In this document: piece by piece, positions 1-63,546 of the stretch
Layout: each line of letters starts with the position of its first letter
Position numbering within the stretch: position 1 is the first letter of the stretch
Assembly: GCA_028693705.1 (NCBI GenBank)
Contig: JAQUUX010000005.1
Location: forward strand, 1 to 63,546
Direction of reading: 5' to 3'
Origin: Lachnospiraceae bacterium
GTDB taxonomy: Bacteria > Bacillota > Clostridia > Lachnospirales > Lachnospiraceae
Length of the DNA: 63,546 nucleotides
The notes under the pieces: model-generated
What the model saw: only the letters and a program-made list of their open reading frames with translations
Database searches by the model: none
What the model was told of the DNA's origin: nothing
Position numbers and translations under genes: made by a program

Positions 1-24
1 TTGGTAGCTTAATTTTACATCAAA

Positions 25-41
25 AAGGAATGAGATTCCTT
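25..41 (+). terminator. possible terminator hairpin at window edge
   Basis: A perfect 7-bp inverted repeat (AAGGAAT/ATTCCTT, 3-nt loop) is followed by an imperfect T-rich stretch. It may end a gene lying before the window. The T tract is interrupted, so this is weak. Confidence 0.35.
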
Positions 42-137
42 ATATTTTGGGCATTTTTTTAAAGTTGTTCATTACAATGCTGATAAAATCAGGAGCTTGT
101 GGATAAATCTGCGGAAACTCAAGATCTCTTAATATTG

Positions 138-143
138 TATAAT
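138..143 (+). promoter_or_regulatory. candidate -10 box for the nhaC transcript
   Basis: A perfect TATAAT lies about 140 bp before the nhaC start and just before the tandem repeat. No good -35 hexamer sits 16-18 bp upstream, so this is a candidate only. Apart from this, the hairpin at 25-41 and the repeat, I see nothing coding in 1-284. Confidence 0.35.
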
Positions 144-165
144 ATCTTAATTAAGTGTAATTTCC

Positions 166-277
166 AAATACAAGGAGGAAAATCCTCTGCTCGCGCAGCT
201 CGCATTTTTCTTCGAAATACAAGGAGGAAAATCCTCTGCTCGCGCAGCTCGCATTTTTCTTCGAAAAACAAGGAGGA
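166..277 (+). repeat. 49-bp tandem repeat carrying duplicated Shine-Dalgarno sites
   Basis: Two full 49-bp copies (166-214 and 215-263) and a 14-base start of a third (264-277, one mismatch) lie head to tail. Each copy begins with CAAGGAGG, and the third supplies the ribosome site of the antiporter gene. In the full copies the AGGAGG is followed at once by a complementary ATCCTC, so GAGGA-AAA-TCCTC can form a hairpin that hides the site. A second small hairpin (CTGC-TCGC-GCAG) follows. The last copy lacks the hairpin partner, so the functional site stays open. This looks like duplication of a leader, or a small dispersed palindromic element. Confidence 0.85.
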
Positions 278-284
278 TTTGGTT

Positions 285-1796
285 ATGTTTGGTACTTGGT
301 GGTCTTTGGTTCCGCCTTTGCTTGCGATTTCGTTGGCATTGATAACAAAAGAAGTTTATTCTTCTTTATTTTGTGGTGTATTATTAGGTGCTTTATTTAC
401 AGCTGGTTTTCAGCCATGGAATACTTTTGAAACATTATTTACTACTATGACAGGCAGCATGGATTTGAATATAATTATCTTTGATGTTCTGTTAGGTATG
501 ATCATCATGTTAATGTCCCGTTCCGGTGGTTCTGCTGCTTATGGAAACTGGGCAACAAAGAAGATCAAAAACAAAAAGCAGGCGCTTCTTTCTACTTTTG
601 GTTTAGGTGTGCTGATCTTCGTAGATGATTATTTCAACTGTCTGACTGTTGGTTCCGTTATGCGTCCTGTAACGGACAAGTTCAAAGTTTCCAGAGCAAA
701 ACTTGCTTATATCATTGATGCTACTGCAGCTCCAATTTGTATTATTGCTCCAATTTCCAGCTGGGCCGCTGCCGTTAATTCCTATGTACCGGAGGGTAGC
801 TCCTTAACCGGATTCCAGTTATTCTTAAGTACAATTCCTTTTAACCTGTATGCGCTTCTTACCATTGTCATGGTGGTTGCTGTTATCTGTCTGAATTTAG
901 ACTTTGGTTTAATGGAAAAGCACGAAGTAAATGCTGCAAACGGTGATCTTTTCACTTCCGGGGAAGAAGAATTCAAGGCAATGGAAGAAGAAGAGAAAAA
1001 CTTTAATCCAAATGGTAAAGTAATTGATCTGGTTCTTCCGGTTGTTGTTCTAATTGGTTCTGCTATTTTCGGAATGATTTACACTGGTTTTCTGGGTGGT
1101 TCCACAAACGTGGTAGATGCTTTCGCAAATTGCGATGCAGAAATGAGTCTGATCTTTGCTACAATCGTAACTGTTATCTTCATGGGTATTTTGTATCTGC
1201 CAAGAAAGATCATGACTTTCAAAAATTTCATGGGTGCTTTAGCAGATGGCGCAAAACTGATGATCCCGGCAATCCTGATCCTTACTTTTGCATGGACCTT
1301 AAAGGGTATGGGCGATAACCTGGGTATTGGTGAATTTGTAAATGGTGCTGTAGGTGTCAATGCAACAGCCAGCATTTTTGTTCCTGCTGTTATGTTTGTT
1401 ATTGCATTGTTCTTGGCATTCTCCACCGGTACTTCCTGGGGAACTTTTGCTATTCTGGTTCCAATTGTAGTATCTATGTTTGCTGCTTCCGACGAAAAAA
1501 TGATGGTTATCGCTGTATCTGCTGTTCTGGCCGGTGCTGTTTGTGGCGATCATGTATCTCCAATTTCTGATACCACTATTATGTCTTCTTCCGGTGCACA
1601 GAGTAATCATATTAACCATGTTCAAACACAGATGCAATATGCAATGGTAGTTGCCATTGTTTGTATTCTTGGTTATATCATTGCAGGTATTACCAAGAAT
1701 TGGGTTATTTCCCTGGGCGTCAGCGCTGCTTTATTGATGATCATTTTGTTCACTATTCATAGCATCAATACTAAAAAAATGAAAGAAAACGCTTAA
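285..1796 (+). CDS. nhaC: Na+/H+ antiporter, NhaC family
   Basis: An integral membrane protein of 503 aa that by family exchanges cytoplasmic Na+ (or an organic acid pair) for H+. The start at 285 is chosen because AAGGAGG sits 8 bases before it; the open frame runs back to 99 only through non-conserved repeat DNA. Many hydrophobic segments are visible from WWSLVPPLLAI onward. Conserved acidic membrane motifs of the family are present: FVDDYFN near residues 112-118 and CGDHVSPISDTT near 420. A C39-like gene follows 43 bp downstream without a terminator. Substrate cannot be fixed from sequence; malate-lactate and arginine/ornithine-type exchangers share this family. Confidence 0.85.
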   Translation: MFGTWWSLVPPLLAISLALITKEVYSSLFCGVLLGALFTAGFQPWNTFETLFTTMTGSMDLNIIIFDVLLGMIIMLMSRSGGSAAYGNWATKKIKNKKQALLSTFGLGVLIFVDDYFNCLTVGSVMRPVTDKFKVSRAKLAYIIDATAAPICIIAPISSWAAAVNSYVPEGSSLTGFQLFLSTIPFNLYALLTIVMVVAVICLNLDFGLMEKHEVNAANGDLFTSGEEEFKAMEEEEKNFNPNGKVIDLVLPVVVLIGSAIFGMIYTGFLGGSTNVVDAFANCDAEMSLIFATIVTVIFMGILYLPRKIMTFKNFMGALADGAKLMIPAILILTFAWTLKGMGDNLGIGEFVNGAVGVNATASIFVPAVMFVIALFLAFSTGTSWGTFAILVPIVVSMFAASDEKMMVIAVSAVLAGAVCGDHVSPISDTTIMSSSGAQSNHINHVQTQMQYAMVVAIVCILGYIIAGITKNWVISLGVSAALLMIILFTIHSINTKKMKENA

Positions 1797-1839
1797 GTTT
1801 ATTTTTGCAATACAATAATAAAATCAGAGGTACAAAAGA

Positions 1840-2460
1840 ATGACATCCAAAATTATCCGCGCTCCTTACATCGACCAGACTGAAAAGTGGCCTACCGGCT
1901 GTGAAAGTGTTTCCACAGTCATGTTACTACAGTATCTGGGTTACGATATCAGCGTGGATGATTTTATTAAAAAGTATCTTATAAAAGATTCCTTTGAAAT
2001 AAGGCGCGGATATCTGTACGGCCCTGATCCCTATGAGATGTTCTGTGGAAGTCCTTATGATAAGGATTCTTATGGCTGTTATGCACCGGTTATTGTGAAC
2101 GCGCTGAATTCCTTTTTTGATTCCATTCCCAGCTGTCCATACTGTGCAGAAGATGCAACTGATATGCCTATGGGAATTTTACTGGAAACTTATATCGAAA
2201 ATGATATTCCTGTCATTTTTTGGTCCAGTCTGGACTGTCTGCCTACCATTATCGGACCGGATTGGAGATTAAAATCCTCCGGTGAAACTTTCACCTGGAT
2301 TTCTAATGAACACTGTATGTTATTAGTCGGCTATGATGACGAGAACTACTATTTTAATGATCCGTGGAAAAATCATGGAACTATCGGTTATGCCAAATCG
2401 CTCATCGAACAAAGACATCGCGAACAGCATTCTATGGCAGTTGTCATCACTTCTGAATAA
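1840..2460 (+). CDS. C39-like cysteine peptidase family protein
   Basis: A 206-aa protein with the papain-like C39 layout: Cys21 in TGCESVS, His158 in NEHCMLLVGYDD and Asp174 in YFNDPW, the expected catalytic triad order. No signal peptide or membrane segment is visible, so it probably acts in the cytoplasm or leaves by another route. In C39 bacteriocin exporters this fold cuts double-glycine leaders, but there is no ABC transporter here, and stand-alone C39_2 proteins are mostly uncharacterised. It is probably co-transcribed with the antiporter and is followed by a strong terminator. Confidence 0.7.
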   Translation: MTSKIIRAPYIDQTEKWPTGCESVSTVMLLQYLGYDISVDDFIKKYLIKDSFEIRRGYLYGPDPYEMFCGSPYDKDSYGCYAPVIVNALNSFFDSIPSCPYCAEDATDMPMGILLETYIENDIPVIFWSSLDCLPTIIGPDWRLKSSGETFTWISNEHCMLLVGYDDENYYFNDPWKNHGTIGYAKSLIEQRHREQHSMAVVITSE

Positions 2461-2461
2461 A

Positions 2462-2508
2462 AGAGTTCCGGAAACTCTAACACATTAGTTTCCGGAACTC
2501 TTATTTTT
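2462..2508. terminator. bidirectional intrinsic terminator
   Basis: A perfect 15-bp stem (2462-2476 with 2487-2501, 10-nt loop) is followed by TTATTTTTTA on the + strand. The A-rich stretch before it gives a weaker T tract on the - strand. It separates the convergent C39-like gene and GTPase-nuclease gene. Confidence 0.9.
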
Positions 2509-2515
2509 TACGCTT

Positions 2516-5257
2516 CTATAATTCCTTATTTCCCAGCCTGACATCTTCCATCAGAGCTGCCGTCTCTGCATCCAGACCGGAAAACAGATAATTCCTGCTG
2601 GTCTTATGCTGCTCCAGATATTCCTGTCTGATTTCCTGATTTACCTGATCAATCTCCACCTTCAAATCTCCGGCTGACATTCTGTAAGCTCCCTGTCCCA
2701 TGATGATAACCTGTTCTGTACCATCTGAAGTAGCTACGGTTACATGATGCTTTCTGGCTATTTCATGGGTTACCTTTTCTATGTACATATCTGCTGTTTC
2801 TGCTTCTTTGGTAAATACCACATGAATATTATGATAATCTATGATCTCTCCGGCATTTCCCTTTACCTTATAGGCATCAAATACCAGGATCAGGATGCAC
2901 TGTCTATATCCCTGATAATTACATAAAATATCCATCAGACGCATTCTGGCAGCATCCAGATTGTTTTTTGCAAGCTCCGACAATTCCTCCCAGGCAAAGA
3001 TAATGTTATATCCATCCACGAGAAGATATTCTTGTTCTTGCAGTTTCGATGGCTTATTTTTTCCGCCTTCTACTGTTTCTCTCTCCTGCATATGTGCAGA
3101 TTCCGTATGATTCTCTTTTCTTTCATAGCCTAATCCACTTTCCATAGAAGATCCCGGAAGTCTACGTTTTACCGGACCAAAGGTGCGGGCAAAAATTGCT
3201 TCCAATTCCTTATCCTCTGCAAAAGAAGTTGCTGTATATCCACTATCTGCACCACTTTTTACATTATTATATTTAAATGAAAGAGCTTCTTCATTTAAAG
3301 AAATATCGAAATCCTTTTCGGGGAACTGCACCGGTGGTTTCCAGCCTTCCAGATGCATGTATTCCTCCACTTGATTCCAAGGTACCAAAAAGCCTGCTCC
3401 ATGGGCACAAAATACAGACCCGGTTGGATTCTCCAGATCTGCTTCGCTGTCATATCCAATCGCCAATTCTACCTCTTCACTATTGTGGCAGGGTTCATAA
3501 CCCTTTAAAGTACAAAACAGTTTTCCTTTACCTCTGCTGTATGTCAAAAGCTCCTGCTGATAATTTTCCATGGTAGATACCGGTGCCTGCCCTGTCAAAG
3601 CAACCATACCGCCAATTGTCTCCGGTGCATCAAAGCTACCGTTCATCCGGGTCACATCAGACATTGCTCGTCCGATCATTTCCTCCGGTACCTCTATTCT
3701 GAATTGATACCATGGTTCCAGCAATATACTATGTGCTTTTTTGAGACCCTGTCGTATTGCCCTATAGGTTGCCTGTCTAAAGTCCCCACCCTCTGTATGC
3801 TTGGTATGAGCTTTACCGGTAATCAAGGTGATCTTCATATCTGTAATTGGTGATCCTGTAAGTACGCCGAGGTGTGTTTTTTCTTCCAGATGGGTAACAA
3901 TCAGCCGTTGCCAGTTACGATCCAATATATCTTCACTGCAGTCTGTCGCAAATTGTAATCCTGTACCTCTCTCTGCCGGTTCCAGCAGAAGGTGAACCTC
4001 TGCATAATGCCTTAACGGCTCAAAATGTCCAATTCCTTCTACCATATCCGCAATCGTTTCCTTATAGACAATAGCACCTGGTCCAAAAGCTATTGCTACA
4101 CCGAAGCGCTCTAACATCAAGGCTTTCAGGATATCGATCTGTACCTCTCCCATAAGCTTTGCATGTATTTCTCTTAACTGCTCGTTCCACTCAATATAAA
4201 GCTCCGGATATTCTTCCTCTAATAATCTCAATTGCTGTAGAATTTTATGGACATCATCTTCCGGCGAGAGGATCACCTGATACTGCAAAACAGGCTCCAA
4301 TACCGGCAATATCCCGTTTTCCTGTTCTATACCCATCCTCTGCCCAGGAAAGGACTGTCCCAATCCCGTAACGGCACAGATGCTGCCAGCCTCTGCCTGG
4401 TCTACTGTTTCATATTTTCCACCGGCATATATTCTGATCTGGTCGATTTTTTCTTCCCCTACCGGCATTTTTACTTTCAAAACACCACTCATTACTTTTA
4501 AATATGTGAGTCGGCTCCCTTGATTGTCTCTGGTAATCTTATATACTCTTGCTCCAAAATCTGTCTGGTTTCGTTCTACATGACAGTACTGATGCAGACT
4601 GTTCAACAGCTCGGATATTCCCTGCATTTTTAGGGCAGAACCAAAAAAGCAGGGGAAAATCTTTCTCCTGCTGATAAACGGCACTAGTTCTTCCGGTTTC
4701 AATCCGCCATTTTTCATGTAAAGCTCTAAAAGCTTTTCATCACAGAGTGCAAGCTTTTCGCACGTTTCTTCCTCTGTAGTCATGTCTTCAAAGAACGGAA
4801 TACAGGCTTCATCCAGATGTTCTCTGCACTCTGTCAGCAATTCGTCCGGTTCTGTCCCATCCAGATCCATCTTATTAATGAAGATAAAAACAGGTATCTG
4901 ATATCGTTTCAGCAATTTCCAAAGAGTGTCTGTATGTCCCTGTATTCCATCACTTCCACTGATAACCAGAATGGCATAATCCAATACCTGCAACGTTCTT
5001 TCCATTTCTGCAGAAAAATCTACATGTCCCGGTGTATCTAACAGAATAAATTCCTGTTCGCCCACAGAAAATTGGGCCTGCTTAGAAAAAATAGTAATAC
5101 CTCGCTCTTTTTCCATGGCAAAAGAATCCAGAAAAGCATCACCATGGTCTACCCGTCCCAATTTACGGATTTTTCCTGCCAGATATAGCAAACCCTCTGA
5201 TAATGTTGTTTTTCCTGCATCTACATGTGCCAGGATGCCTATTACCGTTTTTTCCAT
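2516..5257 (-). CDS. Tet(M)-like ribosomal GTPase fused to Rae1/YacP NYN nuclease
   Basis: A 913-aa two-part protein. Residues 1 to about 690 are an EF-G/ribosomal-protection-type translation factor: AHVDAGKTT P-loop at 10-18, DTPGH, NKMD, then the later EF-G-like domains with YDSEADLENPTGSVFCAHG near the end. A charged linker of about 50 aa follows. Residues 743-913 match the Rae1/YacP NYN (PIN-like) RNase, with acidic residues Asp748 (VDGYN), Asp794 (FDA), Asp823 (ETAD) and Asp845 (SDGTEQ). Rae1 of Bacillus subtilis is a ribosome A-site endonuclease, so the fusion would deliver a nuclease to the site its GTPase half occupies. The loop that carries STPADFRML in Tet(M) reads EGGDFRQATYRA here, so tetracycline resistance should not be assumed. 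It starts 10 bp after the kinase gene and is last in its operon. Confidence 0.85.
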   Translation of the reverse strand: MEKTVIGILAHVDAGKTTLSEGLLYLAGKIRKLGRVDHGDAFLDSFAMEKERGITIFSKQAQFSVGEQEFILLDTPGHVDFSAEMERTLQVLDYAILVISGSDGIQGHTDTLWKLLKRYQIPVFIFINKMDLDGTEPDELLTECREHLDEACIPFFEDMTTEEETCEKLALCDEKLLELYMKNGGLKPEELVPFISRRKIFPCFFGSALKMQGISELLNSLHQYCHVERNQTDFGARVYKITRDNQGSRLTYLKVMSGVLKVKMPVGEEKIDQIRIYAGGKYETVDQAEAGSICAVTGLGQSFPGQRMGIEQENGILPVLEPVLQYQVILSPEDDVHKILQQLRLLEEEYPELYIEWNEQLREIHAKLMGEVQIDILKALMLERFGVAIAFGPGAIVYKETIADMVEGIGHFEPLRHYAEVHLLLEPAERGTGLQFATDCSEDILDRNWQRLIVTHLEEKTHLGVLTGSPITDMKITLITGKAHTKHTEGGDFRQATYRAIRQGLKKAHSILLEPWYQFRIEVPEEMIGRAMSDVTRMNGSFDAPETIGGMVALTGQAPVSTMENYQQELLTYSRGKGKLFCTLKGYEPCHNSEEVELAIGYDSEADLENPTGSVFCAHGAGFLVPWNQVEEYMHLEGWKPPVQFPEKDFDISLNEEALSFKYNNVKSGADSGYTATSFAEDKELEAIFARTFGPVKRRLPGSSMESGLGYERKENHTESAHMQERETVEGGKNKPSKLQEQEYLLVDGYNIIFAWEELSELAKNNLDAARMRLMDILCNYQGYRQCILILVFDAYKVKGNAGEIIDYHNIHVVFTKEAETADMYIEKVTHEIARKHHVTVATSDGTEQVIIMGQGAYRMSAGDLKVEIDQVNQEIRQEYLEQHKTSRNYLFSGLDAETAALMEDVRLGNKEL

Positions 5258-5267
5258 TTATTATTCC

Positions 5268-7502
5268 TTATACAAGATATTTTTCCAATATGCGCTGTAA
5301 TTCTTCCAATTGAATTGGTTTGGTCAGAAAATCATTCATGCCTCCCACTATCATCTCATCCTTCATACCGGCAACCGCATTTGCTGTTAATGCTACAATA
5401 ATGGCTTGCTTAGCATAGTCATCGTTTCTTCCTCTGATTGCTTTCGTGGCTTCTAATCCATCCATTTGAGGCATAAGATAATCCATAAAGATCAAATCAT
5501 AACGATTTCCTTCTTCTAACAGTCGAAGTGCTTCCGCGCCGCTTCCTGCCAGAGCTATGGTTGCTTCAGTTTTCCTTAACAGTGCTGCAATTACTTTGCG
5601 ATTTACAGCGTTATCGTCTACTACCAGTATTTTTCGATTCGGAAAATGAAGCTGATTTAAATCAATCCTGTCCTCTATTTTTCGTTCTTTGCAATCGATA
5701 TGTGCTGATATAATCTGTGGGATTTCAAAATAAAAGGTGCTTCCCTGACCATAAACACTGTCTACTCCAATATTACCATCCATCAGCCCTACAATCCGTT
5801 TGCATAAGGCCAGACCAAGGCCGGTTCCTTCAATCGCTCTGTTTCTTTTTCCCTCAACCTGTTCAAATGCCTGAAACAGCTTTTCTTTGTCGCTTTCCCG
5901 AATGCCGATACCAGTATCCTTTACAGACACCACCAGCTTTCCCTGCCTGGTATTTTCCGGTTTCCACTTAACATGAAGGGTAATACTACCCTTCTCAGTG
6001 TATTTCACAGCATTGTTCAGTATATTAATGAATACCTGCCGAATCCTGCTTTCATCTCCATATAAACAGGTTGGCAGTTTTTCATCTATGTCTACAATGT
6101 AAGCTACCGGTTTGTCTTTCAGCTGAAAACTGATAATATGATTTACATCATCCACCATGCTCCTGCAATCATACTCTACCGGTAAAATATCCATCTTACC
6201 CGATTCTACCTTTGAAAAATCCAGAATATCATTCACGATGCCTAGAAGTGTTTCTGCCGAACTTTTCATGGTAATCACATAGTCCATTAACTCCGGTGGA
6301 AGCTTTTCTGCACTTAAAAGATCTGCCAGACCGCAAATTGCATTCATCGGCGTTCTGATCTCATGAGACATATTAGATAAAAAGTCTGATTTTGCCTGAT
6401 TTGCAATTTCTGCCTTTTCCTTCGCTTCTCTGAGCTGCCTCTTGTTTTCTTCCTCTGCCAGCATCTGTTCTGTTATGTTTTCCAGAGTCGCAACTGCTGA
6501 AACAGGCTGACCATTTCTATCTCTGTCCAGAATAGAAAAACGTGCCCTAATCCATTTATATTCCCCTGTATAATGATATCTGAATTTCGTTTCGTAGGAA
6601 TCCTTTTCTCCGGACAATGCTTTTTGCAGATTGTCGAGGCTAATCTCCCTTGCAAGTCTTTCACGATCTTCTTCATGTACATCCGGCAGAATATATTCCT
6701 CTACAGTTCCGGAAAAATTGCCCTCTGTTTCCAGTTTTTCCACCTGCTTCTTATCTAAAAGCAGTGAATCATAATAATCCTTTCGCAAATCCACATAATA
6801 TGCATTGATATAACTATGAAGCGTTCTGATCTGAATGTTTTTACTTTCTCTGGCAGAACGCTTAATTCCAATTCCTATCAGGATTCCCAGCAGCACGATA
6901 ACTACAAAAGCAGATCCGATGATTGTACCATTTGCTGCCAAATATTTTTCCATAGAAATATCAGCTCCAATAAAGGCAATCATTTTACCACTTTCATTCC
7001 TAATTGGATAAATGACGGTAAGAAGTCTCCCATATGTATCACTTTGCGTAAACACCGGATCCGGAGCTTTACCTGCATCGATTTCTGTCATTTCTTCCAG
7101 AAGCGAATCATTGTAATAATCTGTCGTTCCTAATGCACAGTGATTTTCACCTTCATCTGTATCAAACAAAAAGTAGGCCGTTTCCCGGTTTAATGTGGAA
7201 ATAGCATACAGATATGCAATATCCTCATTTGTATCTTTCAATTTACGAAGATCTGCCAGAATTCTCTCATAGCGAACATCCTGGTTTTCTTCCGATAAAT
7301 GATTCTGATAATAGGTAATCGTCTCCTCATCCAGATATAACGCCGCGGCCTGGACCATCTGCGTTGCTATTTTTCCATAATAATACTGCAAAAATGTTCC
7401 GGAAAAGATTAAGATACCACCTATGCTCACAAGCAGATACAAGAAGCAAATCAATCCAAGATATCCTTTTGCCTTCATCTCAAAATTATGTCTATGTTTC
7501 AT
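5268..7502 (-). CDS. hybrid sensor histidine kinase / response regulator
   Basis: A 744-aa membrane sensor. Transmembrane segments lie near residues 14-38 and 195-214 and enclose an extracytoplasmic Cache-like sensing region. A PAS-like domain (about 235-345, ending ATLENITEQ) and a coiled coil follow. The HisKA box is [15 protein letters not shown] with phospho-acceptor His380. The HATPase region has DTGIGI and [13 protein letters not shown] receiver domain ends the protein, with phospho-acceptor Asp674 in [11 protein letters not shown]. No Hpt domain or output domain is attached, so the final target must be another protein. It sits between the permease and the GTPase-nuclease, 15 and 10 bp away. 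The stimulus is unknown. Confidence 0.9.
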
Positions 7503-7517
7503 CCCGCAACCTCTTTT

Positions 7518-8597
7518 CTATGCGATATGATCCTTCAGAATATGATACACACTGGCTACAATTGGAATACCAAATAAAATTCCTGTCACACCAAACAGTC
7601 CACCACCCGCAACAACTGCTGCGAATACCCATACGCCAGGTAATCCGATGGAAGATCCCACTACTTTAGGATAGATTACCTGTCCTTCAATCTGCTGCAG
7701 GATTACAATGAATATTACAAATAATAATGCTTTCATGGGTGATACCGTAAAAATCATAATTGCACCAAGCGTTGCTCCAATATATGCTCCGGCAACGGGG
7801 ATCAGCGCCGTACAGCCGATCATTACGCCAATCATCATAGCATATGGGAATCTGCAGATAGTCATACCAATCATACAAAGTGTCCCCAGGATAACTGCTT
7901 CTACGCATTGCCCAACTATAAAGTTATGGAAATTAGAATCCATTACCTTTACAACATAATAAAATTTGCTGCTCCATTTTTCTTTCAATACTGCACGCAC
8001 AAGTCTCTTTACCTGATTTGCAATTTTCTCTTTTCCCGCCAGCAAATACATGGAAAAGATCAAAGCCATAAGCAGATTGAAAATAATGGAAAATACTGAG
8101 GTCAGATATCCAAATATACTATTTCCCACACCGTTTCTAAGCCATTGCAAAACTCCTGTGGTAATTGCTTTCCAGTCAAAATGTGTCTGCAATTCCTGCA
8201 GGTTTGCATCTGATAAAAGGCGTGCCAGATATTCATTGGATTCCAGCATCATCCAGCCCTGTTCCAAGGCTTTAGGTATACTGTAAACGATCATAACGAC
8301 ACAAGATTCCAATTCCGGTACAATTAATGACATAACCAGTACAAATATAACCACAATACTGCCAAATGCCAGTAACATGCAGATAGCTCTCTTCCCTTTT
8401 GGTATGGAAAGCTTTGATTCATAAAATCGCATCAGGATATTAACAACATAAGCTATCATACAGCCTGTCAGCAATGGAGTCAGTACACTAAACATGGTAA
8501 TACCCCAATGAGTAATAGACTCCCAATATTTCACCACCAGGCATGCAATTGTGATCAAAACAACCAATGATGCCAGATTTTTACGTTCTTCTTTCAT
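7518..8597 (-). CDS. AI-2E family (PerM/YdiK-like) transporter
   Basis: A 359-aa polytopic membrane protein with the order of hydrophobic segments typical of the family: two N-terminal helices, an amphipathic middle region, and a C-terminal bundle including IEGQVIYPKVVGSSIGLPGVWV, a family hallmark. Members have been linked to AI-2 export, Na+/H+ exchange or osmotic adaptation, so the substrate is open. It lies 18 bp downstream of degV and 15 bp upstream of the hybrid kinase, in one apparent operon. Confidence 0.85.
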   Translation of the reverse strand: MKEERKNLASLVVLITIACLVVKYWESITHWGITMFSVLTPLLTGCMIAYVVNILMRFYESKLSIPKGKRAICMLLAFGSIVVIFVLVMSLIVPELESCVVMIVYSIPKALEQGWMMLESNEYLARLLSDANLQELQTHFDWKAITTGVLQWLRNGVGNSIFGYLTSVFSIIFNLLMALIFSMYLLAGKEKIANQVKRLVRAVLKEKWSSKFYYVVKVMDSNFHNFIVGQCVEAVILGTLCMIGMTICRFPYAMMIGVMIGCTALIPVAGAYIGATLGAIMIFTVSPMKALLFVIFIVILQQIEGQVIYPKVVGSSIGLPGVWVFAAVVAGGGLFGVTGILFGIPIVASVYHILKDHIA

Positions 8598-8615
8598 AAA
8601 ATCCTTTCTCCCGGA

Positions 8616-9494
8616 TCAGCCTTCTATAAACTGAATGCCGGCGCCCAGCAGACCTGAACCCAGATATACACTAAGTGCTGCACCTATTTTTGCCCGATAC
8701 AAAAATTGATAATCAGGAAACAGTTCCTTCATCTTAATTTCCAATGCATCTCCATCCTCCGGTGCCCCGCCATCGGCGACTACGATATTGTATTTTTCAC
8801 CATTTCTTTGTCTTTCCTGTACCAGCTGTATCAGCTTGGATTCCACCATTTTATGACCTCTTACCTTTGCTGCCGCATAGATTTCACCATCTTCATCAAA
8901 AGAGAGGATCGGTTTAATCCGTAGCATAGCACCGGCCAGAGCTGTTGCTTTTCCAATTCTGCCACCCTTTTGTAAGAACTCCATGGTATCTATGGAGAAA
9001 AATACTTTTGTGTTCTGAATTAACTTTTCTACCTTCTTTTTGATCTCTTCAAAAGAGAATCCCTGTCTGATATATTCTGCAGCCTGTAATGCAATGGCTC
9101 CAATTCCGATGCTTCCCTGGAAAGAATCAAATACAGCCACTTCCAGATTCTGTAAATCTTCCACCGCAAGACGGAAATGATTTATCGTGCCTGACAAACC
9201 GCCTGACAAAAGAACCGCCACTGCCTTCTGGTATCCCTGTTTTTTGATGGCATCCAATGTGTCAACAATGTCACTTCCCATGGGGGAACTGGTCTTGGGT
9301 AATTCGGTTTTTAATTTTTCATACACATCTGCAGCATGAATATCCACTCCGTCCCTATGTACTCCATCCTCACAGGATATCACCATGGGCAATACAAAAA
9401 TATTATATTTTTTCACTAATTCTTCCGGTACATCTGCACAGGAATCTGTTATGACTGCAATTTTTTCCTGTTCTTCCTTCGTATTATTTTCCAT
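8616..9494 (-). CDS. DegV family fatty-acid-binding protein
   Basis: A 292-aa cytoplasmic protein. The N-terminal half has ITDSCADVPEEL, and SGGLSGTINHF marks the lipid head-group binding pocket. The C-terminal half has SIDTMEFLQKGGRIGK, also conserved in the family. FakB proteins of this family present fatty acids to the kinase FakA; no fakA is nearby, so a role as a FakB is likely but not shown. The start is supported by GGAAGAG before the ATG. It is the second gene of the minus-strand operon. Confidence 0.88.
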   Translation of the reverse strand: MENNTKEEQEKIAVITDSCADVPEELVKKYNIFVLPMVISCEDGVHRDGVDIHAADVYEKLKTELPKTSSPMGSDIVDTLDAIKKQGYQKAVAVLLSGGLSGTINHFRLAVEDLQNLEVAVFDSFQGSIGIGAIALQAAEYIRQGFSFEEIKKKVEKLIQNTKVFFSIDTMEFLQKGGRIGKATALAGAMLRIKPILSFDEDGEIYAAAKVRGHKMVESKLIQLVQERQRNGEKYNIVVADGGAPEDGDALEIKMKELFPDYQFLYRAKIGAALSVYLGSGLLGAGIQFIEG

Positions 9495-9589
9495 TTTACT
9501 CTTCCGGAATTTACTTTTTCGGTTACTCCTCCTATGATATATCGTATTTCAATATTATAGCTCTTATTTACGCGATCGGAAACAACTCT

Positions 9590-10093
9590 TTACCTTATCA
9601 ACTGATGCAACAACTCTTTTCCGGCTTCCGTCCTGAAAATTCTCTCCTCCATAACTGCAGCTGCTTTTTCATCAAACTCGTCCTCGTAAAAATTTACCAG
9701 GAAATCTGCTTCCACTAATATCCGGTAATCCATACCATCTATTTCTGTATAAGTATGATGGTGCCTAATCAGGAAACAGATTCTGTCTGCTTCCTGATCT
9801 GTATAATCATTTTGTGTCAAAAGTGTACGTGCAATATCCGGTCCAAGCTCTTCCTGTAATTTTCCATCACACTTCCCATATAATTCTTCTGCCTTATGAA
9901 TACCGATATCATGAAGAATCGCTGCTGCAGATAAAATATTCAGCATTTCCACAGATAACCCTTCTCTGATTCCAATCATTTTAGCAAAAGTATATACCTT
10001 TATAAAATGCTGGATTCTTTTGGCATCGCCATGATCATATGCAATTGCTGTATCTAATAATTTTTCTTCTCTGGTAAGCTTTATATTTTTCAT
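9590..10093 (-). CDS. HD-domain phosphohydrolase-like protein
   Basis: A 167-aa protein starting at MKNIKLTREEK, chosen because GAGG lies about 9 bases before this ATG; the frame extends further upstream without a ribosome site. The HD metal motifs are visible: RIQHFIKVYTFAK, then ILHDIGIHKAEE and IRHHHTYTE. HD proteins cut phosphate esters of nucleotides and related molecules; the substrate here is unknown. It is first in the apparent operon with degV, 95 bp upstream of it, and divergent from aguB. Confidence 0.75.
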   Translation of the reverse strand: MKNIKLTREEKLLDTAIAYDHGDAKRIQHFIKVYTFAKMIGIREGLSVEMLNILSAAAILHDIGIHKAEELYGKCDGKLQEELGPDIARTLLTQNDYTDQEADRICFLIRHHHTYTEIDGMDYRILVEADFLVNFYEDEFDEKAAAVMEERIFRTEAGKELLHQLIR

Positions 10094-10131
10094 AATTTTA
10101 TTTTCCTCTTTTTTCTTTATTAATAATACTT

Positions 10132-10190
10132 TATAATAAAATGTGCAGATTGCAAAGAGGCAGTTTCCCAAGCGGAAGCTGTCTTTTTTA
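10132..10190 (+). promoter_or_regulatory. -10 box and terminator hairpin before aguB
   Basis: A TATAAT at 10132-10137 is followed by a long stem: GGCAGTTTCC at 10159-10168 pairs with GGAAGCTGTC at 10174-10183, allowing G-U pairs and flanking A-T pairs. A run of six T ends at 10189. No + strand gene lies upstream for several kb, so the hairpin must either attenuate aguB or be left over from deleted genes. The -35 is poor. No known riboswitch core was recognised. Confidence 0.55.
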
Positions 10191-10213
10191 TTTTATAAAA
10201 GGAAGGAGTCTCT

Positions 10214-11005
10214 ATGAGAACAATTAAAGTTTCAGCCACACAAATGAGCTGCTCATGGAACCGCGAAGAGACATTACAAAAAGCTGGACAGCTGGTACGC
10301 AAAGCTGCTGAAAACGGTGCTAACATTATATTACTTCAAGAATTATTTGAAACACCGTATTTTTGTCAGACACAGGATTTTCAATTTATGAAACTGGCTA
10401 CTCCAATGGATGAAAATCCCGCTGTGCTTTATTTTCAAAAAATGGCAAAAGAACTACACGTGGTGCTGCCTGTCAGCTTTTTTGAGCGTACCGGCAATAC
10501 GGCTTTTAACACTATTGCCATTATCGACGCTGATGGTTCCATTTTAGGTAAATACCGCAAGACTCACATTCCGGATGGACTGCCTTATGCCGAAAAATTT
10601 TATTTCACACCGGGAGATACCGGCTTTCAAGTATGGCATACTGCCTTTGGTTCTATTGGTGTGGGCATCTGCTGGGATCAATGGTTCCCGGAAGCTGCCA
10701 GAGCTATGGCGCTTATGGGCGCTGAAATGCTATTATATCCCACAGCCATAGGTTCTGAACCGCTACTGGGTAAAAGCTCCCATCTGCATTGGCGCAACTG
10801 TATGGCAGGTCATGCGGCAGCCAATATGATGCCTGTCATCGCTTCTAACCGAATTGGAACAGAAACAGCTATTGATCCGAACGGGAACAATTCTTCCATG
10901 ACATTCTACGGCTCCTCATTTATTGCAGACTGGCATGGAGATATCATAGCCGAAGCGGATGATCATTACTCCGGTTACAATGCTCGTGTCAGCAAAACAA
11001 TATGA
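10214..11005 (+). pseudogene. aguB: N-carbamoylputrescine amidase, 3'-truncated
   Basis: A nitrilase-superfamily enzyme that would convert N-carbamoylputrescine to putrescine, CO2 and ammonia. The start is good (GGAAGGAG before ATG). The catalytic Glu (LLQELFE), Lys (YRKTHIPDG) and Cys (GVGICWDQWFPE) are present, as is HAAANMMPVIASNRIGTE. Homology stops at FIADWHGDIIAEADD. The last part of the family, about 40-50 residues that normally include an FRDRRPELY-like stretch, is missing, and 13 residues of unrelated frame follow. The DNA at that point already encodes agmatine deiminase in another frame, so one deletion removed the end of aguB and the start of aguA. A residual activity cannot be excluded. 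Confidence 0.8.
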
Positions 11006-11885
11006 CAATTGTCGAAACAGACTGTCCGATTCTATCCGTGTAGTGGAAATGAGCAGTAATGATGCCTGGTGTAGAGATGTAGGACCAACTTTTCTGAAAA
11101 ATAATGCTGGTATTCTTCGTGCCTGCGACTGGACCTTTAATGCCTGGGGTGGTTTGACAGACGGGCTATATTTTCCTTGGGATTTAGATGATCAGGTGGC
11201 TGGCAAAATCTGTGAATTAACCCGGATAGACCGCTATCGTACCGATGGCTTTGTATTAGAAGGCGGTTCCTTTCATGTGGACGGTGAAGGTACTGTCCTG
11301 ACTACGGAAATGTGTCTCCTAAGCGAAGGACGTAATCCTCATTTATCCAAAACAGAAATTGAAAATATGCTGCTGGAATATCTGAATTGTGAAAAGGTTC
11401 TGTGGATAAAGGATGGTATCGATCCGGAAGAAACCAATGGTCACGTAGATGATGTGGCCTGCTTTGCCAGACCCGGAGAAGTAGTCTGTATTTATACAGA
11501 TGACACGTCCCACCCCTTTTATCAAGCCTCTCAGGATGCCTACCATACTTTATGTAACATGACCGATGCCAAAGGTCGAAAACTGAAAGTACATAAGCTT
11601 TGTGTTCCAAGAAAACCGGTTCTTTTAGAAGGCTCAGAAACCATTGATCAAATTCCCGGTTCCATCCCGCGCAGAAACGGGGATCTCTGTATTGCTTCCT
11701 ATTTGAACTTTCTGATTACCAATGGGGGAATTATTGCTCCCCAGTACGGTGACGAAAATGACTCCCTGGCATTAAAAATGCTCCGGGAAATTTTCCCGGA
11801 GCGAAAGGTTGTTGGTGTCCAGACAAGAGAAATCGTCTACGGCGGCGGTAATATCCACTGCATCACACAGCAGGAACCTCTGTGA
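10959..11885 (+). pseudogene. aguA: agmatine deiminase, 5'-truncated
   Basis: Agmatine deiminase makes N-carbamoylputrescine from agmatine. The body is intact, with SSNDAWCRDVGPTF, LEGGSFHVDGEGT, ETNGHVDDVACFARPGE and the catalytic Cys in YGGGNIHCITQQEP. The family usually has about 55-65 more residues at the N-terminus, including the Trp-rich substrate region around HAGTWM; here family-like sequence begins at PVTMLVSAKQYDN. The ATG at 10959 has no ribosome site and lies inside the aguB frame. Both genes overlap by 47 bp only because of the deletion. Translation would be poor and the product probably inactive. Confidence 0.8.
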
Positions 11886-11898
11886 TTTCCCTCTCGTA

Positions 11899-13062
11899 TT
11901 AATTTTCACAGCTCTCAAATATCTTTACAATATCTCCGGACTGTAAATGGAAGAAGGATCGGTTAGAAATGCCACTTACTCTGACTGCTTCTTTTGCCAT
12001 TTCTTCAAACTTTTCAGAACCAATACCTACTTCTTTTAACGTTGACGGTAATCCACACGCTTTAAAAAACTCAGCTGTTTTTTCAATTGCAAGATTGGCT
12101 GCCTTATAAGGATCTTCTTCTTTTATATCCCATACATTTTCAGCGTATTTTACAAATCGGTCTACAGTTTTATCACATAATATATAACGCATCCAGGCAG
12201 GTGTTACAATTGCAAGCCCAACACCATGGGTAATATCATAATATGCACTTAATTCATGTTCCATTGGATGACAGGACCACGCACCGCCTTTTCCTACGGT
12301 AAGCAAATGATTTAAGCCCACGGTACTTGCCCACATCAGGTTCGATCTGGCCTCATAATTCTCCGGCTCCTTTAATGCAATCGGACAATATTTGATAACT
12401 GTTTGCATCACGCCTTCACTAAGCTTATCTGTTATGAATGCCTCATCATTTGGCTGAAAGTACTGTTCCAGTACATGGGATAAAATATCCGCACTGCCTG
12501 CTGCAGTTTGTTTTTCCGGTAAAGTATACAGATAAGTAGGATCACAGACGGAAAGCGCAGGATAGAGCAGATCACTTGCCAGCTCTCTCTTTTCATTTGT
12601 TTCTTCATTGCTAATAACTGCACCGCTGTTCATCTCGGAACCGGTTGCACAGATGGTTAAAACAACGGCAATTGGAAGTGCCTTTGTAACCTTTGTCTTA
12701 TCCAATACCAGATCCCAAGGATCGCCATCGTAAAATGCACCGCAGGCAATGTTCTTGGATGCATCAATACAGCTGCCACCGCCTACTGCCAGGATCACAT
12801 CTATTTTTTCTGCTTTACAGATTTCCACGCCTTTTCTAACAGATGTGATCTTCGGATTTGGTTCAATTCCTGCCAATTCAAATATTTCAAAATCTTTCAG
12901 TAAACTGACAAGTGTGTCATATAGTCCGGTTCTTTTAATACTGCCGCCACCATATACCAGTAATATCTTTTTTCCATATTTAGAAAGTTCTGCCGGCAGA
13001 CATTCTACCTGTCCTTTTCCAAAACGGATATCGGTTGGAACATGAAATGTAAAATTGTTCAT
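11899..13062 (-). CDS. iron-containing alcohol dehydrogenase
   Basis: A 387-aa NAD(P)-dependent group III dehydrogenase that interconverts aldehydes and alcohols. The nucleotide site GGGSCIDASKNIACG and the metal site are present, the latter from ADILSHVLEQ and HPMEHELSAYYDITHG. GGAGAG precedes the ATG. It lies 81 bp after the flavin oxidase gene on the same strand and is the last gene of the amine region. It could reduce the aldehyde made by amine oxidation; this is inference. Alternatives are butanol or 1,3-propanediol-type dehydrogenases. Confidence 0.88.
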   Translation of the reverse strand: MNNFTFHVPTDIRFGKGQVECLPAELSKYGKKILLVYGGGSIKRTGLYDTLVSLLKDFEIFELAGIEPNPKITSVRKGVEICKAEKIDVILAVGGGSCIDASKNIACGAFYDGDPWDLVLDKTKVTKALPIAVVLTICATGSEMNSGAVISNEETNEKRELASDLLYPALSVCDPTYLYTLPEKQTAAGSADILSHVLEQYFQPNDEAFITDKLSEGVMQTVIKYCPIALKEPENYEARSNLMWASTVGLNHLLTVGKGGAWSCHPMEHELSAYYDITHGVGLAIVTPAWMRYILCDKTVDRFVKYAENVWDIKEEDPYKAANLAIEKTAEFFKACGLPSTLKEVGIGSEKFEEMAKEAVRVSGISNRSFFHLQSGDIVKIFESCEN

Positions 13063-13143
13063 GTAACTTCTCTCCTATTCTATTTTTGACATCATTTGTA
13101 TTTTATTTAAAAAAATATCCACCCGTAACCATTCCACTTCCTA

Positions 13144-14271
13144 TTAGATTTTTGCCTTGAAACGATTATAATGAAGCGGTGCAATATCCACATCCGTTTT
13201 GCCTGTCAGCATCAGCTTACACAGCTGATCTCCAACTGCCGGAGAGATACCAAAACCGTGTCCGGTAAATGCACAGGCAACCACCAGTCCCGGAACTTCT
13301 TCTACTTTACCTAATACCGGTACACCGTCTGCACTCTTGTCACTCCAGCCCGCCCAGGTACGAACGATCTTCGCATCTGCCAGATCCGGGAAATATTTCA
13401 TAATACCACGACAGATGGCTGGTGCTGTGATACTATTGGTGATCGGTGTTCCGTTATCTTTATTACAGCCTTCAAATCCTGATGATCCGCCAAATACAAA
13501 GGAACCATGTTTACTTTGATGACCATAAAAATCTGCATCTGCGGTTCCAAGCATCTGGTCAAACATATGCGGTTCTGCTTCTGTTACAAGTGCTTCCAAT
13601 AAAGACTGGGTCATTGGCACATCAATACCCACTGTACCCAGAATATCGCGACTGTGGTAGCCTGCTGCTACCAGAATCTGTTCTCCTTCATAAATATTAT
13701 TAGGAGTAATAACCTGACGTACCTTTCCTTTGATCATACGAAGCTCTTTGACAGGTTCTTCTGTTATAAAGCGAACCCCCATTCTGCGGGCCATTTTATA
13801 AAATCCAAGAGTGGTAGTCAGCGGATTGGCATGGCCGTCTGTGGGGCACCAGCTTGCTACCGTCACTTCTTCTGTTAAATATGGGTTGATTCGTCTGACC
13901 TCAGCACCATCGATCATTCTCACATCCAGTCCGCATGCACTTGCTTTATCAGCCAGTCCCTGCAGAATCTGTCTGTGTTTTTCTGTTTTGCCAAGTCGAA
14001 GATTGCCGTCCTGATGATATTCGCAGTCTACTTCCAGTTCCTCTGATAATGTAGGCCACAGATTTTTGATGCCATACATGGCCAGGGGTAATTCTCTGGG
14101 ATCACGGCCAGACTGTCTGACACCGCCACCATTTCTGGAGGAACCTCCGTTTCCAATATGATCACTGCCTTCCAGCACGATAACACTGGTTCCGTTTTTT
14201 GCCAGATAATAAGCAGTTGCACAGCCAATGACGCCGCCACCGATGATTACTACTTCTGCATTATTTTTCAT
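13144..14271 (-). CDS. FAD-dependent amine/amino-acid oxidoreductase, DAO family
   Basis: A 375-aa flavoprotein of the glycine/sarcosine oxidase-like fold. The FAD-binding Rossmann motif IIGGGVIGCATAYYLAKNG is at the N-terminus, followed by GGSSRNGGGVRQSG. GHGFGISPAVGDQL near the C-terminus is also typical. The start is set by AAGGAGG nine bases before ATG, and the gene overlaps the end of the BFD-like gene by 11 bp, which indicates translational coupling. It resembles the beta subunit of heterotetrameric sarcosine oxidases, opine dehydrogenases and HcnC. The three preceding genes supply the other parts, so the complex probably passes electrons from a secondary amine or amino acid through flavins and Fe-S centres. 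Confidence 0.85.
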   Translation of the reverse strand: MKNNAEVVIIGGGVIGCATAYYLAKNGTSVIVLEGSDHIGNGGSSRNGGGVRQSGRDPRELPLAMYGIKNLWPTLSEELEVDCEYHQDGNLRLGKTEKHRQILQGLADKASACGLDVRMIDGAEVRRINPYLTEEVTVASWCPTDGHANPLTTTLGFYKMARRMGVRFITEEPVKELRMIKGKVRQVITPNNIYEGEQILVAAGYHSRDILGTVGIDVPMTQSLLEALVTEAEPHMFDQMLGTADADFYGHQSKHGSFVFGGSSGFEGCNKDNGTPITNSITAPAICRGIMKYFPDLADAKIVRTWAGWSDKSADGVPVLGKVEEVPGLVVACAFTGHGFGISPAVGDQLCKLMLTGKTDVDIAPLHYNRFKAKI

Positions 14272-14602
14272 CCTGTTCGCCCTCCTTAGCTTCTTTTGCA
14301 AAGATACGCATCTCTAATGGACGCATAGGCACTCTGGACGTTACAGGCTCCAGCTCGGCAGGTGAAACACCCAGCTCTCTTGCAACGATTCCCTTCACCA
14401 GTTTGGAACAGGTCTGTCCCTGACATAACCCCATTCCTGTTCTTAAATATCTGCGGATCTCCGTTAAAGTAAACATGCCATCATGTACAGCTCTGCGGAT
14501 CTCCCCTTTTGTTATCTCTTCACAGCGGCAGATGATCATATCATCATCCGGTGCTGCTACATATGGTCCTATATCTCTTGATCTGTCATTTACCTGATTC
14601 AT
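14261..14602 (-). CDS. BFD-like [2Fe-2S] protein of the dehydrogenase complex
   Basis: A 113-aa protein with the BFD-type cluster ligands ICRCEE and GLCQGQTC. The start MNQVNDR is chosen for the AGGAGGG site upstream. In related complexes (proline dehydrogenase of Thermococcales, opine dehydrogenases) such small subunits carry a [2Fe-2S] cluster between flavins. It sits 16 bp after the large flavoprotein gene and overlaps the DAO gene. The C-terminal 40 residues are charged and not conserved to my eye. Confidence 0.8.
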   Translation of the reverse strand: MNQVNDRSRDIGPYVAAPDDDMIICRCEEITKGEIRRAVHDGMFTLTEIRRYLRTGMGLCQGQTCSKLVKGIVARELGVSPAELEPVTSRVPMRPLEMRIFAKEAKEGEQDEK

Positions 14603-14618
14603 ACAGAAATCCCTCCTA

Positions 14619-16193
14619 TTATGCTTTAAAGAACCGGGCTGCAGTTGCATATGCCGTCGGTACCTTTATAGTCAGCAGATTTGTCTTATCAAATGCCGGT
14701 GCTGTTCTCACGTCAATCACCTCAGCCTCACAAACCGCTGCTCCGTTTCTGCCAAGTGCCTTGCCCTTTGTCCCTTTCACTGGAAGCGGCAGGAATTCGT
14801 ATGGCAGTGTGATAGAGGCAAAGCCTGCTTCATAGGTTTCATCCACCAGGAAAATTGCCTGACCGGAACAGGAAGCTACACACATGCCGCAGCCGATACA
14901 AGTTGCTGATTCATCCACCGCCGGAAGAGAAGTGATCTTCTCACCGATTTTAATACAATGCTTTGGACATGCGTCCTGACAAGGATTGCAAGGGATATTC
15001 TGAGTACATTCCATAACCGGATGAATACCTGCTTTATGAGTAACACCGGGAAAACGTTCAATTTCATCATCTGCTACGAAACCATGCTTTAACAGATTCT
15101 GTGAAACAGGAATTCCTTCTTCTGTTTCCGTAATGTTCTGTCCTCTATTCTTAGGAGCAAACATACCCTGACGCAGACCATCCAGTGCTTTATCCAGCTC
15201 TGTTAAATTCTCTGTCAGTTCCGTTTCTTCCATATAGCCTAAATATTCTGCTGCTGTTACACCAGCCATTCTGCCTTCGATCATAGCAGAACTTGCTTCC
15301 TCAATACCGGAAACATCACCTGCTACGAAAATACCGGGAATGGAGGTTGCTCCATATTCATCACATATCGGAACCTGACCGCCCCGTTTAGGGTTATTTT
15401 CCATTTTACATCCTGCCATTTTTAACAGCTGTGACATAGGAGAAAGTCCGACTGCCACACAAATGGTATCCACATCGAAATGTTTTTCTGTTCCCGGGAT
15501 AAACTGGAATTTGGAATCTACTTCAGCAATGGTAACGCTTGTTACACATTCTGTTCCTTCTGCCTTTACAATAGTATGAGAAAGATAGAACGGGACTCCT
15601 GTTCTTGCTACCTTTGCTGCATGAACACCATAACCGCCTACCTTCGGTGCTGCATCTACCAAGGCAACCACTTCACAGCCACACTGTAATAACTGGAAGC
15701 TGACTACCAGACCTACATTACCGGAACCTAACATCAATACCTTCTTACCGGGTTTTACACCATCAAGATTCATCATGGTCTGCGCTGCACCGGCGCCAAT
15801 CACACCGGGAAGTGTCCATCCTTCAAAGGTAACCATATTTTCAGAAGCACCAGTTGCAATGATAATGGCATCACCCTTATAGTGATGTACTTCTTCTTCG
15901 ATCTTTACGACTACTTCTTTATCCTGATATAGGCCGATCACTGTGGCATTTAATACAACAGAAACTCCGGCTTTGTCGGCTTCCTCTAATAACTGCTGAC
16001 CGATTACAAATCCTCTGATCTTGGCTTTGTGCTCTTTTGATCCAAAGAATTTATGAATCTGCTTGAACAGCTGTCCGCCCGGCTTTTCATTTTCATCAAA
16101 TACAACAACCTTCAGTCCTCTTTTGGCAGCCTCAATGGCAGCGGATAAACCGGAAGGACCTGCTCCTACTATAATCAAATCATACCGTTTCAT
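14619..16193 (-). CDS. NAD(P)/FAD oxidoreductase with C-terminal ferredoxin domain
   Basis: A 524-aa subunit like the alpha part of heteromeric sarcosine/opine/proline dehydrogenases and HcnB. FAD site IIVGAGPSGLSAAIEAAKRG at the N-terminus; NAD(P)-type site MLGSGNVGLVVSFQ near residue 155; ISIPGIFVAGDVSG-like region (TSIPGIFVAGDVSG) near 290. Near residues 390-450 are two sets of ferredoxin cysteines: CNPCQDACPKHC and CIGCGMCVASC, enough for up to two [4Fe-4S] clusters. This ferredoxin insert suggests electrons leave to ferredoxin or a membrane acceptor, not oxygen, as expected in an anaerobe. Confidence 0.87.
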   Translation of the reverse strand: MKRYDLIIVGAGPSGLSAAIEAAKRGLKVVVFDENEKPGGQLFKQIHKFFGSKEHKAKIRGFVIGQQLLEEADKAGVSVVLNATVIGLYQDKEVVVKIEEEVHHYKGDAIIIATGASENMVTFEGWTLPGVIGAGAAQTMMNLDGVKPGKKVLMLGSGNVGLVVSFQLLQCGCEVVALVDAAPKVGGYGVHAAKVARTGVPFYLSHTIVKAEGTECVTSVTIAEVDSKFQFIPGTEKHFDVDTICVAVGLSPMSQLLKMAGCKMENNPKRGGQVPICDEYGATSIPGIFVAGDVSGIEEASSAMIEGRMAGVTAAEYLGYMEETELTENLTELDKALDGLRQGMFAPKNRGQNITETEEGIPVSQNLLKHGFVADDEIERFPGVTHKAGIHPVMECTQNIPCNPCQDACPKHCIKIGEKITSLPAVDESATCIGCGMCVASCSGQAIFLVDETYEAGFASITLPYEFLPLPVKGTKGKALGRNGAAVCEAEVIDVRTAPAFDKTNLLTIKVPTAYATAARFFKA

Positions 16194-16223
16194 ATGTATG
16201 CTCTCCTCTCAGATAATCAGGTA

Positions 16224-16550
16224 TTACTGTTTTTCAAATGGTTTTTCACTGACACCGTACTGTGTCTGCACCTTCATACCTTCTTTTAACGGTGTAACAC
16301 AGGTACGAATATTGGGTTTCCCATCCACTACCATAACGCAGTCTGTACATCTGCCGATGGCACAGAAGATTCCTCTTGGTTTATGCTCTTTCTTGGTATA
16401 ACGATGTACCATTAAACCTGCTGCCTTTAAAGCTGCTGCTATCGGTTCTCCCTCATAGCCTTCAATTTCCTGGTCATTATAGAAAAACTTTACGAGCTTT
16501 CCTTTTTCCGGAACCCCTAGGATAGGGTGATTTTCAATTCTTGTTTCCAT
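16224..16550 (-). CDS. [2Fe-2S] ferredoxin-like subunit (HcnA/SoxA N-terminal type)
   Basis: A 108-aa protein of the Fer2_4 type. The cluster ligands are in FCAIGRCTDCVMV and, 12 residues further on, NIRTC. In aerobic sarcosine oxidase this domain is the N-terminus of the alpha subunit; here it is a separate gene, as in HcnABC and opine dehydrogenases. It precedes the flavoprotein by 30 bp. Together with the next three genes it forms a four-part amine dehydrogenase. Confidence 0.85.
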   Translation of the reverse strand: METRIENHPILGVPEKGKLVKFFYNDQEIEGYEGEPIAAALKAAGLMVHRYTKKEHKPRGIFCAIGRCTDCVMVVDGKPNIRTCVTPLKEGMKVQTQYGVSEKPFEKQ

Positions 16551-16599
16551 ATACAGTTCCTCCCTGCTTTTATTCCACTTTGTATTTATGATGAATCCC

Positions 16600-17733
16600 T
16601 TAACACATATCCGGTTTATCCCAAAGTCTTAGGCTGGTGCCTAATCCTAATTCTTTTGCTTTCTCATAACAAATCTTACCCCATGCCACATCTTCCACCG
16701 GCATGCCTCCAACGGAGTATACGAAGATCTGATCCTCACTGGTTCTACCCGGTTTCTTTCCATATATAATGTCTCCCAGATCAATGATTTCAGATTTCTT
16801 TATCTTGCCATCATGTGCCATATCGGTAAATTTAGAACCGATGATATTATTGGCTCCAAAAGACGGATAAGGAAATTCTTCTTCCCACGCTTCATATAAG
16901 CCCATATTATCCACTACCATGGTACATTTCTTTGCCAGGAAATTATCATCCATATCGAATGCGCTTAAACCGATCAGCAATGCGCCCGGTTTGATCCATT
17001 CTCCTTTTACAAAAGGATACTTGGATGGATCTGTTCCACCTGTATTGGCAAAAGATAAAACGTCGGAATCCCGTACCAGTTCTTCTACTGTTTCTACAGC
17101 CTGAACTGTTTTAAACTGTGGATAAGTTTCTTTTACATATGCCACAAAAGCTTCCAGGAATTTGGCGCCTCTGCCTTTGACTTTTAAGGTATCCAGTTCC
17201 GGACAAGTAGCAACCAAAGCAGCCAGGCTGGTCTTTCCCATGACACCGGGACCGCAGATACCGCATATCTTTGCGCCCTTAGGTGCCAGATATTTTGCAC
17301 CAACGCCCGGAATGGCACCGGTACGATATGCACTTAACAGGTTGGCACTCATGAGACAAAGGGGTGCGCCTGTGCTTTTATCATTTAACATAACGGTTAA
17401 AATAGATCTTGGAAGTCCCAAAGCTTTATTTGCCATATTGGAGCCATACCACTTCATTCCCATCAGATCAAACGGACCACCGATATAAGCAGGCATCGCC
17501 ATAAATCTTCTGTCATCTCCCTCATCCTTTGGCATATTGGGAAATGGTGATGTGACAGGAAAAGATACCTGACTTCCATGAGAGTTATGATTCTCTCCAC
17601 CCATGACGTAATCACCGGTATTCAGGCACTTTACTACTTCTTCCATGGCTTCTATACATGCCGGCATATCCTTCACACCAGCCTTTATCATGTCTTCTTC
17701 ACTTAAAAATAAAAAATCAATTGTTGGATACAT
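16600..17733 (-). CDS. ornithine cyclodeaminase/mu-crystallin family protein
   Basis: A 377-aa protein starting MYPTIDFLFLSEEDMI. The nucleotide-binding region ICGICGPGVMGKTSLAALV and the SANLLSAYRTGAIPGVGAKYL segment are typical of OCD/mu-crystallin NAD(P) enzymes, which act on cyclic imines or ornithine-like substrates. Close homologues are, as I recall, often annotated as tyramine oxidase subunit B; that name implies an amine oxidase partner but I know of no proof for this protein. It is paralogous to the gene at 17947 and lies 49 bp before the dehydrogenase genes, so a shared pathway is likely. Confidence 0.8.
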   Translation of the reverse strand: MYPTIDFLFLSEEDMIKAGVKDMPACIEAMEEVVKCLNTGDYVMGGENHNSHGSQVSFPVTSPFPNMPKDEGDDRRFMAMPAYIGGPFDLMGMKWYGSNMANKALGLPRSILTVMLNDKSTGAPLCLMSANLLSAYRTGAIPGVGAKYLAPKGAKICGICGPGVMGKTSLAALVATCPELDTLKVKGRGAKFLEAFVAYVKETYPQFKTVQAVETVEELVRDSDVLSFANTGGTDPSKYPFVKGEWIKPGALLIGLSAFDMDDNFLAKKCTMVVDNMGLYEAWEEEFPYPSFGANNIIGSKFTDMAHDGKIKKSEIIDLGDIIYGKKPGRTSEDQIFVYSVGGMPVEDVAWGKICYEKAKELGLGTSLRLWDKPDMC

Positions 17734-17812
17734 TTTCTACCTCCTGTCAAATCGTTTTTTGCGACGATGTGTGTTCCGCCAGACGAGAAACATATGCCAA
17801 CGGGCGAAACGC

Positions 17813-17847
17813 AAAAAAGCGACGGAAACTTTTCAGCTCCGTCGCTT
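17813..17847 (-). terminator. intrinsic terminator between the two OCD-like genes
   Basis: A 10-bp stem (17817-17826 with 17838-17847) is followed on the - strand by six T. It lies about 100 bp after the first OCD-like gene and would split the long operon, or reduce read-through, before the second OCD-like gene. The stretch 17760-17810 contains a further imperfect inverted repeat of unknown role. Confidence 0.75.
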
Positions 17848-17946
17848 TATACTCATACTCTACGACTTTTATATACCGTATGCAATTACCGTGGGTTACC
17901 ATTTTTCTACTACTTTTTTTCAAAAATACTTAAAAAGAAGTATTTC

Positions 17947-19107
17947 TTATTTCATATAAGGTTCATCCCACAGCTTTAATGTGGTACCAATTCCTTTTTC
18001 TTTAGCCTTTTGGTAGCATTCGTAACCCCATGACAGATCTTCCAGTGGCATACCGCCGATACTGCACATCACAATCTCGTCCTTAGACTTTCTGCCGGCA
18101 GAGATGCCGTTTACGATATCACTGAGATTGATAACGTTTTCACGAGGTGCCTTTTCACTATTTACCAGATGAATGAAATGCATACCCATGATACACCATT
18201 CTCTCTTATTTCCCAGTTCATCTACAGGGCCTCTGGCAATAAAGTTTTTCATGTATTTCTCGTACATACCATAGTTATCTACTACCATTGTTGTGTTCAA
18301 TAACTTATCATATTCTTTTACAAAAAAACTTCCCATGGAAAATACGGCAGCACCTTTTTTGAACCAGTCAGGCTTAAACTCTTCCATGTCCTGTTTGGTA
18401 ACAGACATTGCCTCGCTGACGATATCAGCACCCTCACAAGCCTCTTTCAAGGTAGAACAAATGATTATATTCTTAATCTGCGGATAATTTTCTTCAATAT
18501 ATTGCTTCATTGCCATGGCAGATTTGGAAGTCGGTGTGGAACCCTTGATTTTCACAGTATCGATTTCCGGCATGACAGCCATATAACACATGAAAGCACA
18601 TTTATTGATTACACCGGGACCAATCAGGGATATTACTTTGGAATCCTTATTGGCCAGATAAGATGCCGCCATGGCAGGCATTGCTCCGGTTCTCATGGCG
18701 CTTAACAGATTGGCAGACATATAAGCTACCGGCGCTCCTGTCATTACATCATTTAAGGTTACCATCAAAATGGATCTTGGGAGACCGATCTGCAGGTTGT
18801 GATTGTTGGAACCATAAAATTTTTGTCCTGCAATATGATATTTACCACCCAGATAAGCCGGCATGGCATTGAATCTTCTATCCGGTCCATCATCAAGAGG
18901 GAAGCCTTCGATATCTGATTTTGCCGGGAAATTTACCTGCAGACCATGTTCATCTGCTTTCGGTCCGCCTAACAGAAAGTCATGCTTTCCAAATAAACTC
19001 ATGGTCTCACGCATTGCTTCCACACAGCCGGCGGCATCCAGCACGCCGGCATCAATCATATCTTCTTCATTTAAATATAAGAAATCAATTTTCATTCTTT
19101 TACCCAT
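17947..19107 (-). CDS. ornithine cyclodeaminase/mu-crystallin family protein (paralogue)
   Basis: A 386-aa protein of the same family as the gene at 16600, with ISLIGPGVINKCAFMCYMAV as the dinucleotide site and SANLLSAMRTGAMPAMAASYL. It keeps the family's length and C-terminal GMPLEDLSWGYECYQKAKE, shared almost word for word with the paralogue. The start could also be the second Met (MKIDFLYLNEEDMI, at 19095). It begins 21 bp after potD, so uptake and metabolism are probably coupled. Two divergent copies may act as a heteromer or on two substrates. Confidence 0.8.
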   Translation of the reverse strand: MGKRMKIDFLYLNEEDMIDAGVLDAAGCVEAMRETMSLFGKHDFLLGGPKADEHGLQVNFPAKSDIEGFPLDDGPDRRFNAMPAYLGGKYHIAGQKFYGSNNHNLQIGLPRSILMVTLNDVMTGAPVAYMSANLLSAMRTGAMPAMAASYLANKDSKVISLIGPGVINKCAFMCYMAVMPEIDTVKIKGSTPTSKSAMAMKQYIEENYPQIKNIIICSTLKEACEGADIVSEAMSVTKQDMEEFKPDWFKKGAAVFSMGSFFVKEYDKLLNTTMVVDNYGMYEKYMKNFIARGPVDELGNKREWCIMGMHFIHLVNSEKAPRENVINLSDIVNGISAGRKSKDEIVMCSIGGMPLEDLSWGYECYQKAKEKGIGTTLKLWDEPYMK

Positions 19108-19128
19108 CCCGCTTAGTCATTCTCTAAA

Positions 19129-20208
19129 TTACTGTTTCAGTTTAGTCCACATCTCATCATAAATAGCCAGTGTATCGGTATCCAGGTTCTCCACATATTC
19201 ACCTGCTGCAATAACATCTGCTGGAGGGTTCTTAGCAAGATTTCCGGAATATTCCTCACCCATTGCCTCTACTGCTTTTGTATTCGGGCAAAGATATGGG
19301 AACTCTTCTGATACCATCTGTGCTGATTCAGAATCTAACATGAAGTTAATAAACTGCATTGCAGCTTCGTAATTCTTAGCACCTTTTGTAATTGCCCAGT
19401 TATCCATGAACAAATAAGCACCTTCTGAAGGATATACCACTTCGATGGCCGGATTTTCTTCCATTGCAAGAGCAATTTCTGCACTCCATGCAAAACCAGC
19501 TGTACAGTCTCCGGAGATTAATGCTGATTTCGGGCTGTCTGAATCATATAATTTTACATTATCTTTTAAGGTTAATAATTTATCCTGAACTTCTGTTAAT
19601 TTAGCAGTATCTGTTTCATTCATGCTGTAGCCCAAGCTTCTTGCTGCCATACCGATCACAGCACGGTAATCATCCAGTACAACCAGTGAACCACTTAATG
19701 CCGGATCAAACAAATCATTGTAACTGGTGACATCCAGATCTACTTTATCAGTGTTAACCGCAATAGCAGCCACACCGCCCTGATATGGTACTGAATATTT
19801 ATTACCCGGATCATAAGAAGGATCCAGATAAGACTCACCAATATTAGACAAATTAGTCAATGCTTCCTGATTTAATTCTTCCAACATCCCCTGTTCTATC
19901 ATCAGCTGAATCATATAATCACTTGGCTGTACAATATCATAGGTTCCTTCTGATTCGGATTTTACCTTTGCCAACATGTCTTCATTAGAAGAATAAGTAG
20001 AAACATTTACCTTAATGCCTGTTTCCTCTTCAAATTTCTCAAACACAGAATCCGGTACATACTCAGTCCAGACAAATACATTCAGTTCTCCGCCATCACC
20101 GGCTGCTGCCCCTGAACTTGCTGTTTCACTGCCGGAACCTCCACAACCTGCCAGTAAAGTTGCTGCCATAGTTGCTGTTAATAACACGCTTATAAGTTTT
20201 CTTTTCAT
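19129..20208 (-). CDS. potD: spermidine/putrescine-binding lipoprotein
   Basis: A 359-aa extracellular binding protein anchored by a lipid on Cys22 of the LLAGC lipobox. Mature sequence shows the PotD/PotF pattern: LNVFVWTEYVPDSVFEKFEEE, SDYMIQLMIEQGMLEELN, and AINYEAAMQFINFML-like helix (KNYEAAMQFINFML). It delivers polyamines to PotBC. It is last of potABCD, 72 bp after potC, and is followed after 21 bp by an OCD-like gene. Related periplasmic proteins bind other amines, so the ligand is inferred from the family. Confidence 0.9.
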   Translation of the reverse strand: MKRKLISVLLTATMAATLLAGCGGSGSETASSGAAAGDGGELNVFVWTEYVPDSVFEKFEEETGIKVNVSTYSSNEDMLAKVKSESEGTYDIVQPSDYMIQLMIEQGMLEELNQEALTNLSNIGESYLDPSYDPGNKYSVPYQGGVAAIAVNTDKVDLDVTSYNDLFDPALSGSLVVLDDYRAVIGMAARSLGYSMNETDTAKLTEVQDKLLTLKDNVKLYDSDSPKSALISGDCTAGFAWSAEIALAMEENPAIEVVYPSEGAYLFMDNWAITKGAKNYEAAMQFINFMLDSESAQMVSEEFPYLCPNTKAVEAMGEEYSGNLAKNPPADVIAAGEYVENLDTDTLAIYDEMWTKLKQ

Positions 20209-20280
20209 ATTAGTTCTTCCTCTCTTTTGCGAAGCAAAATATAATGCCTCTGTTTACAGAGGCTATGCCTCCTCTTGTTT

Positions 20281-21081
20281 TTATTTTTCCCTGCGCTTCA
20301 GCAAATCACTCTGCGTCAGCACAACCAAAATAACTGTCGCCAATAAAATCAGTGTGGATAGTGCATTCACATCCGGTGCCACACCACTCTTGATGCTCTC
20401 CATAACCTTTAACGGATATGTCTTTGTCTGTCCGTTTACAAAATAGCTGATAATAACATCATCAATAGAAAGGGTAAACGCCAGTAACGCTCCACCTGCA
20501 ATACCCGGTGCCAGTACCGGCAATGTAATTTCAAAAAAAGTAGTAACTCTGTTAGCTCCCAAATCCATACTGGCTTCTTCTATGGAATTATCATAGCCAT
20601 CCAGTCTTGCCCGCACATTGAATATAACAAAGGGAACACAGAAGGTAACATGTGCCAGGATCAAGGTCAGCATTCCTCTTGGAATACTTACTTTAGAAAA
20701 AATCGTCAATAATGATATACCTAATACAATTTCAGGAATAACTACCGGTATGTATAGCAATCCGTCGATAATACTTTTCCCGCGAAATTTATATTTGTAC
20801 ATACCTACTGCACCAAGTGTTCCGATAATCGTTGCCAGCAAAGTACTTACCAGCGCGATGATCATGGTATTTCCAAAAGAACTTAGCAAAGATGAATTAT
20901 CAAATAATTTCACATACCAATCCAGCGTAAAGCCTTTCCACGACAGATAAGGCTTTGATGTGGTTGCATTCATGGAATTTACCACAATGACTGAAATAGG
21001 AAGAAACAGGAACATATATACCAAACTGCAAAATACAATACCCAGTCTTTTTTGCAGTTTTGCTTTCGTTTTTCTTTTCAT
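20281..21081 (-). CDS. potC: spermidine/putrescine ABC transporter permease
   Basis: A 266-aa inner-membrane permease with about six transmembrane segments and the cytoplasmic EAA loop EEASMDLGANRVTTFFEITLP, which contacts the PotA ATPase. GGALLAFTLSIDDVIISYFVNG is the strongly conserved PotC region. It follows potB by 20 bp. Confidence 0.92.
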   Translation of the reverse strand: MKRKTKAKLQKRLGIVFCSLVYMFLFLPISVIVVNSMNATTSKPYLSWKGFTLDWYVKLFDNSSLLSSFGNTMIIALVSTLLATIIGTLGAVGMYKYKFRGKSIIDGLLYIPVVIPEIVLGISLLTIFSKVSIPRGMLTLILAHVTFCVPFVIFNVRARLDGYDNSIEEASMDLGANRVTTFFEITLPVLAPGIAGGALLAFTLSIDDVIISYFVNGQTKTYPLKVMESIKSGVAPDVNALSTLILLATVILVVLTQSDLLKRREK

Positions 21082-21101
21082 AGCAGTTACCTCATTTTTC
21101 T

Positions 21102-21980
21102 CTACATTCCCAGGCTTTCCATGTCCCCACCCATTTTCTGATATAGCTTAACAAGTAACAGTGTGATTAAAATAAGAATAATGGATAGTGCAGCACCTAA
21201 CGGCCAGTTATTACCACTCTGGAATTGCCTTTCAATTAAGTTACCGATTACATCTGAATTACCGCCGCCTAAGATATCTGATACAAAGAAATATCCCAAA
21301 CAGGGAATAAATACCATGATACTGCCGGAGAAAATACCACCTGCTGTTAATGGCAGAACCACTTCCAGAAATGTTGATATCTTTTTTGCACCCAGATCAG
21401 AAGATGCTTCCAATAAATTCGTGTCCAGCTTTTCAATAGAGGTATATAAAGGCAGGATCATAAATGGGATCAGACAATATACCATACCTAATACAGTAGT
21501 TCCCTGCTTGAACAGAAAATCTATTGGTTCACTTGTCAAATGCAAAAACTGTAATGCAGTGTTCAGCCATCCATTTGTTCCCAGGAAAGTTCTCCAGCCG
21601 TAGATACGAATCAATGAATTCGTCCAAAATGGAATGATGACCAGCATATACAACAATTTTTTTCGCTTACTTTTTGTTCTGGCTATTAAATAAGAAAAGG
21701 GATAACCGATTAAAATGCAAAACAGTGTGGTCAAAAAAGCAATTGCCAGTGACTGTCCGTATATTTTCAGATAATCCGTACTGAATAATCTGAGGTGATT
21801 TTGAGTAGTAAATTTGAATACCACATTATAATATTGATCAATAGAACAAAAGCTCATAACGCCTACATAGATCAAAGGAATTGCTACCAATAAAATCATA
21901 CATAAGGTAACAGGACCTACCATTACCATTGCCGGTAAGGTATTTGATTTCCATTCATGCTTTGCGTGTGCACTTTTCAT
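21102..21980 (-). CDS. potB: spermidine/putrescine ABC transporter permease
   Basis: A 292-aa permease with hydrophobic segments from PAMVMVGPVTLCMILLVAI onward. The EAA loop LLEASSDLGAKKISTFLEVVLP and the region SGSIMVFIPCLGYFFVSDILGG mark it as PotB-type. It follows potA by 22 bp and pairs with PotC in the membrane. Confidence 0.92.
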   Translation of the reverse strand: MKSAHAKHEWKSNTLPAMVMVGPVTLCMILLVAIPLIYVGVMSFCSIDQYYNVVFKFTTQNHLRLFSTDYLKIYGQSLAIAFLTTLFCILIGYPFSYLIARTKSKRKKLLYMLVIIPFWTNSLIRIYGWRTFLGTNGWLNTALQFLHLTSEPIDFLFKQGTTVLGMVYCLIPFMILPLYTSIEKLDTNLLEASSDLGAKKISTFLEVVLPLTAGGIFSGSIMVFIPCLGYFFVSDILGGGNSDVIGNLIERQFQSGNNWPLGAALSIILILITLLLVKLYQKMGGDMESLGM

Positions 21981-22002
21981 CTGTCATACACCTCTTTTCC
22001 TG

Positions 22003-23109
22003 CTATCCCAATACGATATTTTCCATTGCCTGGAATACAACCTGATCCTGATTATGGATCAAAACAGCATCCTCTCTGTTCCAGTAAGGATATATTGTCG
22101 TCTCCAGCTCAGGAAGGGCTTCTCCCGCCAGTCTTTCGATTTTCAGTTCATTCCCATTTGGCAGTACTGCGATGCACTTTACAATGGAACCTACATAAAT
22201 ATAATCTCTTACTTTTGCTTCAATACTAAATCCTTCCACCGGAGCACTGGCGTATTTCATTTTCTCAGGACGTATGGAAACAGTTATGTACTCTCCATTC
22301 TGGAATCCTACTGCTTTTCCAAGTACGGCTCCATTTTCTACATTAATGGTAATATCCTGATCTGTAATCTCTGCAATACAGCCATCGAAAATATTGGTTT
22401 CTCCAATGAATGTAGCTACGAATTTTGTCTTTGGCTTTTCATATATTTCAGTTGGTGTCCCCAGCTGATCCAGGATTCCTTCGTGCATAATAGCAATTCG
22501 ATCACTCATGGTAAGTGCTTCTTCCTGATCGTGCGTTACATAAATAAAAGTAATGTTCAGCTTTTTCTGTAATCTTTTCAATTCCAGCTGCATCTGTTTA
22601 CGAAGCTTTAAATCAAGTGCTCCCAATGGCTCATCTAGGAGTAATACTCTTGGTCTGTTAATCAGTGCCCTTGCTATAGCGACTCTTTGTTTCTGTCCAC
22701 CGGATAACTGGTTTGGATATCTTTTTTCAAATCCTTCCAGCTGTACCAGTTCCATCATCTCCATCACACGTTTTTTGATTTCATCCTTAGGTACTTTTTT
22801 CATTTTTAAACCATAAGCAATGTTATCGAAAATCGTTTTATGTGGAAATAAAGCATAGCTCTGAAAAACTGTATTTACATTTCTCTCGTATGGCTCCTTC
22901 TCTTCAATGGACTCACCTTCTACCTTAATGCTTCCGCTGGAGGGCTCTTCAAAACCTGCGATCATGCGAAGTGTTGTTGTTTTACCACATCCTGAGGAAC
23001 CCAGAAGTGTAAGGAATTCTCCTTCTTCAACAGTAAGGTTTAAGTCTTTCACCACATGATTGGTGCCATATATTTTGTTAACACCTTCTATTTCAACAAT
23101 ATGTCCCAT
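22003..23109 (-). CDS. potA: spermidine/putrescine ABC transporter ATPase
   Basis: A 368-aa ATPase with P-loop LLGSSGCGKTTTLR, Q-loop FQSYALFPHKTI, signature LSGGQKQRVAIARAL, Walker B VLLLDEPLGALD and switch His in THDQEEAL. A C-terminal TOBE-like domain (from about 240) is present. It begins 18 bp after glnB, which places the nitrogen-status protein PII directly ahead of polyamine uptake. Confidence 0.93.
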   Translation of the reverse strand: MGHIVEIEGVNKIYGTNHVVKDLNLTVEEGEFLTLLGSSGCGKTTTLRMIAGFEEPSSGSIKVEGESIEEKEPYERNVNTVFQSYALFPHKTIFDNIAYGLKMKKVPKDEIKKRVMEMMELVQLEGFEKRYPNQLSGGQKQRVAIARALINRPRVLLLDEPLGALDLKLRKQMQLELKRLQKKLNITFIYVTHDQEEALTMSDRIAIMHEGILDQLGTPTEIYEKPKTKFVATFIGETNIFDGCIAEITDQDITINVENGAVLGKAVGFQNGEYITVSIRPEKMKYASAPVEGFSIEAKVRDYIYVGSIVKCIAVLPNGNELKIERLAGEALPELETTIYPYWNREDAVLIHNQDQVVFQAMENIVLG

Positions 23110-23127
23110 AGCAACTCCATTCTCGGT

Positions 23128-23481
23128 CTACAGCGCTTTTAATCCTCTTTCACCGGTTCTGATACGTACAGCTTCTTCAATGTTTCGAATGAAGATCTTA
23201 CCATCACCTACATGGTCTGTAGCACATTTCTCTCTTACTTTCATAATGATAGGTTCCACATCCTTATCATCTACAACAACCTCTACCCTGATCTTGGGCA
23301 ACAGATTGATCGTTGTCTTAAAGCCCTTGATTTCGTTTAAACCGTTTTCACTTACAACACCTTTTTGTGTACCACATCCCATAACGGTTGATAATGTCAT
23401 ACCACCGCAATGTACATCATCTAAAATCTTCTTAATATCTTCCAGTTTTTCAGGTCTGATAATCATTACAAGCTCTTTCAT
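23128..23481 (-). CDS. glnB: PII-family nitrogen regulator
   Basis: A 117-aa PII signal protein; the start MKELVMIIRPEKLEDI is chosen because GGAGG lies 8 bases before it (an ATG one codon earlier is also possible). The fold signatures are GMTLSTVMGCGTQKG, then LLPKIRVEVVV and GDGKIFIRNIEEAVRIRTGERG. PII binds ATP/ADP and 2-oxoglutarate and controls transporters and enzymes through its T-loop. The T-loop (roughly VSENGLNEIKGFKTT) has no tyrosine at the usual uridylylation position, so covalent control is unlikely. No amtB is adjacent; its neighbour is potA, so PotABCD is a candidate partner. Confidence 0.9.
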   Translation of the reverse strand: MKELVMIIRPEKLEDIKKILDDVHCGGMTLSTVMGCGTQKGVVSENGLNEIKGFKTTINLLPKIRVEVVVDDKDVEPIIMKVREKCATDHVGDGKIFIRNIEEAVRIRTGERGLKAL

Positions 23482-23505
23482 CATGTATCCCTCCATCATG
23501 TCCAA

Positions 23506-23538
23506 CAAAAAAGAGGCCGTCAAAATTGACAGCCTCTT
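23506..23538 (-). terminator. terminator hairpin in the metQ-glnB gap
   Basis: Arms 23511-23523 and 23526-23538 pair with one mismatch, followed on the - strand by six T. It lies 140 bp after metQ but only 25 bp before the glnB start. It either ends the metQ transcript or attenuates glnB. A weaker 7-bp hairpin (ATTGAAT/ATTCAAT) lies just upstream. Confidence 0.75.
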
Positions 23539-23677
23539 CGCCTTTTGTTTCCTTATTTTCTTTAAATTGAATGTTAACCTATTCAATTTTCTATTTCAAT
23601 TATTCCCTTTTACCATTTTTATACTTCTTTGTAAGTATTTATACTACTTTTTATCTATTTATTGACAGGTTTTTCTC

Positions 23678-24604
23678 TTATTCTTCAAATGGAATAACTG
23701 CTCCATCATAGGTATTCTGGATAAAAGCTTTGATCTCATCTGACTTTAATACATTGACAAGAGCCTGAATACTTTCTGTATTTTCATTACCTTCTTTTAC
23801 AGCAATAATGTTTACATAAGTTTTAGCTGCTTCCGAATCTGAGGTTTCATATGCAACAGCATCTTTAGAAACAGAGTAACCGGCTTCCAATGCATAATTG
23901 CCATTTAAAACAACAAATGCAACCTCATCTGTAACTCTGGCAACCTGTGCTGCTTCCAATTCCACAATATCGATTTTTTTGGGATTTTCTGCAATGTCAT
24001 TTATGGTTGCTGTCAGTCCTGCACCTTCTTTTAGTGTGATAATACCGTTATCCTGTAACAGCAGCAATGCCCTTGCCTCGTTTGTTGTGTCATTTGGAAC
24101 TGCGATTGCATCGCCTTCTTCCAGGTCATTTAAATCTGTTTTAGTACCGGGATAAATACCAAATGGCTCGTAATGAATCTTTCCGGCAGTTACCAGGTGC
24201 GTTCCTTTTTCTTTGTTAAAACTCTCCAAATACGGTACATGCTGAAAATAATTTGCATCAAAGTCCCCGGCTTCTACAACTTCGTTTGGCTGTACATAAT
24301 CATTAAATACTGTAATATCCAGATTCCAGCCTTCTGTTGCCAGAATTTTCTTCGCTTCCTCTAAAATCTCTGCATGAGGTGTTGCTGATGCTGCGATCTT
24401 AATGGTTCCTTTTGTTTCTACAGCTGTAGTTTCAGTTACTTTAGTACTTTCTGTTGCTGTACCATCTGCCTGCGTTTCTGTCCCGACTGCCTGACTTTCT
24501 GCAGTATCTGCTGTTGTTCCTGTTGCAGCTGTACTGCCACATCCTGCCAAAACTCCTGTTGCTACCACTCCTGCTAAAATTACACTTACGATATTCTTTT
24601 TCAT
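23678..24604 (-). CDS. metQ: methionine-binding lipoprotein, MetQ/NlpA family
   Basis: A 308-aa binding lipoprotein, lipidated on Cys22 (VLAGC). The start at 24604 is set by GGAGG eight bases upstream; the in-frame ATG five codons earlier is part of that ribosome site. NlpA/MetQ motifs include IKIAASATPHAEIL, DFDANYFQHVPYL, AIPND-like AIAVPNDTTNEARALLLLQ and ALEAGY. It normally works with MetN and MetI, but neither is in the window, so it is an orphan here. A Thr/Glu-rich stretch of about 40 residues follows the lipobox. Upstream lies a Met-rich leader peptide with a terminator, so expression is probably controlled by methionine supply. Confidence 0.9.
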   Translation of the reverse strand: MKKNIVSVILAGVVATGVLAGCGSTAATGTTADTAESQAVGTETQADGTATESTKVTETTAVETKGTIKIAASATPHAEILEEAKKILATEGWNLDITVFNDYVQPNEVVEAGDFDANYFQHVPYLESFNKEKGTHLVTAGKIHYEPFGIYPGTKTDLNDLEEGDAIAVPNDTTNEARALLLLQDNGIITLKEGAGLTATINDIAENPKKIDIVELEAAQVARVTDEVAFVVLNGNYALEAGYSVSKDAVAYETSDSEAAKTYVNIIAVKEGNENTESIQALVNVLKSDEIKAFIQNTYDGAVIPFEE

Positions 24605-24691
24605 ATTATTTTCCTCCAATTTTTAATTTTTATTCTGATCCGTCTCTCTAAGAACCATTTTCCCGGCCCTGCAGACGTGTGCCTGTTTGGT

Positions 24692-24727
24692 AAAAAAATA
24701 GAGCAGGCACACGAATGTACCTGCTCT
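24692..24727 (-). terminator. attenuator terminator in the metQ leader
   Basis: On the - strand, AGAGCAGGTACA (24727-24716) pairs along its whole 12 bp with TGTGCCTGCTCT (24711-24700), one pair being G-U, around a TTCG tetraloop, followed by seven T. It lies between the leader peptide and metQ, about 60 bases after the leader stop codon and about 90 bases before the metQ start. A ten-base segment further on (24685-24676) is the exact complement of the loop and 3' arm and could form a competing hairpin. Confidence 0.92.
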
Positions 24728-24784
24728 TCTTCATTTTCTTTGTTGAAAGCTTCTGGCTTTATGGTTACTCAAAGAATTTCGAAA

Positions 24785-24901
24785 TCAGATAATCAAACGC
24801 GCACAAAAATCTGCCATGTCCATATGCATCATCATACACATGTTTCCACAGCTACACATCATCATATCCTGCATCATTACCAGATGTTTTGTCGTTCTCA
24901 T
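24785..24901 (-). CDS. methionine/cysteine-rich leader peptide of metQ
   Basis: A 38-aa reading frame with a good ribosome site (AAGGAG, 8 bases before ATG), too short for usual gene callers. Twelve of its 38 residues are Met, with clusters at 9-10, 13-15, 21, 23-25, 27 and 29, and four are Cys (16, 18, 22, 33); a core segment reads MMMCSCGNMCMMMHMDM. It is followed by a strong terminator and then metQ. This is the classic arrangement of a ribosome-mediated attenuator: scarcity of charged methionyl-tRNA would stall the ribosome in the Met codons and change folding downstream. A hairpin of TTCTTTG with CAAAGAA lies between stop codon and terminator. An alternative is a tiny metal-binding protein; the position before metQ argues for a leader. 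Confidence 0.8.
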   Translation of the reverse strand: MRTTKHLVMMQDMMMCSCGNMCMMMHMDMADFCARLII

Positions 24902-24946
24902 ATTGATTTCTCCTTTCTTCCAAGTTTTATTTTTTTGATTTTTTAA

Positions 24947-24975
24947 AGATTAGCACACTATTTTCCAAAAATCAA
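24947..24975 (-). promoter_or_regulatory. promoter of the metQ leader transcript
   Basis: TTGATT (24975-24970), a 17-base spacer and TAATCT (24952-24947) with an extended TGn before it. The -35 overlaps the end of mnmA. It lies about 45 bases before the leader peptide start. No SAM-I (S-box) or T-box core was found in the roughly 350-bp leader. Confidence 0.55.
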
Positions 24976-26093
24976 CTATAAATTTCAAAAATTGTTCCAC
25001 CACCAAGTACTAAATCTCCCTGATATAAGACAATTGCCTGTCCGGGAGCTACTGCCCCCGCGGGATCTGCAAAAGAAATTTCCACATTTCCGTCAGCCTT
25101 TACCCGGGCAGTTGCCTGTCGTTCCTCCTGATGATACCTGGTTCTTGCCATGACAGAAATCTCTTCCGTAGGCCGGGCAATGGAAATCCAGTTAAAATCT
25201 TTTGCCAGAAGTGTCTTGCAGGAAAGCTGATCCTTTTCTCCAAGCAGAATTTCATTATCTGTTAAATTAATCTGACAGACATATAACGGCTGTGTTGATG
25301 CAATACCAAGGCCTTTTCGCTGTCCGATGGTGTAATTGATGATCCCCCTGTGTTGTCCTAAAACTTTTCCATCAAAGTCTTTGAAATCTCCAAGCGGATA
25401 TTTTTTTCCTGTATATTCTCTGATAAATTTTGCATAGTTTCCATCCGGAATAAAACAGATGTCCTGACTTTCCCTTTTATTTGCATTCCCCAGGTTATGG
25501 TATTCTGCTATTTTTCTGATCTCAGTTTTGGTAAATGCACCCAGCGGGAATGCTGTATGTGCCAGCTGTTCCTGTGTCAGTGAATAGAGTACATAACTTT
25601 GGTCTTTTGATTCATCTACAGCCTTTTTCAGCTGATATCTCCCAATTTTCTCATCATAACCGATACGGGCATAATGACCTGTCACAATAAAATCACAGCC
25701 CAGTTCAGCTGCCCTGCGGTACAAACTCTCAAATTTCAGATAACGGTTACAGTTAATACAGGGATTAGGGGTTCTGCCGTTTTCATAATCTTCTACGAAC
25801 CTGTCCACTACATGGGTTTTAAACTCCACCTTCATGTTAAAAACATAATAGGGCATTCCCAAATGACATGCCACACTTCTGGCATCCTCTACATCGCTCA
25901 GAGCACAGCAAGTCTGTCTGCCAATAGTTTCTTCTTCTTTGGTTTCATACAGTTTCATGGTAACGCCCATACATGCATAGCCTTCCTCCTGCATCATCAG
26001 GGCGGCAACAGAACTGTCCACACCGCCACTCATGGCAATTAAAGCTTTTTTCTCCGAATGGTTCTGTTTTAGCACAGTTTTATTCAAATCCAT
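24972..26093 (-). CDS. mnmA: tRNA-specific 2-thiouridylase
   Basis: A 373-aa enzyme that places sulfur on U34 of tRNAs for Lys, Glu and Gln. It has the PP-loop ATP site AMSGGVDSSVAALM, the first catalytic Cys in NPCINCNRYLKF, and the second in ESQDICFIPDG. The insert GHYARIGYDE and the C-terminal beta barrel (TIGQRKGLGI onward) are present. It follows nifU by 7 bp, so sulfur from the cysteine desulfurase is probably passed directly to tRNA. Confidence 0.95.
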   Translation of the reverse strand: MDLNKTVLKQNHSEKKALIAMSGGVDSSVAALMMQEEGYACMGVTMKLYETKEEETIGRQTCCALSDVEDARSVACHLGMPYYVFNMKVEFKTHVVDRFVEDYENGRTPNPCINCNRYLKFESLYRRAAELGCDFIVTGHYARIGYDEKIGRYQLKKAVDESKDQSYVLYSLTQEQLAHTAFPLGAFTKTEIRKIAEYHNLGNANKRESQDICFIPDGNYAKFIREYTGKKYPLGDFKDFDGKVLGQHRGIINYTIGQRKGLGIASTQPLYVCQINLTDNEILLGEKDQLSCKTLLAKDFNWISIARPTEEISVMARTRYHQEERQATARVKADGNVEISFADPAGAVAPGQAIVLYQGDLVLGGGTIFEIYS

Positions 26094-26100
26094 ATGATTT

Positions 26101-26496
26101 TTATTCCTGTACTTTCGGCTTCACACCTTTTTTGGTGTAATAATCATCAACTGCTGCTTTTACGGCTTCTTCTGCCAGTACAGAACAATGAAGCTTGTGA
26201 GCCGGCAAACCATCCAATGCTTCTACAACAGCCTGGTTAGATAATTTAATTGCTTCTGTAATTGGTTTTCCCTTTATCATCTCTGTTGCCATTGAACTCG
26301 AAGCAATTGCAGAGCCACATCCGAAGGTATTGAATTTTACATCTGTAATAACATCTTTATCATCTACTTTGATATACATTTTCATAATGTCGCCACATTT
26401 TGCATTACCTACTTCACCTACACCATCAGCATCTTCCATTTTACCTACATTTCTCGGGTGTTGAAAATGATCCATTACTTTTTCGCTATATAACAT
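26101..26496 (-). CDS. nifU: NifU/IscU-type Fe-S scaffold
   Basis: A 131-aa scaffold on which Fe-S clusters are built. The three ligand cysteines are in VGNAKCGD, TFGCGSAIASSSM and HKLHCSVLAEEA. It lies between the cysteine desulfurase and mnmA in one operon. The C-terminal DYYTKKGVKPKVQE is lineage-specific. Confidence 0.93.
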   Translation of the reverse strand: MLYSEKVMDHFQHPRNVGKMEDADGVGEVGNAKCGDIMKMYIKVDDKDVITDVKFNTFGCGSAIASSSMATEMIKGKPITEAIKLSNQAVVEALDGLPAHKLHCSVLAEEAVKAAVDDYYTKKGVKPKVQE

Positions 26497-26550
26497 GATT
26501 TTTTCTCCCTTTTTTCCGAATTTTTTAATTTAGTTTTATTTTTAAATGAT

Positions 26551-27744
26551 TTATTTTTGTAAAAAATGTTTTCTCTCCCCTTTTTTTAATTCTTCCCATA
26601 CAGGTGACATATTTCTTAAATATTCCACAATACCAGGAACAGAATTTACGATATGTTCCATTTCTTCCGGTGTATTATATTCACCCACAGAAAGACGTAA
26701 GGAACCATGCGCAACCTCATGTGGAATTCCAAGAGATAACAGTACATGGCTTGGATCCAGGGAACCGGAAGTACAGGCAGAACCGGAGGATGCTGCAATA
26801 CCTTTATCATCCAGTAACAATAATAGTGACTCTCCTTCTATTCCTTCGAAAATGAAATTCACTGTCCCCGGCAATCTATGAGTTCTGTCTCCATTTAAGA
26901 CAGAATAAGGAATCTTCTCCAGACCATTGATTAGCTGTTCTCTTAAAGCTGTTATTTTTTCTTTATTTTTCTCCATATTTTCGCAAGATTCCCGGAACGC
27001 TGCTGCCATACCTACAATTGCCGGTAAATTCTCTGTTCCGGCACGTTTTCCCCGTTCCTGGGCTCCGCCTTCAATCACATTAACAAGTTGCATTCCTTTT
27101 CTGGCATAGAGAACACCAACACCCTTGGGTCCATGGAATTTATGAGCAGATAAGGAAAGCATATCTATCTGGTCAGCTTCCACATCTATCGGAATATGAC
27201 CAGCTGCTTGTACAGCATCGGTATGAAAAGGTATCTTTTTTTCTCTGCAAAGTGCACCGATCTCTGCAATCGGCTGAATGGTTCCAATTTCATTATTCGC
27301 ATACATAATGGTGATCAGTGCTGTATCTTCACGTACGGCATCGGCTACTTCTTTTGCTGTGATCAGACCATTTCTGTGCACATCCAGATATGTCACTTCA
27401 AATCCCTGTTTTTCCAGTTTCTGTAAGGTATGCAATACTGCATGATGTTCAAAGGTTGTTGATATAATATGCTTCTTTCCTTTTCGCTCACCTGCAGCTG
27501 CTGCAGAAAGGATTGCCTGATTATCAGCTTCACTTCCTCCTGCGGTAAAATAAATCTCGCTTGGATTTGCGTGAAGGTAACGGGCCATAATCTCTCTTGC
27601 CTCCACCAGTTTTGTTGCTGCTTCCTGACCTACCGAATGCAGGCTGGATGGGTTTCCATAATAATTCTCCATGCAATCTATCATTGTTTTCATTGCAGTT
27701 TCACTCATTTTGGTGGTGGCTGCATTATCTGCATATACGTACAT
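26551..27744 (-). CDS. nifS: cysteine desulfurase, NifS type
   Basis: A 397-aa PLP enzyme that takes sulfur from cysteine. PLP Lys in LSLSAHKFHGPKGVG; active-site Cys in the loop AASSGSACTSGSLDPSHVL; PLP-contacting TTFEHHAVLHTLQ near residue 98. AAGGAGG precedes the ATG. It is first in nifS-nifU-mnmA and supplies both Fe-S and tRNA thiolation. No iscR-type regulator lies upstream. Confidence 0.95.
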   Translation of the reverse strand: MYVYADNAATTKMSETAMKTMIDCMENYYGNPSSLHSVGQEAATKLVEAREIMARYLHANPSEIYFTAGGSEADNQAILSAAAAGERKGKKHIISTTFEHHAVLHTLQKLEKQGFEVTYLDVHRNGLITAKEVADAVREDTALITIMYANNEIGTIQPIAEIGALCREKKIPFHTDAVQAAGHIPIDVEADQIDMLSLSAHKFHGPKGVGVLYARKGMQLVNVIEGGAQERGKRAGTENLPAIVGMAAAFRESCENMEKNKEKITALREQLINGLEKIPYSVLNGDRTHRLPGTVNFIFEGIEGESLLLLLDDKGIAASSGSACTSGSLDPSHVLLSLGIPHEVAHGSLRLSVGEYNTPEEMEHIVNSVPGIVEYLRNMSPVWEELKKGERKHFLQK

Positions 27745-27793
27745 TTCTTACCTCCTTAATTATGTTTTAATTCCTATATCCTTTATATGAATT

Positions 27794-27822
27794 ATATTAT
27801 CACTTAATTTCTATCTCGTCAA
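27794..27822 (-). promoter_or_regulatory. promoter of nifS-nifU-mnmA
   Basis: TTGACG (27822-27817), a 17-base spacer and TAATAT (27799-27794), about 50 bases before the nifS start. A second TATAAT begins five bases further downstream. The rest of the 171-bp gap to the next gene shows no clear site. Confidence 0.65.
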
Positions 27823-27915
27823 TAGGATATTGTTTTTTTGGAAATACATGGCAAAAATATTGAATTAGTGAAAAAAACAGAATAAAATCAGAAGTAGAAA
27901 GAATTGAGGCACATT

Positions 27916-29153
27916 ATGAATGAACTAAAACAGAATGAATCAGCTCTATCTCCTGGTGATCAGGAAACAAGACAACTTTTAGATGCCTTGAATCTATCCC
28001 AGAAGGAAATAAAAGCAAAATCAGATTTTCTGACTCATTTAAGTTAGGAAATCCGAACACCATTAAATGTTATTATTGGTTTAACAGAGCTCTCTATTAT
28101 GGAAGAAAAATCTCCCGTGGTAAAAGACTACTTATCCAAATTAAGTCTTTCCAGTCAGTATCTGTTAAGTCTGATTAATGATGTTTTAGATATGTCCCGT
28201 ATAGAAAATGGACGGCTTCTGCTGCATCCGGACTGTTATCTCTATCGGGATTTCCAGAAATATATCAAAAGCAGTATTCTGCCCTTGTGTGAACAAAAGA
28301 ATATTACAATGATAGAACAGGATTATGGACAGCATTTTCCTATTTTTATTGATGCCACCAGATTTAATCAGGTTATTTTCAATCTACTCTCCAGTACAAT
28401 TCAATTTTCTCCTGACAATAGCATGATCTATATGATCTATCACAATCAGGTTGTGGGAAACAGTTTGTCCATGTACTTCGAGATACAAAATTCCGGTATG
28501 GAAATCAGCAAGGAATTTCAAAAACATATTTTTGAACCTTTTTCCCAGGAACGTCCCAACAATTCTAATGCTTCCCAAGCCACAGGTCTTGGTCTTACAA
28601 TCGCCAAAGCCATCGTAGACCGAATGGATGGTACTCTGACTGTAGAAAGCAGAGAAGGTAAGGGCACCAGCTTTTTGCTTCATTTGACAATGCCTCTTGT
28701 AGATGACCGGTTGAGAAAAAACCGACCGATGGTCTGACAGCAGATACATGTGATTTCACCGGAAAAACCATTCTGCTGGTGGAAGATCACCCGGTAAACC
28801 GTATGGTCGCAGCCAAATTATCGGCACAAAAAAATTCGACCGTTCTCCAGGCGGAAAACGGTCAGGTTGCTTTGTCCTGCTTCGAGCAGAATCAACCATA
28901 TGCAATAGATTTGATTATCATGGATATTCGTATGCCTGTATTAAATGGTTTGGAAGCTACTGCAAAGATTCGTGAACTTCCCAGACCGGATGCTTCCACA
29001 GTGCCGATTATCGCCATGACAGCTAATGCTTATGATGAAGACCGACGGATTTCCAAAGCCGCAGGTATGAATGAGCATCTGGCAAAGCCTCTGGATAAAC
29101 GGCTCCTTTATGAAACTGTTGCCCGATTCCTGTGTCCTAAAATTGGCCATTGA
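27916..29153 (+). pseudogene. hybrid histidine kinase/response regulator, decayed
   Basis: A former kinase lacking a membrane sensor. From ATG 27916 (weak GAGG upstream) it reads a coiled linker, then KSDFLTHLS, a TAG at 28045-28047, and EIRTPLNVIIGLTEL. The TAG stands exactly where the phospho-acceptor His of SHEIRTP belongs. The HATPase part follows in the same frame (GLGLTIAKAIVDRMDG). Near 28720-28735, beside a run of A, the frame shifts, and the receiver domain continues in another frame (TILLVEDHPVNRM, IIMDIRMPVLNGLEA with its Asp) to 29153. Two separate lesions make a functional kinase unlikely. The receiver could still be translated from 28779, and its end overlaps the convergent acyltransferase gene by 46 bp. 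Confidence 0.88.
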
Positions 29154-30148
29154 AAAAGAGGAGACAGCAATTTCTTCACCGGTTTTATAGAACATACGAC
29201 CAAAATCAAAACTGTTAATATGAAAATCATTACAATTGATTGAATCGGTAACGCATCCTGTGGAAAGTTCGCTTTCTGCAGGATTTTTTTATAGTTTAAA
29301 TACTTTACAATAAATCCATGCAGCAAAAATACCGTCATGGTATTTTGTCCAAGATAGGTAATTCCCGGAATTCTTCTCCCTGGAATAAATGCACACAAAA
29401 ATATAATAAAAATAATGGCTACCAATCCCAGACTACTGCGAATGATTATACTGTAATCTTTAGCGCTGTAGGAATAGGAATTATACAGCCAGGATCGCTT
29501 AATGACATCACTCCATATATGTAACTCCAAAACAGCAATCACAGCCAATATACCTGATACAATTCTAACCATGTTTTGTATTTTTCTTTCCATAGGCCTG
29601 CAAATCTGACTTCTGAAAACATGAAGCCTTGCCGATTTCACATAATAGCCCATTAAAAAGAAAGGAAAATAAACCAAAATTCTGGATAAACTCAAATAAT
29701 AAGAAACCGTCTTATCGTAACCCGCCATTAATGCCAGAAAAATTGCTGCAATCAGAGTGACCGCCCGTTTCCATGTATTATCCGGCAGGAACACCAGTAC
29801 AATATTCCATACAATCAATGCCATCAGATACCACAGAATCCAATAAGGAATGGTATATCTGAATTCCATGGCATGATGAAGAACCTTATTAGAGAAAATG
29901 ATATATAAGGTTTGAAAAACCGCGTAGGGATATACATATTTTCGAAGAATTTCTCCCCCGGTATGCACCCTTCCACAATATCCGGATAAAAAACTAAACG
30001 CCGGCATATGAAAGGAATAAATAATTAAATATAAAAAATAACTTCCATTAAAATTCATTTTCTCACATAAATGACCTAAAACTACCAGAAAAATCAGAAC
30101 TGCCTTTAAATTATCTATTTCATAAACTCTTGCTTTTGATGGTTCCAT
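29108..30148 (-). CDS. membrane acyltransferase, family 3 (OafA/YrhL-like)
   Basis: A 346-aa polytopic membrane protein beginning RVYEIDNLKAVLIFLVVLGH, where the His is the conserved family residue, then SFHMPAFSFLSGYCG. About ten hydrophobic segments follow. Such enzymes move acetyl or other acyl groups onto cell-surface glycans or small molecules; the acceptor is unknown. It overlaps the convergent receiver remnant and is separated from the gene at 30340 by a terminator. Confidence 0.82.
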   Translation of the reverse strand: MEPSKARVYEIDNLKAVLIFLVVLGHLCEKMNFNGSYFLYLIIYSFHMPAFSFLSGYCGRVHTGGEILRKYVYPYAVFQTLYIIFSNKVLHHAMEFRYTIPYWILWYLMALIVWNIVLVFLPDNTWKRAVTLIAAIFLALMAGYDKTVSYYLSLSRILVYFPFFLMGYYVKSARLHVFRSQICRPMERKIQNMVRIVSGILAVIAVLELHIWSDVIKRSWLYNSYSYSAKDYSIIIRSSLGLVAIIFIIFLCAFIPGRRIPGITYLGQNTMTVFLLHGFIVKYLNYKKILQKANFPQDALPIQSIVMIFILTVLILVVCSIKPVKKLLSPLFQWPILGHRNRATVS

Positions 30149-30223
30149 TTTTTAAAACTACCTCTTTTCAGGCGCCGTTACAAGCTTTCATCCATGATTA
30201 TATTGCCCCAATACCACACGATC

Positions 30224-30290
30224 AAAAGCGACGGACACCAGTCAAGGATAATAGCACTTCTATCCTCTTTTTGCAAGTGTCCGCCGCTTT
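30224..30290 (-). terminator. terminator after the acetamidase-like gene
   Basis: Arms 30225-30238 and 30277-30290 pair over 14 bp with one mismatch; an inner repeat AGGATA/TATCCT lies in the loop. On the - strand four T follow. A second, overlapping hairpin (CGCCG/CGGCG, 30282-30300) with a T run on the + strand may serve the other direction. Confidence 0.7.
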
Positions 30291-30339
30291 ATATCCGGCG
30301 ATCTTATTTTTTTCTGATTTATTTTGTATTTAATTAATT

Positions 30340-31236
30340 TTAGATTATTTTTTTCAGGTATTTTTTTTCCATGCAAAAACGTACAGTTCTCTTTGGATCT
30401 ACGACCTGACAGATTTCCAGATCTCCTACTGCACTCATGAGCATGCCTGCATCATTCAAATCCAATCCCGTTCTGGACTGTACATAGCTGCACATCTCAC
30501 TGGTTGCAGCATAGATAGCCTTTTCCAAATCTGCATCTGAGGCGATAACATATACTTTCTCAGCTGTTTCCAGATAAGGCGTGGGAATGGATTCACCCTT
30601 GATCACATCTACCTGCACAGTAATCCTGGCCGGAATTTCGATACCGGTAACCATGATCTCTCCATCACCCATATTGGCATGCACATCGCCCATTGCAAGC
30701 AATGCACCTTTTACTGCCACCGGAAAATATAAACTGGTACCTTCTCCGATTTTGGTATTATCCATATTCCCGCCATGGGTTCCCGGTTCTCCGGTAGGAA
30801 TTTCTCCCTCTGCAGGTGCAACACCGATTACACCGATCATTGGTGTACATGGAATCTCGTATTTTCCGGCAAAAGTTGCTATACGATTCTTTACCGGAAG
30901 ACGTCTTATCTTGCTGGTCTGAATATCTTTTCCCAGCACACCATCCTTAGGAATGGCGGCCATTGTTCCATAATCACCCAGTTCAATACTCTGAATTGTT
31001 ACTTTCAGAATATCCCCTGGTTCGGCACCATCAACATATAAGGGGCCTGTTGCCGGATTAATAGTGCTCCAATCCAGACTATCAATGCCGGTATCTTCAC
31101 TGGTAATCTGATTATTAAAGCAATCTCTTCCATGGAAGACAACGGTCTCTCCGGCTCCCACCGTTAAGGCGGGAGTATTGGATGGAGACATATTATAAAT
31201 ATACTGGTCTTTTATTTCTTTCATATGAATGATCAC
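30340..31236 (-). CDS. acetamidase/formamidase family protein
   Basis: A 298-aa metal-dependent amidohydrolase of the FmdA/AmdA family, which releases ammonia from short amides. Typical stretches are DCFNNQITSE, NPATGPLYVDGAEPGD, GTHGGNMDNTKIGEGT and GDVHANMGDGE. The start is a GTG at 31236 with GGAAAGA before it; the ATG at 31224 is an alternative. It is the last gene of the peptide-transporter set, 30 bp after the binding-protein gene, so it may act on an amide derived from the imported compound. Confidence 0.88.
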   Translation of the reverse strand: MIIHMKEIKDQYIYNMSPSNTPALTVGAGETVVFHGRDCFNNQITSEDTGIDSLDWSTINPATGPLYVDGAEPGDILKVTIQSIELGDYGTMAAIPKDGVLGKDIQTSKIRRLPVKNRIATFAGKYEIPCTPMIGVIGVAPAEGEIPTGEPGTHGGNMDNTKIGEGTSLYFPVAVKGALLAMGDVHANMGDGEIMVTGIEIPARITVQVDVIKGESIPTPYLETAEKVYVIASDADLEKAIYAATSEMCSYVQSRTGLDLNDAGMLMSAVGDLEICQVVDPKRTVRFCMEKKYLKKII

Positions 31237-31266
31237 TCTTTCCTGACATTTTATTTCTAATGATTT

Positions 31267-32952
31267 TTATTCACTAACAGTTACATTCTTTACATAGAAG
31301 TTCCAGAACCATGCACCTGTCAGATCAGCTACACCACCGGTTACTCTGTTATTTACGGTAAATAACCAATTCTGGTGCATATAAACATAGTTTGGCACGT
31401 CTGCGTTAATGATGTCAATAGCCTGTAACATTAACTGTGTACGTTCCACATCATCTGTGGATGCTGCCTGCTGTAATAAAAGTTCATCCAGTTCAGGATT
31501 CTCATATGCACAAGAGTTAGAGCCACCGTCGCCTGTATTAGAGGAAGCATATAATGGTGTTAAGTTTCCGGATGGATCCGGGAAATCAGCTGACCACTCA
31601 AATAATGCAAAGTCATAAGGTCTTACACCATCTGCATCAATGCCTGAACCAAACTGCAGGGATACTAATTCATCATTGGAAACTTTGTTAATCGTTACAT
31701 TAATACCAATAGCTGCTAAAGACTGCTGAATATAAAGTCCTAAGGAGTTGTCAATAGATCTTTCATCAATTGTTAATTCACAGTCAAATCCATCAGGATA
31801 TGCACTTGCTGCTAATGCTTCTTTTGCTTTATCCACATCAAAGGTATATGGAGGGCAATTATCTGTCTGGTAAGCTGTCCAGTCTTCTTTGTCAAATAAG
31901 AATAAACTTTCCGGAACCGGAATACCGTTGCTGGTTGTTCCTTCACCATATTCTTTGATCAGTTCGGTCTGCAGTGAAGTATCATCCAAAGCATATGAAA
32001 TTGCTCTTCTTACATTAGCATCATCAAAAGGTGCTTTCTTACAGTTGAAAGAGATGAAACGAAGTCCCCATGAAGGAATGGACTGTAAGGTAACGTCTGC
32101 ATTTTCTTTTACATTGTCTAACATTTCAACCGGTGTAAACAGATTGATATCCATCTGATTAGAGGTAGATGCCATAACTCGGGTGGTATCTTCTGTTACA
32201 ATTTTGAATACTACAGTTTTGATCTGTGGTGTTACGTCTTTATTCCAATAATTCTCATTTGCTGTCAAAACAATCTGGTTACCAACATCCCAGCTGTCAA
32301 ATACATATGGGCCGGTTCCTAAAACTCCGCCTTCCGGTGTACCATAGTCATCCGGATGAGCCTCTACATATGCTTTGGAATGAATTTGTCCTGCAGTAGT
32401 TGCAAAGGTATGTTTCCAAAGTGCATCAGCCTGTGAAAGATGAACTGTGAACTGCCAGTCGCCTGTCTGCTCAATGGACTCTACATTTGCATACATCCAT
32501 GCCAGATAGGAAGCAACAGCAGGATCCTGATAACGTTCAATAGAGAACATTACATCTTCCATGGTCATCGGTGTTCCATCAGAGAAAGTTACATCACTTC
32601 TTACATTATAAACATAAGTCAGACCGTCTACTTCCTCCCAGCTCTCACAAAGGCCATTTTCAATTGCATCATTTTCACCATAGTACAATAAACTTTCTGT
32701 AATCTGATTTACAACCGGATTTGTAGTAAAATCATAAGCAAATGCTGAATCCAGTGAGATTGGCTCCTGGTTCAAACCGATGGTCAGAGTATCTGATCCG
32801 CTCGCTACTGCTGTAGCAGATGCTGCTTCTCCGGTTCCTGCTTCTGTAGCTTCAACCACATCAGCTGACTGGAAAGTAGAACTGCCGCAACCTGCCAGAC
32901 AGGTAACTGTCATAGCCGCTGTCAATAAAACTGCTAATACCTTTTTCTTCAT
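31267..32952 (-). CDS. peptide-type ABC transporter substrate-binding lipoprotein
   Basis: A 561-aa family 5 binding protein, lipidated at Cys22 (CLAGC). Family marks include TLTIGLNQEPISLDSAFAYD, VTFSDGTPMTMEDVMFSIE, GTGPYVFDSWDVGNQI and NPELDELLLQQA. It lies after the M42 peptidase gene (70 bp) and completes oppBCDF. The ligand could be an oligopeptide, or an opine- or nickel-chelate-like compound. Confidence 0.9.
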   Translation of the reverse strand: MKKKVLAVLLTAAMTVTCLAGCGSSTFQSADVVEATEAGTGEAASATAVASGSDTLTIGLNQEPISLDSAFAYDFTTNPVVNQITESLLYYGENDAIENGLCESWEEVDGLTYVYNVRSDVTFSDGTPMTMEDVMFSIERYQDPAVASYLAWMYANVESIEQTGDWQFTVHLSQADALWKHTFATTAGQIHSKAYVEAHPDDYGTPEGGVLGTGPYVFDSWDVGNQIVLTANENYWNKDVTPQIKTVVFKIVTEDTTRVMASTSNQMDINLFTPVEMLDNVKENADVTLQSIPSWGLRFISFNCKKAPFDDANVRRAISYALDDTSLQTELIKEYGEGTTSNGIPVPESLFLFDKEDWTAYQTDNCPPYTFDVDKAKEALAASAYPDGFDCELTIDERSIDNSLGLYIQQSLAAIGINVTINKVSNDELVSLQFGSGIDADGVRPYDFALFEWSADFPDPSGNLTPLYASSNTGDGGSNSCAYENPELDELLLQQAASTDDVERTQLMLQAIDIINADVPNYVYMHQNWLFTVNNRVTGGVADLTGAWFWNFYVKNVTVSE

Positions 32953-33022
32953 AATACAATCCTCCTTTGATCTTGCTTTATCAATAAATCAGCAATGCTG
33001 ACTCATTTCCATTTCACACAGC

Positions 33023-34093
33023 CTATTTGCCAAAATCCTTTGCAAACTGTTCTCCTAATATTGCTGCATTTCCAATATCCGCAATACTTACCATACCTAT
33101 TGTGGTATGAATATAACGTTCCGGAAGGGAAATTCCACCTGTTAAAATACCCTCATTTGAATAAGTCATAATACAGGCATCTGTACCACAACGGATCATA
33201 ACCGAATGCTGATAAGGAATACCTGCCTTGTCAGCAGCGGCTTCCATCATTTTCACCATCTTTCTGGGAACAATGTTTCCGATACAATCATCAGGACTCC
33301 AGTCGAAGAATTCGATTGCCGGTCCCTTTCCCAGATAACATCTGGCTGCTCCGGGATTTAATTCATCCTGTTCTGTTGCCAGTCCCACATCAATACAAAT
33401 AGCAGCGTCCGGTTTGATACGTCGGGTAATGACTGTAACGCCTTTTTCACCAAGTTCTTCCTGAACTGTTCCTACTGCATATATTGTTGCTTCTGTTTCT
33501 ACATCTTTAAGTGCATCCATCATAAGGATCATGGCAACTACACTGGAACGGTTGTCCACAGCTTTACCACTGTAGAACTTTCCGTTTAATACATGGCTTT
33601 CTTTTTCCATATTTACAATATCGCCAATTTTGATACCAAGCGCAGCTACTTCCTCTTTGGTTTCAGCTCCTACATCGATGAGAATGTCCTGGAACTGAAA
33701 ACCGGCGCTTTCCTTTCCCATGGTCTGGTGAATCGGTTTGCCTCCACCGGTTACGCCGTATACAACACCATTATCTGTATGAATGGTCATCACCTGATTA
33801 ACCAGAATATTAGGATTGTGGAAACCGATAGGTACAATCGTTAAATAACCCCGATCAGTTATGTCACTTACCATAAATCCAATTTCATCCATATGAGCTG
33901 CAAACATTAATTTCAAATCCGGATTTTTACTTTTTTTGATAAATACGGCATTTCCCAGCACATCGGTATAATGCTCATCTGTAATTGGTGCCAGATATTT
34001 TTCCAGAAGCGTTGCTACTGCTTTTTCGTTGCCGGATACACCGTTTACTGCTGTAAATTCATCCAATAATTTGATGATTTTTTCCTGATCCAT
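33023..34093 (-). CDS. M42 family metallo-aminopeptidase
   Basis: A 356-aa cytoplasmic peptidase with two-metal ligands: His in FAAHMDEIGFMV, Asp in GKAVDNRSSVVAM, Glu pair in VQEELGEKG, Asp in CIDVGLA and His in RYIHTTIGMV. M42 enzymes form large tetrahedral particles that trim peptides. The start shares one base with the oppF stop (TAATG), indicating coupling, so it probably degrades the peptides this transporter brings in. Confidence 0.92.
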   Translation of the reverse strand: MDQEKIIKLLDEFTAVNGVSGNEKAVATLLEKYLAPITDEHYTDVLGNAVFIKKSKNPDLKLMFAAHMDEIGFMVSDITDRGYLTIVPIGFHNPNILVNQVMTIHTDNGVVYGVTGGGKPIHQTMGKESAGFQFQDILIDVGAETKEEVAALGIKIGDIVNMEKESHVLNGKFYSGKAVDNRSSVVAMILMMDALKDVETEATIYAVGTVQEELGEKGVTVITRRIKPDAAICIDVGLATEQDELNPGAARCYLGKGPAIEFFDWSPDDCIGNIVPRKMVKMMEAAADKAGIPYQHSVMIRCGTDACIMTYSNEGILTGGISLPERYIHTTIGMVSIADIGNAAILGEQFAKDFGK

Positions 34094-35106
34094 TATTTTC
34101 TAGCCTCCTCATACGCTTTCGCTGCTTCTTTTGCTTTGTGGCATACTACCCAATGTCTGTCTGCTACTTTATAAAGCGGTGGAATCTCTACGTCACATTT
34201 GCCCTTGATACACTCGGCGCATCTTGTATGGAAACGACAGCCTGTCGGCACGTTAGTCGGACTTGGAACCTCTCCCTCCAGGATGACCTGCTCTTTTTCT
34301 TCTTCAGGAAAATCCTTTGGTTTAGATGCAATCAGCGCCTTTGTATATGGATGCATGGTATTACCAAAAATCTCTTCGGTAACCCCGATTTCTACCATAC
34401 CGCCCAGATACATGACCATAACTCTGTCACAGATATGCTCTACAACCGTGAGTTCATGGGATATGAACATCATGGTAAGATGAAACTGATCTTTTAAATC
34501 GTAGAGCAGATTTAAAATTTGTGCCTGCACAGATACATCCAATGCAGAAACCGGTTCATCAGCTACAATGAATTTGGGGTTAGGTATCAAGGCTCTTACT
34601 ACGGCAAGTCGCTGTAACTGCCCACCACTTAGTTCATCACATCTGCGACCTAACACCTGAGTATCCATGTTCACATACTGTAGCAGTTCCTGTATTCTCT
34701 CTTTCGCCTCTTTACTCTTTAACCCATAGAATTCTGCTACTTCTGATAGATTTTTACCAATCGTCTTCTTTGGATTAAAGGAAGAATAAGGATTCTGAAA
34801 TACCATCTGCATGTCTTTTCTATACTGGATCATCCCCTTGCTGTTCAGATCCGTGATATCTTCACCATTAAAAATGATCTTACCGTCAGTTGCATCAATC
34901 AGCTTTAACAAGCATCTTCCCAGAGTGGATTTTCCACAACCGCTTTCACCTACTACACCAAGGTTTTCACCTTTAAATATATTAAAAGTGACACCGTCTA
35001 CAGCTTTTAGAATAATCTCTTTTTTATCCCCGTCCTTTTTTGCTTTTCCCATGGGATAATATTTGCATAAATCTTGTATTGTCAGTAATTTTTCAAATTT
35101 CTCCAT
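34093..35106 (-). CDS. oppF: oligopeptide ABC transporter ATPase (OppF type)
   Basis: A 337-aa ATPase: GESGCGKSTLGRCLL P-loop, FQNPYSSFNPKKTIG, signature LSGGQLQRLAVVRAL, Walker B FIVADEPVSALD. The C-terminal CRFHTRCAECIKGKC is the cysteine-rich region of oligopeptide ATPases that often binds an Fe-S cluster. It follows oppD by 37 bp. Confidence 0.92.
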   Translation of the reverse strand: MEKFEKLLTIQDLCKYYPMGKAKKDGDKKEIILKAVDGVTFNIFKGENLGVVGESGCGKSTLGRCLLKLIDATDGKIIFNGEDITDLNSKGMIQYRKDMQMVFQNPYSSFNPKKTIGKNLSEVAEFYGLKSKEAKERIQELLQYVNMDTQVLGRRCDELSGGQLQRLAVVRALIPNPKFIVADEPVSALDVSVQAQILNLLYDLKDQFHLTMMFISHELTVVEHICDRVMVMYLGGMVEIGVTEEIFGNTMHPYTKALIASKPKDFPEEEKEQVILEGEVPSPTNVPTGCRFHTRCAECIKGKCDVEIPPLYKVADRHWVVCHKAKEAAKAYEEARK

Positions 35107-35143
35107 ATGTCTTCTCCCATCTGCCCTTAGTCGTTCACGCTAT

Positions 35144-36112
35144 TTATGCAAATTTATGTTTGCAGGCAAACTCATGATTTTCGCCACAGGATTCAAGCTG
35201 TGGAGCACTTTCCCTGCAGGCATCCGTCGCATATTTACAACGCTCTGCATATGCACATCCTACAATTTTCCTTCTAAGGTCCGGTGGTGTACCCGGTATG
35301 GTTACCAGTTTTCCTCCCCGTTCGCCGGATTTTGGAATACTTTGAATTAAATCCATTGTATATGGATGCTTAGGATTATGGAAAATCTCTCCAACCGGTC
35401 CATGCTCTACAATAACTTCTGCATACATAACAGATACCACATCACAGATCTCAGCAATGACACCGAAGTTATGAGTGATTACCAGTACAGACATACCGTT
35501 TTGTTCCTGCAATTCTTTAATCAGTCTTAAAATCTGTGCCTGCACGGTTACGTCCAATGCTGTTGTCGATTCATCTGCAATCAATAGCTTAGGGTTACAA
35601 GCAATTGCCATGGCAATACTAACCCTCTGAAGCATGCCGCCGCTCAATTCAAAAGGATACTGTTTGTATCTCTGCTCTGCTGGAAAGATACCTACTTTTT
35701 CTAAAAGTTTCAGGGAACGTTCCTTTGCTTCGGCTTTGCTTACTTTTTCATGCTGTAGTATCATTTCATCCAGCTGCTTTCCAATACGAAGCAAGGGATT
35801 CAGCGTAGTCATCGGATCTTGGAATATCATGGAAATATCTTTTCCACGAATCTGTTCCAATTCTTTTTCTTTCATAGTCAGGATATCTGTATTTCCTTCA
35901 TAAATAATCTCTCCTCCATATAACATCTTCTTTTCATCATGGAGTCTCATAATAGATTTGGCAGTCATGGATTTACCGCATCCACTTTCTCCTACCAGTC
36001 CATGTATCTGTCCTTGCGCGATTTCCAGATTAATGTCCCGGACTGCATGTACAATTCCTCTGGGTGACATGAGATTTACTTTTAAGTTCTTAATGTTAAT
36101 TAATTCGCTCAT
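35144..36112 (-). CDS. oppD: oligopeptide ABC transporter ATPase (OppD type)
   Basis: A 322-aa ATPase: GESGCGKSMTAKSIM P-loop, FQDPMTTLNPLLRIG, signature LSGGMLQRVSIAMAI, Walker B LLIADESTTALDVT. The C-terminal CAYAERCKYATDACRE carries the usual cysteines. It follows oppC by 2 bp. Confidence 0.92.
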   Translation of the reverse strand: MSELINIKNLKVNLMSPRGIVHAVRDINLEIAQGQIHGLVGESGCGKSMTAKSIMRLHDEKKMLYGGEIIYEGNTDILTMKEKELEQIRGKDISMIFQDPMTTLNPLLRIGKQLDEMILQHEKVSKAEAKERSLKLLEKVGIFPAEQRYKQYPFELSGGMLQRVSIAMAIACNPKLLIADESTTALDVTVQAQILRLIKELQEQNGMSVLVITHNFGVIAEICDVVSVMYAEVIVEHGPVGEIFHNPKHPYTMDLIQSIPKSGERGGKLVTIPGTPPDLRRKIVGCAYAERCKYATDACRESAPQLESCGENHEFACKHKFA

Positions 36113-36114
36113 CT

Positions 36115-36999
36115 TTACATCTCCTCCCCAACCAGTTTCTTAAATTTCTTAAGGGATGGCAGTTTTCTCTGCTGAGGATCCAGGTAAGCTCTTACTCCAT
36201 CGCCGAAAATATTCAGTGCTACAACAGTTAAGATGATCATCATACCGGGTGCAAGAGATGCCAGCGGGCTTATCGTAATAACGATACGGCCCTCATCCAG
36301 CATTGCTCCCCAGTCGGAAGTAGGCGGCTGTACGCCCAGTCCCAGGAAACTCATACTCGCCAGATCCAGGATGGCATATCCGATATCCAATGTGAGCTGT
36401 ACCAGCAAAGTAGATACACAGTTTGGAAGAATCTGTTTGAACATAATATTCAGATCTGAATAACCAATTGATTTAGAAGCTTCTACATATACCTTGTTTT
36501 TTTCTACCATAACAAGAGATCTTGTAAGCTTCGCCAACATTGGAACATATACAATACCCAGTGCAACCACAGCATTGATAATGCCTCTTCCAAAAGCGGA
36601 TACGAATACAAATGCCAATAATAAAGATGGAAAAGCCAGAATGATATCGGAAATTCGCATCAGCATTTTATCAGTCCATCCACCATAATAGCCGGAGAAG
36701 ATACCCACCGGTACGCCGATGATCACTGAGATCAGGATAACGCCCAGTGCACTCAATAATGTCATTCTTCCACCAAAGAGAATTCGGGAGAAAATATCAC
36801 GTCCTGCTTTATCGGTTCCCAGGAAATGCTGCATCGTAGGTCCTGATAAAATATTGGAGATATCCACCTCATTTGGATCATATTTCGCAATAATTCCTGC
36901 GAATACGGATGCCAATATGATCAAAAGTAAAACCACAGCTGATACGATTACCGGACCAGTAAAAAAACTTTTTATTTTTTCTTTCTTTGAATTATCCAT
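36115..36999 (-). CDS. oppC: oligopeptide ABC transporter permease (OppC type)
   Basis: A 294-aa permease with FLGTDKAGRDIFSRILFGGR near residue 59 and the EAA-like loop YVEASKSIGYSDLNIMFKQILPN-type region (EASKSIGYSDLNI). The C-terminal MMIILTVVALNIFGDGVRAYLD is typical of DppC/OppC. It lies 26 bp after oppB. Confidence 0.92.
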   Translation of the reverse strand: MDNSKKEKIKSFFTGPVIVSAVVLLLIILASVFAGIIAKYDPNEVDISNILSGPTMQHFLGTDKAGRDIFSRILFGGRMTLLSALGVILISVIIGVPVGIFSGYYGGWTDKMLMRISDIILAFPSLLLAFVFVSAFGRGIINAVVALGIVYVPMLAKLTRSLVMVEKNKVYVEASKSIGYSDLNIMFKQILPNCVSTLLVQLTLDIGYAILDLASMSFLGLGVQPPTSDWGAMLDEGRIVITISPLASLAPGMMIILTVVALNIFGDGVRAYLDPQQRKLPSLKKFKKLVGEEM

Positions 37000-37025
37000 T
37001 TCAATACCTGTTCCTTTCTGTTGTT

Positions 37026-37973
37026 TTATTTACCGCTTTTTGCCCGGATTCTCGGATCAATCACTGCATACAGCATATCCAGGAGCATACTGATCGTAAT
37101 AAATACGAATACCAGTAACATAACAATGCCCTGTACAATTGGATAATCGCAGGATTTTACTCCATCGATCAAAATAGAACCCAGACCTGCCAGTGAAAAA
37201 ACATTTTCTACCAGAACCGTACCTACAATCAGGACACCCATCTGTGTACCGAAAATAGTAATAACCGGTATCAGAGAATTCTTCAGACAATGATTTAATA
37301 CTCTCTGTCTCATGGATAATCCCTTTGATTTTGCAACCAGGGTATAATTGGAATTTAATTGTTCAATCATGCTGGTCTTGGTTACTCTGGATGTCAGGGC
37401 AATCATGGAAAATGCCAGTGCAATGGAAGGATATAAAATTCTTTGCATATATTCATTAAAATTTGTAAAAGAACCGGTAAAAGAAACTCCCGGAGTAAAT
37501 ATCGTAATCAATAGAATCATTAAAATACTGGTTAAAAACGGCGGACAGGCTACCAGGATCAGCTGTATAACAGAAAGCCCTGTATCCAGTGGAGTATTTT
37601 GTTTTAATGCGGTGATGATTCCTAACGGAACAGATAATACCAATGCAATAACAGAAGAAAGCAACACCAGACCAACGGTAACCGGAAGTCTCTTCATAAT
37701 CAGAGAGGTGACATTCTGGCGATACTGAAAACTGGTTCCAAAATCCCCCTGAAAAATACCTTTAATCCAGATCAGATATTGTTCAAAATAAGTTTTATCC
37801 AGATTAAATTCTGCCCGAATATTTGCTACTGTTTCAGCTGTTGTCTGCTTACCACCAACGATAACAGAAACAGGATCTGTAGGATTCAGTCGTACCATAA
37901 CAAAAATAATAACGCTGACAATTGCGAGTACGATTACATACTGTGCCAGCTTGTCTACTACATATTTTTTCAT
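37026..37973 (-). CDS. oppB: oligopeptide ABC transporter permease (OppB type)
   Basis: A 315-aa permease beginning with the typical first helix and NPTDPVSVIVGG. The coupling loop is TLVAKSKGLSMRQRVLNHCLKN and the C-terminus is MLLDMLYAVIDPRIR. It is the first transporter gene after a terminator, so the transcript oppBCDF-M42-binding protein-amidase probably starts near 37980-38000. Confidence 0.92.
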   Translation of the reverse strand: MKKYVVDKLAQYVIVLAIVSVIIFVMVRLNPTDPVSVIVGGKQTTAETVANIRAEFNLDKTYFEQYLIWIKGIFQGDFGTSFQYRQNVTSLIMKRLPVTVGLVLLSSVIALVLSVPLGIITALKQNTPLDTGLSVIQLILVACPPFLTSILMILLITIFTPGVSFTGSFTNFNEYMQRILYPSIALAFSMIALTSRVTKTSMIEQLNSNYTLVAKSKGLSMRQRVLNHCLKNSLIPVITIFGTQMGVLIVGTVLVENVFSLAGLGSILIDGVKSCDYPIVQGIVMLLVFVFITISMLLDMLYAVIDPRIRAKSGK

Positions 37974-38007
37974 AGCTACCTCTCATTCTGCCCTTCGGCG
38001 TCATCAT

Positions 38008-38061
38008 CAAAAAAGAGAGCAGCGGTGTCATATTCCTGTAAGCACCTTTGCTCTCTTTTTA
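38008..38061. terminator. terminator before oppB
   Basis: GAGAGCA and TGCTCTC arms (38015-38021 and 38049-38055) plus an inner GGTG/CACC pair, flanked by A and T runs, form a hairpin able to stop transcription either way. It ends the hydrolase transcript from upstream on the - strand. Confidence 0.75.
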
Positions 38062-38082
38062 TCTTTATTTTCTTAATATTTA

Positions 38083-38955
38083 TTATTTTTCCAGCCGATT
38101 CAGGAAATTTCTCACATATTCCTGATATTCAGCCTTTCTTTCTACATGCACCAAATGTGTTCCATCTAACAGCTTCCATTCACAGTGTGGAATTCTGTCA
38201 TATATTTCCTTTACAATCAATGGTGTTGCTTCATCATCTGTTCCGGATAATAATAAAGTTTCCTGCTCTATCGTTGAAAGCTGATCTGTTATATCCCACT
38301 CTTTTAGCTTCCCGGTTACTGTAAATTCACTTGGTCCTTCCATGACCATATAAACTTCACCGACCTGGGCATTAGAGCGTTCTACTTCTTCAGGGTTTGG
38401 CAATATCCTGCACATATGTCTGGCATAGTACAGTTCCAATGCTTCCTGATATTCCGGTGTGTCATAAATTCCGGTTGCTTCCGCTTCCAGGATTTGTTTC
38501 TTTTCCTTTTCCGGGAGCAGTTCAATCAGTCGATGTGCCTCTTTTTCCCATAATGCCATGGATGCCGGGGAACTGGAAATAACCATGCCTTTTAATCCTC
38601 CGGGTTTATGTGCCGCGTACTGCATTGCCAGCATACCGCCCCACGACTGTCCTAATATATGTAATTCCTTTAATTGTAAAGCTTCTCTTACCACATCAAT
38701 TTCTTTTTCCCATATTTCTGTATTCCAATCTATGGCACCTTCCGGTACCGGAGATTTTCCACATCCCAGCTGATCGTAGAAAATGACTGCTCTGCCATCC
38801 TCTGCTAAAGCTTCCAGGCTTTCCAGATAATCATGTGCCATTCCCGGACCACCATGAAGAATCAATAATGGCAACTTGCCATTTTCACACTCTCCCACGA
38901 TACGGTACCATATTTTATACGAACCATATGGTATATATCCTTCTGTTCTCTTCAT
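38083..38955 (-). CDS. alpha/beta hydrolase, proline iminopeptidase family
   Basis: A 290-aa cytoplasmic S33-type peptidase. Oxyanion motif LHGGPGMAHDYL, nucleophile Ser in LGQSWGGMLAM, acid Asp in LSGTDDEATP and catalytic His in GTHLVHVE. Proline iminopeptidases release N-terminal Pro from peptides. It lies between terminators, next to the peptide importer, and probably helps use imported peptides. Confidence 0.88.
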   Translation of the reverse strand: MKRTEGYIPYGSYKIWYRIVGECENGKLPLLILHGGPGMAHDYLESLEALAEDGRAVIFYDQLGCGKSPVPEGAIDWNTEIWEKEIDVVREALQLKELHILGQSWGGMLAMQYAAHKPGGLKGMVISSSPASMALWEKEAHRLIELLPEKEKKQILEAEATGIYDTPEYQEALELYYARHMCRILPNPEEVERSNAQVGEVYMVMEGPSEFTVTGKLKEWDITDQLSTIEQETLLLSGTDDEATPLIVKEIYDRIPHCEWKLLDGTHLVHVERKAEYQEYVRNFLNRLEK

Positions 38956-38975
38956 AATCTCATCCCTTTTTGATA

Positions 38976-39015
38976 CAAAAATAGGCGAAGAAATCTTTTT
39001 TGACTTCTTCGCCTA
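38976..39015 (-). terminator. terminator after eutC
   Basis: A 14-bp stem (38982-38995 with 39002-39015, one mismatch, loop of six T on the + strand) is followed on the - strand by five T. It ends the eut transcript 85 bp after eutC and precedes the hydrolase gene by about 20 bp. Confidence 0.85.
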
Positions 39016-39099
39016 GAATGTATATTAGCAAGACTTTTCTCTTTTTGCAATAGTCAAAATACATAAATATGTTATCTGTCTACTCCATTTTGAGTACAA

Positions 39100-39810
39100 T
39101 TATACAAATTTTCCCAATTCCACACCACTACACTGGAACTTTAAAATCCTTTCTATTGTATCCACGATATGGGCTGCTGCTTCTACCGGCGGAATTCCTT
39201 TTCTGCTGATATTAGCCACAACTGTATATTCTGATTCCAGCATATCCGGTCTGGCATGATAAGCAATATAGGCTGACATACTTTCATCGGTAATCAGTCC
39301 CGGACGTTCTCCGATCAGAACGCAGATTACCTCTGCATCCAGTAGCGGTGCAATCTCCCTGGCTGTATTAACTCTGCAATACCGCACAAAAAACGGTGTG
39401 CCTACAGATATTCCATCATCTTCCAGACCAGCTTTCATAGTCGCAAATAGATCCGGAATGTTGGCTTCAATAGAAGGAGAGCTTAATCCATCTCCAAAAT
39501 AAATTTGTACTTTTGGATGCTGTATACAATGTGCTTTTAAATAAGCTTTCGTCTCATCCGAAAATAATCTGCCCAGATCCGGTCTGGTGAGCATCTCGTA
39601 TTTGTCCTGACATTTGGTCTGTATTTCAAAAGTTCCTAACTGTTCCACCACAGTTTCCGGCACTTCGTTAAAAACTGCATCCGAAGCTGCTGCCTGAGCT
39701 GCCAGAAAATCCAGATACGCCCTTGTTTTATATCTTGTACCCACATGCCCGATTCCGATTCTGGCTGGGGTAGCCTTCTTCAATTGTTCGATTTTACTAT
39801 TGTCTTCCAT
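39100..39810 (-). CDS. eutC: ethanolamine ammonia-lyase small subunit
   Basis: A 236-aa subunit of the coenzyme B12 enzyme that turns ethanolamine into acetaldehyde and ammonia. Family marks: ARIGIGHVGTRYKT, VQIYFGDGLSSPSIEANI and AEVICVLIGERPGLITDESMSAY-type region (ICVLIGERPGL). It is shorter than the roughly 290-aa enteric form because the N-terminal extension, which in enterics directs packaging into microcompartments, is absent. This agrees with the lack of shell genes here. Confidence 0.93.
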   Translation of the reverse strand: MEDNSKIEQLKKATPARIGIGHVGTRYKTRAYLDFLAAQAAASDAVFNEVPETVVEQLGTFEIQTKCQDKYEMLTRPDLGRLFSDETKAYLKAHCIQHPKVQIYFGDGLSSPSIEANIPDLFATMKAGLEDDGISVGTPFFVRYCRVNTAREIAPLLDAEVICVLIGERPGLITDESMSAYIAYHARPDMLESEYTVVANISRKGIPPVEAAAHIVDTIERILKFQCSGVELGKFV

Positions 39811-39849
39811 ACTATCATATCCTTTTTGGCTTACATGTTTAAGTGTATC

Positions 39850-41211
39850 TTATAAAAAGATTTCCGGATTTCCCGCATTTCGCCCCAATTTTCCATTTTC
39901 ATAGATCTGCCACTTTTCCAGCCACTTTTCAAACTCCGGAATTGGGTGTTTGTGCAAAAGTTCCCTTAATGCTGCTACGTCATGAAAACCTGTAGACTGA
40001 TACATTAACATGACATCATCACCCTGTGGCAATCCCATAACATAATGACAACCGGTAGCTGCCAGAAGGGTTGCCAGACTTTCCACATCATTCTGATCTG
40101 TCAGCATATGATTGGTGTAACAGACATCACAGCCCATAGGCAATCCATGAAGATGACCTCCGCATACATCCTCCAAGGCAGCTCTGATCAGCTGCTTTGT
40201 ATCATATACATACTCAGGTCCCATAAAACCTACTACTGTATTTACCAGAAATGGATGATAATGTCTCGCCAGGCCATAGCATCGGCATTCCATTACACCC
40301 TGATCCGTATTAAAATTTGCACCGGAGGACAATTCCGATCCCTGTCCGGTTTCGAAGTACATAACATTTTTACCTTTTGCACTACCATCCCGTAAAAACA
40401 TGTCATATGCCTCTCCCAATATATCGGGAGAAATTCCAAATGCTTCACATGCCTTTTGGGATCCTGCCAGCGACTGGAAACATAAATCTGCTTTTGCTCC
40501 TGTCTGTAATGCTTTCATCTGTGTGGTAATATGAGACAGTACACAAGTCTGGGTTGGTATCTCGTACCTGTCTCTGATATCACCTAATAATTTCCAGATT
40601 GCAACCGTACTGTCTACCGTATCCACTGCCGGATTTAAACCAAGAACTGCATCTCCAATACCATAAGACAAGCCCTCCAGCGTAGAAGCTGCTACACCTT
40701 TTATATCATCTATCGGGTGATTGGGCTGTAATCGGCTGGCAAAAATATCTTTCCCTCCAATTGTGGTATTACAGGTGGCTGTAATATGTAATCTGCTGCT
40801 TACCATCATCAGATCCAGATTACCCATGAGCTTCATCACCGCTGCGATAACTTCACTTGTTAATCCCCTGCATACTTCCAGAATCTGTTCTCCTGTTGTC
40901 TCACTAGAGAGCATCCACTCCCGCAGTTCTGCGATGGTCCAGTTTTTTATTTTTTCATAAATTTTTTCATCTACATCATCCTGTATGATCCTGGTAACAA
41001 AATCTTCTTCATAAGGAACTGCAGGATGATTACGGATATCACTTACCAGCAATTCTGCCAGTACAGTTTTCGCTGCCACACGCTCCAGTTTATCCCCTGC
41101 CGCGATTCCGGCCAGAGAATCACCGGATTTCACTTCACTGGCTTTTGCCAGTACTTCCTTTACTGTCTGAAACTGATATGTTCTACCCAGCAATATTGTC
41201 TGTAAATACAT
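39850..41211 (-). CDS. eutB: ethanolamine ammonia-lyase large subunit
   Basis: A 453-aa catalytic subunit of normal length holding the substrate site in a TIM barrel. Typical stretches are GLSYGIGDAVLGLNPAVDTV, CVLSHITTQMKALQTGA, YFETGQGSELSSGANFNTDQG and CGGHLHGLPMGCDVCYTNH. It lies 39 bp before eutC and 20 bp after eutA. Confidence 0.95.
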   Translation of the reverse strand: MYLQTILLGRTYQFQTVKEVLAKASEVKSGDSLAGIAAGDKLERVAAKTVLAELLVSDIRNHPAVPYEEDFVTRIIQDDVDEKIYEKIKNWTIAELREWMLSSETTGEQILEVCRGLTSEVIAAVMKLMGNLDLMMVSSRLHITATCNTTIGGKDIFASRLQPNHPIDDIKGVAASTLEGLSYGIGDAVLGLNPAVDTVDSTVAIWKLLGDIRDRYEIPTQTCVLSHITTQMKALQTGAKADLCFQSLAGSQKACEAFGISPDILGEAYDMFLRDGSAKGKNVMYFETGQGSELSSGANFNTDQGVMECRCYGLARHYHPFLVNTVVGFMGPEYVYDTKQLIRAALEDVCGGHLHGLPMGCDVCYTNHMLTDQNDVESLATLLAATGCHYVMGLPQGDDVMLMYQSTGFHDVAALRELLHKHPIPEFEKWLEKWQIYENGKLGRNAGNPEIFL

Positions 41212-41231
41212 CTGCCCTGCTCCCTTCCATT

Positions 41232-42668
41232 TCAGCTGTTAAATATCAGCGTTTTCACTACAATAGGGACGGCACTTCCCTGCCCTATTGGTTCACCTAT
41301 ATCAATGAAATCTCCTGTCTGACTGGAAATCCCGTCCATACACAAGAAACTTCTCTCATGTCCAAATCTTCGTCTCAATGCCTGCCCTAGGGCTTTAGCC
41401 ATATCTGTTTCCAGCACAAGAATAATGGGGCCTTCATAGGATAATTCTTTTATTGCATGCCGGATTTCATCCGCAGTCTCTTCAATTTCCCTAAAATTCG
41501 GACAGGATAATCCACTCATACTCAGTGCAAACAATCTCTGTTCCAATCCATCCTGCCAGAATTCTTTTACCTGACGGGTAATACGCTGTGACAGATTCAA
41601 TATATCTTCCTGCCCTTCCAATACAATCCGTAAAACAGGGATATTCTTAAACGGGAAATTACAGTTCTGATATTGAATTGTACTACCGGATACTTCCATC
41701 GTAAAATTCCCGGCTCCAATTACAGTCGCTCTCATGGTTTCCCTGGTATCATATAAATACTGTTTTGTACAAATCCCACTGTCGAAAAGACTTCTTCCCA
41801 ACAATACTCCCAAATCTCCATAGGCAAAATCTGATAACTCAGAATGTATCATACAATCCGCCACTCCGCCAGAGCATAAAATAATATCCGGTCTCTTTTT
41901 ATCCTGCAATCCATGATTAGTATATATCTTCTCCAGGTCTTTTGAAGGAAGCACAAGTCCAATGCTTTCCGCCAGATAGGAGGTCATGCACTTTGTTATA
42001 GCTTTTGCATGGTCGGTAGTCAATATCTGTCCTATAGAAATTTCTCCTGTTTCCGGGAGATACGGCTCCACCCGGGACGAAATATATGTGATTTTCTGCT
42101 CTTTATCCACTCGAATTAATCGACCGCCCAAATCCAAACAGGCAGTATCCACCAATTTGCCCTGATCGAATACTGCGATATTAGTGGTTCCACCTCCAAT
42201 ATCCAGATTCATGACCCGAAGTCCGGTTTCTGCTGAAAGTCTGTCCGCTCCTGCACCTTTTGCTGCCAGCACTGATTCCAGATCCGGACCTGCCACGCTG
42301 ACCACAAAATCGCCGCAGACCCTGCTGACATCCTCCACAAGTTTTCTGGCATTTCTCTTTCTGGAGGATTCTCCTGTGATAATTACCGCACCTGCACCTA
42401 CATCAGAAGGCATGATACCGGCCTTTTTATATTCTTTTTTTAAAATATCGGCAACTTTTTCACCGTCGATTTCTTCCATCCTGTTATCTTCCAAACTTTT
42501 TCGAAGAGGAGTAAAATGAATTCCACTCCGGTACAGAATTTGTTTTGAGACAATTTCCATTCTGGGCACACTGCCAAACCCTGTCACATTTTCAATGCCA
42601 AGTTTGCTGACTATCATCTGTGTTGTGCTTGTTCCTATATCGATTCCCACACTGATTATATATTCCAT
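41232..42668 (-). CDS. eutA: ethanolamine ammonia-lyase reactivating factor
   Basis: A 478-aa ATP-dependent chaperone that removes damaged cobalamin from EutBC. It has an actin/Hsp70-like nucleotide fold: SVGIDIGTSTTQMIVSKLG at the N-terminus and VMNLDIGGGTTNIAVFDQG near residue 160. eutABC form a minimal operon. No eutVW, cobalamin riboswitch or shell genes were found, and recQ ends only 42 bp upstream of the start. Confidence 0.92.
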   Translation of the reverse strand: MEYIISVGIDIGTSTTQMIVSKLGIENVTGFGSVPRMEIVSKQILYRSGIHFTPLRKSLEDNRMEEIDGEKVADILKKEYKKAGIMPSDVGAGAVIITGESSRKRNARKLVEDVSRVCGDFVVSVAGPDLESVLAAKGAGADRLSAETGLRVMNLDIGGGTTNIAVFDQGKLVDTACLDLGGRLIRVDKEQKITYISSRVEPYLPETGEISIGQILTTDHAKAITKCMTSYLAESIGLVLPSKDLEKIYTNHGLQDKKRPDIILCSGGVADCMIHSELSDFAYGDLGVLLGRSLFDSGICTKQYLYDTRETMRATVIGAGNFTMEVSGSTIQYQNCNFPFKNIPVLRIVLEGQEDILNLSQRITRQVKEFWQDGLEQRLFALSMSGLSCPNFREIEETADEIRHAIKELSYEGPIILVLETDMAKALGQALRRRFGHERSFLCMDGISSQTGDFIDIGEPIGQGSAVPIVVKTLIFNS

Positions 42669-42710
42669 GTGCTCTCACCTTTTAGATTTTATCCCTTATT
42701 CGCTTAACTT

Positions 42711-44600
42711 TTACAACGACTGTTTTATCTTAATCTTCGCTACCGCCTTAGGTCGGTCTGCCTGAAATGCCTGGATTTCCGCCAGAAAAGCTTCTCCATA
42801 CCGTTCAAATTTTGCCTCTGCAACACCGGCTACCTGCAGCATCTCTGCTTTATTTTTTGGACGCATAGTACTCATCTGTAACAGGGTTTTGTCTGTAAAC
42901 ACAATATATGCCGGGATTTTTGCTTTTCTAGCCAATTTTCCGCGAAGCTCCCGTAACTTATCAAATAAATCTCCATCCCCGGCCGCATAATTTAACTGCT
43001 CTGACTGGGCAGTTTTTTTGATGGACTTTGAAGCCAGTCTTTCTGTTTCCTGTGGCAGCTTTAATAATATCTTCTCATCACTGCCCAGAAAATGGATTCC
43101 TTTATCTGCCAGTTCCAAGACCGGATATTCATCCCCAGATGATACTATGTATTCCTTTGCCTGAAGCTCCTGCATGACTTTTCGAAGCTTTACAATACTG
43201 TGTTTCTGTCCTGTTCCATAATAGGTATTATTCCGAAGTCCCAGCTTCCTGATTCGCTCTGTTTCACTTCCATGGATCACATCCATGATAACCGTCATTC
43301 CAAACCTTTCATTGGTTTCCTGAATACACAGCAGGATGTTTTTGGCCAATTCCGTTATATCTATTTCTTCAAATTTGGTCAAACAATTGTTGCAATTGCC
43401 ACAATATCCGCCTTTATATTCGCCGAAATATTTCAGCATATACTCTCTGAGACAATCATTGGTAAAACAATAAAACGTCATTTTCTTCAGACGCTCTCTG
43501 TCTTTTCGTTTGATTTCCTCTAAATTGGCACTATCGAGTTCTTCATTATCTCTATCATTGTTGATGAAAAACTCATTGGTTCGTACATCCTGACCGCTGT
43601 AGAGCAGAATACATTCTGCCGGTTCCCCGTCTCTGCCCGCTCTGCCTGCTTCCTGGTAATAGCTTTCCATGTTCTTTGGCATGTTGTAATGAATGACATA
43701 GCGCACATCTGATTTGTCTATCCCCATTCCAAATGCATTGGTAGCCACCATAATCCGGCAACGATCATATATAAAATCTTCCTGGTTTCTCTTTCTCTCG
43801 GCATCGCTCAGCCCCGCATGATAACGGGTAACGGAATAACCTTCCCGAGCCAGTTTTTCTGTTACTTCATCCACCAGTTTTCTGGAAATACAGTAGATAA
43901 TCCCATTTTCTTTTGCATGCTTTTCTACGATGCTTTGTACTTCTCTATATTTATCCTTTGGAGTCCGTACCTCAAAATATAGATTTTTACGATCAAATCC
44001 AGTCGTTACCTGCACCGGATTATGTAATTGCAAAATATCAACCACATCTTTCTTTACCACATCAGTTGCTGTTGCTGTAAAAGCACCTACTACCGGACGT
44101 TTAGGTAATCTGGCAATAAATTCTGTTATTTTCAAATAGCTTGGACGAAAATCCTGGCCCCATTGGGACACGCAATGTGCCTCATCCACACTGACGAAGT
44201 CAATAGGTGCCTCCATTGCAAAGGACAAAAAGGAATCTGTCAAAAGCCTCTCCGGTGCCACGTAGATGATCTTATATTTCAGATTTCTGGCATATTCAAG
44301 TGCTTTAAAGTATTGGTTCTGACTCAGCGAACTATTTAGAAATGCCGCATATATTCCGGCATCATTTAACTGTGTTACCTGATCTTTCATCAAAGAGATC
44401 AATGGTGAAATCACCAGCGTGATACCCTGAAACAATAAGCCCGGAAGCTGATAACAAATGGATTTTCCTGCTCCGGTTGGCATAATACCAAATACGTCAC
44501 GTCCCTGTAATATGGCATCGATTAATTCTTCCTGTCCCTCACGAAATGAATTATAACCAAAATACTGTTTTAATAATTGAAATTTCTGCTGATTTATCAT
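42711..44600 (-). CDS. recQ: ATP-dependent DNA helicase RecQ
   Basis: A 629-aa 3'-5' helicase of recombination repair. Walker A GIMPTGAGKSICYQ, DEAH box FVSVDEAHCVSQWGQDFRP, motif VI YYQEAGRAGRDGEPAE. The Zn site has cysteines in NDCLREYM and GGYCGNCNNC, and a winged-helix part follows. An HRDC domain is at the C-terminus, near 530-610. It is divergent from the GGDEF gene and may be co-transcribed with eutABC. Confidence 0.94.
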   Translation of the reverse strand: MINQQKFQLLKQYFGYNSFREGQEELIDAILQGRDVFGIMPTGAGKSICYQLPGLLFQGITLVISPLISLMKDQVTQLNDAGIYAAFLNSSLSQNQYFKALEYARNLKYKIIYVAPERLLTDSFLSFAMEAPIDFVSVDEAHCVSQWGQDFRPSYLKITEFIARLPKRPVVGAFTATATDVVKKDVVDILQLHNPVQVTTGFDRKNLYFEVRTPKDKYREVQSIVEKHAKENGIIYCISRKLVDEVTEKLAREGYSVTRYHAGLSDAERKRNQEDFIYDRCRIMVATNAFGMGIDKSDVRYVIHYNMPKNMESYYQEAGRAGRDGEPAECILLYSGQDVRTNEFFINNDRDNEELDSANLEEIKRKDRERLKKMTFYCFTNDCLREYMLKYFGEYKGGYCGNCNNCLTKFEEIDITELAKNILLCIQETNERFGMTVIMDVIHGSETERIRKLGLRNNTYYGTGQKHSIVKLRKVMQELQAKEYIVSSGDEYPVLELADKGIHFLGSDEKILLKLPQETERLASKSIKKTAQSEQLNYAAGDGDLFDKLRELRGKLARKAKIPAYIVFTDKTLLQMSTMRPKNKAEMLQVAGVAEAKFERYGEAFLAEIQAFQADRPKAVAKIKIKQSL

Positions 44601-44720
44601 AAAAGTAATGTATTTCCTTCTCTAAGCGCTTTTATTTTCTGACCTTACTATGTTACAATAGAATAGAATATTTTAAAAGAACAATACTTTTCATTTATAA
44701 ATAAACCAGAAGGTCTACAT
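44601..44720. promoter_or_regulatory. divergent promoter region, recQ and GGDEF gene
   Basis: On the + strand a TACAAT near 44655 could serve the GGDEF gene, whose likely start ATG 44721 has an AGAAGG site. No clear operator was seen. Confidence 0.35.
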
Positions 44721-46450
44721 ATGCAAACAATTATTCAAGGTATCTTTGATGCTGTGACGAATACCCTAAGTGCAAATACTCTATATTATGATTTAGTAGG
44801 AGATAATATTTATTATGCTTTTCGCAAAAATGTCTCTCCCGACGTTTTGTGTGCCTTCTTGCTCGGGCAAAGGAGCATGGTTTCGGTAATGATATGATCT
44901 GCTTTACCTGGCCGGATGGTACCAGTGGAAGCTACCAGGTTTCCCTTATCTATCAGCCCAATGATACGTATCAGTTCCAGATGTGGGATATCCTGTCTGC
45001 AGAACAAAACCTCCTGTCATTACAGGAAGATATCCGTTATTATCAGCTTTTGCTGCAACTCTGTGACCGTCTTATGTTTCGCTATGACTGTACCGATAAT
45101 TCTTATTGGCTGTACTGGGTGCGCTGTGACCAGCATATCACGATTTTCAAAGGTGATCTGGATGTATGGATTTCTTCCATTACTGAAAAAGGCTGTCTGA
45201 CAACACCTCACGACAGCGGTTTTGACGCTTTTATCAGTGCTCTAAAAAGTCACATATCTCCTCTTGAATTTCAATTTCAAAGCTGTATCGTTACCCAGGG
45301 TAAGAAGATGCTTCCTACCCGTGTCATCGCAGAAAGCTTTTTATATCATGGACGAAAGGTCTTCGCCGGTGTTTTTGAAACAGTCGCTTCTACATCAAAT
45401 GTACAATCTGATACCGGTTACAGTGAATCTTTTATTGATCCGCTCACCGGCATGTTAAATAAAAAGGCTATTATTGAGTTCGCTCAAACATCTCTGGCTG
45501 CTTCTGAAAATGGCCCGCTATGCTTTGTCTTACTGGATATTGATAATTTTAAATCTATTAATGACAGATATGGTCATTTATTTGGAGATGAAGTCATCAA
45601 GGCTATTGCCAAAATCATTATAGAAAGTGTTGAAACAAGTGGTATTTGCGGTAAATTTGGCGGAGACGAATTTTTCCTGATCCTGGACAAACCTCATACG
45701 GAACAGGAACTTCGCACTGTGCTTCGTACTATACAATCCAATGTCCGCATGCTTTACCAGGATACACCTAATGTTGATATGATTACCTGCTCCATTGGTA
45801 TTTCCAGATATCCGCAAAACGCCGGTGATTTTAAAACTCTGTTTCTAATTGCTGACAAAGCTCTTTATATAGCCAAACAGCGTGGTAAAAATCGTTATAT
45901 TATTTATTCCGAGGAAAAACATGGAAGTTTTCAGGTTCCGGAGGAAGCTACACTCATCGATGTACAGACTACTCCTGATGCAGATGTAGCTCTCCAGCAT
46001 TTATCAGATAGTTTTGTAGGTCTTTTCAAAAAGGGAAAATCTGCTCTTCCTGACTGTTTGAAAAATGTACTTACTTGCTTCCGCCTGGATCGTGCGGACG
46101 TTTTTGTGGGAAAAGACTTGCAGCACCTTTTCCACATCAGCGATACTATTAAAAAGTCAGCAGATCCTGCTGTTTTGCAGGTTTCCGATTTTAAGACCTT
46201 ATTTACTGAAGACCATACATTTGCCGACAATAACATTAATGAACTGGAATACCGGATCCCGGATGCACATTCTTTGCTTTCGAAATCCGGCACTACTGCA
46301 ACTTTCATGTATTATGTGGAAAATGAAAAAGGACCTGTTATTTTTATCTCTTTTGATCGTTGCGATGGAAAATATACCTGGTCTAAAATGTATCTGATGA
46401 ATCTGAAGATACTTTGCCAGGTACTGGAAACTATTCTAGTCCAGGAATAA
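44721..46450 (+). CDS. GGDEF-domain protein, N-terminus apparently frameshifted
   Basis: The long frame runs from a GTG at 44849 (no ribosome site) to 46450, 533 aa. A good start, ATG 44721 with AGAAGG, opens a different frame that ends at 44897 and gives MQTIIQGIFDAVTNTLS, looking like the true N-terminus. A one-base loss somewhere in about 44805-44885, perhaps in the five-A run at 44826-44830, would join them. The diguanylate cyclase core is DPLTGMLNKKAIIEF then GKFGGDEFFLILD, with an intact GGDEF site, so c-di-GMP synthesis is possible. The roughly 160-residue C-terminal part looks GAF-like but is not recognised with certainty. It overlaps the end of the convergent mutS2-like gene by 15 bp. 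Confidence 0.75.
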
Positions 46451-48292
46451 CGTCTCTCCTGTATATTTTCGCTCCATTCTATGATGTGCTTTTCGCACCT
46501 CTACAGAATCGAAAATTACTGAAAAATCATAATCTTCAGGATATAAAGCTGTTGCCGCAACCTTTAGCTTCAAACGCTTATGGTTGATCAACAGCTTTTC
46601 TTTTTGGAGCTGCACCAGAACATTTCCTTCTTCATCAGCGGGCTTTACTACAATGCCGATTTTCTCCTCCGGCAGAATCGTCACACTGTCTCCTCTGGTG
46701 AATCTCTCTCCGTGACTGACCATCCCTTTCCCGGCCTCTGCTTTTTTGATCTTAGGAACTTTTTCTTTTATCAGTCCGGCATCCTGTTTTTCCAAATCCA
46801 ATTCCCGAATAAAAGTTTCTGCCTTTTGATGATACGCTTCTCTGGCTGCCATACGCAGCATTTCGTTAGGTACCCCCAACCTCTTGGCAATATACAAGGC
46901 ACAGCTTTCTCCTGCTTTTTCCATATCCAGACGATACAACGGCTGTAGGCTTTCCCTGTCAAATGCCATGCTGGCATTTCTAATCTCCTCATGCTTTCCG
47001 GCATATTCTTTTACTTCAGGGTAATGAGTTGTGACCAAGAATAAAGCTCCGCTTTTACGCAATTCCTCCAGAATGGAGACTGCAATTCCCATACCCTCTG
47101 CCGGATCTGTCCCGGAACCTAACTCATCCAGAATAACCAGACTTTCTCTATTCGCTCGACGCAGAATCTCCACTACGTTTTTGATATGGGCCGAAAAGGT
47201 TGACAGATTATCGTGAAGACTCTGCCCATCTCCGATATCACACAATACCTGACTATTCATGGAAATATCCGCATGCTTTGCCGGTACGTGAAGACCGCTG
47301 CACGCCATGAGACATACCAATGCTACTGTTTTAATCGTCACCGTTTTTCCTCCGGTATTCGGTCCGGTTATCACAATTCCACGGATACCATTCCCCATGA
47401 CAATATCCAGGGGAATGCAGGCAGATTTTTTCAGCACCGGATGTCTTGCCTGCTCCAGACAAATTCTTTGCTCTGTATTGATAGCAGGCTCAACAGCCTC
47501 CATATCCAGACTCATCTTCCCTTTGGCAAATGCCCTGTCCAGACGAATCACCAGCTTAATATCCTCTCTAAGCGTCGGCTCTGCCTCGGCGATTTCTGCC
47601 ATGATTGTGTAGAGAATTCGTCTCTCCTCCGCATCCTCTTCCAGATGAAGCCGTTCCAGTTCCTCCCGCAGCTTCACAACAGACGCAGGCTCCATAAATA
47701 CTGTAGTTCCCGCTCCTGAAGTATCGATGACAGTGCCTGCCACCTGATTACGATATTGCTTTTTAACAGGAATACAGATATGTCCGTTTCGATTGACCAC
47801 AAAACTGTCAGCCAGATAATTTTTAGCACCTTTCAAGGCGCTTTCTGCTTTGCCTCGGATTGATCTCTGGATCTCTTCTGCCAGCTCCGTATATACGTTA
47901 ATGTTTTCACAATAGTAAGCAAGAGAATTCTGTAAAGATCTTCCCCTCTCCAGATATGATTTCAAGCGTTCTAATGCACAGAGAAAACTGCCGAACTCTT
48001 CGATCTGTTCCGGTTCCAGATAATCCCCCCTTTCAGCCTGATCCAAATATTCAATGCTGTGTTCCATGGCCGGAAGAGGTGGATTTCCCAGTTTTTCCAG
48101 AAGTTCCCTTGCCTGAGTGGTAATTCCCTGCTGCCTGCGTAATTCCTTTTCTTCTAAAAATGGTCGTAATTTGTATAGCTCTGCTTTACCTTCTGCAGTT
48201 ACTGCATAACCTGCCAGTTGTTCTATGATCTGTAAAAATCCGATTTGGGCATATGCCTGTTCATTTATAGTTGTATTATTAATATATTTCAT
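46436..48292 (-). CDS. MutS2-like ATPase without Smr domain
   Basis: A 618-aa protein with the MutS2 layout: core and coiled-coil clamp (1-290), P-loop TGPNTGGKTVT (309-319), CDIGDGQSLHDNLSTFSAH, Walker B LVILDELGSGTDPAEG (385-400), TTHYPEVKEYA, a second coiled coil (480-520) and a KOW-like module (about 530-575). Full MutS2 is near 780 aa and ends in a Smr nuclease domain, absent here; the sequence ends cleanly, so this is a natural short form, not a break. Bacillus MutS2 has been reported to act on collided ribosomes through ATPase and KOW parts, so a ribosome-rescue role is as likely as DNA recombination control. Its long leader with a small ORF and attenuator supports a translation-stress role. 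Confidence 0.85.
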   Translation of the reverse strand: MKYINNTTINEQAYAQIGFLQIIEQLAGYAVTAEGKAELYKLRPFLEEKELRRQQGITTQARELLEKLGNPPLPAMEHSIEYLDQAERGDYLEPEQIEEFGSFLCALERLKSYLERGRSLQNSLAYYCENINVYTELAEEIQRSIRGKAESALKGAKNYLADSFVVNRNGHICIPVKKQYRNQVAGTVIDTSGAGTTVFMEPASVVKLREELERLHLEEDAEERRILYTIMAEIAEAEPTLREDIKLVIRLDRAFAKGKMSLDMEAVEPAINTEQRICLEQARHPVLKKSACIPLDIVMGNGIRGIVITGPNTGGKTVTIKTVALVCLMACSGLHVPAKHADISMNSQVLCDIGDGQSLHDNLSTFSAHIKNVVEILRRANRESLVILDELGSGTDPAEGMGIAVSILEELRKSGALFLVTTHYPEVKEYAGKHEEIRNASMAFDRESLQPLYRLDMEKAGESCALYIAKRLGVPNEMLRMAAREAYHQKAETFIRELDLEKQDAGLIKEKVPKIKKAEAGKGMVSHGERFTRGDSVTILPEEKIGIVVKPADEEGNVLVQLQKEKLLINHKRLKLKVAATALYPEDYDFSVIFDSVEVRKAHHRMERKYTGETLFLD

Positions 48293-48381
48293 GATATTTG
48301 AAGTATCCTTTCCTGTCTTGCTTATCGATTCTAATATGCTCTTTTGTTTTACTTTTCTATAACATACACAAAAGAGAAAAC

Positions 48382-48454
48382 AAAAAAACCGAAAGGATCT
48401 CCACGAAGAGACGCCATTCCGGTTTCATTCAATACGGTATAGGATCGTGGAGAT
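48382..48454 (-). promoter_or_regulatory. mutually exclusive antiterminator/terminator before the MutS2-like gene
   Basis: Terminator: on the - strand AAACCG (48425-48420) pairs with CGGTTT (48391-48386), with inner pairs GG/CC and GTCTC/GAGAT, followed by a T run to 48382. Antiterminator: ATCTCCACGA (48454-48445) is the exact 10-base complement of TCGTGGAGAT (48406-48397), which lies in the terminator's loop and inner 3' arm. Both cannot form together. The antiterminator's first arm is inside codons of a small ORF, so ribosome position would choose the fold. Confidence 0.88.
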
Positions 48455-48502
48455 TGCATACAAAAAGAAAACCTGGTAAATCTCAGGCTCTGCCTTTTTC
48501 AT
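48425..48502 (-). CDS. 25-aa leader peptide before the MutS2-like gene
   Basis: A short frame reading MKKAEPEIYQVFFLY and then AISTILYRIE. It has an in-frame stop just upstream, so the ATG at 48502 is its first start. Only GAAAG precedes it, a poor ribosome site. The stop codon TGA is the first element of the terminator stem, and codons 17-20 form the antiterminator's first arm. This layout is that of leader peptides that induce antibiotic-response genes: a ribosome slowed in the first half of the ORF leaves the antiterminator free and lets transcription reach the MutS2-like gene. Confidence 0.68.
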   Translation of the reverse strand: MKKAEPEIYQVFFLYAISTILYRIE

Positions 48503-48629
48503 GCGCTTTCAGTTCTTAGTTTTCTCCAATCGATGCAATTAACAAAAAATACCTCAAATCTTTCAATTCCAATGTTTAAATTTTAATATCTGATCCCACC
48601 ACTTAATATCATAAGGATCTGATAAGGTC

Positions 48630-48658
48630 AATATAATCGTTTTATTTTACATTGTCAA
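48630..48658 (-). promoter_or_regulatory. strong promoter of the MutS2-like leader transcript
   Basis: A perfect TTGACA (48658-48653), 17-base spacer and TATATT (48635-48630), directly at the end of the MATE gene. The expected start near 48623 gives a leader of about 330 bases; the stretch 48293-48630 holds the leader peptide and attenuator and no other gene. Confidence 0.85.
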
Positions 48659-50014
48659 TTATATTTCGTTTCTTCTGCTGTTTTTGTCTTCGAATAAAAC
48701 ATAGACCATGGTATAAAAGGCCATGATAAAAGAAACCGTTGGTGCGATTCGCCCTAACATCCCCAGGTCTTCAGAGAATTTTTCCGCAAAGAAATAAATC
48801 AATGGAATGCGAAGTGCCAAAGCTCCAAAGGTACAGCTTACCATGGTCCATAGGGTTTTTGCTTTCCCATTTAAATATCCATTTAGACAGAATAAAATTG
48901 CCACACAAATATAGTCATAGCTGCAGGATTTAAAATAAGGAACACCTGCTGCGATCACTGCCGGATCATTATGAAATGCTCCGATCATTGTTTCCGGACT
49001 AAACTGTGCCCACAGCCAGAACAGACAGGATACAAAAACTGCAAATCCCATTCCGTACCACAGCGACTTTCTGGCCCTGGCTTCCTTTCCGGCTCCAACA
49101 TTCTGTGCCGTAATGGCTGCCAGTGCACTGGCAATGGAAGTGGTGGTTAACATGGCAAACACATCATATTTACTGCCGATTCCCACGACAGAAGCTGCTG
49201 CCACACCGCAATGATTCATCACTGCTGTCAGATACAAAAAAGAAATTCTGACCATAAGTTCCTGAAAAGAAATAGGAATCCCCACAAAGGCAAGTTCTTT
49301 TCCAAGTACCGGAGTAATACGAAAGCTTCTCGGCTTAAAATCAAATACAAAATCTGTTTTCCGCAAATACCAGATGGCAATGATCATACTGACCGCCTGG
49401 GAAATCACCGTTGCCAGAGCAGTTCCTGCCACGCCCATTCCACAAAATTTCACAAATACAAAGTCCAGAATAATATTCAATACACAGGCAATTCCCACAA
49501 AGATCATGGGTCTGGTGGAATCCCCGTAACCTCTTAAAATAGCACTTAAAGCATTATATCCACAGATGAAAATATTACCCCAGGAACAGATTGCAACATA
49601 CGCCATGGTATGTGCAAAAGCTTCCTCCGGTGTATTCAAAAGTCTGAGTATAGGTGCTTCAAATACCAGCATCAGTATGGTTAAAAGAATCGCAACAATA
49701 GTGAATACAGACAAGGTAGTAGCAATTGCTTTTTTTACCCGTTCCAGATCCTGCATACCCTTATATTTCCCTACCAGAATAGTACTGCCAAGAGTCAGTC
49801 CCGTTACCAGACTGGTAATGATCTGCGTTACCTGCGTACCTGTGGAAACTGCTGCCACGCTTTCCGGTGCACAGTATTTTCCCACAACAAACAGATCCAC
49901 TGCTCCATATAATGACTGTAAAATATTAGCCAATAAAAAAGGAAGAGCAAAACATATCAGTGTTTTGACAATACTTCCCTGGGTTAAATCTGTGTTTAAT
50001 CTATCTCTTTTCAT
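48659..50014 (-). CDS. MATE family multidrug efflux transporter
   Basis: A 451-aa, 12-helix exporter driven by Na+ or H+. Two similar halves are visible: LPFLLANILQSLYGAVDLFVVGKY in the first and LAFVGIPISFQELMVRISF in the second. NALSAILRGYGDSTRP is the typical loop of this branch. A TATAAT about 50 bases before its start is a candidate -10. It may export drugs or metabolites; the MutS2-like gene starts from its own promoter right after it. Confidence 0.9.
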   Translation of the reverse strand: MKRDRLNTDLTQGSIVKTLICFALPFLLANILQSLYGAVDLFVVGKYCAPESVAAVSTGTQVTQIITSLVTGLTLGSTILVGKYKGMQDLERVKKAIATTLSVFTIVAILLTILMLVFEAPILRLLNTPEEAFAHTMAYVAICSWGNIFICGYNALSAILRGYGDSTRPMIFVGIACVLNIILDFVFVKFCGMGVAGTALATVISQAVSMIIAIWYLRKTDFVFDFKPRSFRITPVLGKELAFVGIPISFQELMVRISFLYLTAVMNHCGVAAASVVGIGSKYDVFAMLTTTSIASALAAITAQNVGAGKEARARKSLWYGMGFAVFVSCLFWLWAQFSPETMIGAFHNDPAVIAAGVPYFKSCSYDYICVAILFCLNGYLNGKAKTLWTMVSCTFGALALRIPLIYFFAEKFSEDLGMLGRIAPTVSFIMAFYTMVYVLFEDKNSRRNEI

Positions 50015-50103
50015 TTATTCCTACCCGCTTCTTAATCTCATTCCATATTATTATAAACTCTACACTTATTACAGAGCCAGTTAAATTTTGGTCACATTTT
50101 CAG

Positions 50104-50178
50104 CATTCCGCTGTGCGGAATGACCATACCATCATGTGGAATCGCCACATTGTTTTGTTATATTGCACAAGTTATAAT
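50104..50178 (+). promoter_or_regulatory. promoter and paired palindromes before the FIST gene
   Basis: TTGTTT (50150-50155), 17-base spacer and TATAAT (50173-50178). Immediately upstream lie two inverted repeats, CATTCCGC/GCGGAATG (50104-50122) and TGTGG/CCACA (50135-50149), both possible regulator sites or the end of the divergent MATE control region. Confidence 0.6.
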
Positions 50179-50242
50179 GCAAATTGTCGGGGGACATAGC
50201 AAAAACTAATAATATATTGATATTGTAGAAGGAGGTATTACC

Positions 50243-51403
50243 ATGAAATTTAACACAGGATCCAGTACAAACCAAAATCCGCTTCTTGCAGGAAAAGAGG
50301 CTGCCGCACAGGCAAAAAAAGGAATTGAGCAGATCAAAATGGCTTTCGCATATGCCAGCTGTGATTATGATCTTGATGCCATGCTTGCAGGTATTTCTGA
50401 AGAAATGCCCGGTATTCCGGTAATCGGCAACACATCTTTTACCGGTGTTATCACACCTGAAGGATACATAAGCAGTGGACAGGGATTCGTAGGCATGATG
50501 ACCTGCGGAGGTACCGATGTTACCGTGGGGGTTGCTGCTGTTGCCAAAACAGCCGGTGCTTACGAGGATGGTATGACTGTTGCCAAAAGAGCTATGGAAA
50601 AAGCCGGAAAGACAACGCCGCCGGATTACTTTTACATGGCTGTCCCATCAGGTGAGGAAGAATTTTTCTTAAAGGGCATTACAAAGGTAATCGGACGCGT
50701 TCCCTTCTTTGGCGGTTCTGCCGCAGACAATACCATTGCCGGCAATTGGAAACTGTACACAGAAAAAGGCGTCTTCGCAGACGGTATTGCTGTCGCTTTC
50801 TTCTATACTGAAAAGCCGATGGTTAATAAATTTACCGGTGCTTACAGAGAATCCGGCAAGGTCGGTATCATTACAAAAGTAGAAAACAACAGAACCTTAA
50901 AAGAAATTGACGGAATGCCCGCTTTGAAAAAATATGCTGAATGGAAAAATATTGATGTGGAATCCGTAAAGGGCGGAGATCTGTTAGTAAACAGCATTAC
51001 TTCTCCTCTAGGCGTAAAGGACCGACTGGGTGATCTGGTTGCCATTCGTCATCCTATGAATGGAAATGATGATTACAGTATTTCTGTTGGTAACAATCTG
51101 GCAGAAGGCACCGCTATTCTTTTGATGGCAGGCAGTGTAGACGAACTGATTGCTTCCACTGGTGAAACATTAAAACAGCTAAAAGCCAGTATGAAAAATC
51201 CTGCTGCTTTCCATCTGGTACATTGCGGCGGCAGAAGAGCCGGAATCGGTGATCGTATAGAAGAAGTATATGCTGCTATCAAGGACGCTGCCGGAGATAT
51301 TCCATTTATTGTTGAGTTTACTTTTGGTGAATATGGTTTTGAAGCTGACGGCTTAAATACCTGTGGCGGGCTGATGCTGTCCTTTACCGGATTTGAATCC
51401 TAA
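50243..51403 (+). CDS. FIST N- and C-domain sensory protein
   Basis: A 386-aa soluble protein with FIST_N (from about residue 30; AYASCDYDLDAMLAGI, PVIGNTSFTG, RVPFFGGSAAD) and FIST_C (from about 215; ending FTFGEYGFEADGLNTCGG). FIST domains are proposed sensors of small ligands, often amino acids. No output domain is fused. AGAAGGAGG precedes the start. It is 32 bp before the aldehyde dehydrogenase gene, so it may bind the pathway's substrate or deliver it. Confidence 0.88.
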   Translation: MKFNTGSSTNQNPLLAGKEAAAQAKKGIEQIKMAFAYASCDYDLDAMLAGISEEMPGIPVIGNTSFTGVITPEGYISSGQGFVGMMTCGGTDVTVGVAAVAKTAGAYEDGMTVAKRAMEKAGKTTPPDYFYMAVPSGEEEFFLKGITKVIGRVPFFGGSAADNTIAGNWKLYTEKGVFADGIAVAFFYTEKPMVNKFTGAYRESGKVGIITKVENNRTLKEIDGMPALKKYAEWKNIDVESVKGGDLLVNSITSPLGVKDRLGDLVAIRHPMNGNDDYSISVGNNLAEGTAILLMAGSVDELIASTGETLKQLKASMKNPAAFHLVHCGGRRAGIGDRIEEVYAAIKDAAGDIPFIVEFTFGEYGFEADGLNTCGGLMLSFTGFES

Positions 51404-51435
51404 TATAAAAACGCAGACAGAAAGGAAATAATACT

Positions 51436-52869
51436 ATGAAAATGATTATTAACGGTAAAACAAGAGATGCCTCAGACGGCAAAACAATTGATGTTATTAA
51501 CCCTGCAACCGGTGCAGTAGTGGATACCGTTCCGGCTGCTACAGAAGCTGATATTAAAGAGGCCGTTTCCTGTGCTGTTGCCGCACAAAAAATATGGGCA
51601 GAAGTACCGGTCAGTGAAAAGGTGGAAATCCTCTATCGCTTCCTGGCATTGGTAGAAAAAAATAAAGAAGATCTGGCACATACACTTTCCCAGGAAACCG
51701 GAAAACCCATTACGGAAGCAAGAGCCGAAATCGGAAATATACCAATTTCTTTTAAGGCTTTCAGCGAAAGAGCCAAACATCTATACGGTGAAACCATTCC
51801 TGCCGGTATGGAAGCCGGTCAGGATAAAAATTTCCTGATCGTGCAAAGAGAGCCTTTAGGCGTTGTGGCCTGTGTCATTCCATTTAACTTCCCTTGCGAT
51901 CTGTTTGACCAGAAGGTTGCGCCGGCACTGTTATCCGGTAATGCTGCTATCGTTAAACCATCTACCGATAATCCTTTGACACTCTGCAAGCTAACCGCAT
52001 TATTAGTTGAAGCAGGTGTAACAGATGGTGCCATCGAAATCGTTACTGGTCGTGGTTCCAGTGTGGGAAATTGGTTATGCGGCAATAAAGATGTACATCT
52101 GATTACGTTAACCGGCTCCACCGAAGTCGGTATTCAGACTGCTAAAACTGCTGCCGAACATTTGACTCACGTTGCACTTGAGCTTGGCGGAAATGATGCA
52201 TTTATCGTTTTGGAAGATGGAAACGTCGATCTTGCAGTAGAAGAACTGATCTGGGGACGTATGTACAATACCGGTCAGGTATGCTGTGCTTCCAAGCGTT
52301 TCATCATCCATGAATCGAGAGTGGCTGAATTTACAGAGAAAGCAATCAAACGAATCAGCCAGTTAAAACAGGGAATGCCTTCTGATGAAAGCACACAGAT
52401 CGGATGTCTGATCAGTGAAAAAGCCGCCATTGAGGTTGAAAAACAAATCAACCTGACAGTAGATCAGGGTGGTAAGATTGTTCTGGGCGGAAATCGTAAA
52501 GGAGCTTTTATTGAGCCCACCGTTATCTCCAACGTTCCAAAAACTGCGGATGTTGCCATCGATATGGAAATCTTTGGACCCGTTGTACCGATCATATCCT
52601 TCCAGACTGTAGAGGAAGCCATTGCTATTGCCAATAGTTCCAAATTCGGACTTTGTGGCTGTGTCTTCACCGAGAATATGAAACTGGCAGCAAAGGTTTG
52701 TAATGCCTTGGAATGCGGCGGAACTGTTGTAAATGGAGCCAGCTTCTTCAGAAGCTTTGAAATGCCTTTCGGCGGATACAAATATTCCGGTATCGGCACT
52801 GAAGGTGTTCTTTCTACTTTTAATGAAATGACCCGAACCAAAACTATTGTTTTGAAGAACATCTTATAA
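51436..52869 (+). CDS. NAD(P)-dependent aldehyde dehydrogenase
   Basis: A 477-aa enzyme oxidising an aldehyde to the acid. Catalytic Glu in LELGGNDAFI and Cys in YNTGQVCCASKRF; cofactor region VIPFNFPCDLFDQKVAPAL and LTGSTEVGIQTA. Its C-terminus GGTVVNGASFFRSFEMPFGGYKYSGIG-type sequence (EMPFGGYKYSG) matches the lactaldehyde/succinate-semialdehyde/GAPN side of the superfamily. The substrate is open. It forms a two-gene operon with the FIST protein. Confidence 0.88.
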   Translation: MKMIINGKTRDASDGKTIDVINPATGAVVDTVPAATEADIKEAVSCAVAAQKIWAEVPVSEKVEILYRFLALVEKNKEDLAHTLSQETGKPITEARAEIGNIPISFKAFSERAKHLYGETIPAGMEAGQDKNFLIVQREPLGVVACVIPFNFPCDLFDQKVAPALLSGNAAIVKPSTDNPLTLCKLTALLVEAGVTDGAIEIVTGRGSSVGNWLCGNKDVHLITLTGSTEVGIQTAKTAAEHLTHVALELGGNDAFIVLEDGNVDLAVEELIWGRMYNTGQVCCASKRFIIHESRVAEFTEKAIKRISQLKQGMPSDESTQIGCLISEKAAIEVEKQINLTVDQGGKIVLGGNRKGAFIEPTVISNVPKTADVAIDMEIFGPVVPIISFQTVEEAIAIANSSKFGLCGCVFTENMKLAAKVCNALECGGTVVNGASFFRSFEMPFGGYKYSGIGTEGVLSTFNEMTRTKTIVLKNIL

Positions 52870-52872
52870 CAA

Positions 52873-52920
52873 AAAGAGGAATAGGATTTGATGATTTGTG
52901 ATCGTTTCCTATTCCTCTTT
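52873..52920. terminator. bidirectional terminator
   Basis: A perfect 14-bp stem (52873-52886 with 52907-52920) with A and T runs on both sides separates the convergent aldehyde dehydrogenase and iclR genes. Confidence 0.9.
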
Positions 52921-52923
52921 TAT

Positions 52924-53718
52924 TTATTCCACGTAGCCCATTCTTTTGGATATCTGCGCTGCTGAATTTTTTACATATTTTATTATCGTTTCCAGTTTAT
53001 CATCCGAAATTTCCCGTATGGATCCGCTGGCACTGATTGCCGCCACCGCCGCACCTTTATAATCGAATACCGGTGCACCCACACAGCGATGTCCCATTTG
53101 ATATTCTTCGTTATCCATCGCCCATCCCTGTTTACGCACTACTTTCAGGTAACGTTTGAATTCATGCGGATCTGTAATCGTATTTAAGGTAAAGCGATTA
53201 AATGGACAATCATATAATACCTCATCCAACTCCTCTCCTGACAGGCAGGAAAGTAAAACCTTTCCCATAGAAGAGCAATATGCGGGAGAGCGATATCCTA
53301 CCTGAGTATACAGTCTAGTATCCGGATATAAATCTAATCGCTCCACATACACAACGTCGTGTCCGTCCAGGATTCCAAGATGCGTTGTCAGATTCAGATC
53401 TCTTCTGATTTCCGATAAATATGGTTTTGATTCTGTGATTAATTCCAATGCATTGATATGATAGCTTACGGTTTCTATTAGCTTGTATCCAATTCTGTAA
53501 ATCCCGTCTCCAAGCTTTTCCACATATTGCCTTGCACACATGGTACTAAGCAATCTATGTACTGTGCTTTTGCTCATCCCGGTTGTTTCTGCAATCTGCG
53601 CTAATGACATTGGTTCTGATGAATGTGCGAGTGCTTCTAAAATATCAAACACCCTGTCAACTACACGAACATTTTCTTCCATACCCGTAACCATACCTTT
53701 CACTACCAACCCATACAT
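52924..53718 (-). CDS. IclR family transcriptional regulator
   Basis: A 264-aa DNA-binding regulator. The winged helix-turn-helix is near 16-75 (SLAQIAETTGMSKSTVHRLLSTM) and the ligand-binding effector domain follows (AYCSSMGKVLLSCLSGEEL; GAPVFDYKGAAVAAISASG). The start at 53718 has AAGGA six bases upstream; later Met codons lack one. IclR proteins usually control neighbouring catabolic genes, and the convergent FIST-aldehyde dehydrogenase pair is a candidate target; this is inference. Confidence 0.9.
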   Translation of the reverse strand: MYGLVVKGMVTGMEENVRVVDRVFDILEALAHSSEPMSLAQIAETTGMSKSTVHRLLSTMCARQYVEKLGDGIYRIGYKLIETVSYHINALELITESKPYLSEIRRDLNLTTHLGILDGHDVVYVERLDLYPDTRLYTQVGYRSPAYCSSMGKVLLSCLSGEELDEVLYDCPFNRFTLNTITDPHEFKRYLKVVRKQGWAMDNEEYQMGHRCVGAPVFDYKGAAVAAISASGSIREISDDKLETIIKYVKNSAAQISKRMGYVE

Positions 53719-53742
53719 TTTCCTTAATTCATCTGTATCTTT

Positions 53743-55026
53743 TTACATCTCCTCTTTCTTCATCTTTGGTAAATACTGCACGGCAATCCTGTTCTCCGGC
53801 TTCACATCCACCAGATACAATACTGCCAGGAAAAACCATTCCAATGGTTTCATAATATAATACACTACATCACATGCCGTTTTACTGCGAATCAGCTTTG
53901 CAATAGGGAATCCACAGGTATCATAAACATGACGCACTACCTTATGAAAATGTGGTGTTCTCTCCTGTATCACTTCTTCAAAGGCATTGGCGATACACAG
54001 CTGCCTGTTTACCACCACGCGGTGTCCGTGACGCTCGCCCATTCGAATTGGTTTTACAACTTCCTCATGCCCTCCGGCAGCAACGGTACACAGATAATGC
54101 TCATCCCGCATGATATTCTGCGGTGGAATCCTTTGTGATAATTTCCAGTCTGCTGTTTCAGTCCATGCTTTGATAATTGTATCCGGTCTTTGGCCAAACA
54201 AAATTAATATACATAACAAAATTCCCAGCAATGGCCACATGATAATGAATGCAGCTACTGGCCAGTAAACCGCACGGGACAGTTTTTGATTCCATTTTGC
54301 TATCACAGAATTTTGCGGCGGTTCACTTTCAAGCTGAAGCTGCTGCTCTTGTTTCTGCTGTAATTCCGTCCACTCGCAGATTTTATAACGAATAGTTTTC
54401 ATGGCAATTAAAATGCAATTAAAAGGAAACACACATAAAACCAGCTCTGATGATTCTTTTCCCAACATCTGTATACACCACATTCCGCATTCATAGATAC
54501 CAAGATACATAGCAGCTATGGCACATACGATCAAAAGCGGCGGCATTTTATCCAGTCTGATCCAGGACAGCATCATATATCCCACTGCACCGACCACTGA
54601 CAATAATACAACGGACGCCACACCCTCCGTCCAAACCGGTTGATGTAATTCTGCATTATACAAGGTCTGATCCCAAGTTGCCTCAAATCGTATCTCTGTT
54701 AAAATGGTATAGAAAACACTGAATATACTCCCCAGGATAACTGTAGTGTATTCTATTTTCTTCATTGCCTTGGTCCAGATAGGACTTTTCAATCTAAAAA
54801 ATAAAGACAGCAAATTAATCACTGTTAAAACAAAGGGATATATGATAAAGATTCCCGTGAAACACCCCACTATTAAGAGGTCCGTTATCGTGTAGGTATA
54901 ATCCGTTCCCCGTATCACATTATTGATAGGACTTACAACAAATCCCAAAACCAATCCCACCCACATAGCTACGATAAAAGATGACAAAATTGGTACTTTT
55001 CCAATTAACTTGATAAATTTATCCAT
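53743..55026 (-). CDS. polytopic membrane protein of unknown function
   Basis: A 427-aa protein with about seven or eight hydrophobic segments, most before residue 275, a Gln/Glu-rich cytoplasmic loop near 218-240 (QQKQEQQLQLE), and a soluble C-terminal domain with DEHYLCTVAAGGHEEVV, GHRVVVNRQLCIANAFEEVI and KPLEWFFLAVLYLVDVKPENRIAVQYL. It resembles a Clostridia family I recall as DUF6688, without known function. It lies 52 bp after the efflux adaptor gene and 24 bp before iclR, so it may belong to the TetR-controlled efflux operon. Confidence 0.65.
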   Translation of the reverse strand: MDKFIKLIGKVPILSSFIVAMWVGLVLGFVVSPINNVIRGTDYTYTITDLLIVGCFTGIFIIYPFVLTVINLLSLFFRLKSPIWTKAMKKIEYTTVILGSIFSVFYTILTEIRFEATWDQTLYNAELHQPVWTEGVASVVLLSVVGAVGYMMLSWIRLDKMPPLLIVCAIAAMYLGIYECGMWCIQMLGKESSELVLCVFPFNCILIAMKTIRYKICEWTELQQKQEQQLQLESEPPQNSVIAKWNQKLSRAVYWPVAAFIIMWPLLGILLCILILFGQRPDTIIKAWTETADWKLSQRIPPQNIMRDEHYLCTVAAGGHEEVVKPIRMGERHGHRVVVNRQLCIANAFEEVIQERTPHFHKVVRHVYDTCGFPIAKLIRSKTACDVVYYIMKPLEWFFLAVLYLVDVKPENRIAVQYLPKMKKEEM

Positions 55027-55078
55027 TACTTCCTCTTCTTCAAACTATTTTACAAGATTACAGGATGCAATATACCTG

Positions 55079-56383
55079 CTATTCCTCTGCAAGAATGACA
55101 ATATCGCTTTCCTGCAATCCACTGATGATTTCCACCATACCACCACTATACACTCCCGTGGTAACAGGAACCAGTGTTTTCTTGCCATCCGCGACTACAT
55201 ACACACAGGTTACCCCATCCTCTGTGACAAGTGCTGAAACGGGTACTGATAGAGCATTTTCCCGTAATACCCTTTTAAAATGTACCTCTACCTCATATCC
55301 CGGCCCCATCTGTTCCGGCAAATCCGTGGTTGATAGCTTCACTGCACAGCGGTTTTCCTCAACCCCCAGGCTGGACATTCTCTCTTCTGCCATGGGCGAA
55401 ATAAAAGAAATACTGCCGGACACCAGACTGCCATCCGGTAACGCTATTTCCACCGGATCACCTGTTTTATAGTTCATCACATCCTCTGTGAGCATCCAGG
55501 CCTCTAACTCATATCCATTGGTCCGGAATAAACGGGCAATTGGCTGATTTTCTGTCACATAGGCGCCTGTTTCTACCAATACCTCACTGACTACACCATT
55601 AAAAGGTGCCGTTACCGGCTTTTTATCCTGCTCTCTTTTCAGGGAATCTATGGAATCCTGAATCTGAGCTGCTGCCAGCTGTATGGAATCTGCTCCGTTA
55701 TTTCCATTATCCGTCAGTGTTTCAAACTGAATCTGATAAGCTGCCAGCAAACTCTGATAATAAAATTTGTTGGTGGCAGAATTCATCAGTTCTGCTTTTT
55801 GATAAGCAGCCGCTGCTCCGGCATAGGCATAACTCAAACTATCCAGGGTTGCACCTTTTGCTCCGGCATCATCTGCTGCTTCATAATTTGCAAGTGCCTC
55901 ATCCATGGCAAATTTTGCAGCTCTTACATCAATAGCGGCTGTTCCCTTTTCTCCAAACATCATCTCGTAATCATGCTGCGCGGATGCCATTTGCTGGATC
56001 AGCTGCTCCTGGCGCAACTCGATTTCACTCTGAGAGCTTTGTCCCTGGGTATATACTGCCGCTTTTTGCTTCTGTAGTACTTTGATCTGATCCGCAAGCT
56101 GGTTTTGGTATTCGGTATCATCAATATTTACCACCTCATCTCCGGCTTTAACCGCTGCTCCTTTTGTAAGTTTCAGTTCCGTGAGCAGACCGGTCTTTGT
56201 AGAAGATATGACAGCTGTGTCATTTGTTGTAATGGCAGCCTTTAATTCCAGGTCTTCCTCCATGTCTCCCTTTGTCACTGCTACCGTATTGAATTCCTGT
56301 GGCTGCAACAGATAAAAAGCTGCTCCCGCACCTGCCAGGATGATTACCAACACTATGATAACAATTTTTACACTTTTCTTCAT
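55079..56383 (-). CDS. efflux adaptor (HlyD/MacA-like membrane fusion protein)
   Basis: A 434-aa protein with one N-terminal membrane anchor (IVIIVLVIILAGAGAAFYLL). Barrel and lipoyl parts flank a long helical hairpin at about 80-210 (QKQKAAVYTQGQSSQSEIEL-type coiled region). KPVTAPFNGVVSEVLVETGAYV is the second lipoyl half and VSALVTEDGVTCVYVVADGKKT the membrane-proximal domain. It partners the FtsX-like permease and ATPase to export a compound across the cell envelope. Confidence 0.88.
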   Translation of the reverse strand: MKKSVKIVIIVLVIILAGAGAAFYLLQPQEFNTVAVTKGDMEEDLELKAAITTNDTAVISSTKTGLLTELKLTKGAAVKAGDEVVNIDDTEYQNQLADQIKVLQKQKAAVYTQGQSSQSEIELRQEQLIQQMASAQHDYEMMFGEKGTAAIDVRAAKFAMDEALANYEAADDAGAKGATLDSLSYAYAGAAAAYQKAELMNSATNKFYYQSLLAAYQIQFETLTDNGNNGADSIQLAAAQIQDSIDSLKREQDKKPVTAPFNGVVSEVLVETGAYVTENQPIARLFRTNGYELEAWMLTEDVMNYKTGDPVEIALPDGSLVSGSISFISPMAEERMSSLGVEENRCAVKLSTTDLPEQMGPGYEVEVHFKRVLRENALSVPVSALVTEDGVTCVYVVADGKKTLVPVTTGVYSGGMVEIISGLQESDIVILAEE

Positions 56384-56430
56384 ATACCCTCCATCCTTAC
56401 CTTTTACAGAACTGTAAAATCTATCTTTCT

Positions 56431-58788
56431 CTATTCACGTTCCCGCAATAACTCCACCGGTGCCAGTTTCTTTAATTTATGTAAAATCAACAGAGAACTA
56501 AACCATACCGCAATAAAGATTAATCCGATTGATAGTAACAACGATGGCGCATCTACAAAATCCGGAATCACAAAAATATCCGATGCCATGCTGGTAGAGA
56601 TCACTTTGCTCGCCCACATCGCCATGGGGATTCCCAGGATCACGCCGCCAATGGTCAAAATCCACTGGCCAACTGCCACCACATCCAAACATTCCTTACT
56701 TTTCAGCCCCAGCATCATCATGGTAGAAATTTCCCGTTTTAATTCTTCATAATAGATCAAAGAACTGGTGTAAATAACCGCCATACCGATCAAAACCCCC
56801 ATTCCAGCCAGTGCCACCATCACCGCACCGATACTGCCCATCATGGAACGGTACTGGTCGATATGTTCCTGTCTGGTAACTATGGTTCCTGTGTTTGGAG
56901 AATCCTTGAATTGTTCCTTTAGCTGCTCTTGTATATCTGTAGGTGCTTTCAGTAGAATCCGATTGACCACATCTCTGTACTCACTTATATTTCCAATGGC
57001 TTCCTTTGACATATAGGCATTAGAACCCATGTACTGCGCCATAATATCTGTAATCGGTATGGGGATTCTTTTTTCCTCCGGATATGTAAGTTTTAGAATA
57101 ATGGTATCTCCAGCTCTAACTTGCAATACCTGTGCCATATATTCAGAGATCACAATCCCTTCTCTCTTTACCCGGATTTCATTTGCGTCTGCATCATACA
57201 ATCTGCTAAGTGTCGCATCTTCATCAATTGCCTGTATGGTTACATCCAGTTTCTCCTTAGCATCCGGTGTTTCCAAAGATGCACCTATGGCTAATACACC
57301 TTCTTTTGCCTCAATTTTATTATTCTGTAAACTTCCCAATGCTTCATTTTCTTTTATCAAAGTATTGAAATTAATACTGATATCCTGCCTCTGATTCTTT
57401 TCCAGCTCGTCAAACAGAAACACATCAAACAGACTATTCATGGACACCAGTGATGCTGTTACCATATAAGCACAGGCTATACCGAATAAAGAAAGAAAAG
57501 TTCGTTTCTTATATCTGGCAAGACTTCTGACAGCGATCACACCGGGCACAGTAAACAGAGATAAAAATCCCGGTATTTTCTCCAGAATAAAGCGTTTTAC
57601 CTTCTTAGGCGCCTCCGGGCGAAGTGCTTCTGCCGGTGTATTCTTATATACATTTCCGGTACAGAGCCAGGCAACTGCACCACAGAAAATCCCTCCCATG
57701 GCCATTCCCTGCAACAGATACATGGGATAAAAGCCTGTTGTAAGATTCGGTAATTGAAAAAATATCTGATAATATTCCGTAAGCGGTCCCGCCGCCAGAT
57801 TACCCAGAATCCCACCGATTAAACCTCCACTGATCCCGATCAGCAATCCGTAACACATATAATGTATTCGAATAATCAGAGAACTCATTCCCATTGCCAT
57901 CAGCGTTCCGATCTGGGTGCGCTGCTGATCCAGCAGACGATGCAGCATAATATATAGAATGATCGCTGCTACCGACAAAAAGAACACCGGAATGGCAAAG
58001 GACATTTTTTCCAGCTGGTCTATTTCCTGCTTTAAGACTGAAACAGACATGTCTTCATCGCTGGGATAAGTTCTGCTCACTCCATAGGGATCCAGAATAT
58101 CCTCTACCTCGTCTTTGATATCATCAAATTCATTTCCCGGTATCATGGAAAATAAGAACTGATTTGCCATACTCTCCATCTGATAAAGGGAAGCCATATC
58201 TTCATAGGAAATAAAAGCCGCATCATATTTATCCATGGATGGAAGCATCTGAGACATATCCTCGATCATATAAATGCTTTCCGGTGAAATGCCTTTTCCG
58301 CAAATGGTGAGCTGTCTGTTAGCACCCTGGATAGAAAGTGTCAGTTTATCTCCAAGCTTTAAATGATTTCCTTCATAGAAACCATTTCCTGCCACCAGCT
58401 CCAGATCCCGCGCCGGTAGTCTCCCGGCATCCAGATAAACATGATTCATTCCATTCTCTTCAATGGATAATAATTGTAAATGCGCTTCCTCACTGGCCAG
58501 ACCTTTTACCGGCACGTCTTTAGCGATTCGCCTCTGCACCTGTTTCACACCGGGTATATGCTGCAATTCTTTTATCACAGACAAAGGAGCCTGTTCCACT
58601 ACAGCAAAACCATCACAGTAATTGGTCTGTTCAAAGAAATAATCCCTGGATAAGGATAAATCACCAAAACAAATCAGCAAAATACTGTAACCGCAAAATC
58701 CCGTTGCCACGATGACTATGCAGATTAGATAGGTTGCCATACTCCGCTTCATATCCCGAAGCATTTTTCGAAACAAAAGTTTTACCAT
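56431..58788 (-). CDS. FtsX-like ABC transporter permease
   Basis: A 785-aa permease with an N-terminal helix, a large extracytoplasmic domain (about 45-270), three helices (FAIPVFFLSVAAIILYIML; the next near 320 and 365), a second helix pair around 430, a second outer domain, and three C-terminal helices ending LLILHKLKKLAPVELLRERE, a signature of MacB/YknZ-type permeases. It overlaps the ATPase gene by 7 bp. Confidence 0.88.
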   Translation of the reverse strand: MVKLLFRKMLRDMKRSMATYLICIVIVATGFCGYSILLICFGDLSLSRDYFFEQTNYCDGFAVVEQAPLSVIKELQHIPGVKQVQRRIAKDVPVKGLASEEAHLQLLSIEENGMNHVYLDAGRLPARDLELVAGNGFYEGNHLKLGDKLTLSIQGANRQLTICGKGISPESIYMIEDMSQMLPSMDKYDAAFISYEDMASLYQMESMANQFLFSMIPGNEFDDIKDEVEDILDPYGVSRTYPSDEDMSVSVLKQEIDQLEKMSFAIPVFFLSVAAIILYIMLHRLLDQQRTQIGTLMAMGMSSLIIRIHYMCYGLLIGISGGLIGGILGNLAAGPLTEYYQIFFQLPNLTTGFYPMYLLQGMAMGGIFCGAVAWLCTGNVYKNTPAEALRPEAPKKVKRFILEKIPGFLSLFTVPGVIAVRSLARYKKRTFLSLFGIACAYMVTASLVSMNSLFDVFLFDELEKNQRQDISINFNTLIKENEALGSLQNNKIEAKEGVLAIGASLETPDAKEKLDVTIQAIDEDATLSRLYDADANEIRVKREGIVISEYMAQVLQVRAGDTIILKLTYPEEKRIPIPITDIMAQYMGSNAYMSKEAIGNISEYRDVVNRILLKAPTDIQEQLKEQFKDSPNTGTIVTRQEHIDQYRSMMGSIGAVMVALAGMGVLIGMAVIYTSSLIYYEELKREISTMMMLGLKSKECLDVVAVGQWILTIGGVILGIPMAMWASKVISTSMASDIFVIPDFVDAPSLLLSIGLIFIAVWFSSLLILHKLKKLAPVELLRERE

Positions 58789-59492
58789 ACAAGTTCCTCT
58801 ACCGAAAGTGGATGTTCATTGGTTTCGATTTTCTGCAGCTGTCCGTCTTTCATATAGAAGACACGATCTGCAATTTGTGCCATTCCGGCATTATGGGTTA
58901 TCGCCACTACCGGGCAGCCGATCTGATCTCTGATCTGCAACAGTATCCTCACCACGTCAATGGAATTCTTACTATCCAGAGCCCCTGTAGGTTCATCACA
59001 CAACAATAGCTTTGGCTTTTTGACAATAGCTCTGGCAATCGAAACCCTCTGCTGCTCTCCTCCGGACATCTGAGAAGGGAAATGCTTTTCCCTGCCCGCC
59101 AGGTTTACCCACTTCAAAACCTCTCCGGAATCCTCGGATTGTTTTCCCATACTGGCTGCCAGCTCTACATTTTCCAGCGCTGTAAGAGACGGAATAAGAT
59201 TAAAGAACTGAAATACAAAACCCACCGCTTCCCTGCGGTAATCCGAAAGCTGATCTCTGGAATAACTGGTCAAATTCCTGCCTTCATACAAAAGCTCACC
59301 GCCACTTGGCTGATCCATACCGCCGATGATATTCAACAATGTGCTTTTCCCTGAACCGGATGGCCCCAATACCACCACGAATTCCCCGGGATAAATGGTA
59401 AAAGATGCATTTTTCAAGGCTTCTACTACGATTCCGTCCCCCGGATACACCTTACTTAAATTTTCTGCTTTGATCACATAATCCTTTGACAT
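58782..59492 (-). CDS. MacB/LolD-type ABC transporter ATPase
   Basis: A 236-aa ATPase: [16 protein letters not shown], then [25 protein letters not shown] Q-loop region ([12 protein letters not shown]), signature [15 protein letters not shown], Walker [15 protein letters not shown], switch His in AITHNAGMA. It energises a mechanotransmission-type exporter. It lies 11 bp after the tetR gene. Confidence 0.92.
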
Positions 59493-59503
59493 GCTTTCCC
59501 CTT

Positions 59504-60151
59504 TTACAAATACTCTTCCTTATAAAAATGTCTCTTCATCAGATCCATACTGTCCTCAAAATCCTGTACCATACCTGCAAAGTTAAATCCCTCATCCAAG
59601 GACACCCCATAGATATACCCCTCGGTCATCTTCAACAAAATCTTCAAGACCAGCTCAGGATCCACATCCGGCTTAAACTTCTTCAAATCCGATTTTTCAA
59701 ATAAATACTGCTGCCTGTAGGTTCCACCATCACCAAATATTTTTTTCAGCTCAGTTGCCACCTCCGGATCCTGTTCAAAATAAGCATTGCTTAAAAACAG
59801 GAAAATAGCCGGCTGCTTTTCCATTACTTTCATCTTCGCCATTGCCGCAATATGGATTCGCCCAAAGAAATCTGTTTCTACCGTTTCCTGTTTCTGTGTT
59901 TCCTCCACCGCTGCGTAGATCATCTGACAGACATAATCCATCATATATAGATACATATTCTTTTTATTTCCAAAATAATGAAATACCATTGCTTTAGAAA
60001 TCCCTGCTGCCACGGCAATATCTCCGGTAGATGCTTTCCTGTATCCCATCTTGCCAAAGGTGCGAAGTGCCGCGTCTACTATAAAATTCTGTTTTTCCGG
60101 TGGTAATATCTCAAATGCTCCTGTATCAAAATCTGTTTTTTCTCCTGCCAT
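59504..60151 (-). CDS. TetR/AcrR family repressor of the efflux operon
   Basis: A 215-aa repressor with an N-terminal helix-turn-helix (ASTGDIAVAAGISKAMVFHYF) and a variable ligand-binding C-terminal part. AGGAG precedes ATG. It heads the operon with ATPase, permease and adaptor, and two matching palindromes sit on its promoter, so autoregulation and ligand-induced efflux are likely. Confidence 0.9.
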   Translation of the reverse strand: MAGEKTDFDTGAFEILPPEKQNFIVDAALRTFGKMGYRKASTGDIAVAAGISKAMVFHYFGNKKNMYLYMMDYVCQMIYAAVEETQKQETVETDFFGRIHIAAMAKMKVMEKQPAIFLFLSNAYFEQDPEVATELKKIFGDGGTYRQQYLFEKSDLKKFKPDVDPELVLKILLKMTEGYIYGVSLDEGFNFAGMVQDFEDSMDLMKRHFYKEEYL

Positions 60152-60181
60152 AAGTTTGCTCCTATTATTATTTCCAAACGT

Positions 60182-60234
60182 AAATAAACCGAATCGGTTT
60201 ATTTGACAATAGCACAGTCAACCGATTCGGTCAA
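60182..60234 (-). promoter_or_regulatory. TetR promoter with two operators
   Basis: TTGACC (60234-60229), 17-base spacer, TATTGT (60211-60206). Operator 1, a 23-bp palindrome around AACCGAATCGGTT (60182-60204), covers the expected start site. Operator 2, AACCGATTCGGT (60220-60231), overlaps the -35 and spacer. The shared core ACCGAWTCGGT is the proposed binding site. Confidence 0.85.
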
Positions 60235-60308
60235 TCTTTTTCTGATTATTGATAAATTTTCATCATTTTGTTGCACTTTTCATTTGCTGCACATTACATT
60301 CATCATTA

Positions 60309-60518
60309 CTAATTCTGCAAAATATTTTGATACCGGTGAATGCTAAACAGCAAGCCCATCTGTCTCACGGCTTCTTTTATTGCCTGATCCTGATCCATCC
60401 CGGATTCCTGATAATATTCAGCCTGATCCTGAATATGGTCCGTTATTTCCTTTGCAATACCATCCCTTGCTTTGGTGCAGCGGATCTGTTCCAGTAAGGT
60501 TTTTATAAATTCATCCAT
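60309..60518 (-). pseudogene. truncated PadR-partner membrane protein (HAAS-like N-terminus)
   Basis: A 69-aa frame with a good ribosome site (AAAGGA). Residues 1-54 match the helical prefix of DUF1700/HAAS-type proteins: MDEFIKTLLEQIRCTKARDG, IAKEITDHIQDQAEYYQESGM and AIKEAVRQMG. After QMG, where the family goes on (commonly DPVEVG) into membrane helices for over 200 residues, 15 unrelated residues and a stop follow. A deletion most likely removed the rest. It is directly behind padR, the usual partner. Confidence 0.72.
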
Positions 60519-60551
60519 AAATATTCCTTTCTGCGAAAGATTTCCTCTGCC

Positions 60552-60881
60552 TTAACATCCAAAGGACAGCACGCTGGCAACTGCGGAAGTATAAGTTTCC
60601 CACTCTTCCTTTTTCGACTGTAAATATTTCTTGCCTTCTTTTGTAATAGTGTAATATTTTCTCGTCTTCCCATTAATCTCCTGCTCATAGGAATCCAGAT
60701 AATTCTTCTCCTCCAATAAATGTAATAAAGGATACAAAGTTCCCGCCTTTAGATTGAAGATATGATTGGAACGACTTTCCAGCGTTTCGATCATCTCATA
60801 ACCATACATATCCTTTTCTTCCAGTAAACGTAACAGCAGCATGGAGGTGCTGCCTGAAATCAAACTTTTATCAATTGCCAT
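60552..60881 (-). CDS. PadR family transcriptional regulator
   Basis: A 109-aa winged-helix repressor with typical MLLLRLLEEKDMYGYEMIETL, GTLYPLLHLLEEKNYLDSYE and RKYYTITKEGKKYL. It is followed after 33 bp by the truncated HAAS-like gene. Its promoter carries two identical palindromes, so autorepression is likely. With the partner broken, its target output may be lost. Confidence 0.9.
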   Translation of the reverse strand: MAIDKSLISGSTSMLLLRLLEEKDMYGYEMIETLESRSNHIFNLKAGTLYPLLHLLEEKNYLDSYEQEINGKTRKYYTITKEGKKYLQSKKEEWETYTSAVASVLSFGC

Positions 60882-60902
60882 GAGTGTTCCTTTCTGTTCA
60901 TT

Positions 60903-60960
60903 ATATAGATTATCTATATATCTTTGTCTGTATTATATATAGATAATCTATATAAGTCAA
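60903..60960 (-). promoter_or_regulatory. PadR promoter with twin operators
   Basis: TTGACT (60960-60955), 17-base spacer, perfect TATAAT (60937-60932). A 17-bp near-palindrome ATATAGATAATCTATAT (60937-60953) fills the spacer, and its exact reverse complement (60903-60919) lies just after the start site, 34 bp centre to centre. They look like two operators for PadR. Confidence 0.85.
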
Positions 60961-61019
60961 GAAAAATAGGCTAGAAAAACTCAGTTTTAACGCAGTACTC
61001 TAAAATTATTTTGATTTTC

Positions 61020-61048
61020 TTGACATCGGATTTATTGTTAGATACTAT
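61020..61048 (+). promoter_or_regulatory. promoter of a small structured RNA
   Basis: TTGACA (61020-61025), 17-base spacer, TACTAT (61043-61048). It points right, away from padR, and lies about 170 bp before the next gene, directly before a structured segment. Confidence 0.7.
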
Positions 61049-61054
61049 GTAAAA

Positions 61055-61130
61055 AGAAACGGGTTTTGGAAACAAATGTTTCCTCTACCATCGGCGGTTA
61101 ATCCAATGGTGGCGTACTCGTTTCCTTTTT
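61055..61130 (+). ncRNA. candidate small RNA or leader element, three-way junction
   Basis: Three helices fit: closing stem GAAACG/CGTTTC (61056-61061 with 61119-61124), GGAAAC-AAAT-GTTTCC (61068-61083) and ACCAT/ATGGT (61087-61091 with 61106-61110, with an inner GG/CC). The closing stem runs into CTTTTT, so the element also ends as a terminator. With its own promoter it would give an RNA of about 75-80 bases, or attenuate the membrane-protein genes beyond. It matches no riboswitch class I can recall; the junction sequence is not that of purine riboswitches. The rest of 61131-61214 shows nothing clear. Confidence 0.5.
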
Positions 61131-61214
61131 ATTTTTATGATATTGTAAATATTAGTAATTTCAACTTATAAGACAGATTAACTAATACCGGAATGAAATC
61201 CATGGAGATGCGAG

Positions 61215-61466
61215 ATGATAGAAAAAATCAAAGAAATATTTTTTTCAGATAAGGGAATGAAGATTGTAAATATTTTGTTTATCTTATCTCTGTTTGTTCA
61301 AAACAGTGGACTGATTTTTATTGCCTATCTCATCTGGATTGTCTATCTGGTATTTGGAATGAAACATACCCAATCTAAAATAATTAAAATTTCTAATTTT
61401 ATTTTCATTATTTTTGCAGCAATAATGATTATGGCCAATGTACTTCTTTGGCTGAACTATATTTAA
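61215..61466 (+). CDS. small membrane protein, unknown
   Basis: An 83-aa protein with two or three hydrophobic helices (IVNILFILSLFV; LIFIAYLIWIVYLVFGM; IFIIFAAIMIMANVLLWL). Only a weak GAG lies before the ATG. It precedes another membrane protein by 27 bp. I do not recognise a family. Confidence 0.5.
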   Translation: MIEKIKEIFFSDKGMKIVNILFILSLFVQNSGLIFIAYLIWIVYLVFGMKHTQSKIIKISNFIFIIFAAIMIMANVLLWLNYI

Positions 61467-61493
61467 CAAATTCAAATTTAGTATAGGACAAAA

Positions 61494-61937
61494 ATGAGAA
61501 CTATTGAAAATCCAATCAAGAATACGAAATGGGCATGGGGTATCAATATTTTCATAGCAATGACCATGTTGTTTTTACAACTGCATATGGAGGGCTCCGG
61601 CATTAATTCAGATGGAACTATAGACGAGACCTTGAGTCGATTTGATTTTTCTGATCTGCTTTATGTGATTATATTACTGGGATTAGTAATTGGCGGCAAT
61701 TTTATCATTGGTATCATCATGGGTGCAATGAGTGCGAAAAGATCATATCCTGCTAATTTACAGGAAACGTCTGTAATGTTTATGATTTATTTACTCTCCT
61801 CTGCATTAATTTTATATTTTTTCCTCCGTTTTAGTAAAAGACTGGATATGGCTTTGATTGCAACAGGACAGCAAATAGCTGAATATTTGATTGGATACCC
61901 AATATACCAGACCGTAAAAGAACGAAAGAATATTTGA
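61494..61937 (+). CDS. small membrane protein, unknown
   Basis: A 147-aa protein with four hydrophobic segments: WGINIFIAMTMLFLQLHM, LLYVIILLGLVIGGNFIIGII, MFMIYLLSSALILYFFL and a weaker last one. AGGACAAA precedes the start by few bases. Probably co-transcribed with the 83-aa gene. I do not recognise a family and give no function. Confidence 0.55.
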   Translation: MRTIENPIKNTKWAWGINIFIAMTMLFLQLHMEGSGINSDGTIDETLSRFDFSDLLYVIILLGLVIGGNFIIGIIMGAMSAKRSYPANLQETSVMFMIYLLSSALILYFFLRFSKRLDMALIATGQQIAEYLIGYPIYQTVKERKNI

Positions 61938-61977
61938 TATAGACGGAGACGATAATATTACAGATTATGATGCAATG
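61936..61977 (+). pseudogene. possible dockerin/EF-hand-like remnant
   Basis: A stretch reading DIDGDDNITDYDAM, like a calcium-binding dockerin repeat, stands without a start or a surrounding gene and then runs into DNA that on the other strand encodes a toxin fragment. It is probably a scrap left at a recombination joint near 61975. Being 14 residues long, chance cannot be excluded. Confidence 0.35.
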
Positions 61978-62045
61978 GTTTTCTTATCTTCTGTTAAGAA
62001 GCTAGTATAATCGTTCCAGGCCTCTTTTTCCCATTGTATTCTCAT
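61965..62045 (-). pseudogene. truncated Txe/YoeB-like toxin
   Basis: A 26-aa frame begins at 62045, its ATG sharing a base with the antitoxin stop (TAATG), as in toxin-antitoxin operons. It reads MRIQWEKEAWNDYTSFLTED then KKTIAS. The opening resembles Txe/YoeB RNases (MxLxWSxxAWxDYxxWxxxDKK). The normal 85 or so residues are cut short after about residue 24, so catalytic residues are lost. Confidence 0.65.
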
Positions 62046-62311
62046 TAGTTGACCTCGATCAAATTATGTTCTTCTAAAACTGCAGTTCTGGTATTGATTT
62101 TTTCTGCTTGACTTTCGAGGTAATCCATATTGCTTTTGGAGTAAAAAGGATCTGCGGATATTTCAAAGGGAATTCGTTTTTCTCTTGATACTTTTTTCGC
62201 AAAAAGAGTAAATGCGGTTGTCATAGTAATACCCATATCTGAACACGTTTTTTCCATGCTTTTCTTTAGTTCTGCATCCATCCGGAAATTTACATTAACT
62301 GTCTGTGCCAT
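62045..62311 (-). CDS. RelB/DinJ family antitoxin
   Basis: An 88-aa ribbon-helix-helix antitoxin, MAQTVNVNFRMDAELKKSM and GITMTTAFTLFAKKVSREKR being the DNA-binding part, followed by IPFEISADPFYSKSNM. The ATG at 62311 has GAGGTG eight bases upstream. Its toxin gene is truncated. It probably still represses its own promoter; a TATAAT lies about 40 bases upstream. Confidence 0.88.
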   Translation of the reverse strand: MAQTVNVNFRMDAELKKSMEKTCSDMGITMTTAFTLFAKKVSREKRIPFEISADPFYSKSNMDYLESQAEKINTRTAVLEEHNLIEVN

Positions 62312-62684
62312 AAATAACACCTCTTTCTTTTTTCTTTTATTTTTAACATATTATAGCAGCGACTGCAATACATTTTCATTACAATATCGTTACGCTATAT
62401 ATCATTCGCAATTAAAAAATCAAAATCCCTTTTATACATGAACTGGAAATCGTCAGTATAAAAGAGGTTTGTGTAAGCAATTCATGGTATACTTTAAATA
62501 TATTATGTTCCTCTTTAAGAACCTGCTTTTAACAAAACTAATCAAATAATGATTATTGGCTACCAGCATTTCCTTTTTTTGATTCAATACTGTTTCCAGA
62601 ATTAGGCCTCAGGTTCCTTTGAGCAATTCTAATTAATCGTAAAATTAAACAGCACGATATATCAGAATTTAACAGGATATTATC
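62312..62684. other. intergenic region between antitoxin and flavoprotein genes
   Basis: About 370 bp without a gene. On the - strand TATAAT near 62350 is a candidate antitoxin promoter; on the + strand a TATACT near 62490 could serve the flavoprotein gene but lacks a good -35. I see no structured RNA or repeat. Confidence 0.4.
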
Positions 62685-63317
62685 ATGAAAACAATAATAT
62701 TAAATGCCAGTCCTCGAAAAGACTGGAACACCGCACAACTACTGAAAGCAGCAATGGCTGGCGCAAAATCAAATGGTTCAGAAGTAGAATACATCGACCT
62801 ATATGATTTGAACTTTACCGGTTGCAGAGGCTGTTTGCTTTGCAAAAGAAAAGACGTAGAAAAATGCTATTGCTATTGGAAGGACGATCTTTCACCTGTC
62901 ATAGATAAAGTCTTTTCAGCAAATACACTCTTTGTCGGTACTCCAATATATTTAGGCAGACCTACAAGTCAATATTTTGCATTTATGGAAAGACTGCATT
63001 TTTCTGCACTTTCCTATGATGATTACAGCAATTATTTCCATGGAAAAGTAAATGTGGGAATGTTTCTGACCATAAATGCAACCGAGGATTTTTACAACAA
63101 ACTGTATAAAGAGAAGTTTGAAGCATATGCCGATGAATTTAGATCATTAAATGGAGAAGTCTGTCTGTATCCGGCGTATAACACACTCCAGGTTAACGAC
63201 TATTCAAAGTTTGATATGAGCAGCTTTAGCGAGGAAAGAAAAAAGGAAGCTCATGAAAAATGTTTTCCATTGGATTTAGAAAATGCGTATAACCTTGGAA
63301 GAAAGTTAAGTCAGTAA
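62685..63317 (+). CDS. flavodoxin-like NAD(P)H/iron-sulfur flavoprotein family protein
   Basis: A 210-aa FMN-binding protein. NASPRKDWNTAQLL forms the phosphate-binding loop, GCRGCLLCKRKD is the two-cysteine segment of the multimeric flavodoxin/iron-sulfur flavoprotein family, and FVGTPIYLGRPTSQYFAFMERL contacts the flavin ring. AGGA seven bases before ATG supports the start. It may reduce quinones, nitro compounds or serve redox stress; no partner is adjacent. Only two to four close cysteines are seen (further Cys in KCYCYW), enough for a possible Fe-S cluster. Confidence 0.85.
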   Translation: MKTIILNASPRKDWNTAQLLKAAMAGAKSNGSEVEYIDLYDLNFTGCRGCLLCKRKDVEKCYCYWKDDLSPVIDKVFSANTLFVGTPIYLGRPTSQYFAFMERLHFSALSYDDYSNYFHGKVNVGMFLTINATEDFYNKLYKEKFEAYADEFRSLNGEVCLYPAYNTLQVNDYSKFDMSSFSEERKKEAHEKCFPLDLENAYNLGRKLSQ

Positions 63318-63546
63318 CTTCTAATTTCTAAGGAGACCCGATAATTGGGAATTGTGCAAAGAAGAATAATATTATGAATGACAAGCTATTTAAAATAATA
63401 AACCTGAATTATTCAGGAAAATTCATTCCATAGCGGCTAAAGCCGCATAGTTACAAGTTTTTAACTGAATATTGCATTTCACCTGTTAGATGATATAGAA
63501 AAAGAACCAATCTTTTGTTAAAATTTAGGTGTCGAATCCAAATAAA
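63318..63546. other. window end, no clear gene
   Basis: A 19-codon frame (63374-63433) of no recognisable origin and a perfect GCGGC-TAAA-GCCGC hairpin (63433-63446) without a clean T run. Nothing else can be supported. Confidence 0.4.

What the first reader, a model, noticed from the sequence alone, without database searches (positions are those of the whole stretch)
24620..24975. Methionine/cysteine-rich leader peptide attenuator upstream of metQ
Between mnmA and metQ lies a promoter-like site, a 38-aa ORF with a strong ribosome site in which 12 residues are Met and 4 are Cys, then a 12-bp TTCG-capped terminator, then metQ. Firmicutes normally control methionine genes with SAM riboswitches or T-boxes, neither of which is seen here. 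A ribosome-mediated attenuator reading Met codons in a Clostridia would be an unusual and possibly undescribed control mode.
Basis: partly seen in the sequence, partly recalled or inferred. Interest (0 to 1): 0.88.

Follow-up and report, generated by a model that had tools for sequence, protein, structure and literature searches.

The report
Methionine/cysteine-codon attenuator before metQ
In front of a methionine-uptake gene (metQ) this bacterium carries a 38-residue reading frame packed with methionine and cysteine codons followed by a terminator-like hairpin, and related bacteria carry similar arrangements before sulfur amino-acid genes; it likely switches the gene on when ribosomes stall for lack of methionine or cysteine.

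Summary
In detail: on the minus strand between mnmA and metQ lie an SD-preceded 38-codon ORF (12 Met, 4 Cys; 24901-24785), a 12-bp TTCG-capped terminator (24727-24700) and metQ (ATG 24604). The ORF is the most Met/Cys-rich of 1151 short ORFs in the window. No Rfam family matches the window.

Comparison supports the interpretation. Similar ORFs with terminators precede metNIQ, metQ, metY and cysK in many Lachnospiraceae and some other Clostridia: 17 dense ORFs in 339 kb upstream of metQ, 1 in 1.94 Mb elsewhere. Two architectures occur. In the window's (A) the antiterminator strand is the last codons plus the stop; true leader-terminator pairings beat 20,000 of 20,000 permutations. In B, also present in this genome, the antiterminator follows the codons directly and covaries. 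In the family, S-boxes read sit at metK (17 of 19 loci, two cut off).

Most likely: ribosome-mediated transcription attenuation responding to Met/Cys starvation. Untested at the bench; for the window alone the antiterminator is only suggestive (p = 0.076) and equilibrium folding favours the terminator. My searches listed no Met-codon attenuator.

The parts
24947..24975 (-). promoter-like site TTGATT-17-TAATCT with TG before the second hexamer (weak)
   Evidence: read by eye; not among the scanner's sites, which give another 9-of-12 site at 24988-24960
24910..24916 (-). ribosome site AAAGGAG of the leader ORF
   Evidence: sequence
24785..24901 (-). leader peptide ORF, 38 codons, 12 Met and 4 Cys
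   Evidence: similar ORFs in relatives
24815..24877 (-). Met/Cys codon cluster, codons 9-29, inferred stalling region
   Evidence: codon positions; stalling is inferred
24785..24805 (-). predicted antiterminator strand, TGTGCGCGTTTGATTATCTGA, last codons including the stop codon
   Evidence: duplex -15.4 kcal/mol, p = 0.076 for the window alone; swap test over 16 leaders
24707..24724 (-). terminator 5' arm, loop and start of 3' arm that pair with the antiterminator strand, GCAGGTACATTCGTGTGC
24700..24727 (-). intrinsic terminator hairpin, 12 bp, TTCG loop
24692..24698 (-). T tract of the terminator
   Evidence: sequence
23678..24604 (-). metQ, methionine-binding lipoprotein gene (ATG 24604; SD TTGGAGG 24619-24613)
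   Evidence: Pfam Lipoprotein_9 E 1.7e-84; NCBIfam MetQ/NlpA models hit below their cut-offs

Best explanation
The metQ leader holds a 38-codon ORF rich in Met and Cys codons, then a terminator-like hairpin, then metQ, and it is predicted to work as a ribosome-mediated transcription attenuator that would turn metQ on when charged Met-tRNA or Cys-tRNA runs short. Shown by sequence: the ORF, its ribosome site, the hairpin with its T tract, the gene order, and similar leaders before sulfur amino-acid genes in other genera. Inferred: when both amino acids are plentiful the ribosome reaches the UGA stop and covers the antiterminator strand (24805-24785), so the terminator folds and transcription ends before metQ. 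When Met or Cys is scarce the ribosome stalls in the Met/Cys cluster (codons 9-29); the stop-codon region is then free to pair with the terminator's 5' arm and loop (24724-24707) before the 3' arm is complete, and RNA polymerase reads on into metQ. In the second architecture (class B, also in this genome before a family-3 binding-protein gene) the antiterminator strand follows the Met/Cys codons directly.
For: ORF first of 1151 in the window for Met/Cys. Enrichment: 17 SD-ORFs with at least 6 Met/Cys in 10 residues in 339 kb upstream of metQ in 80 named loci, 1 in 1.94 Mb of the remaining sequence, both strands. Terminators after 27 of 31 leaders by script, one of them misplaced. Downstream genes are metNIQ, metQ, metY, cysK or cystine-type uptake in most loci read. 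Class A pairing: swap test 0 of 20000 permutations as good, 16 leaders; shuffles, 11 of 17 leaders at p <= 0.05; in 12 of 17 the best duplex ends within 8 bases of the stop codon's end. Class B antiterminator: 9 of 16 pairs with two-sided changes, 0 of 500 shuffles. Met and Cys codons replace one another at fixed positions before CGA in class B. A simple model of transcription up to the terminator's 5' arm, loop and first bases of the 3' arm gives the antiterminator fold with the ribosome at codons 14, 15, 21 or 29 and not at the stop.
Against: At equilibrium the terminator wins in the window at all five simulated ribosome positions and without a ribosome, so the switch depends on the order of folding. 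In the window the antiterminator duplex is 4.6 kcal/mol weaker than the terminator and has p = 0.076 alone; for its terminator the own leader ranks 6th of 16. 59 of 80 metQ loci show no such ORF at density 5 or more. The SD pattern was widened after two leaders had been missed. No expression data.
Confidence: 0.82

Rival explanations
1. The Met/Cys-rich peptide is a nascent-chain sensor: a metabolite (Met, SAM, Cys) or a metal such as copper makes the peptide arrest its own ribosome, and the same RNA switch follows.
For: The peptides contain CxC, MCxM and MHM motifs, and class B keeps a core RMLxSRA.
Against: The class B core is explained by the antiterminator strand that it encodes; the class A peptides share little beyond Met and Cys; Met and Cys codons replace each other at fixed places; the genes behind are mostly sulfur amino-acid genes.
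Confidence: 0.06
2. The ORF is an independent small gene (for instance a metal-binding small protein) with its own terminator, and metQ has its own promoter downstream.
For: A 12-bp terminator stands between ORF and metQ; the peptide is rich in Met, Cys and His ligands.
Against: The terminator partners the ORF's own last codons across leaders; the arrangement recurs before sulfur genes; no scanner promoter lies between terminator and metQ.
Confidence: 0.07
3. The leader is an unknown metabolite-binding riboswitch and the Met/Cys richness is a by-product of the RNA sequence.
For: The leader folds better than shuffles (z -4.2).
Against: No Rfam match in the window or in ten leader loci; class A leaders align poorly outside the stop region and the terminator; Cys codons vary between TGT and TGC and exchange with ATG.
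Confidence: 0.03
4. Chance: a random Met/Cys-rich ORF in front of an ordinary terminator.
For: Most metQ loci sampled lack such an ORF (59 of 80).
Against: First of 1151 ORFs in the window and the enrichment upstream of metQ.
Confidence: 0.01

Closest known systems
Leader-peptide attenuators of amino-acid operons (His, Leu, Thr, Trp, Ile/Val, Phe)
   Same: Short translated ORF with codons of the amino acid concerned, terminator and competing antiterminator, cognate genes behind.
   Different: Codons are Met and Cys together; host is Clostridia; in class A the antiterminator strand includes the stop codon. PMC3766115 (passages) lists His, Leu, Thr, Trp, Ile/Val and Phe; Met is not named there.
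Leader peptides in Firmicutes (His leaders in bacilli; leucine-rich attenuator peptide in Staphylococcus aureus)
   Same: Ribosome-mediated attenuation in Gram-positive bacteria that also use T-boxes.
   Different: Other amino acids. PMC2965389 seen as passages; PMC5794164 seen only as search listing with the start of its abstract.
Cys-codon leaders (cys operons of Mycobacterium, Propionibacterium acnes, cbs of Bifidobacterium; uORFC-8-2 before cysS in Rhodobacterales)
   Same: Runs of Cys codons in a short ORF before sulfur genes.
   Different: No Met codon signal described in the passages seen; the actinobacterial ones lack obvious terminators (PMC1262725, passages); uORFC-8-2 is in alphaproteobacteria (PMC8632094, passages).
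SAM-I riboswitch (S-box, RF00162) and T-box (RF00230)
   Same: Transcription attenuation; in other families of the same order S-boxes lie before metNIQ.
   Different: They sense SAM or uncharged tRNA by RNA alone; no match in the window.

Membership tests
ribosome-mediated transcription attenuator | short ORF with a ribosome site, rich in codons of the amino acid concerned | tested here: met
ribosome-mediated transcription attenuator | intrinsic terminator between ORF and gene | tested here: met
ribosome-mediated transcription attenuator | antiterminator that uses ORF sequence and excludes the terminator | tested here: inconclusive
   window alone p = 0.076 and weaker than the terminator; class A as a whole supported by swaps, class B by covariation
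ribosome-mediated transcription attenuator | genes behind the leader act in uptake or synthesis of that amino acid | tested here: met
   metQ in the window; metNIQ, metY, cysK and others in relatives
ribosome-mediated transcription attenuator | read-through rises when the charged tRNA is scarce | not testable with these tools
   needs expression experiments
SAM-I riboswitch (RF00162) | match to the covariance model at the locus | tested here: not met
   no match in the window at gathering score; the genome's one match lies on contig C6 before a metK-like gene
T-box (RF00230) | match to the covariance model at the locus | tested here: not met
   no match in the window at gathering score; 13 matches elsewhere in the genome

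The most novel reading that the evidence does not exclude
Clostridia, above all Lachnospiraceae, run an unrecognised sulfur amino-acid regulon through attenuators that read Met and Cys codons together, in two architectures; it took over methionine and cystine uptake and metY from the SAM riboswitch, which was left at metK, and in class A the terminating ribosome on the stop codon is itself the off-switch.
Probability: 0.68. Interest if true: 0.82.

Novelty: new variant of a known kind. Interest (0 to 1): 0.75.

Why it matters
Methionine control in Firmicutes is usually described through SAM riboswitches, Met T-boxes and a few DNA-binding regulators. A Met-codon attenuator senses translation itself rather than SAM, and here Met and Cys codons are mixed, so one leader could report shortage of either sulfur amino acid. 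Leaders of this kind were found in cultured species (Roseburia inulinivorans, Anaerobium acetethylicum, Anaerocolumna aminovalerica), so the idea is directly testable. It would also explain many unannotated short ORFs and point to new sulfur genes behind such leaders, for example a sulfopropanediol-dehydratase-like gene (L226).

Tried and rejected
Searching 60 relatives with the single peptide found nothing convincing (best hit outside the own genome E 0.0055, with a stop inside); the family appeared only after scanning upstream of metQ genes (where 11 of 27 printed ORFs were taken as leaders). The window's genus holds only this genome. Pairing with the terminator's 5' arm alone gave weak, shifting partners in class A; including the loop and start of the 3' arm gave a consistent partner at the stop codon. 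The thought that the Met/Cys codons themselves are the class A antiterminator strand was dropped for that reason. A long-range stem around the window's terminator was set aside because its 3' half is made after the termination decision. The MAFFT alignment of class A (A5) was too gappy for pair counts. NCBIfam knows none of three leader peptides, Pfam not the window's. One search failed (file name) and was repeated.

Of 20 class A leaders named one (L201) was not located; one search left out L200 and L053 (no terminator recognised), so 17; one search also left out L198 (near copy of L137), so 16. One search matched 33 of 35 class B loci; one search aligned 29 of them (L220, L231, L156, L171 were cut too long). 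One search used 38 of 40. The SD pattern was widened between and after L137 and L145 had been missed.

Full report
What is there. On the minus strand between mnmA (ORF ends 24972) and metQ (ATG 24604) the sequence holds an SD-preceded ORF of 38 codons at 24901-24785, MRTTKHLVMMQDMMMCSCGNMCMMMHMDMADFCARLII, with 12 Met and 4 Cys, a terminator with a 12-bp stem and TTCG loop at 24727-24700 followed by ATTTTTTT, and metQ. metQ is an NlpA/MetQ-type lipoprotein gene (Pfam E 1.7e-84; NCBIfam models hit below their cut-offs). No metN or metI lies beside it; metN-, metI- and metQ-like genes lie together on contig C103 of the same genome, where only 242 bases upstream are on the contig and show no Met/Cys-rich ORF. 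The leader ORF ranks first of 1151 short ORFs of the window by Met+Cys fraction and by local density. The promoter is only plausible. No Rfam family reaches its gathering score in the window.

Relatives. The peptide alone finds nothing convincing in 60 relatives. Scanning upstream of metQ homologues did: from 83 loci, 27 ORFs passed a loose filter and 11, the window's included, were taken as leaders. Ten are in other genomes, for example MVALGHQHSWSTDMMMCSCGIMCGMHMVDDTVIFDAQ (L044) and MRYKVSQSNNMNMMMCCGHMCGSMYMAYCCACYDT (L047) before metNIQ-like operons, and others before metY-like or binding-protein genes whose operons also hold metQ. In 80 named loci around metQ, almost all labelled Lachnospiraceae or Clostridiales, SD-ORFs with at least 6 Met/Cys in 10 residues number 17 in 339 kb upstream of metQ on its strand, against 1 in 1.94 Mb of the remaining sequence of the same loci, both strands; with density 5 the numbers are 23 and 7. 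By locus, 21 of 80 have such an ORF at density 5 or more, two of them doubtful (L125, L135), and 59 have none. The SD pattern had been widened after a first pass. Named carriers include Roseburia inulinivorans DSM 16841 (L116), Anaerobium acetethylicum (L119), Anaerocolumna aminovalerica DSM 1283 (L165, evidently the same contig as L047) and Anaerotignum sp. MSJ-24 (L184). By eye the closest leader to the window's is L137, MRTTFHQNMNQNMMMTGCDSMCMMCMMDMAY. L167 and L187 carry two such ORFs in a row. A script found a terminator after 27 of 31 leaders, one call being misplaced.

Two architectures. Class A, the window's, has an MMMC-type cluster and often a terminator 5' arm like CAGGTACAT. Class B has a cluster ending in CGA ATG, then CTCCCGGGCA. 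A profile of class A peptides matched 11 of 397 family genomes at E 0.01 or better: four places are leaders in the profile itself, five are further leaders (L198, a near copy of L137; L199, L200, L201, L203) before metN-like, cystathionine-type or cysK-like genes, and two (L202, L204) show no leader. A class B profile matched 42 of 397. Of 26 class B loci read beyond the training ones, 14 precede a metY-like gene, 5 a family-3 binding protein (in L228 the ORF is doubtful), 1 cysK, 3 other genes (a GST-like, a cyclase-like and a sulfopropanediol-dehydratase-like gene) and 3 show no leader. I checked examples with NCBIfam: metY-like L214 (TIGR01326, above cut-off), cysK L223 (TIGR01139, above cut-off), MetN L044 (TIGR02314, below cut-off), the binding protein L209 (best cystine model below cut-off); the rest are read by eye. 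At class level 11 of 391 genomes matched class B at E 0.001: the window's own and ten outside its family. Nine of the ten carry the leader core (in L243 the ORF ends right after the Met/Cys codons), before MetQ-like (five), amino-acid permease (two), metY-like (one) or cysK-like fragment (one) genes; L241 does not. The window's own genome carries a class B leader at G000:C68:7557-7655 before a family-3 binding protein and permease. Ten leader loci gave no Rfam match.

The switch. In class A the strand that can compete with the terminator is mostly the last codons including the stop codon. In the window TGTGCGCGTTTGATTATCTGA (24805-24785) pairs with GCAGGTACATTCGTGTGC (24724-24707) at -15.4 kcal/mol, against about -20 for the terminator. 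Of 17 leaders tested, the best duplex ends within 8 bases of the stop codon's end in 12, and is at least as strong as the terminator in 11, but not in the window (loop costs not included). Against mononucleotide shuffles 11 of 17 have p at or below 0.05, combined 1e-11; the window alone gives 0.076, and leaders are not fully independent. In a swap test of 16 leaders no permutation of 20,000 was as good as the true pairing, although the window's leader ranks only 6th of 16 for its own terminator and L044's 12th. In class B the antiterminator (CTCCCGGGCA with TGCCCGGGAG, extended by ATGGCC with GGCCAT) has 90.5% of cells paired over 29 leaders, with two-sided changes at 9 of 16 pairs and in 21 cells; 0 of 500 shuffles reach this, and slid versions reach at most 6 pairs and 10 cells. 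The own-genome copy L209 shows ATGACC with GGTCAT. The codons before CGA are Met or Cys in 33, 38, 33 and 27 of 38 leaders at positions -1 to -4, with TGT, TGC and ATG replacing one another; the loci were found with a peptide profile, which favours this.

Against. Folding the window's leader at equilibrium gives the terminator at five simulated ribosome positions and without a ribosome. Only with the RNA cut at the start of the terminator's 3' arm does the antiterminator dominate, for a ribosome at codons 14, 15, 21 or 29, and it is lost with the ribosome at the stop. That is the order in which the RNA is made, but the balance is a prediction. Most metQ loci sampled lack such a leader; many show instead a TATAG...CTATAAC-like palindrome (by eye), perhaps a transcription-factor site.

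Place among known control. Of 37 genomes of the family, the own one included, 30 have an S-box match (stricter filters). Of the 19 family loci read, 17 show a metK-like gene behind it (by its TSESVTEGHPDK start, name recalled) and 2 run off the contig; 13 further matches were not read. None of the family's listed S-boxes lies within 10 kb of a strong metQ match. In 5 of 24 same-order genomes outside the family an S-box lies about 2 kb upstream of metQ on the same strand (G037, G041, G042, G049, G059), with an ABC ATPase gene next in the three read (L085, L086, L087). G037 has both: an S-box before one such operon and a class A leader (L080) before another. T-boxes are plentiful, 13 in the window's genome. 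That the attenuator replaced an S-box in the family is an inference from this pattern.

Literature. Searches (open-access full texts only) listed no Met-codon leader-peptide attenuator that I recognised. PMC3766115, PMC2965389, PMC1262725 and PMC8632094 were seen as passages: attenuators for other amino acids, His leaders in bacilli, Cys-codon leaders in Actinobacteria and Rhodobacterales. Subscription papers and preprints are not in the library, so an earlier description is possible.

Verdict. Anatomy, recurrence and co-variation are shown; stalling and the response to methionine and cysteine are inferred.

Noticed in passing
24713-24704 with 24685-24676, minus strand: The terminator's 3' arm CGTGTGCCTG is perfectly complementary over 10 bases to CAGGCACACG just downstream, so a second hairpin could form after read-through.
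   Followed up: no
24785-24760 region with 24665-24640 region, minus strand: The minimum-energy fold closes a long-range stem from just after the leader stop codon to just before the metQ ribosome site.
   Followed up: no
G000:C68:7557-7655 (L209): A second, class B Met/Cys leader in the window's own genome, before a family-3 binding protein and permease.
   Followed up: partly
upstream of metN in several of L118-L193: TATAG...CTATAAC-like palindromes before metNIQ operons that lack a Met/Cys leader; possibly a transcription-factor site (by eye).
   Followed up: no
L167:50-373 and L187:3689-3982: Two Met/Cys-rich leader ORFs in a row before the same gene cluster.
   Followed up: no
class B leaders, alignment A4 columns 7-12: CGAATG right after the Met/Cys codons is invariant in 29 of 29 aligned leaders and can pair with CRTTCG in the following stretch in several; perhaps a pause hairpin (by eye).
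   Followed up: no
L226: A class B leader before a sulfopropanediol-dehydratase-like glycyl radical enzyme gene (NF048011, below cut-off, fragment).
   Followed up: partly
window 23586-19129, minus strand: After metQ come a terminator-like hairpin (23539-23510), a P-II-family gene and ABC transporter genes with a TOBE-type ATPase and a family-8 binding protein, polyamine-type by their order.
   Followed up: no
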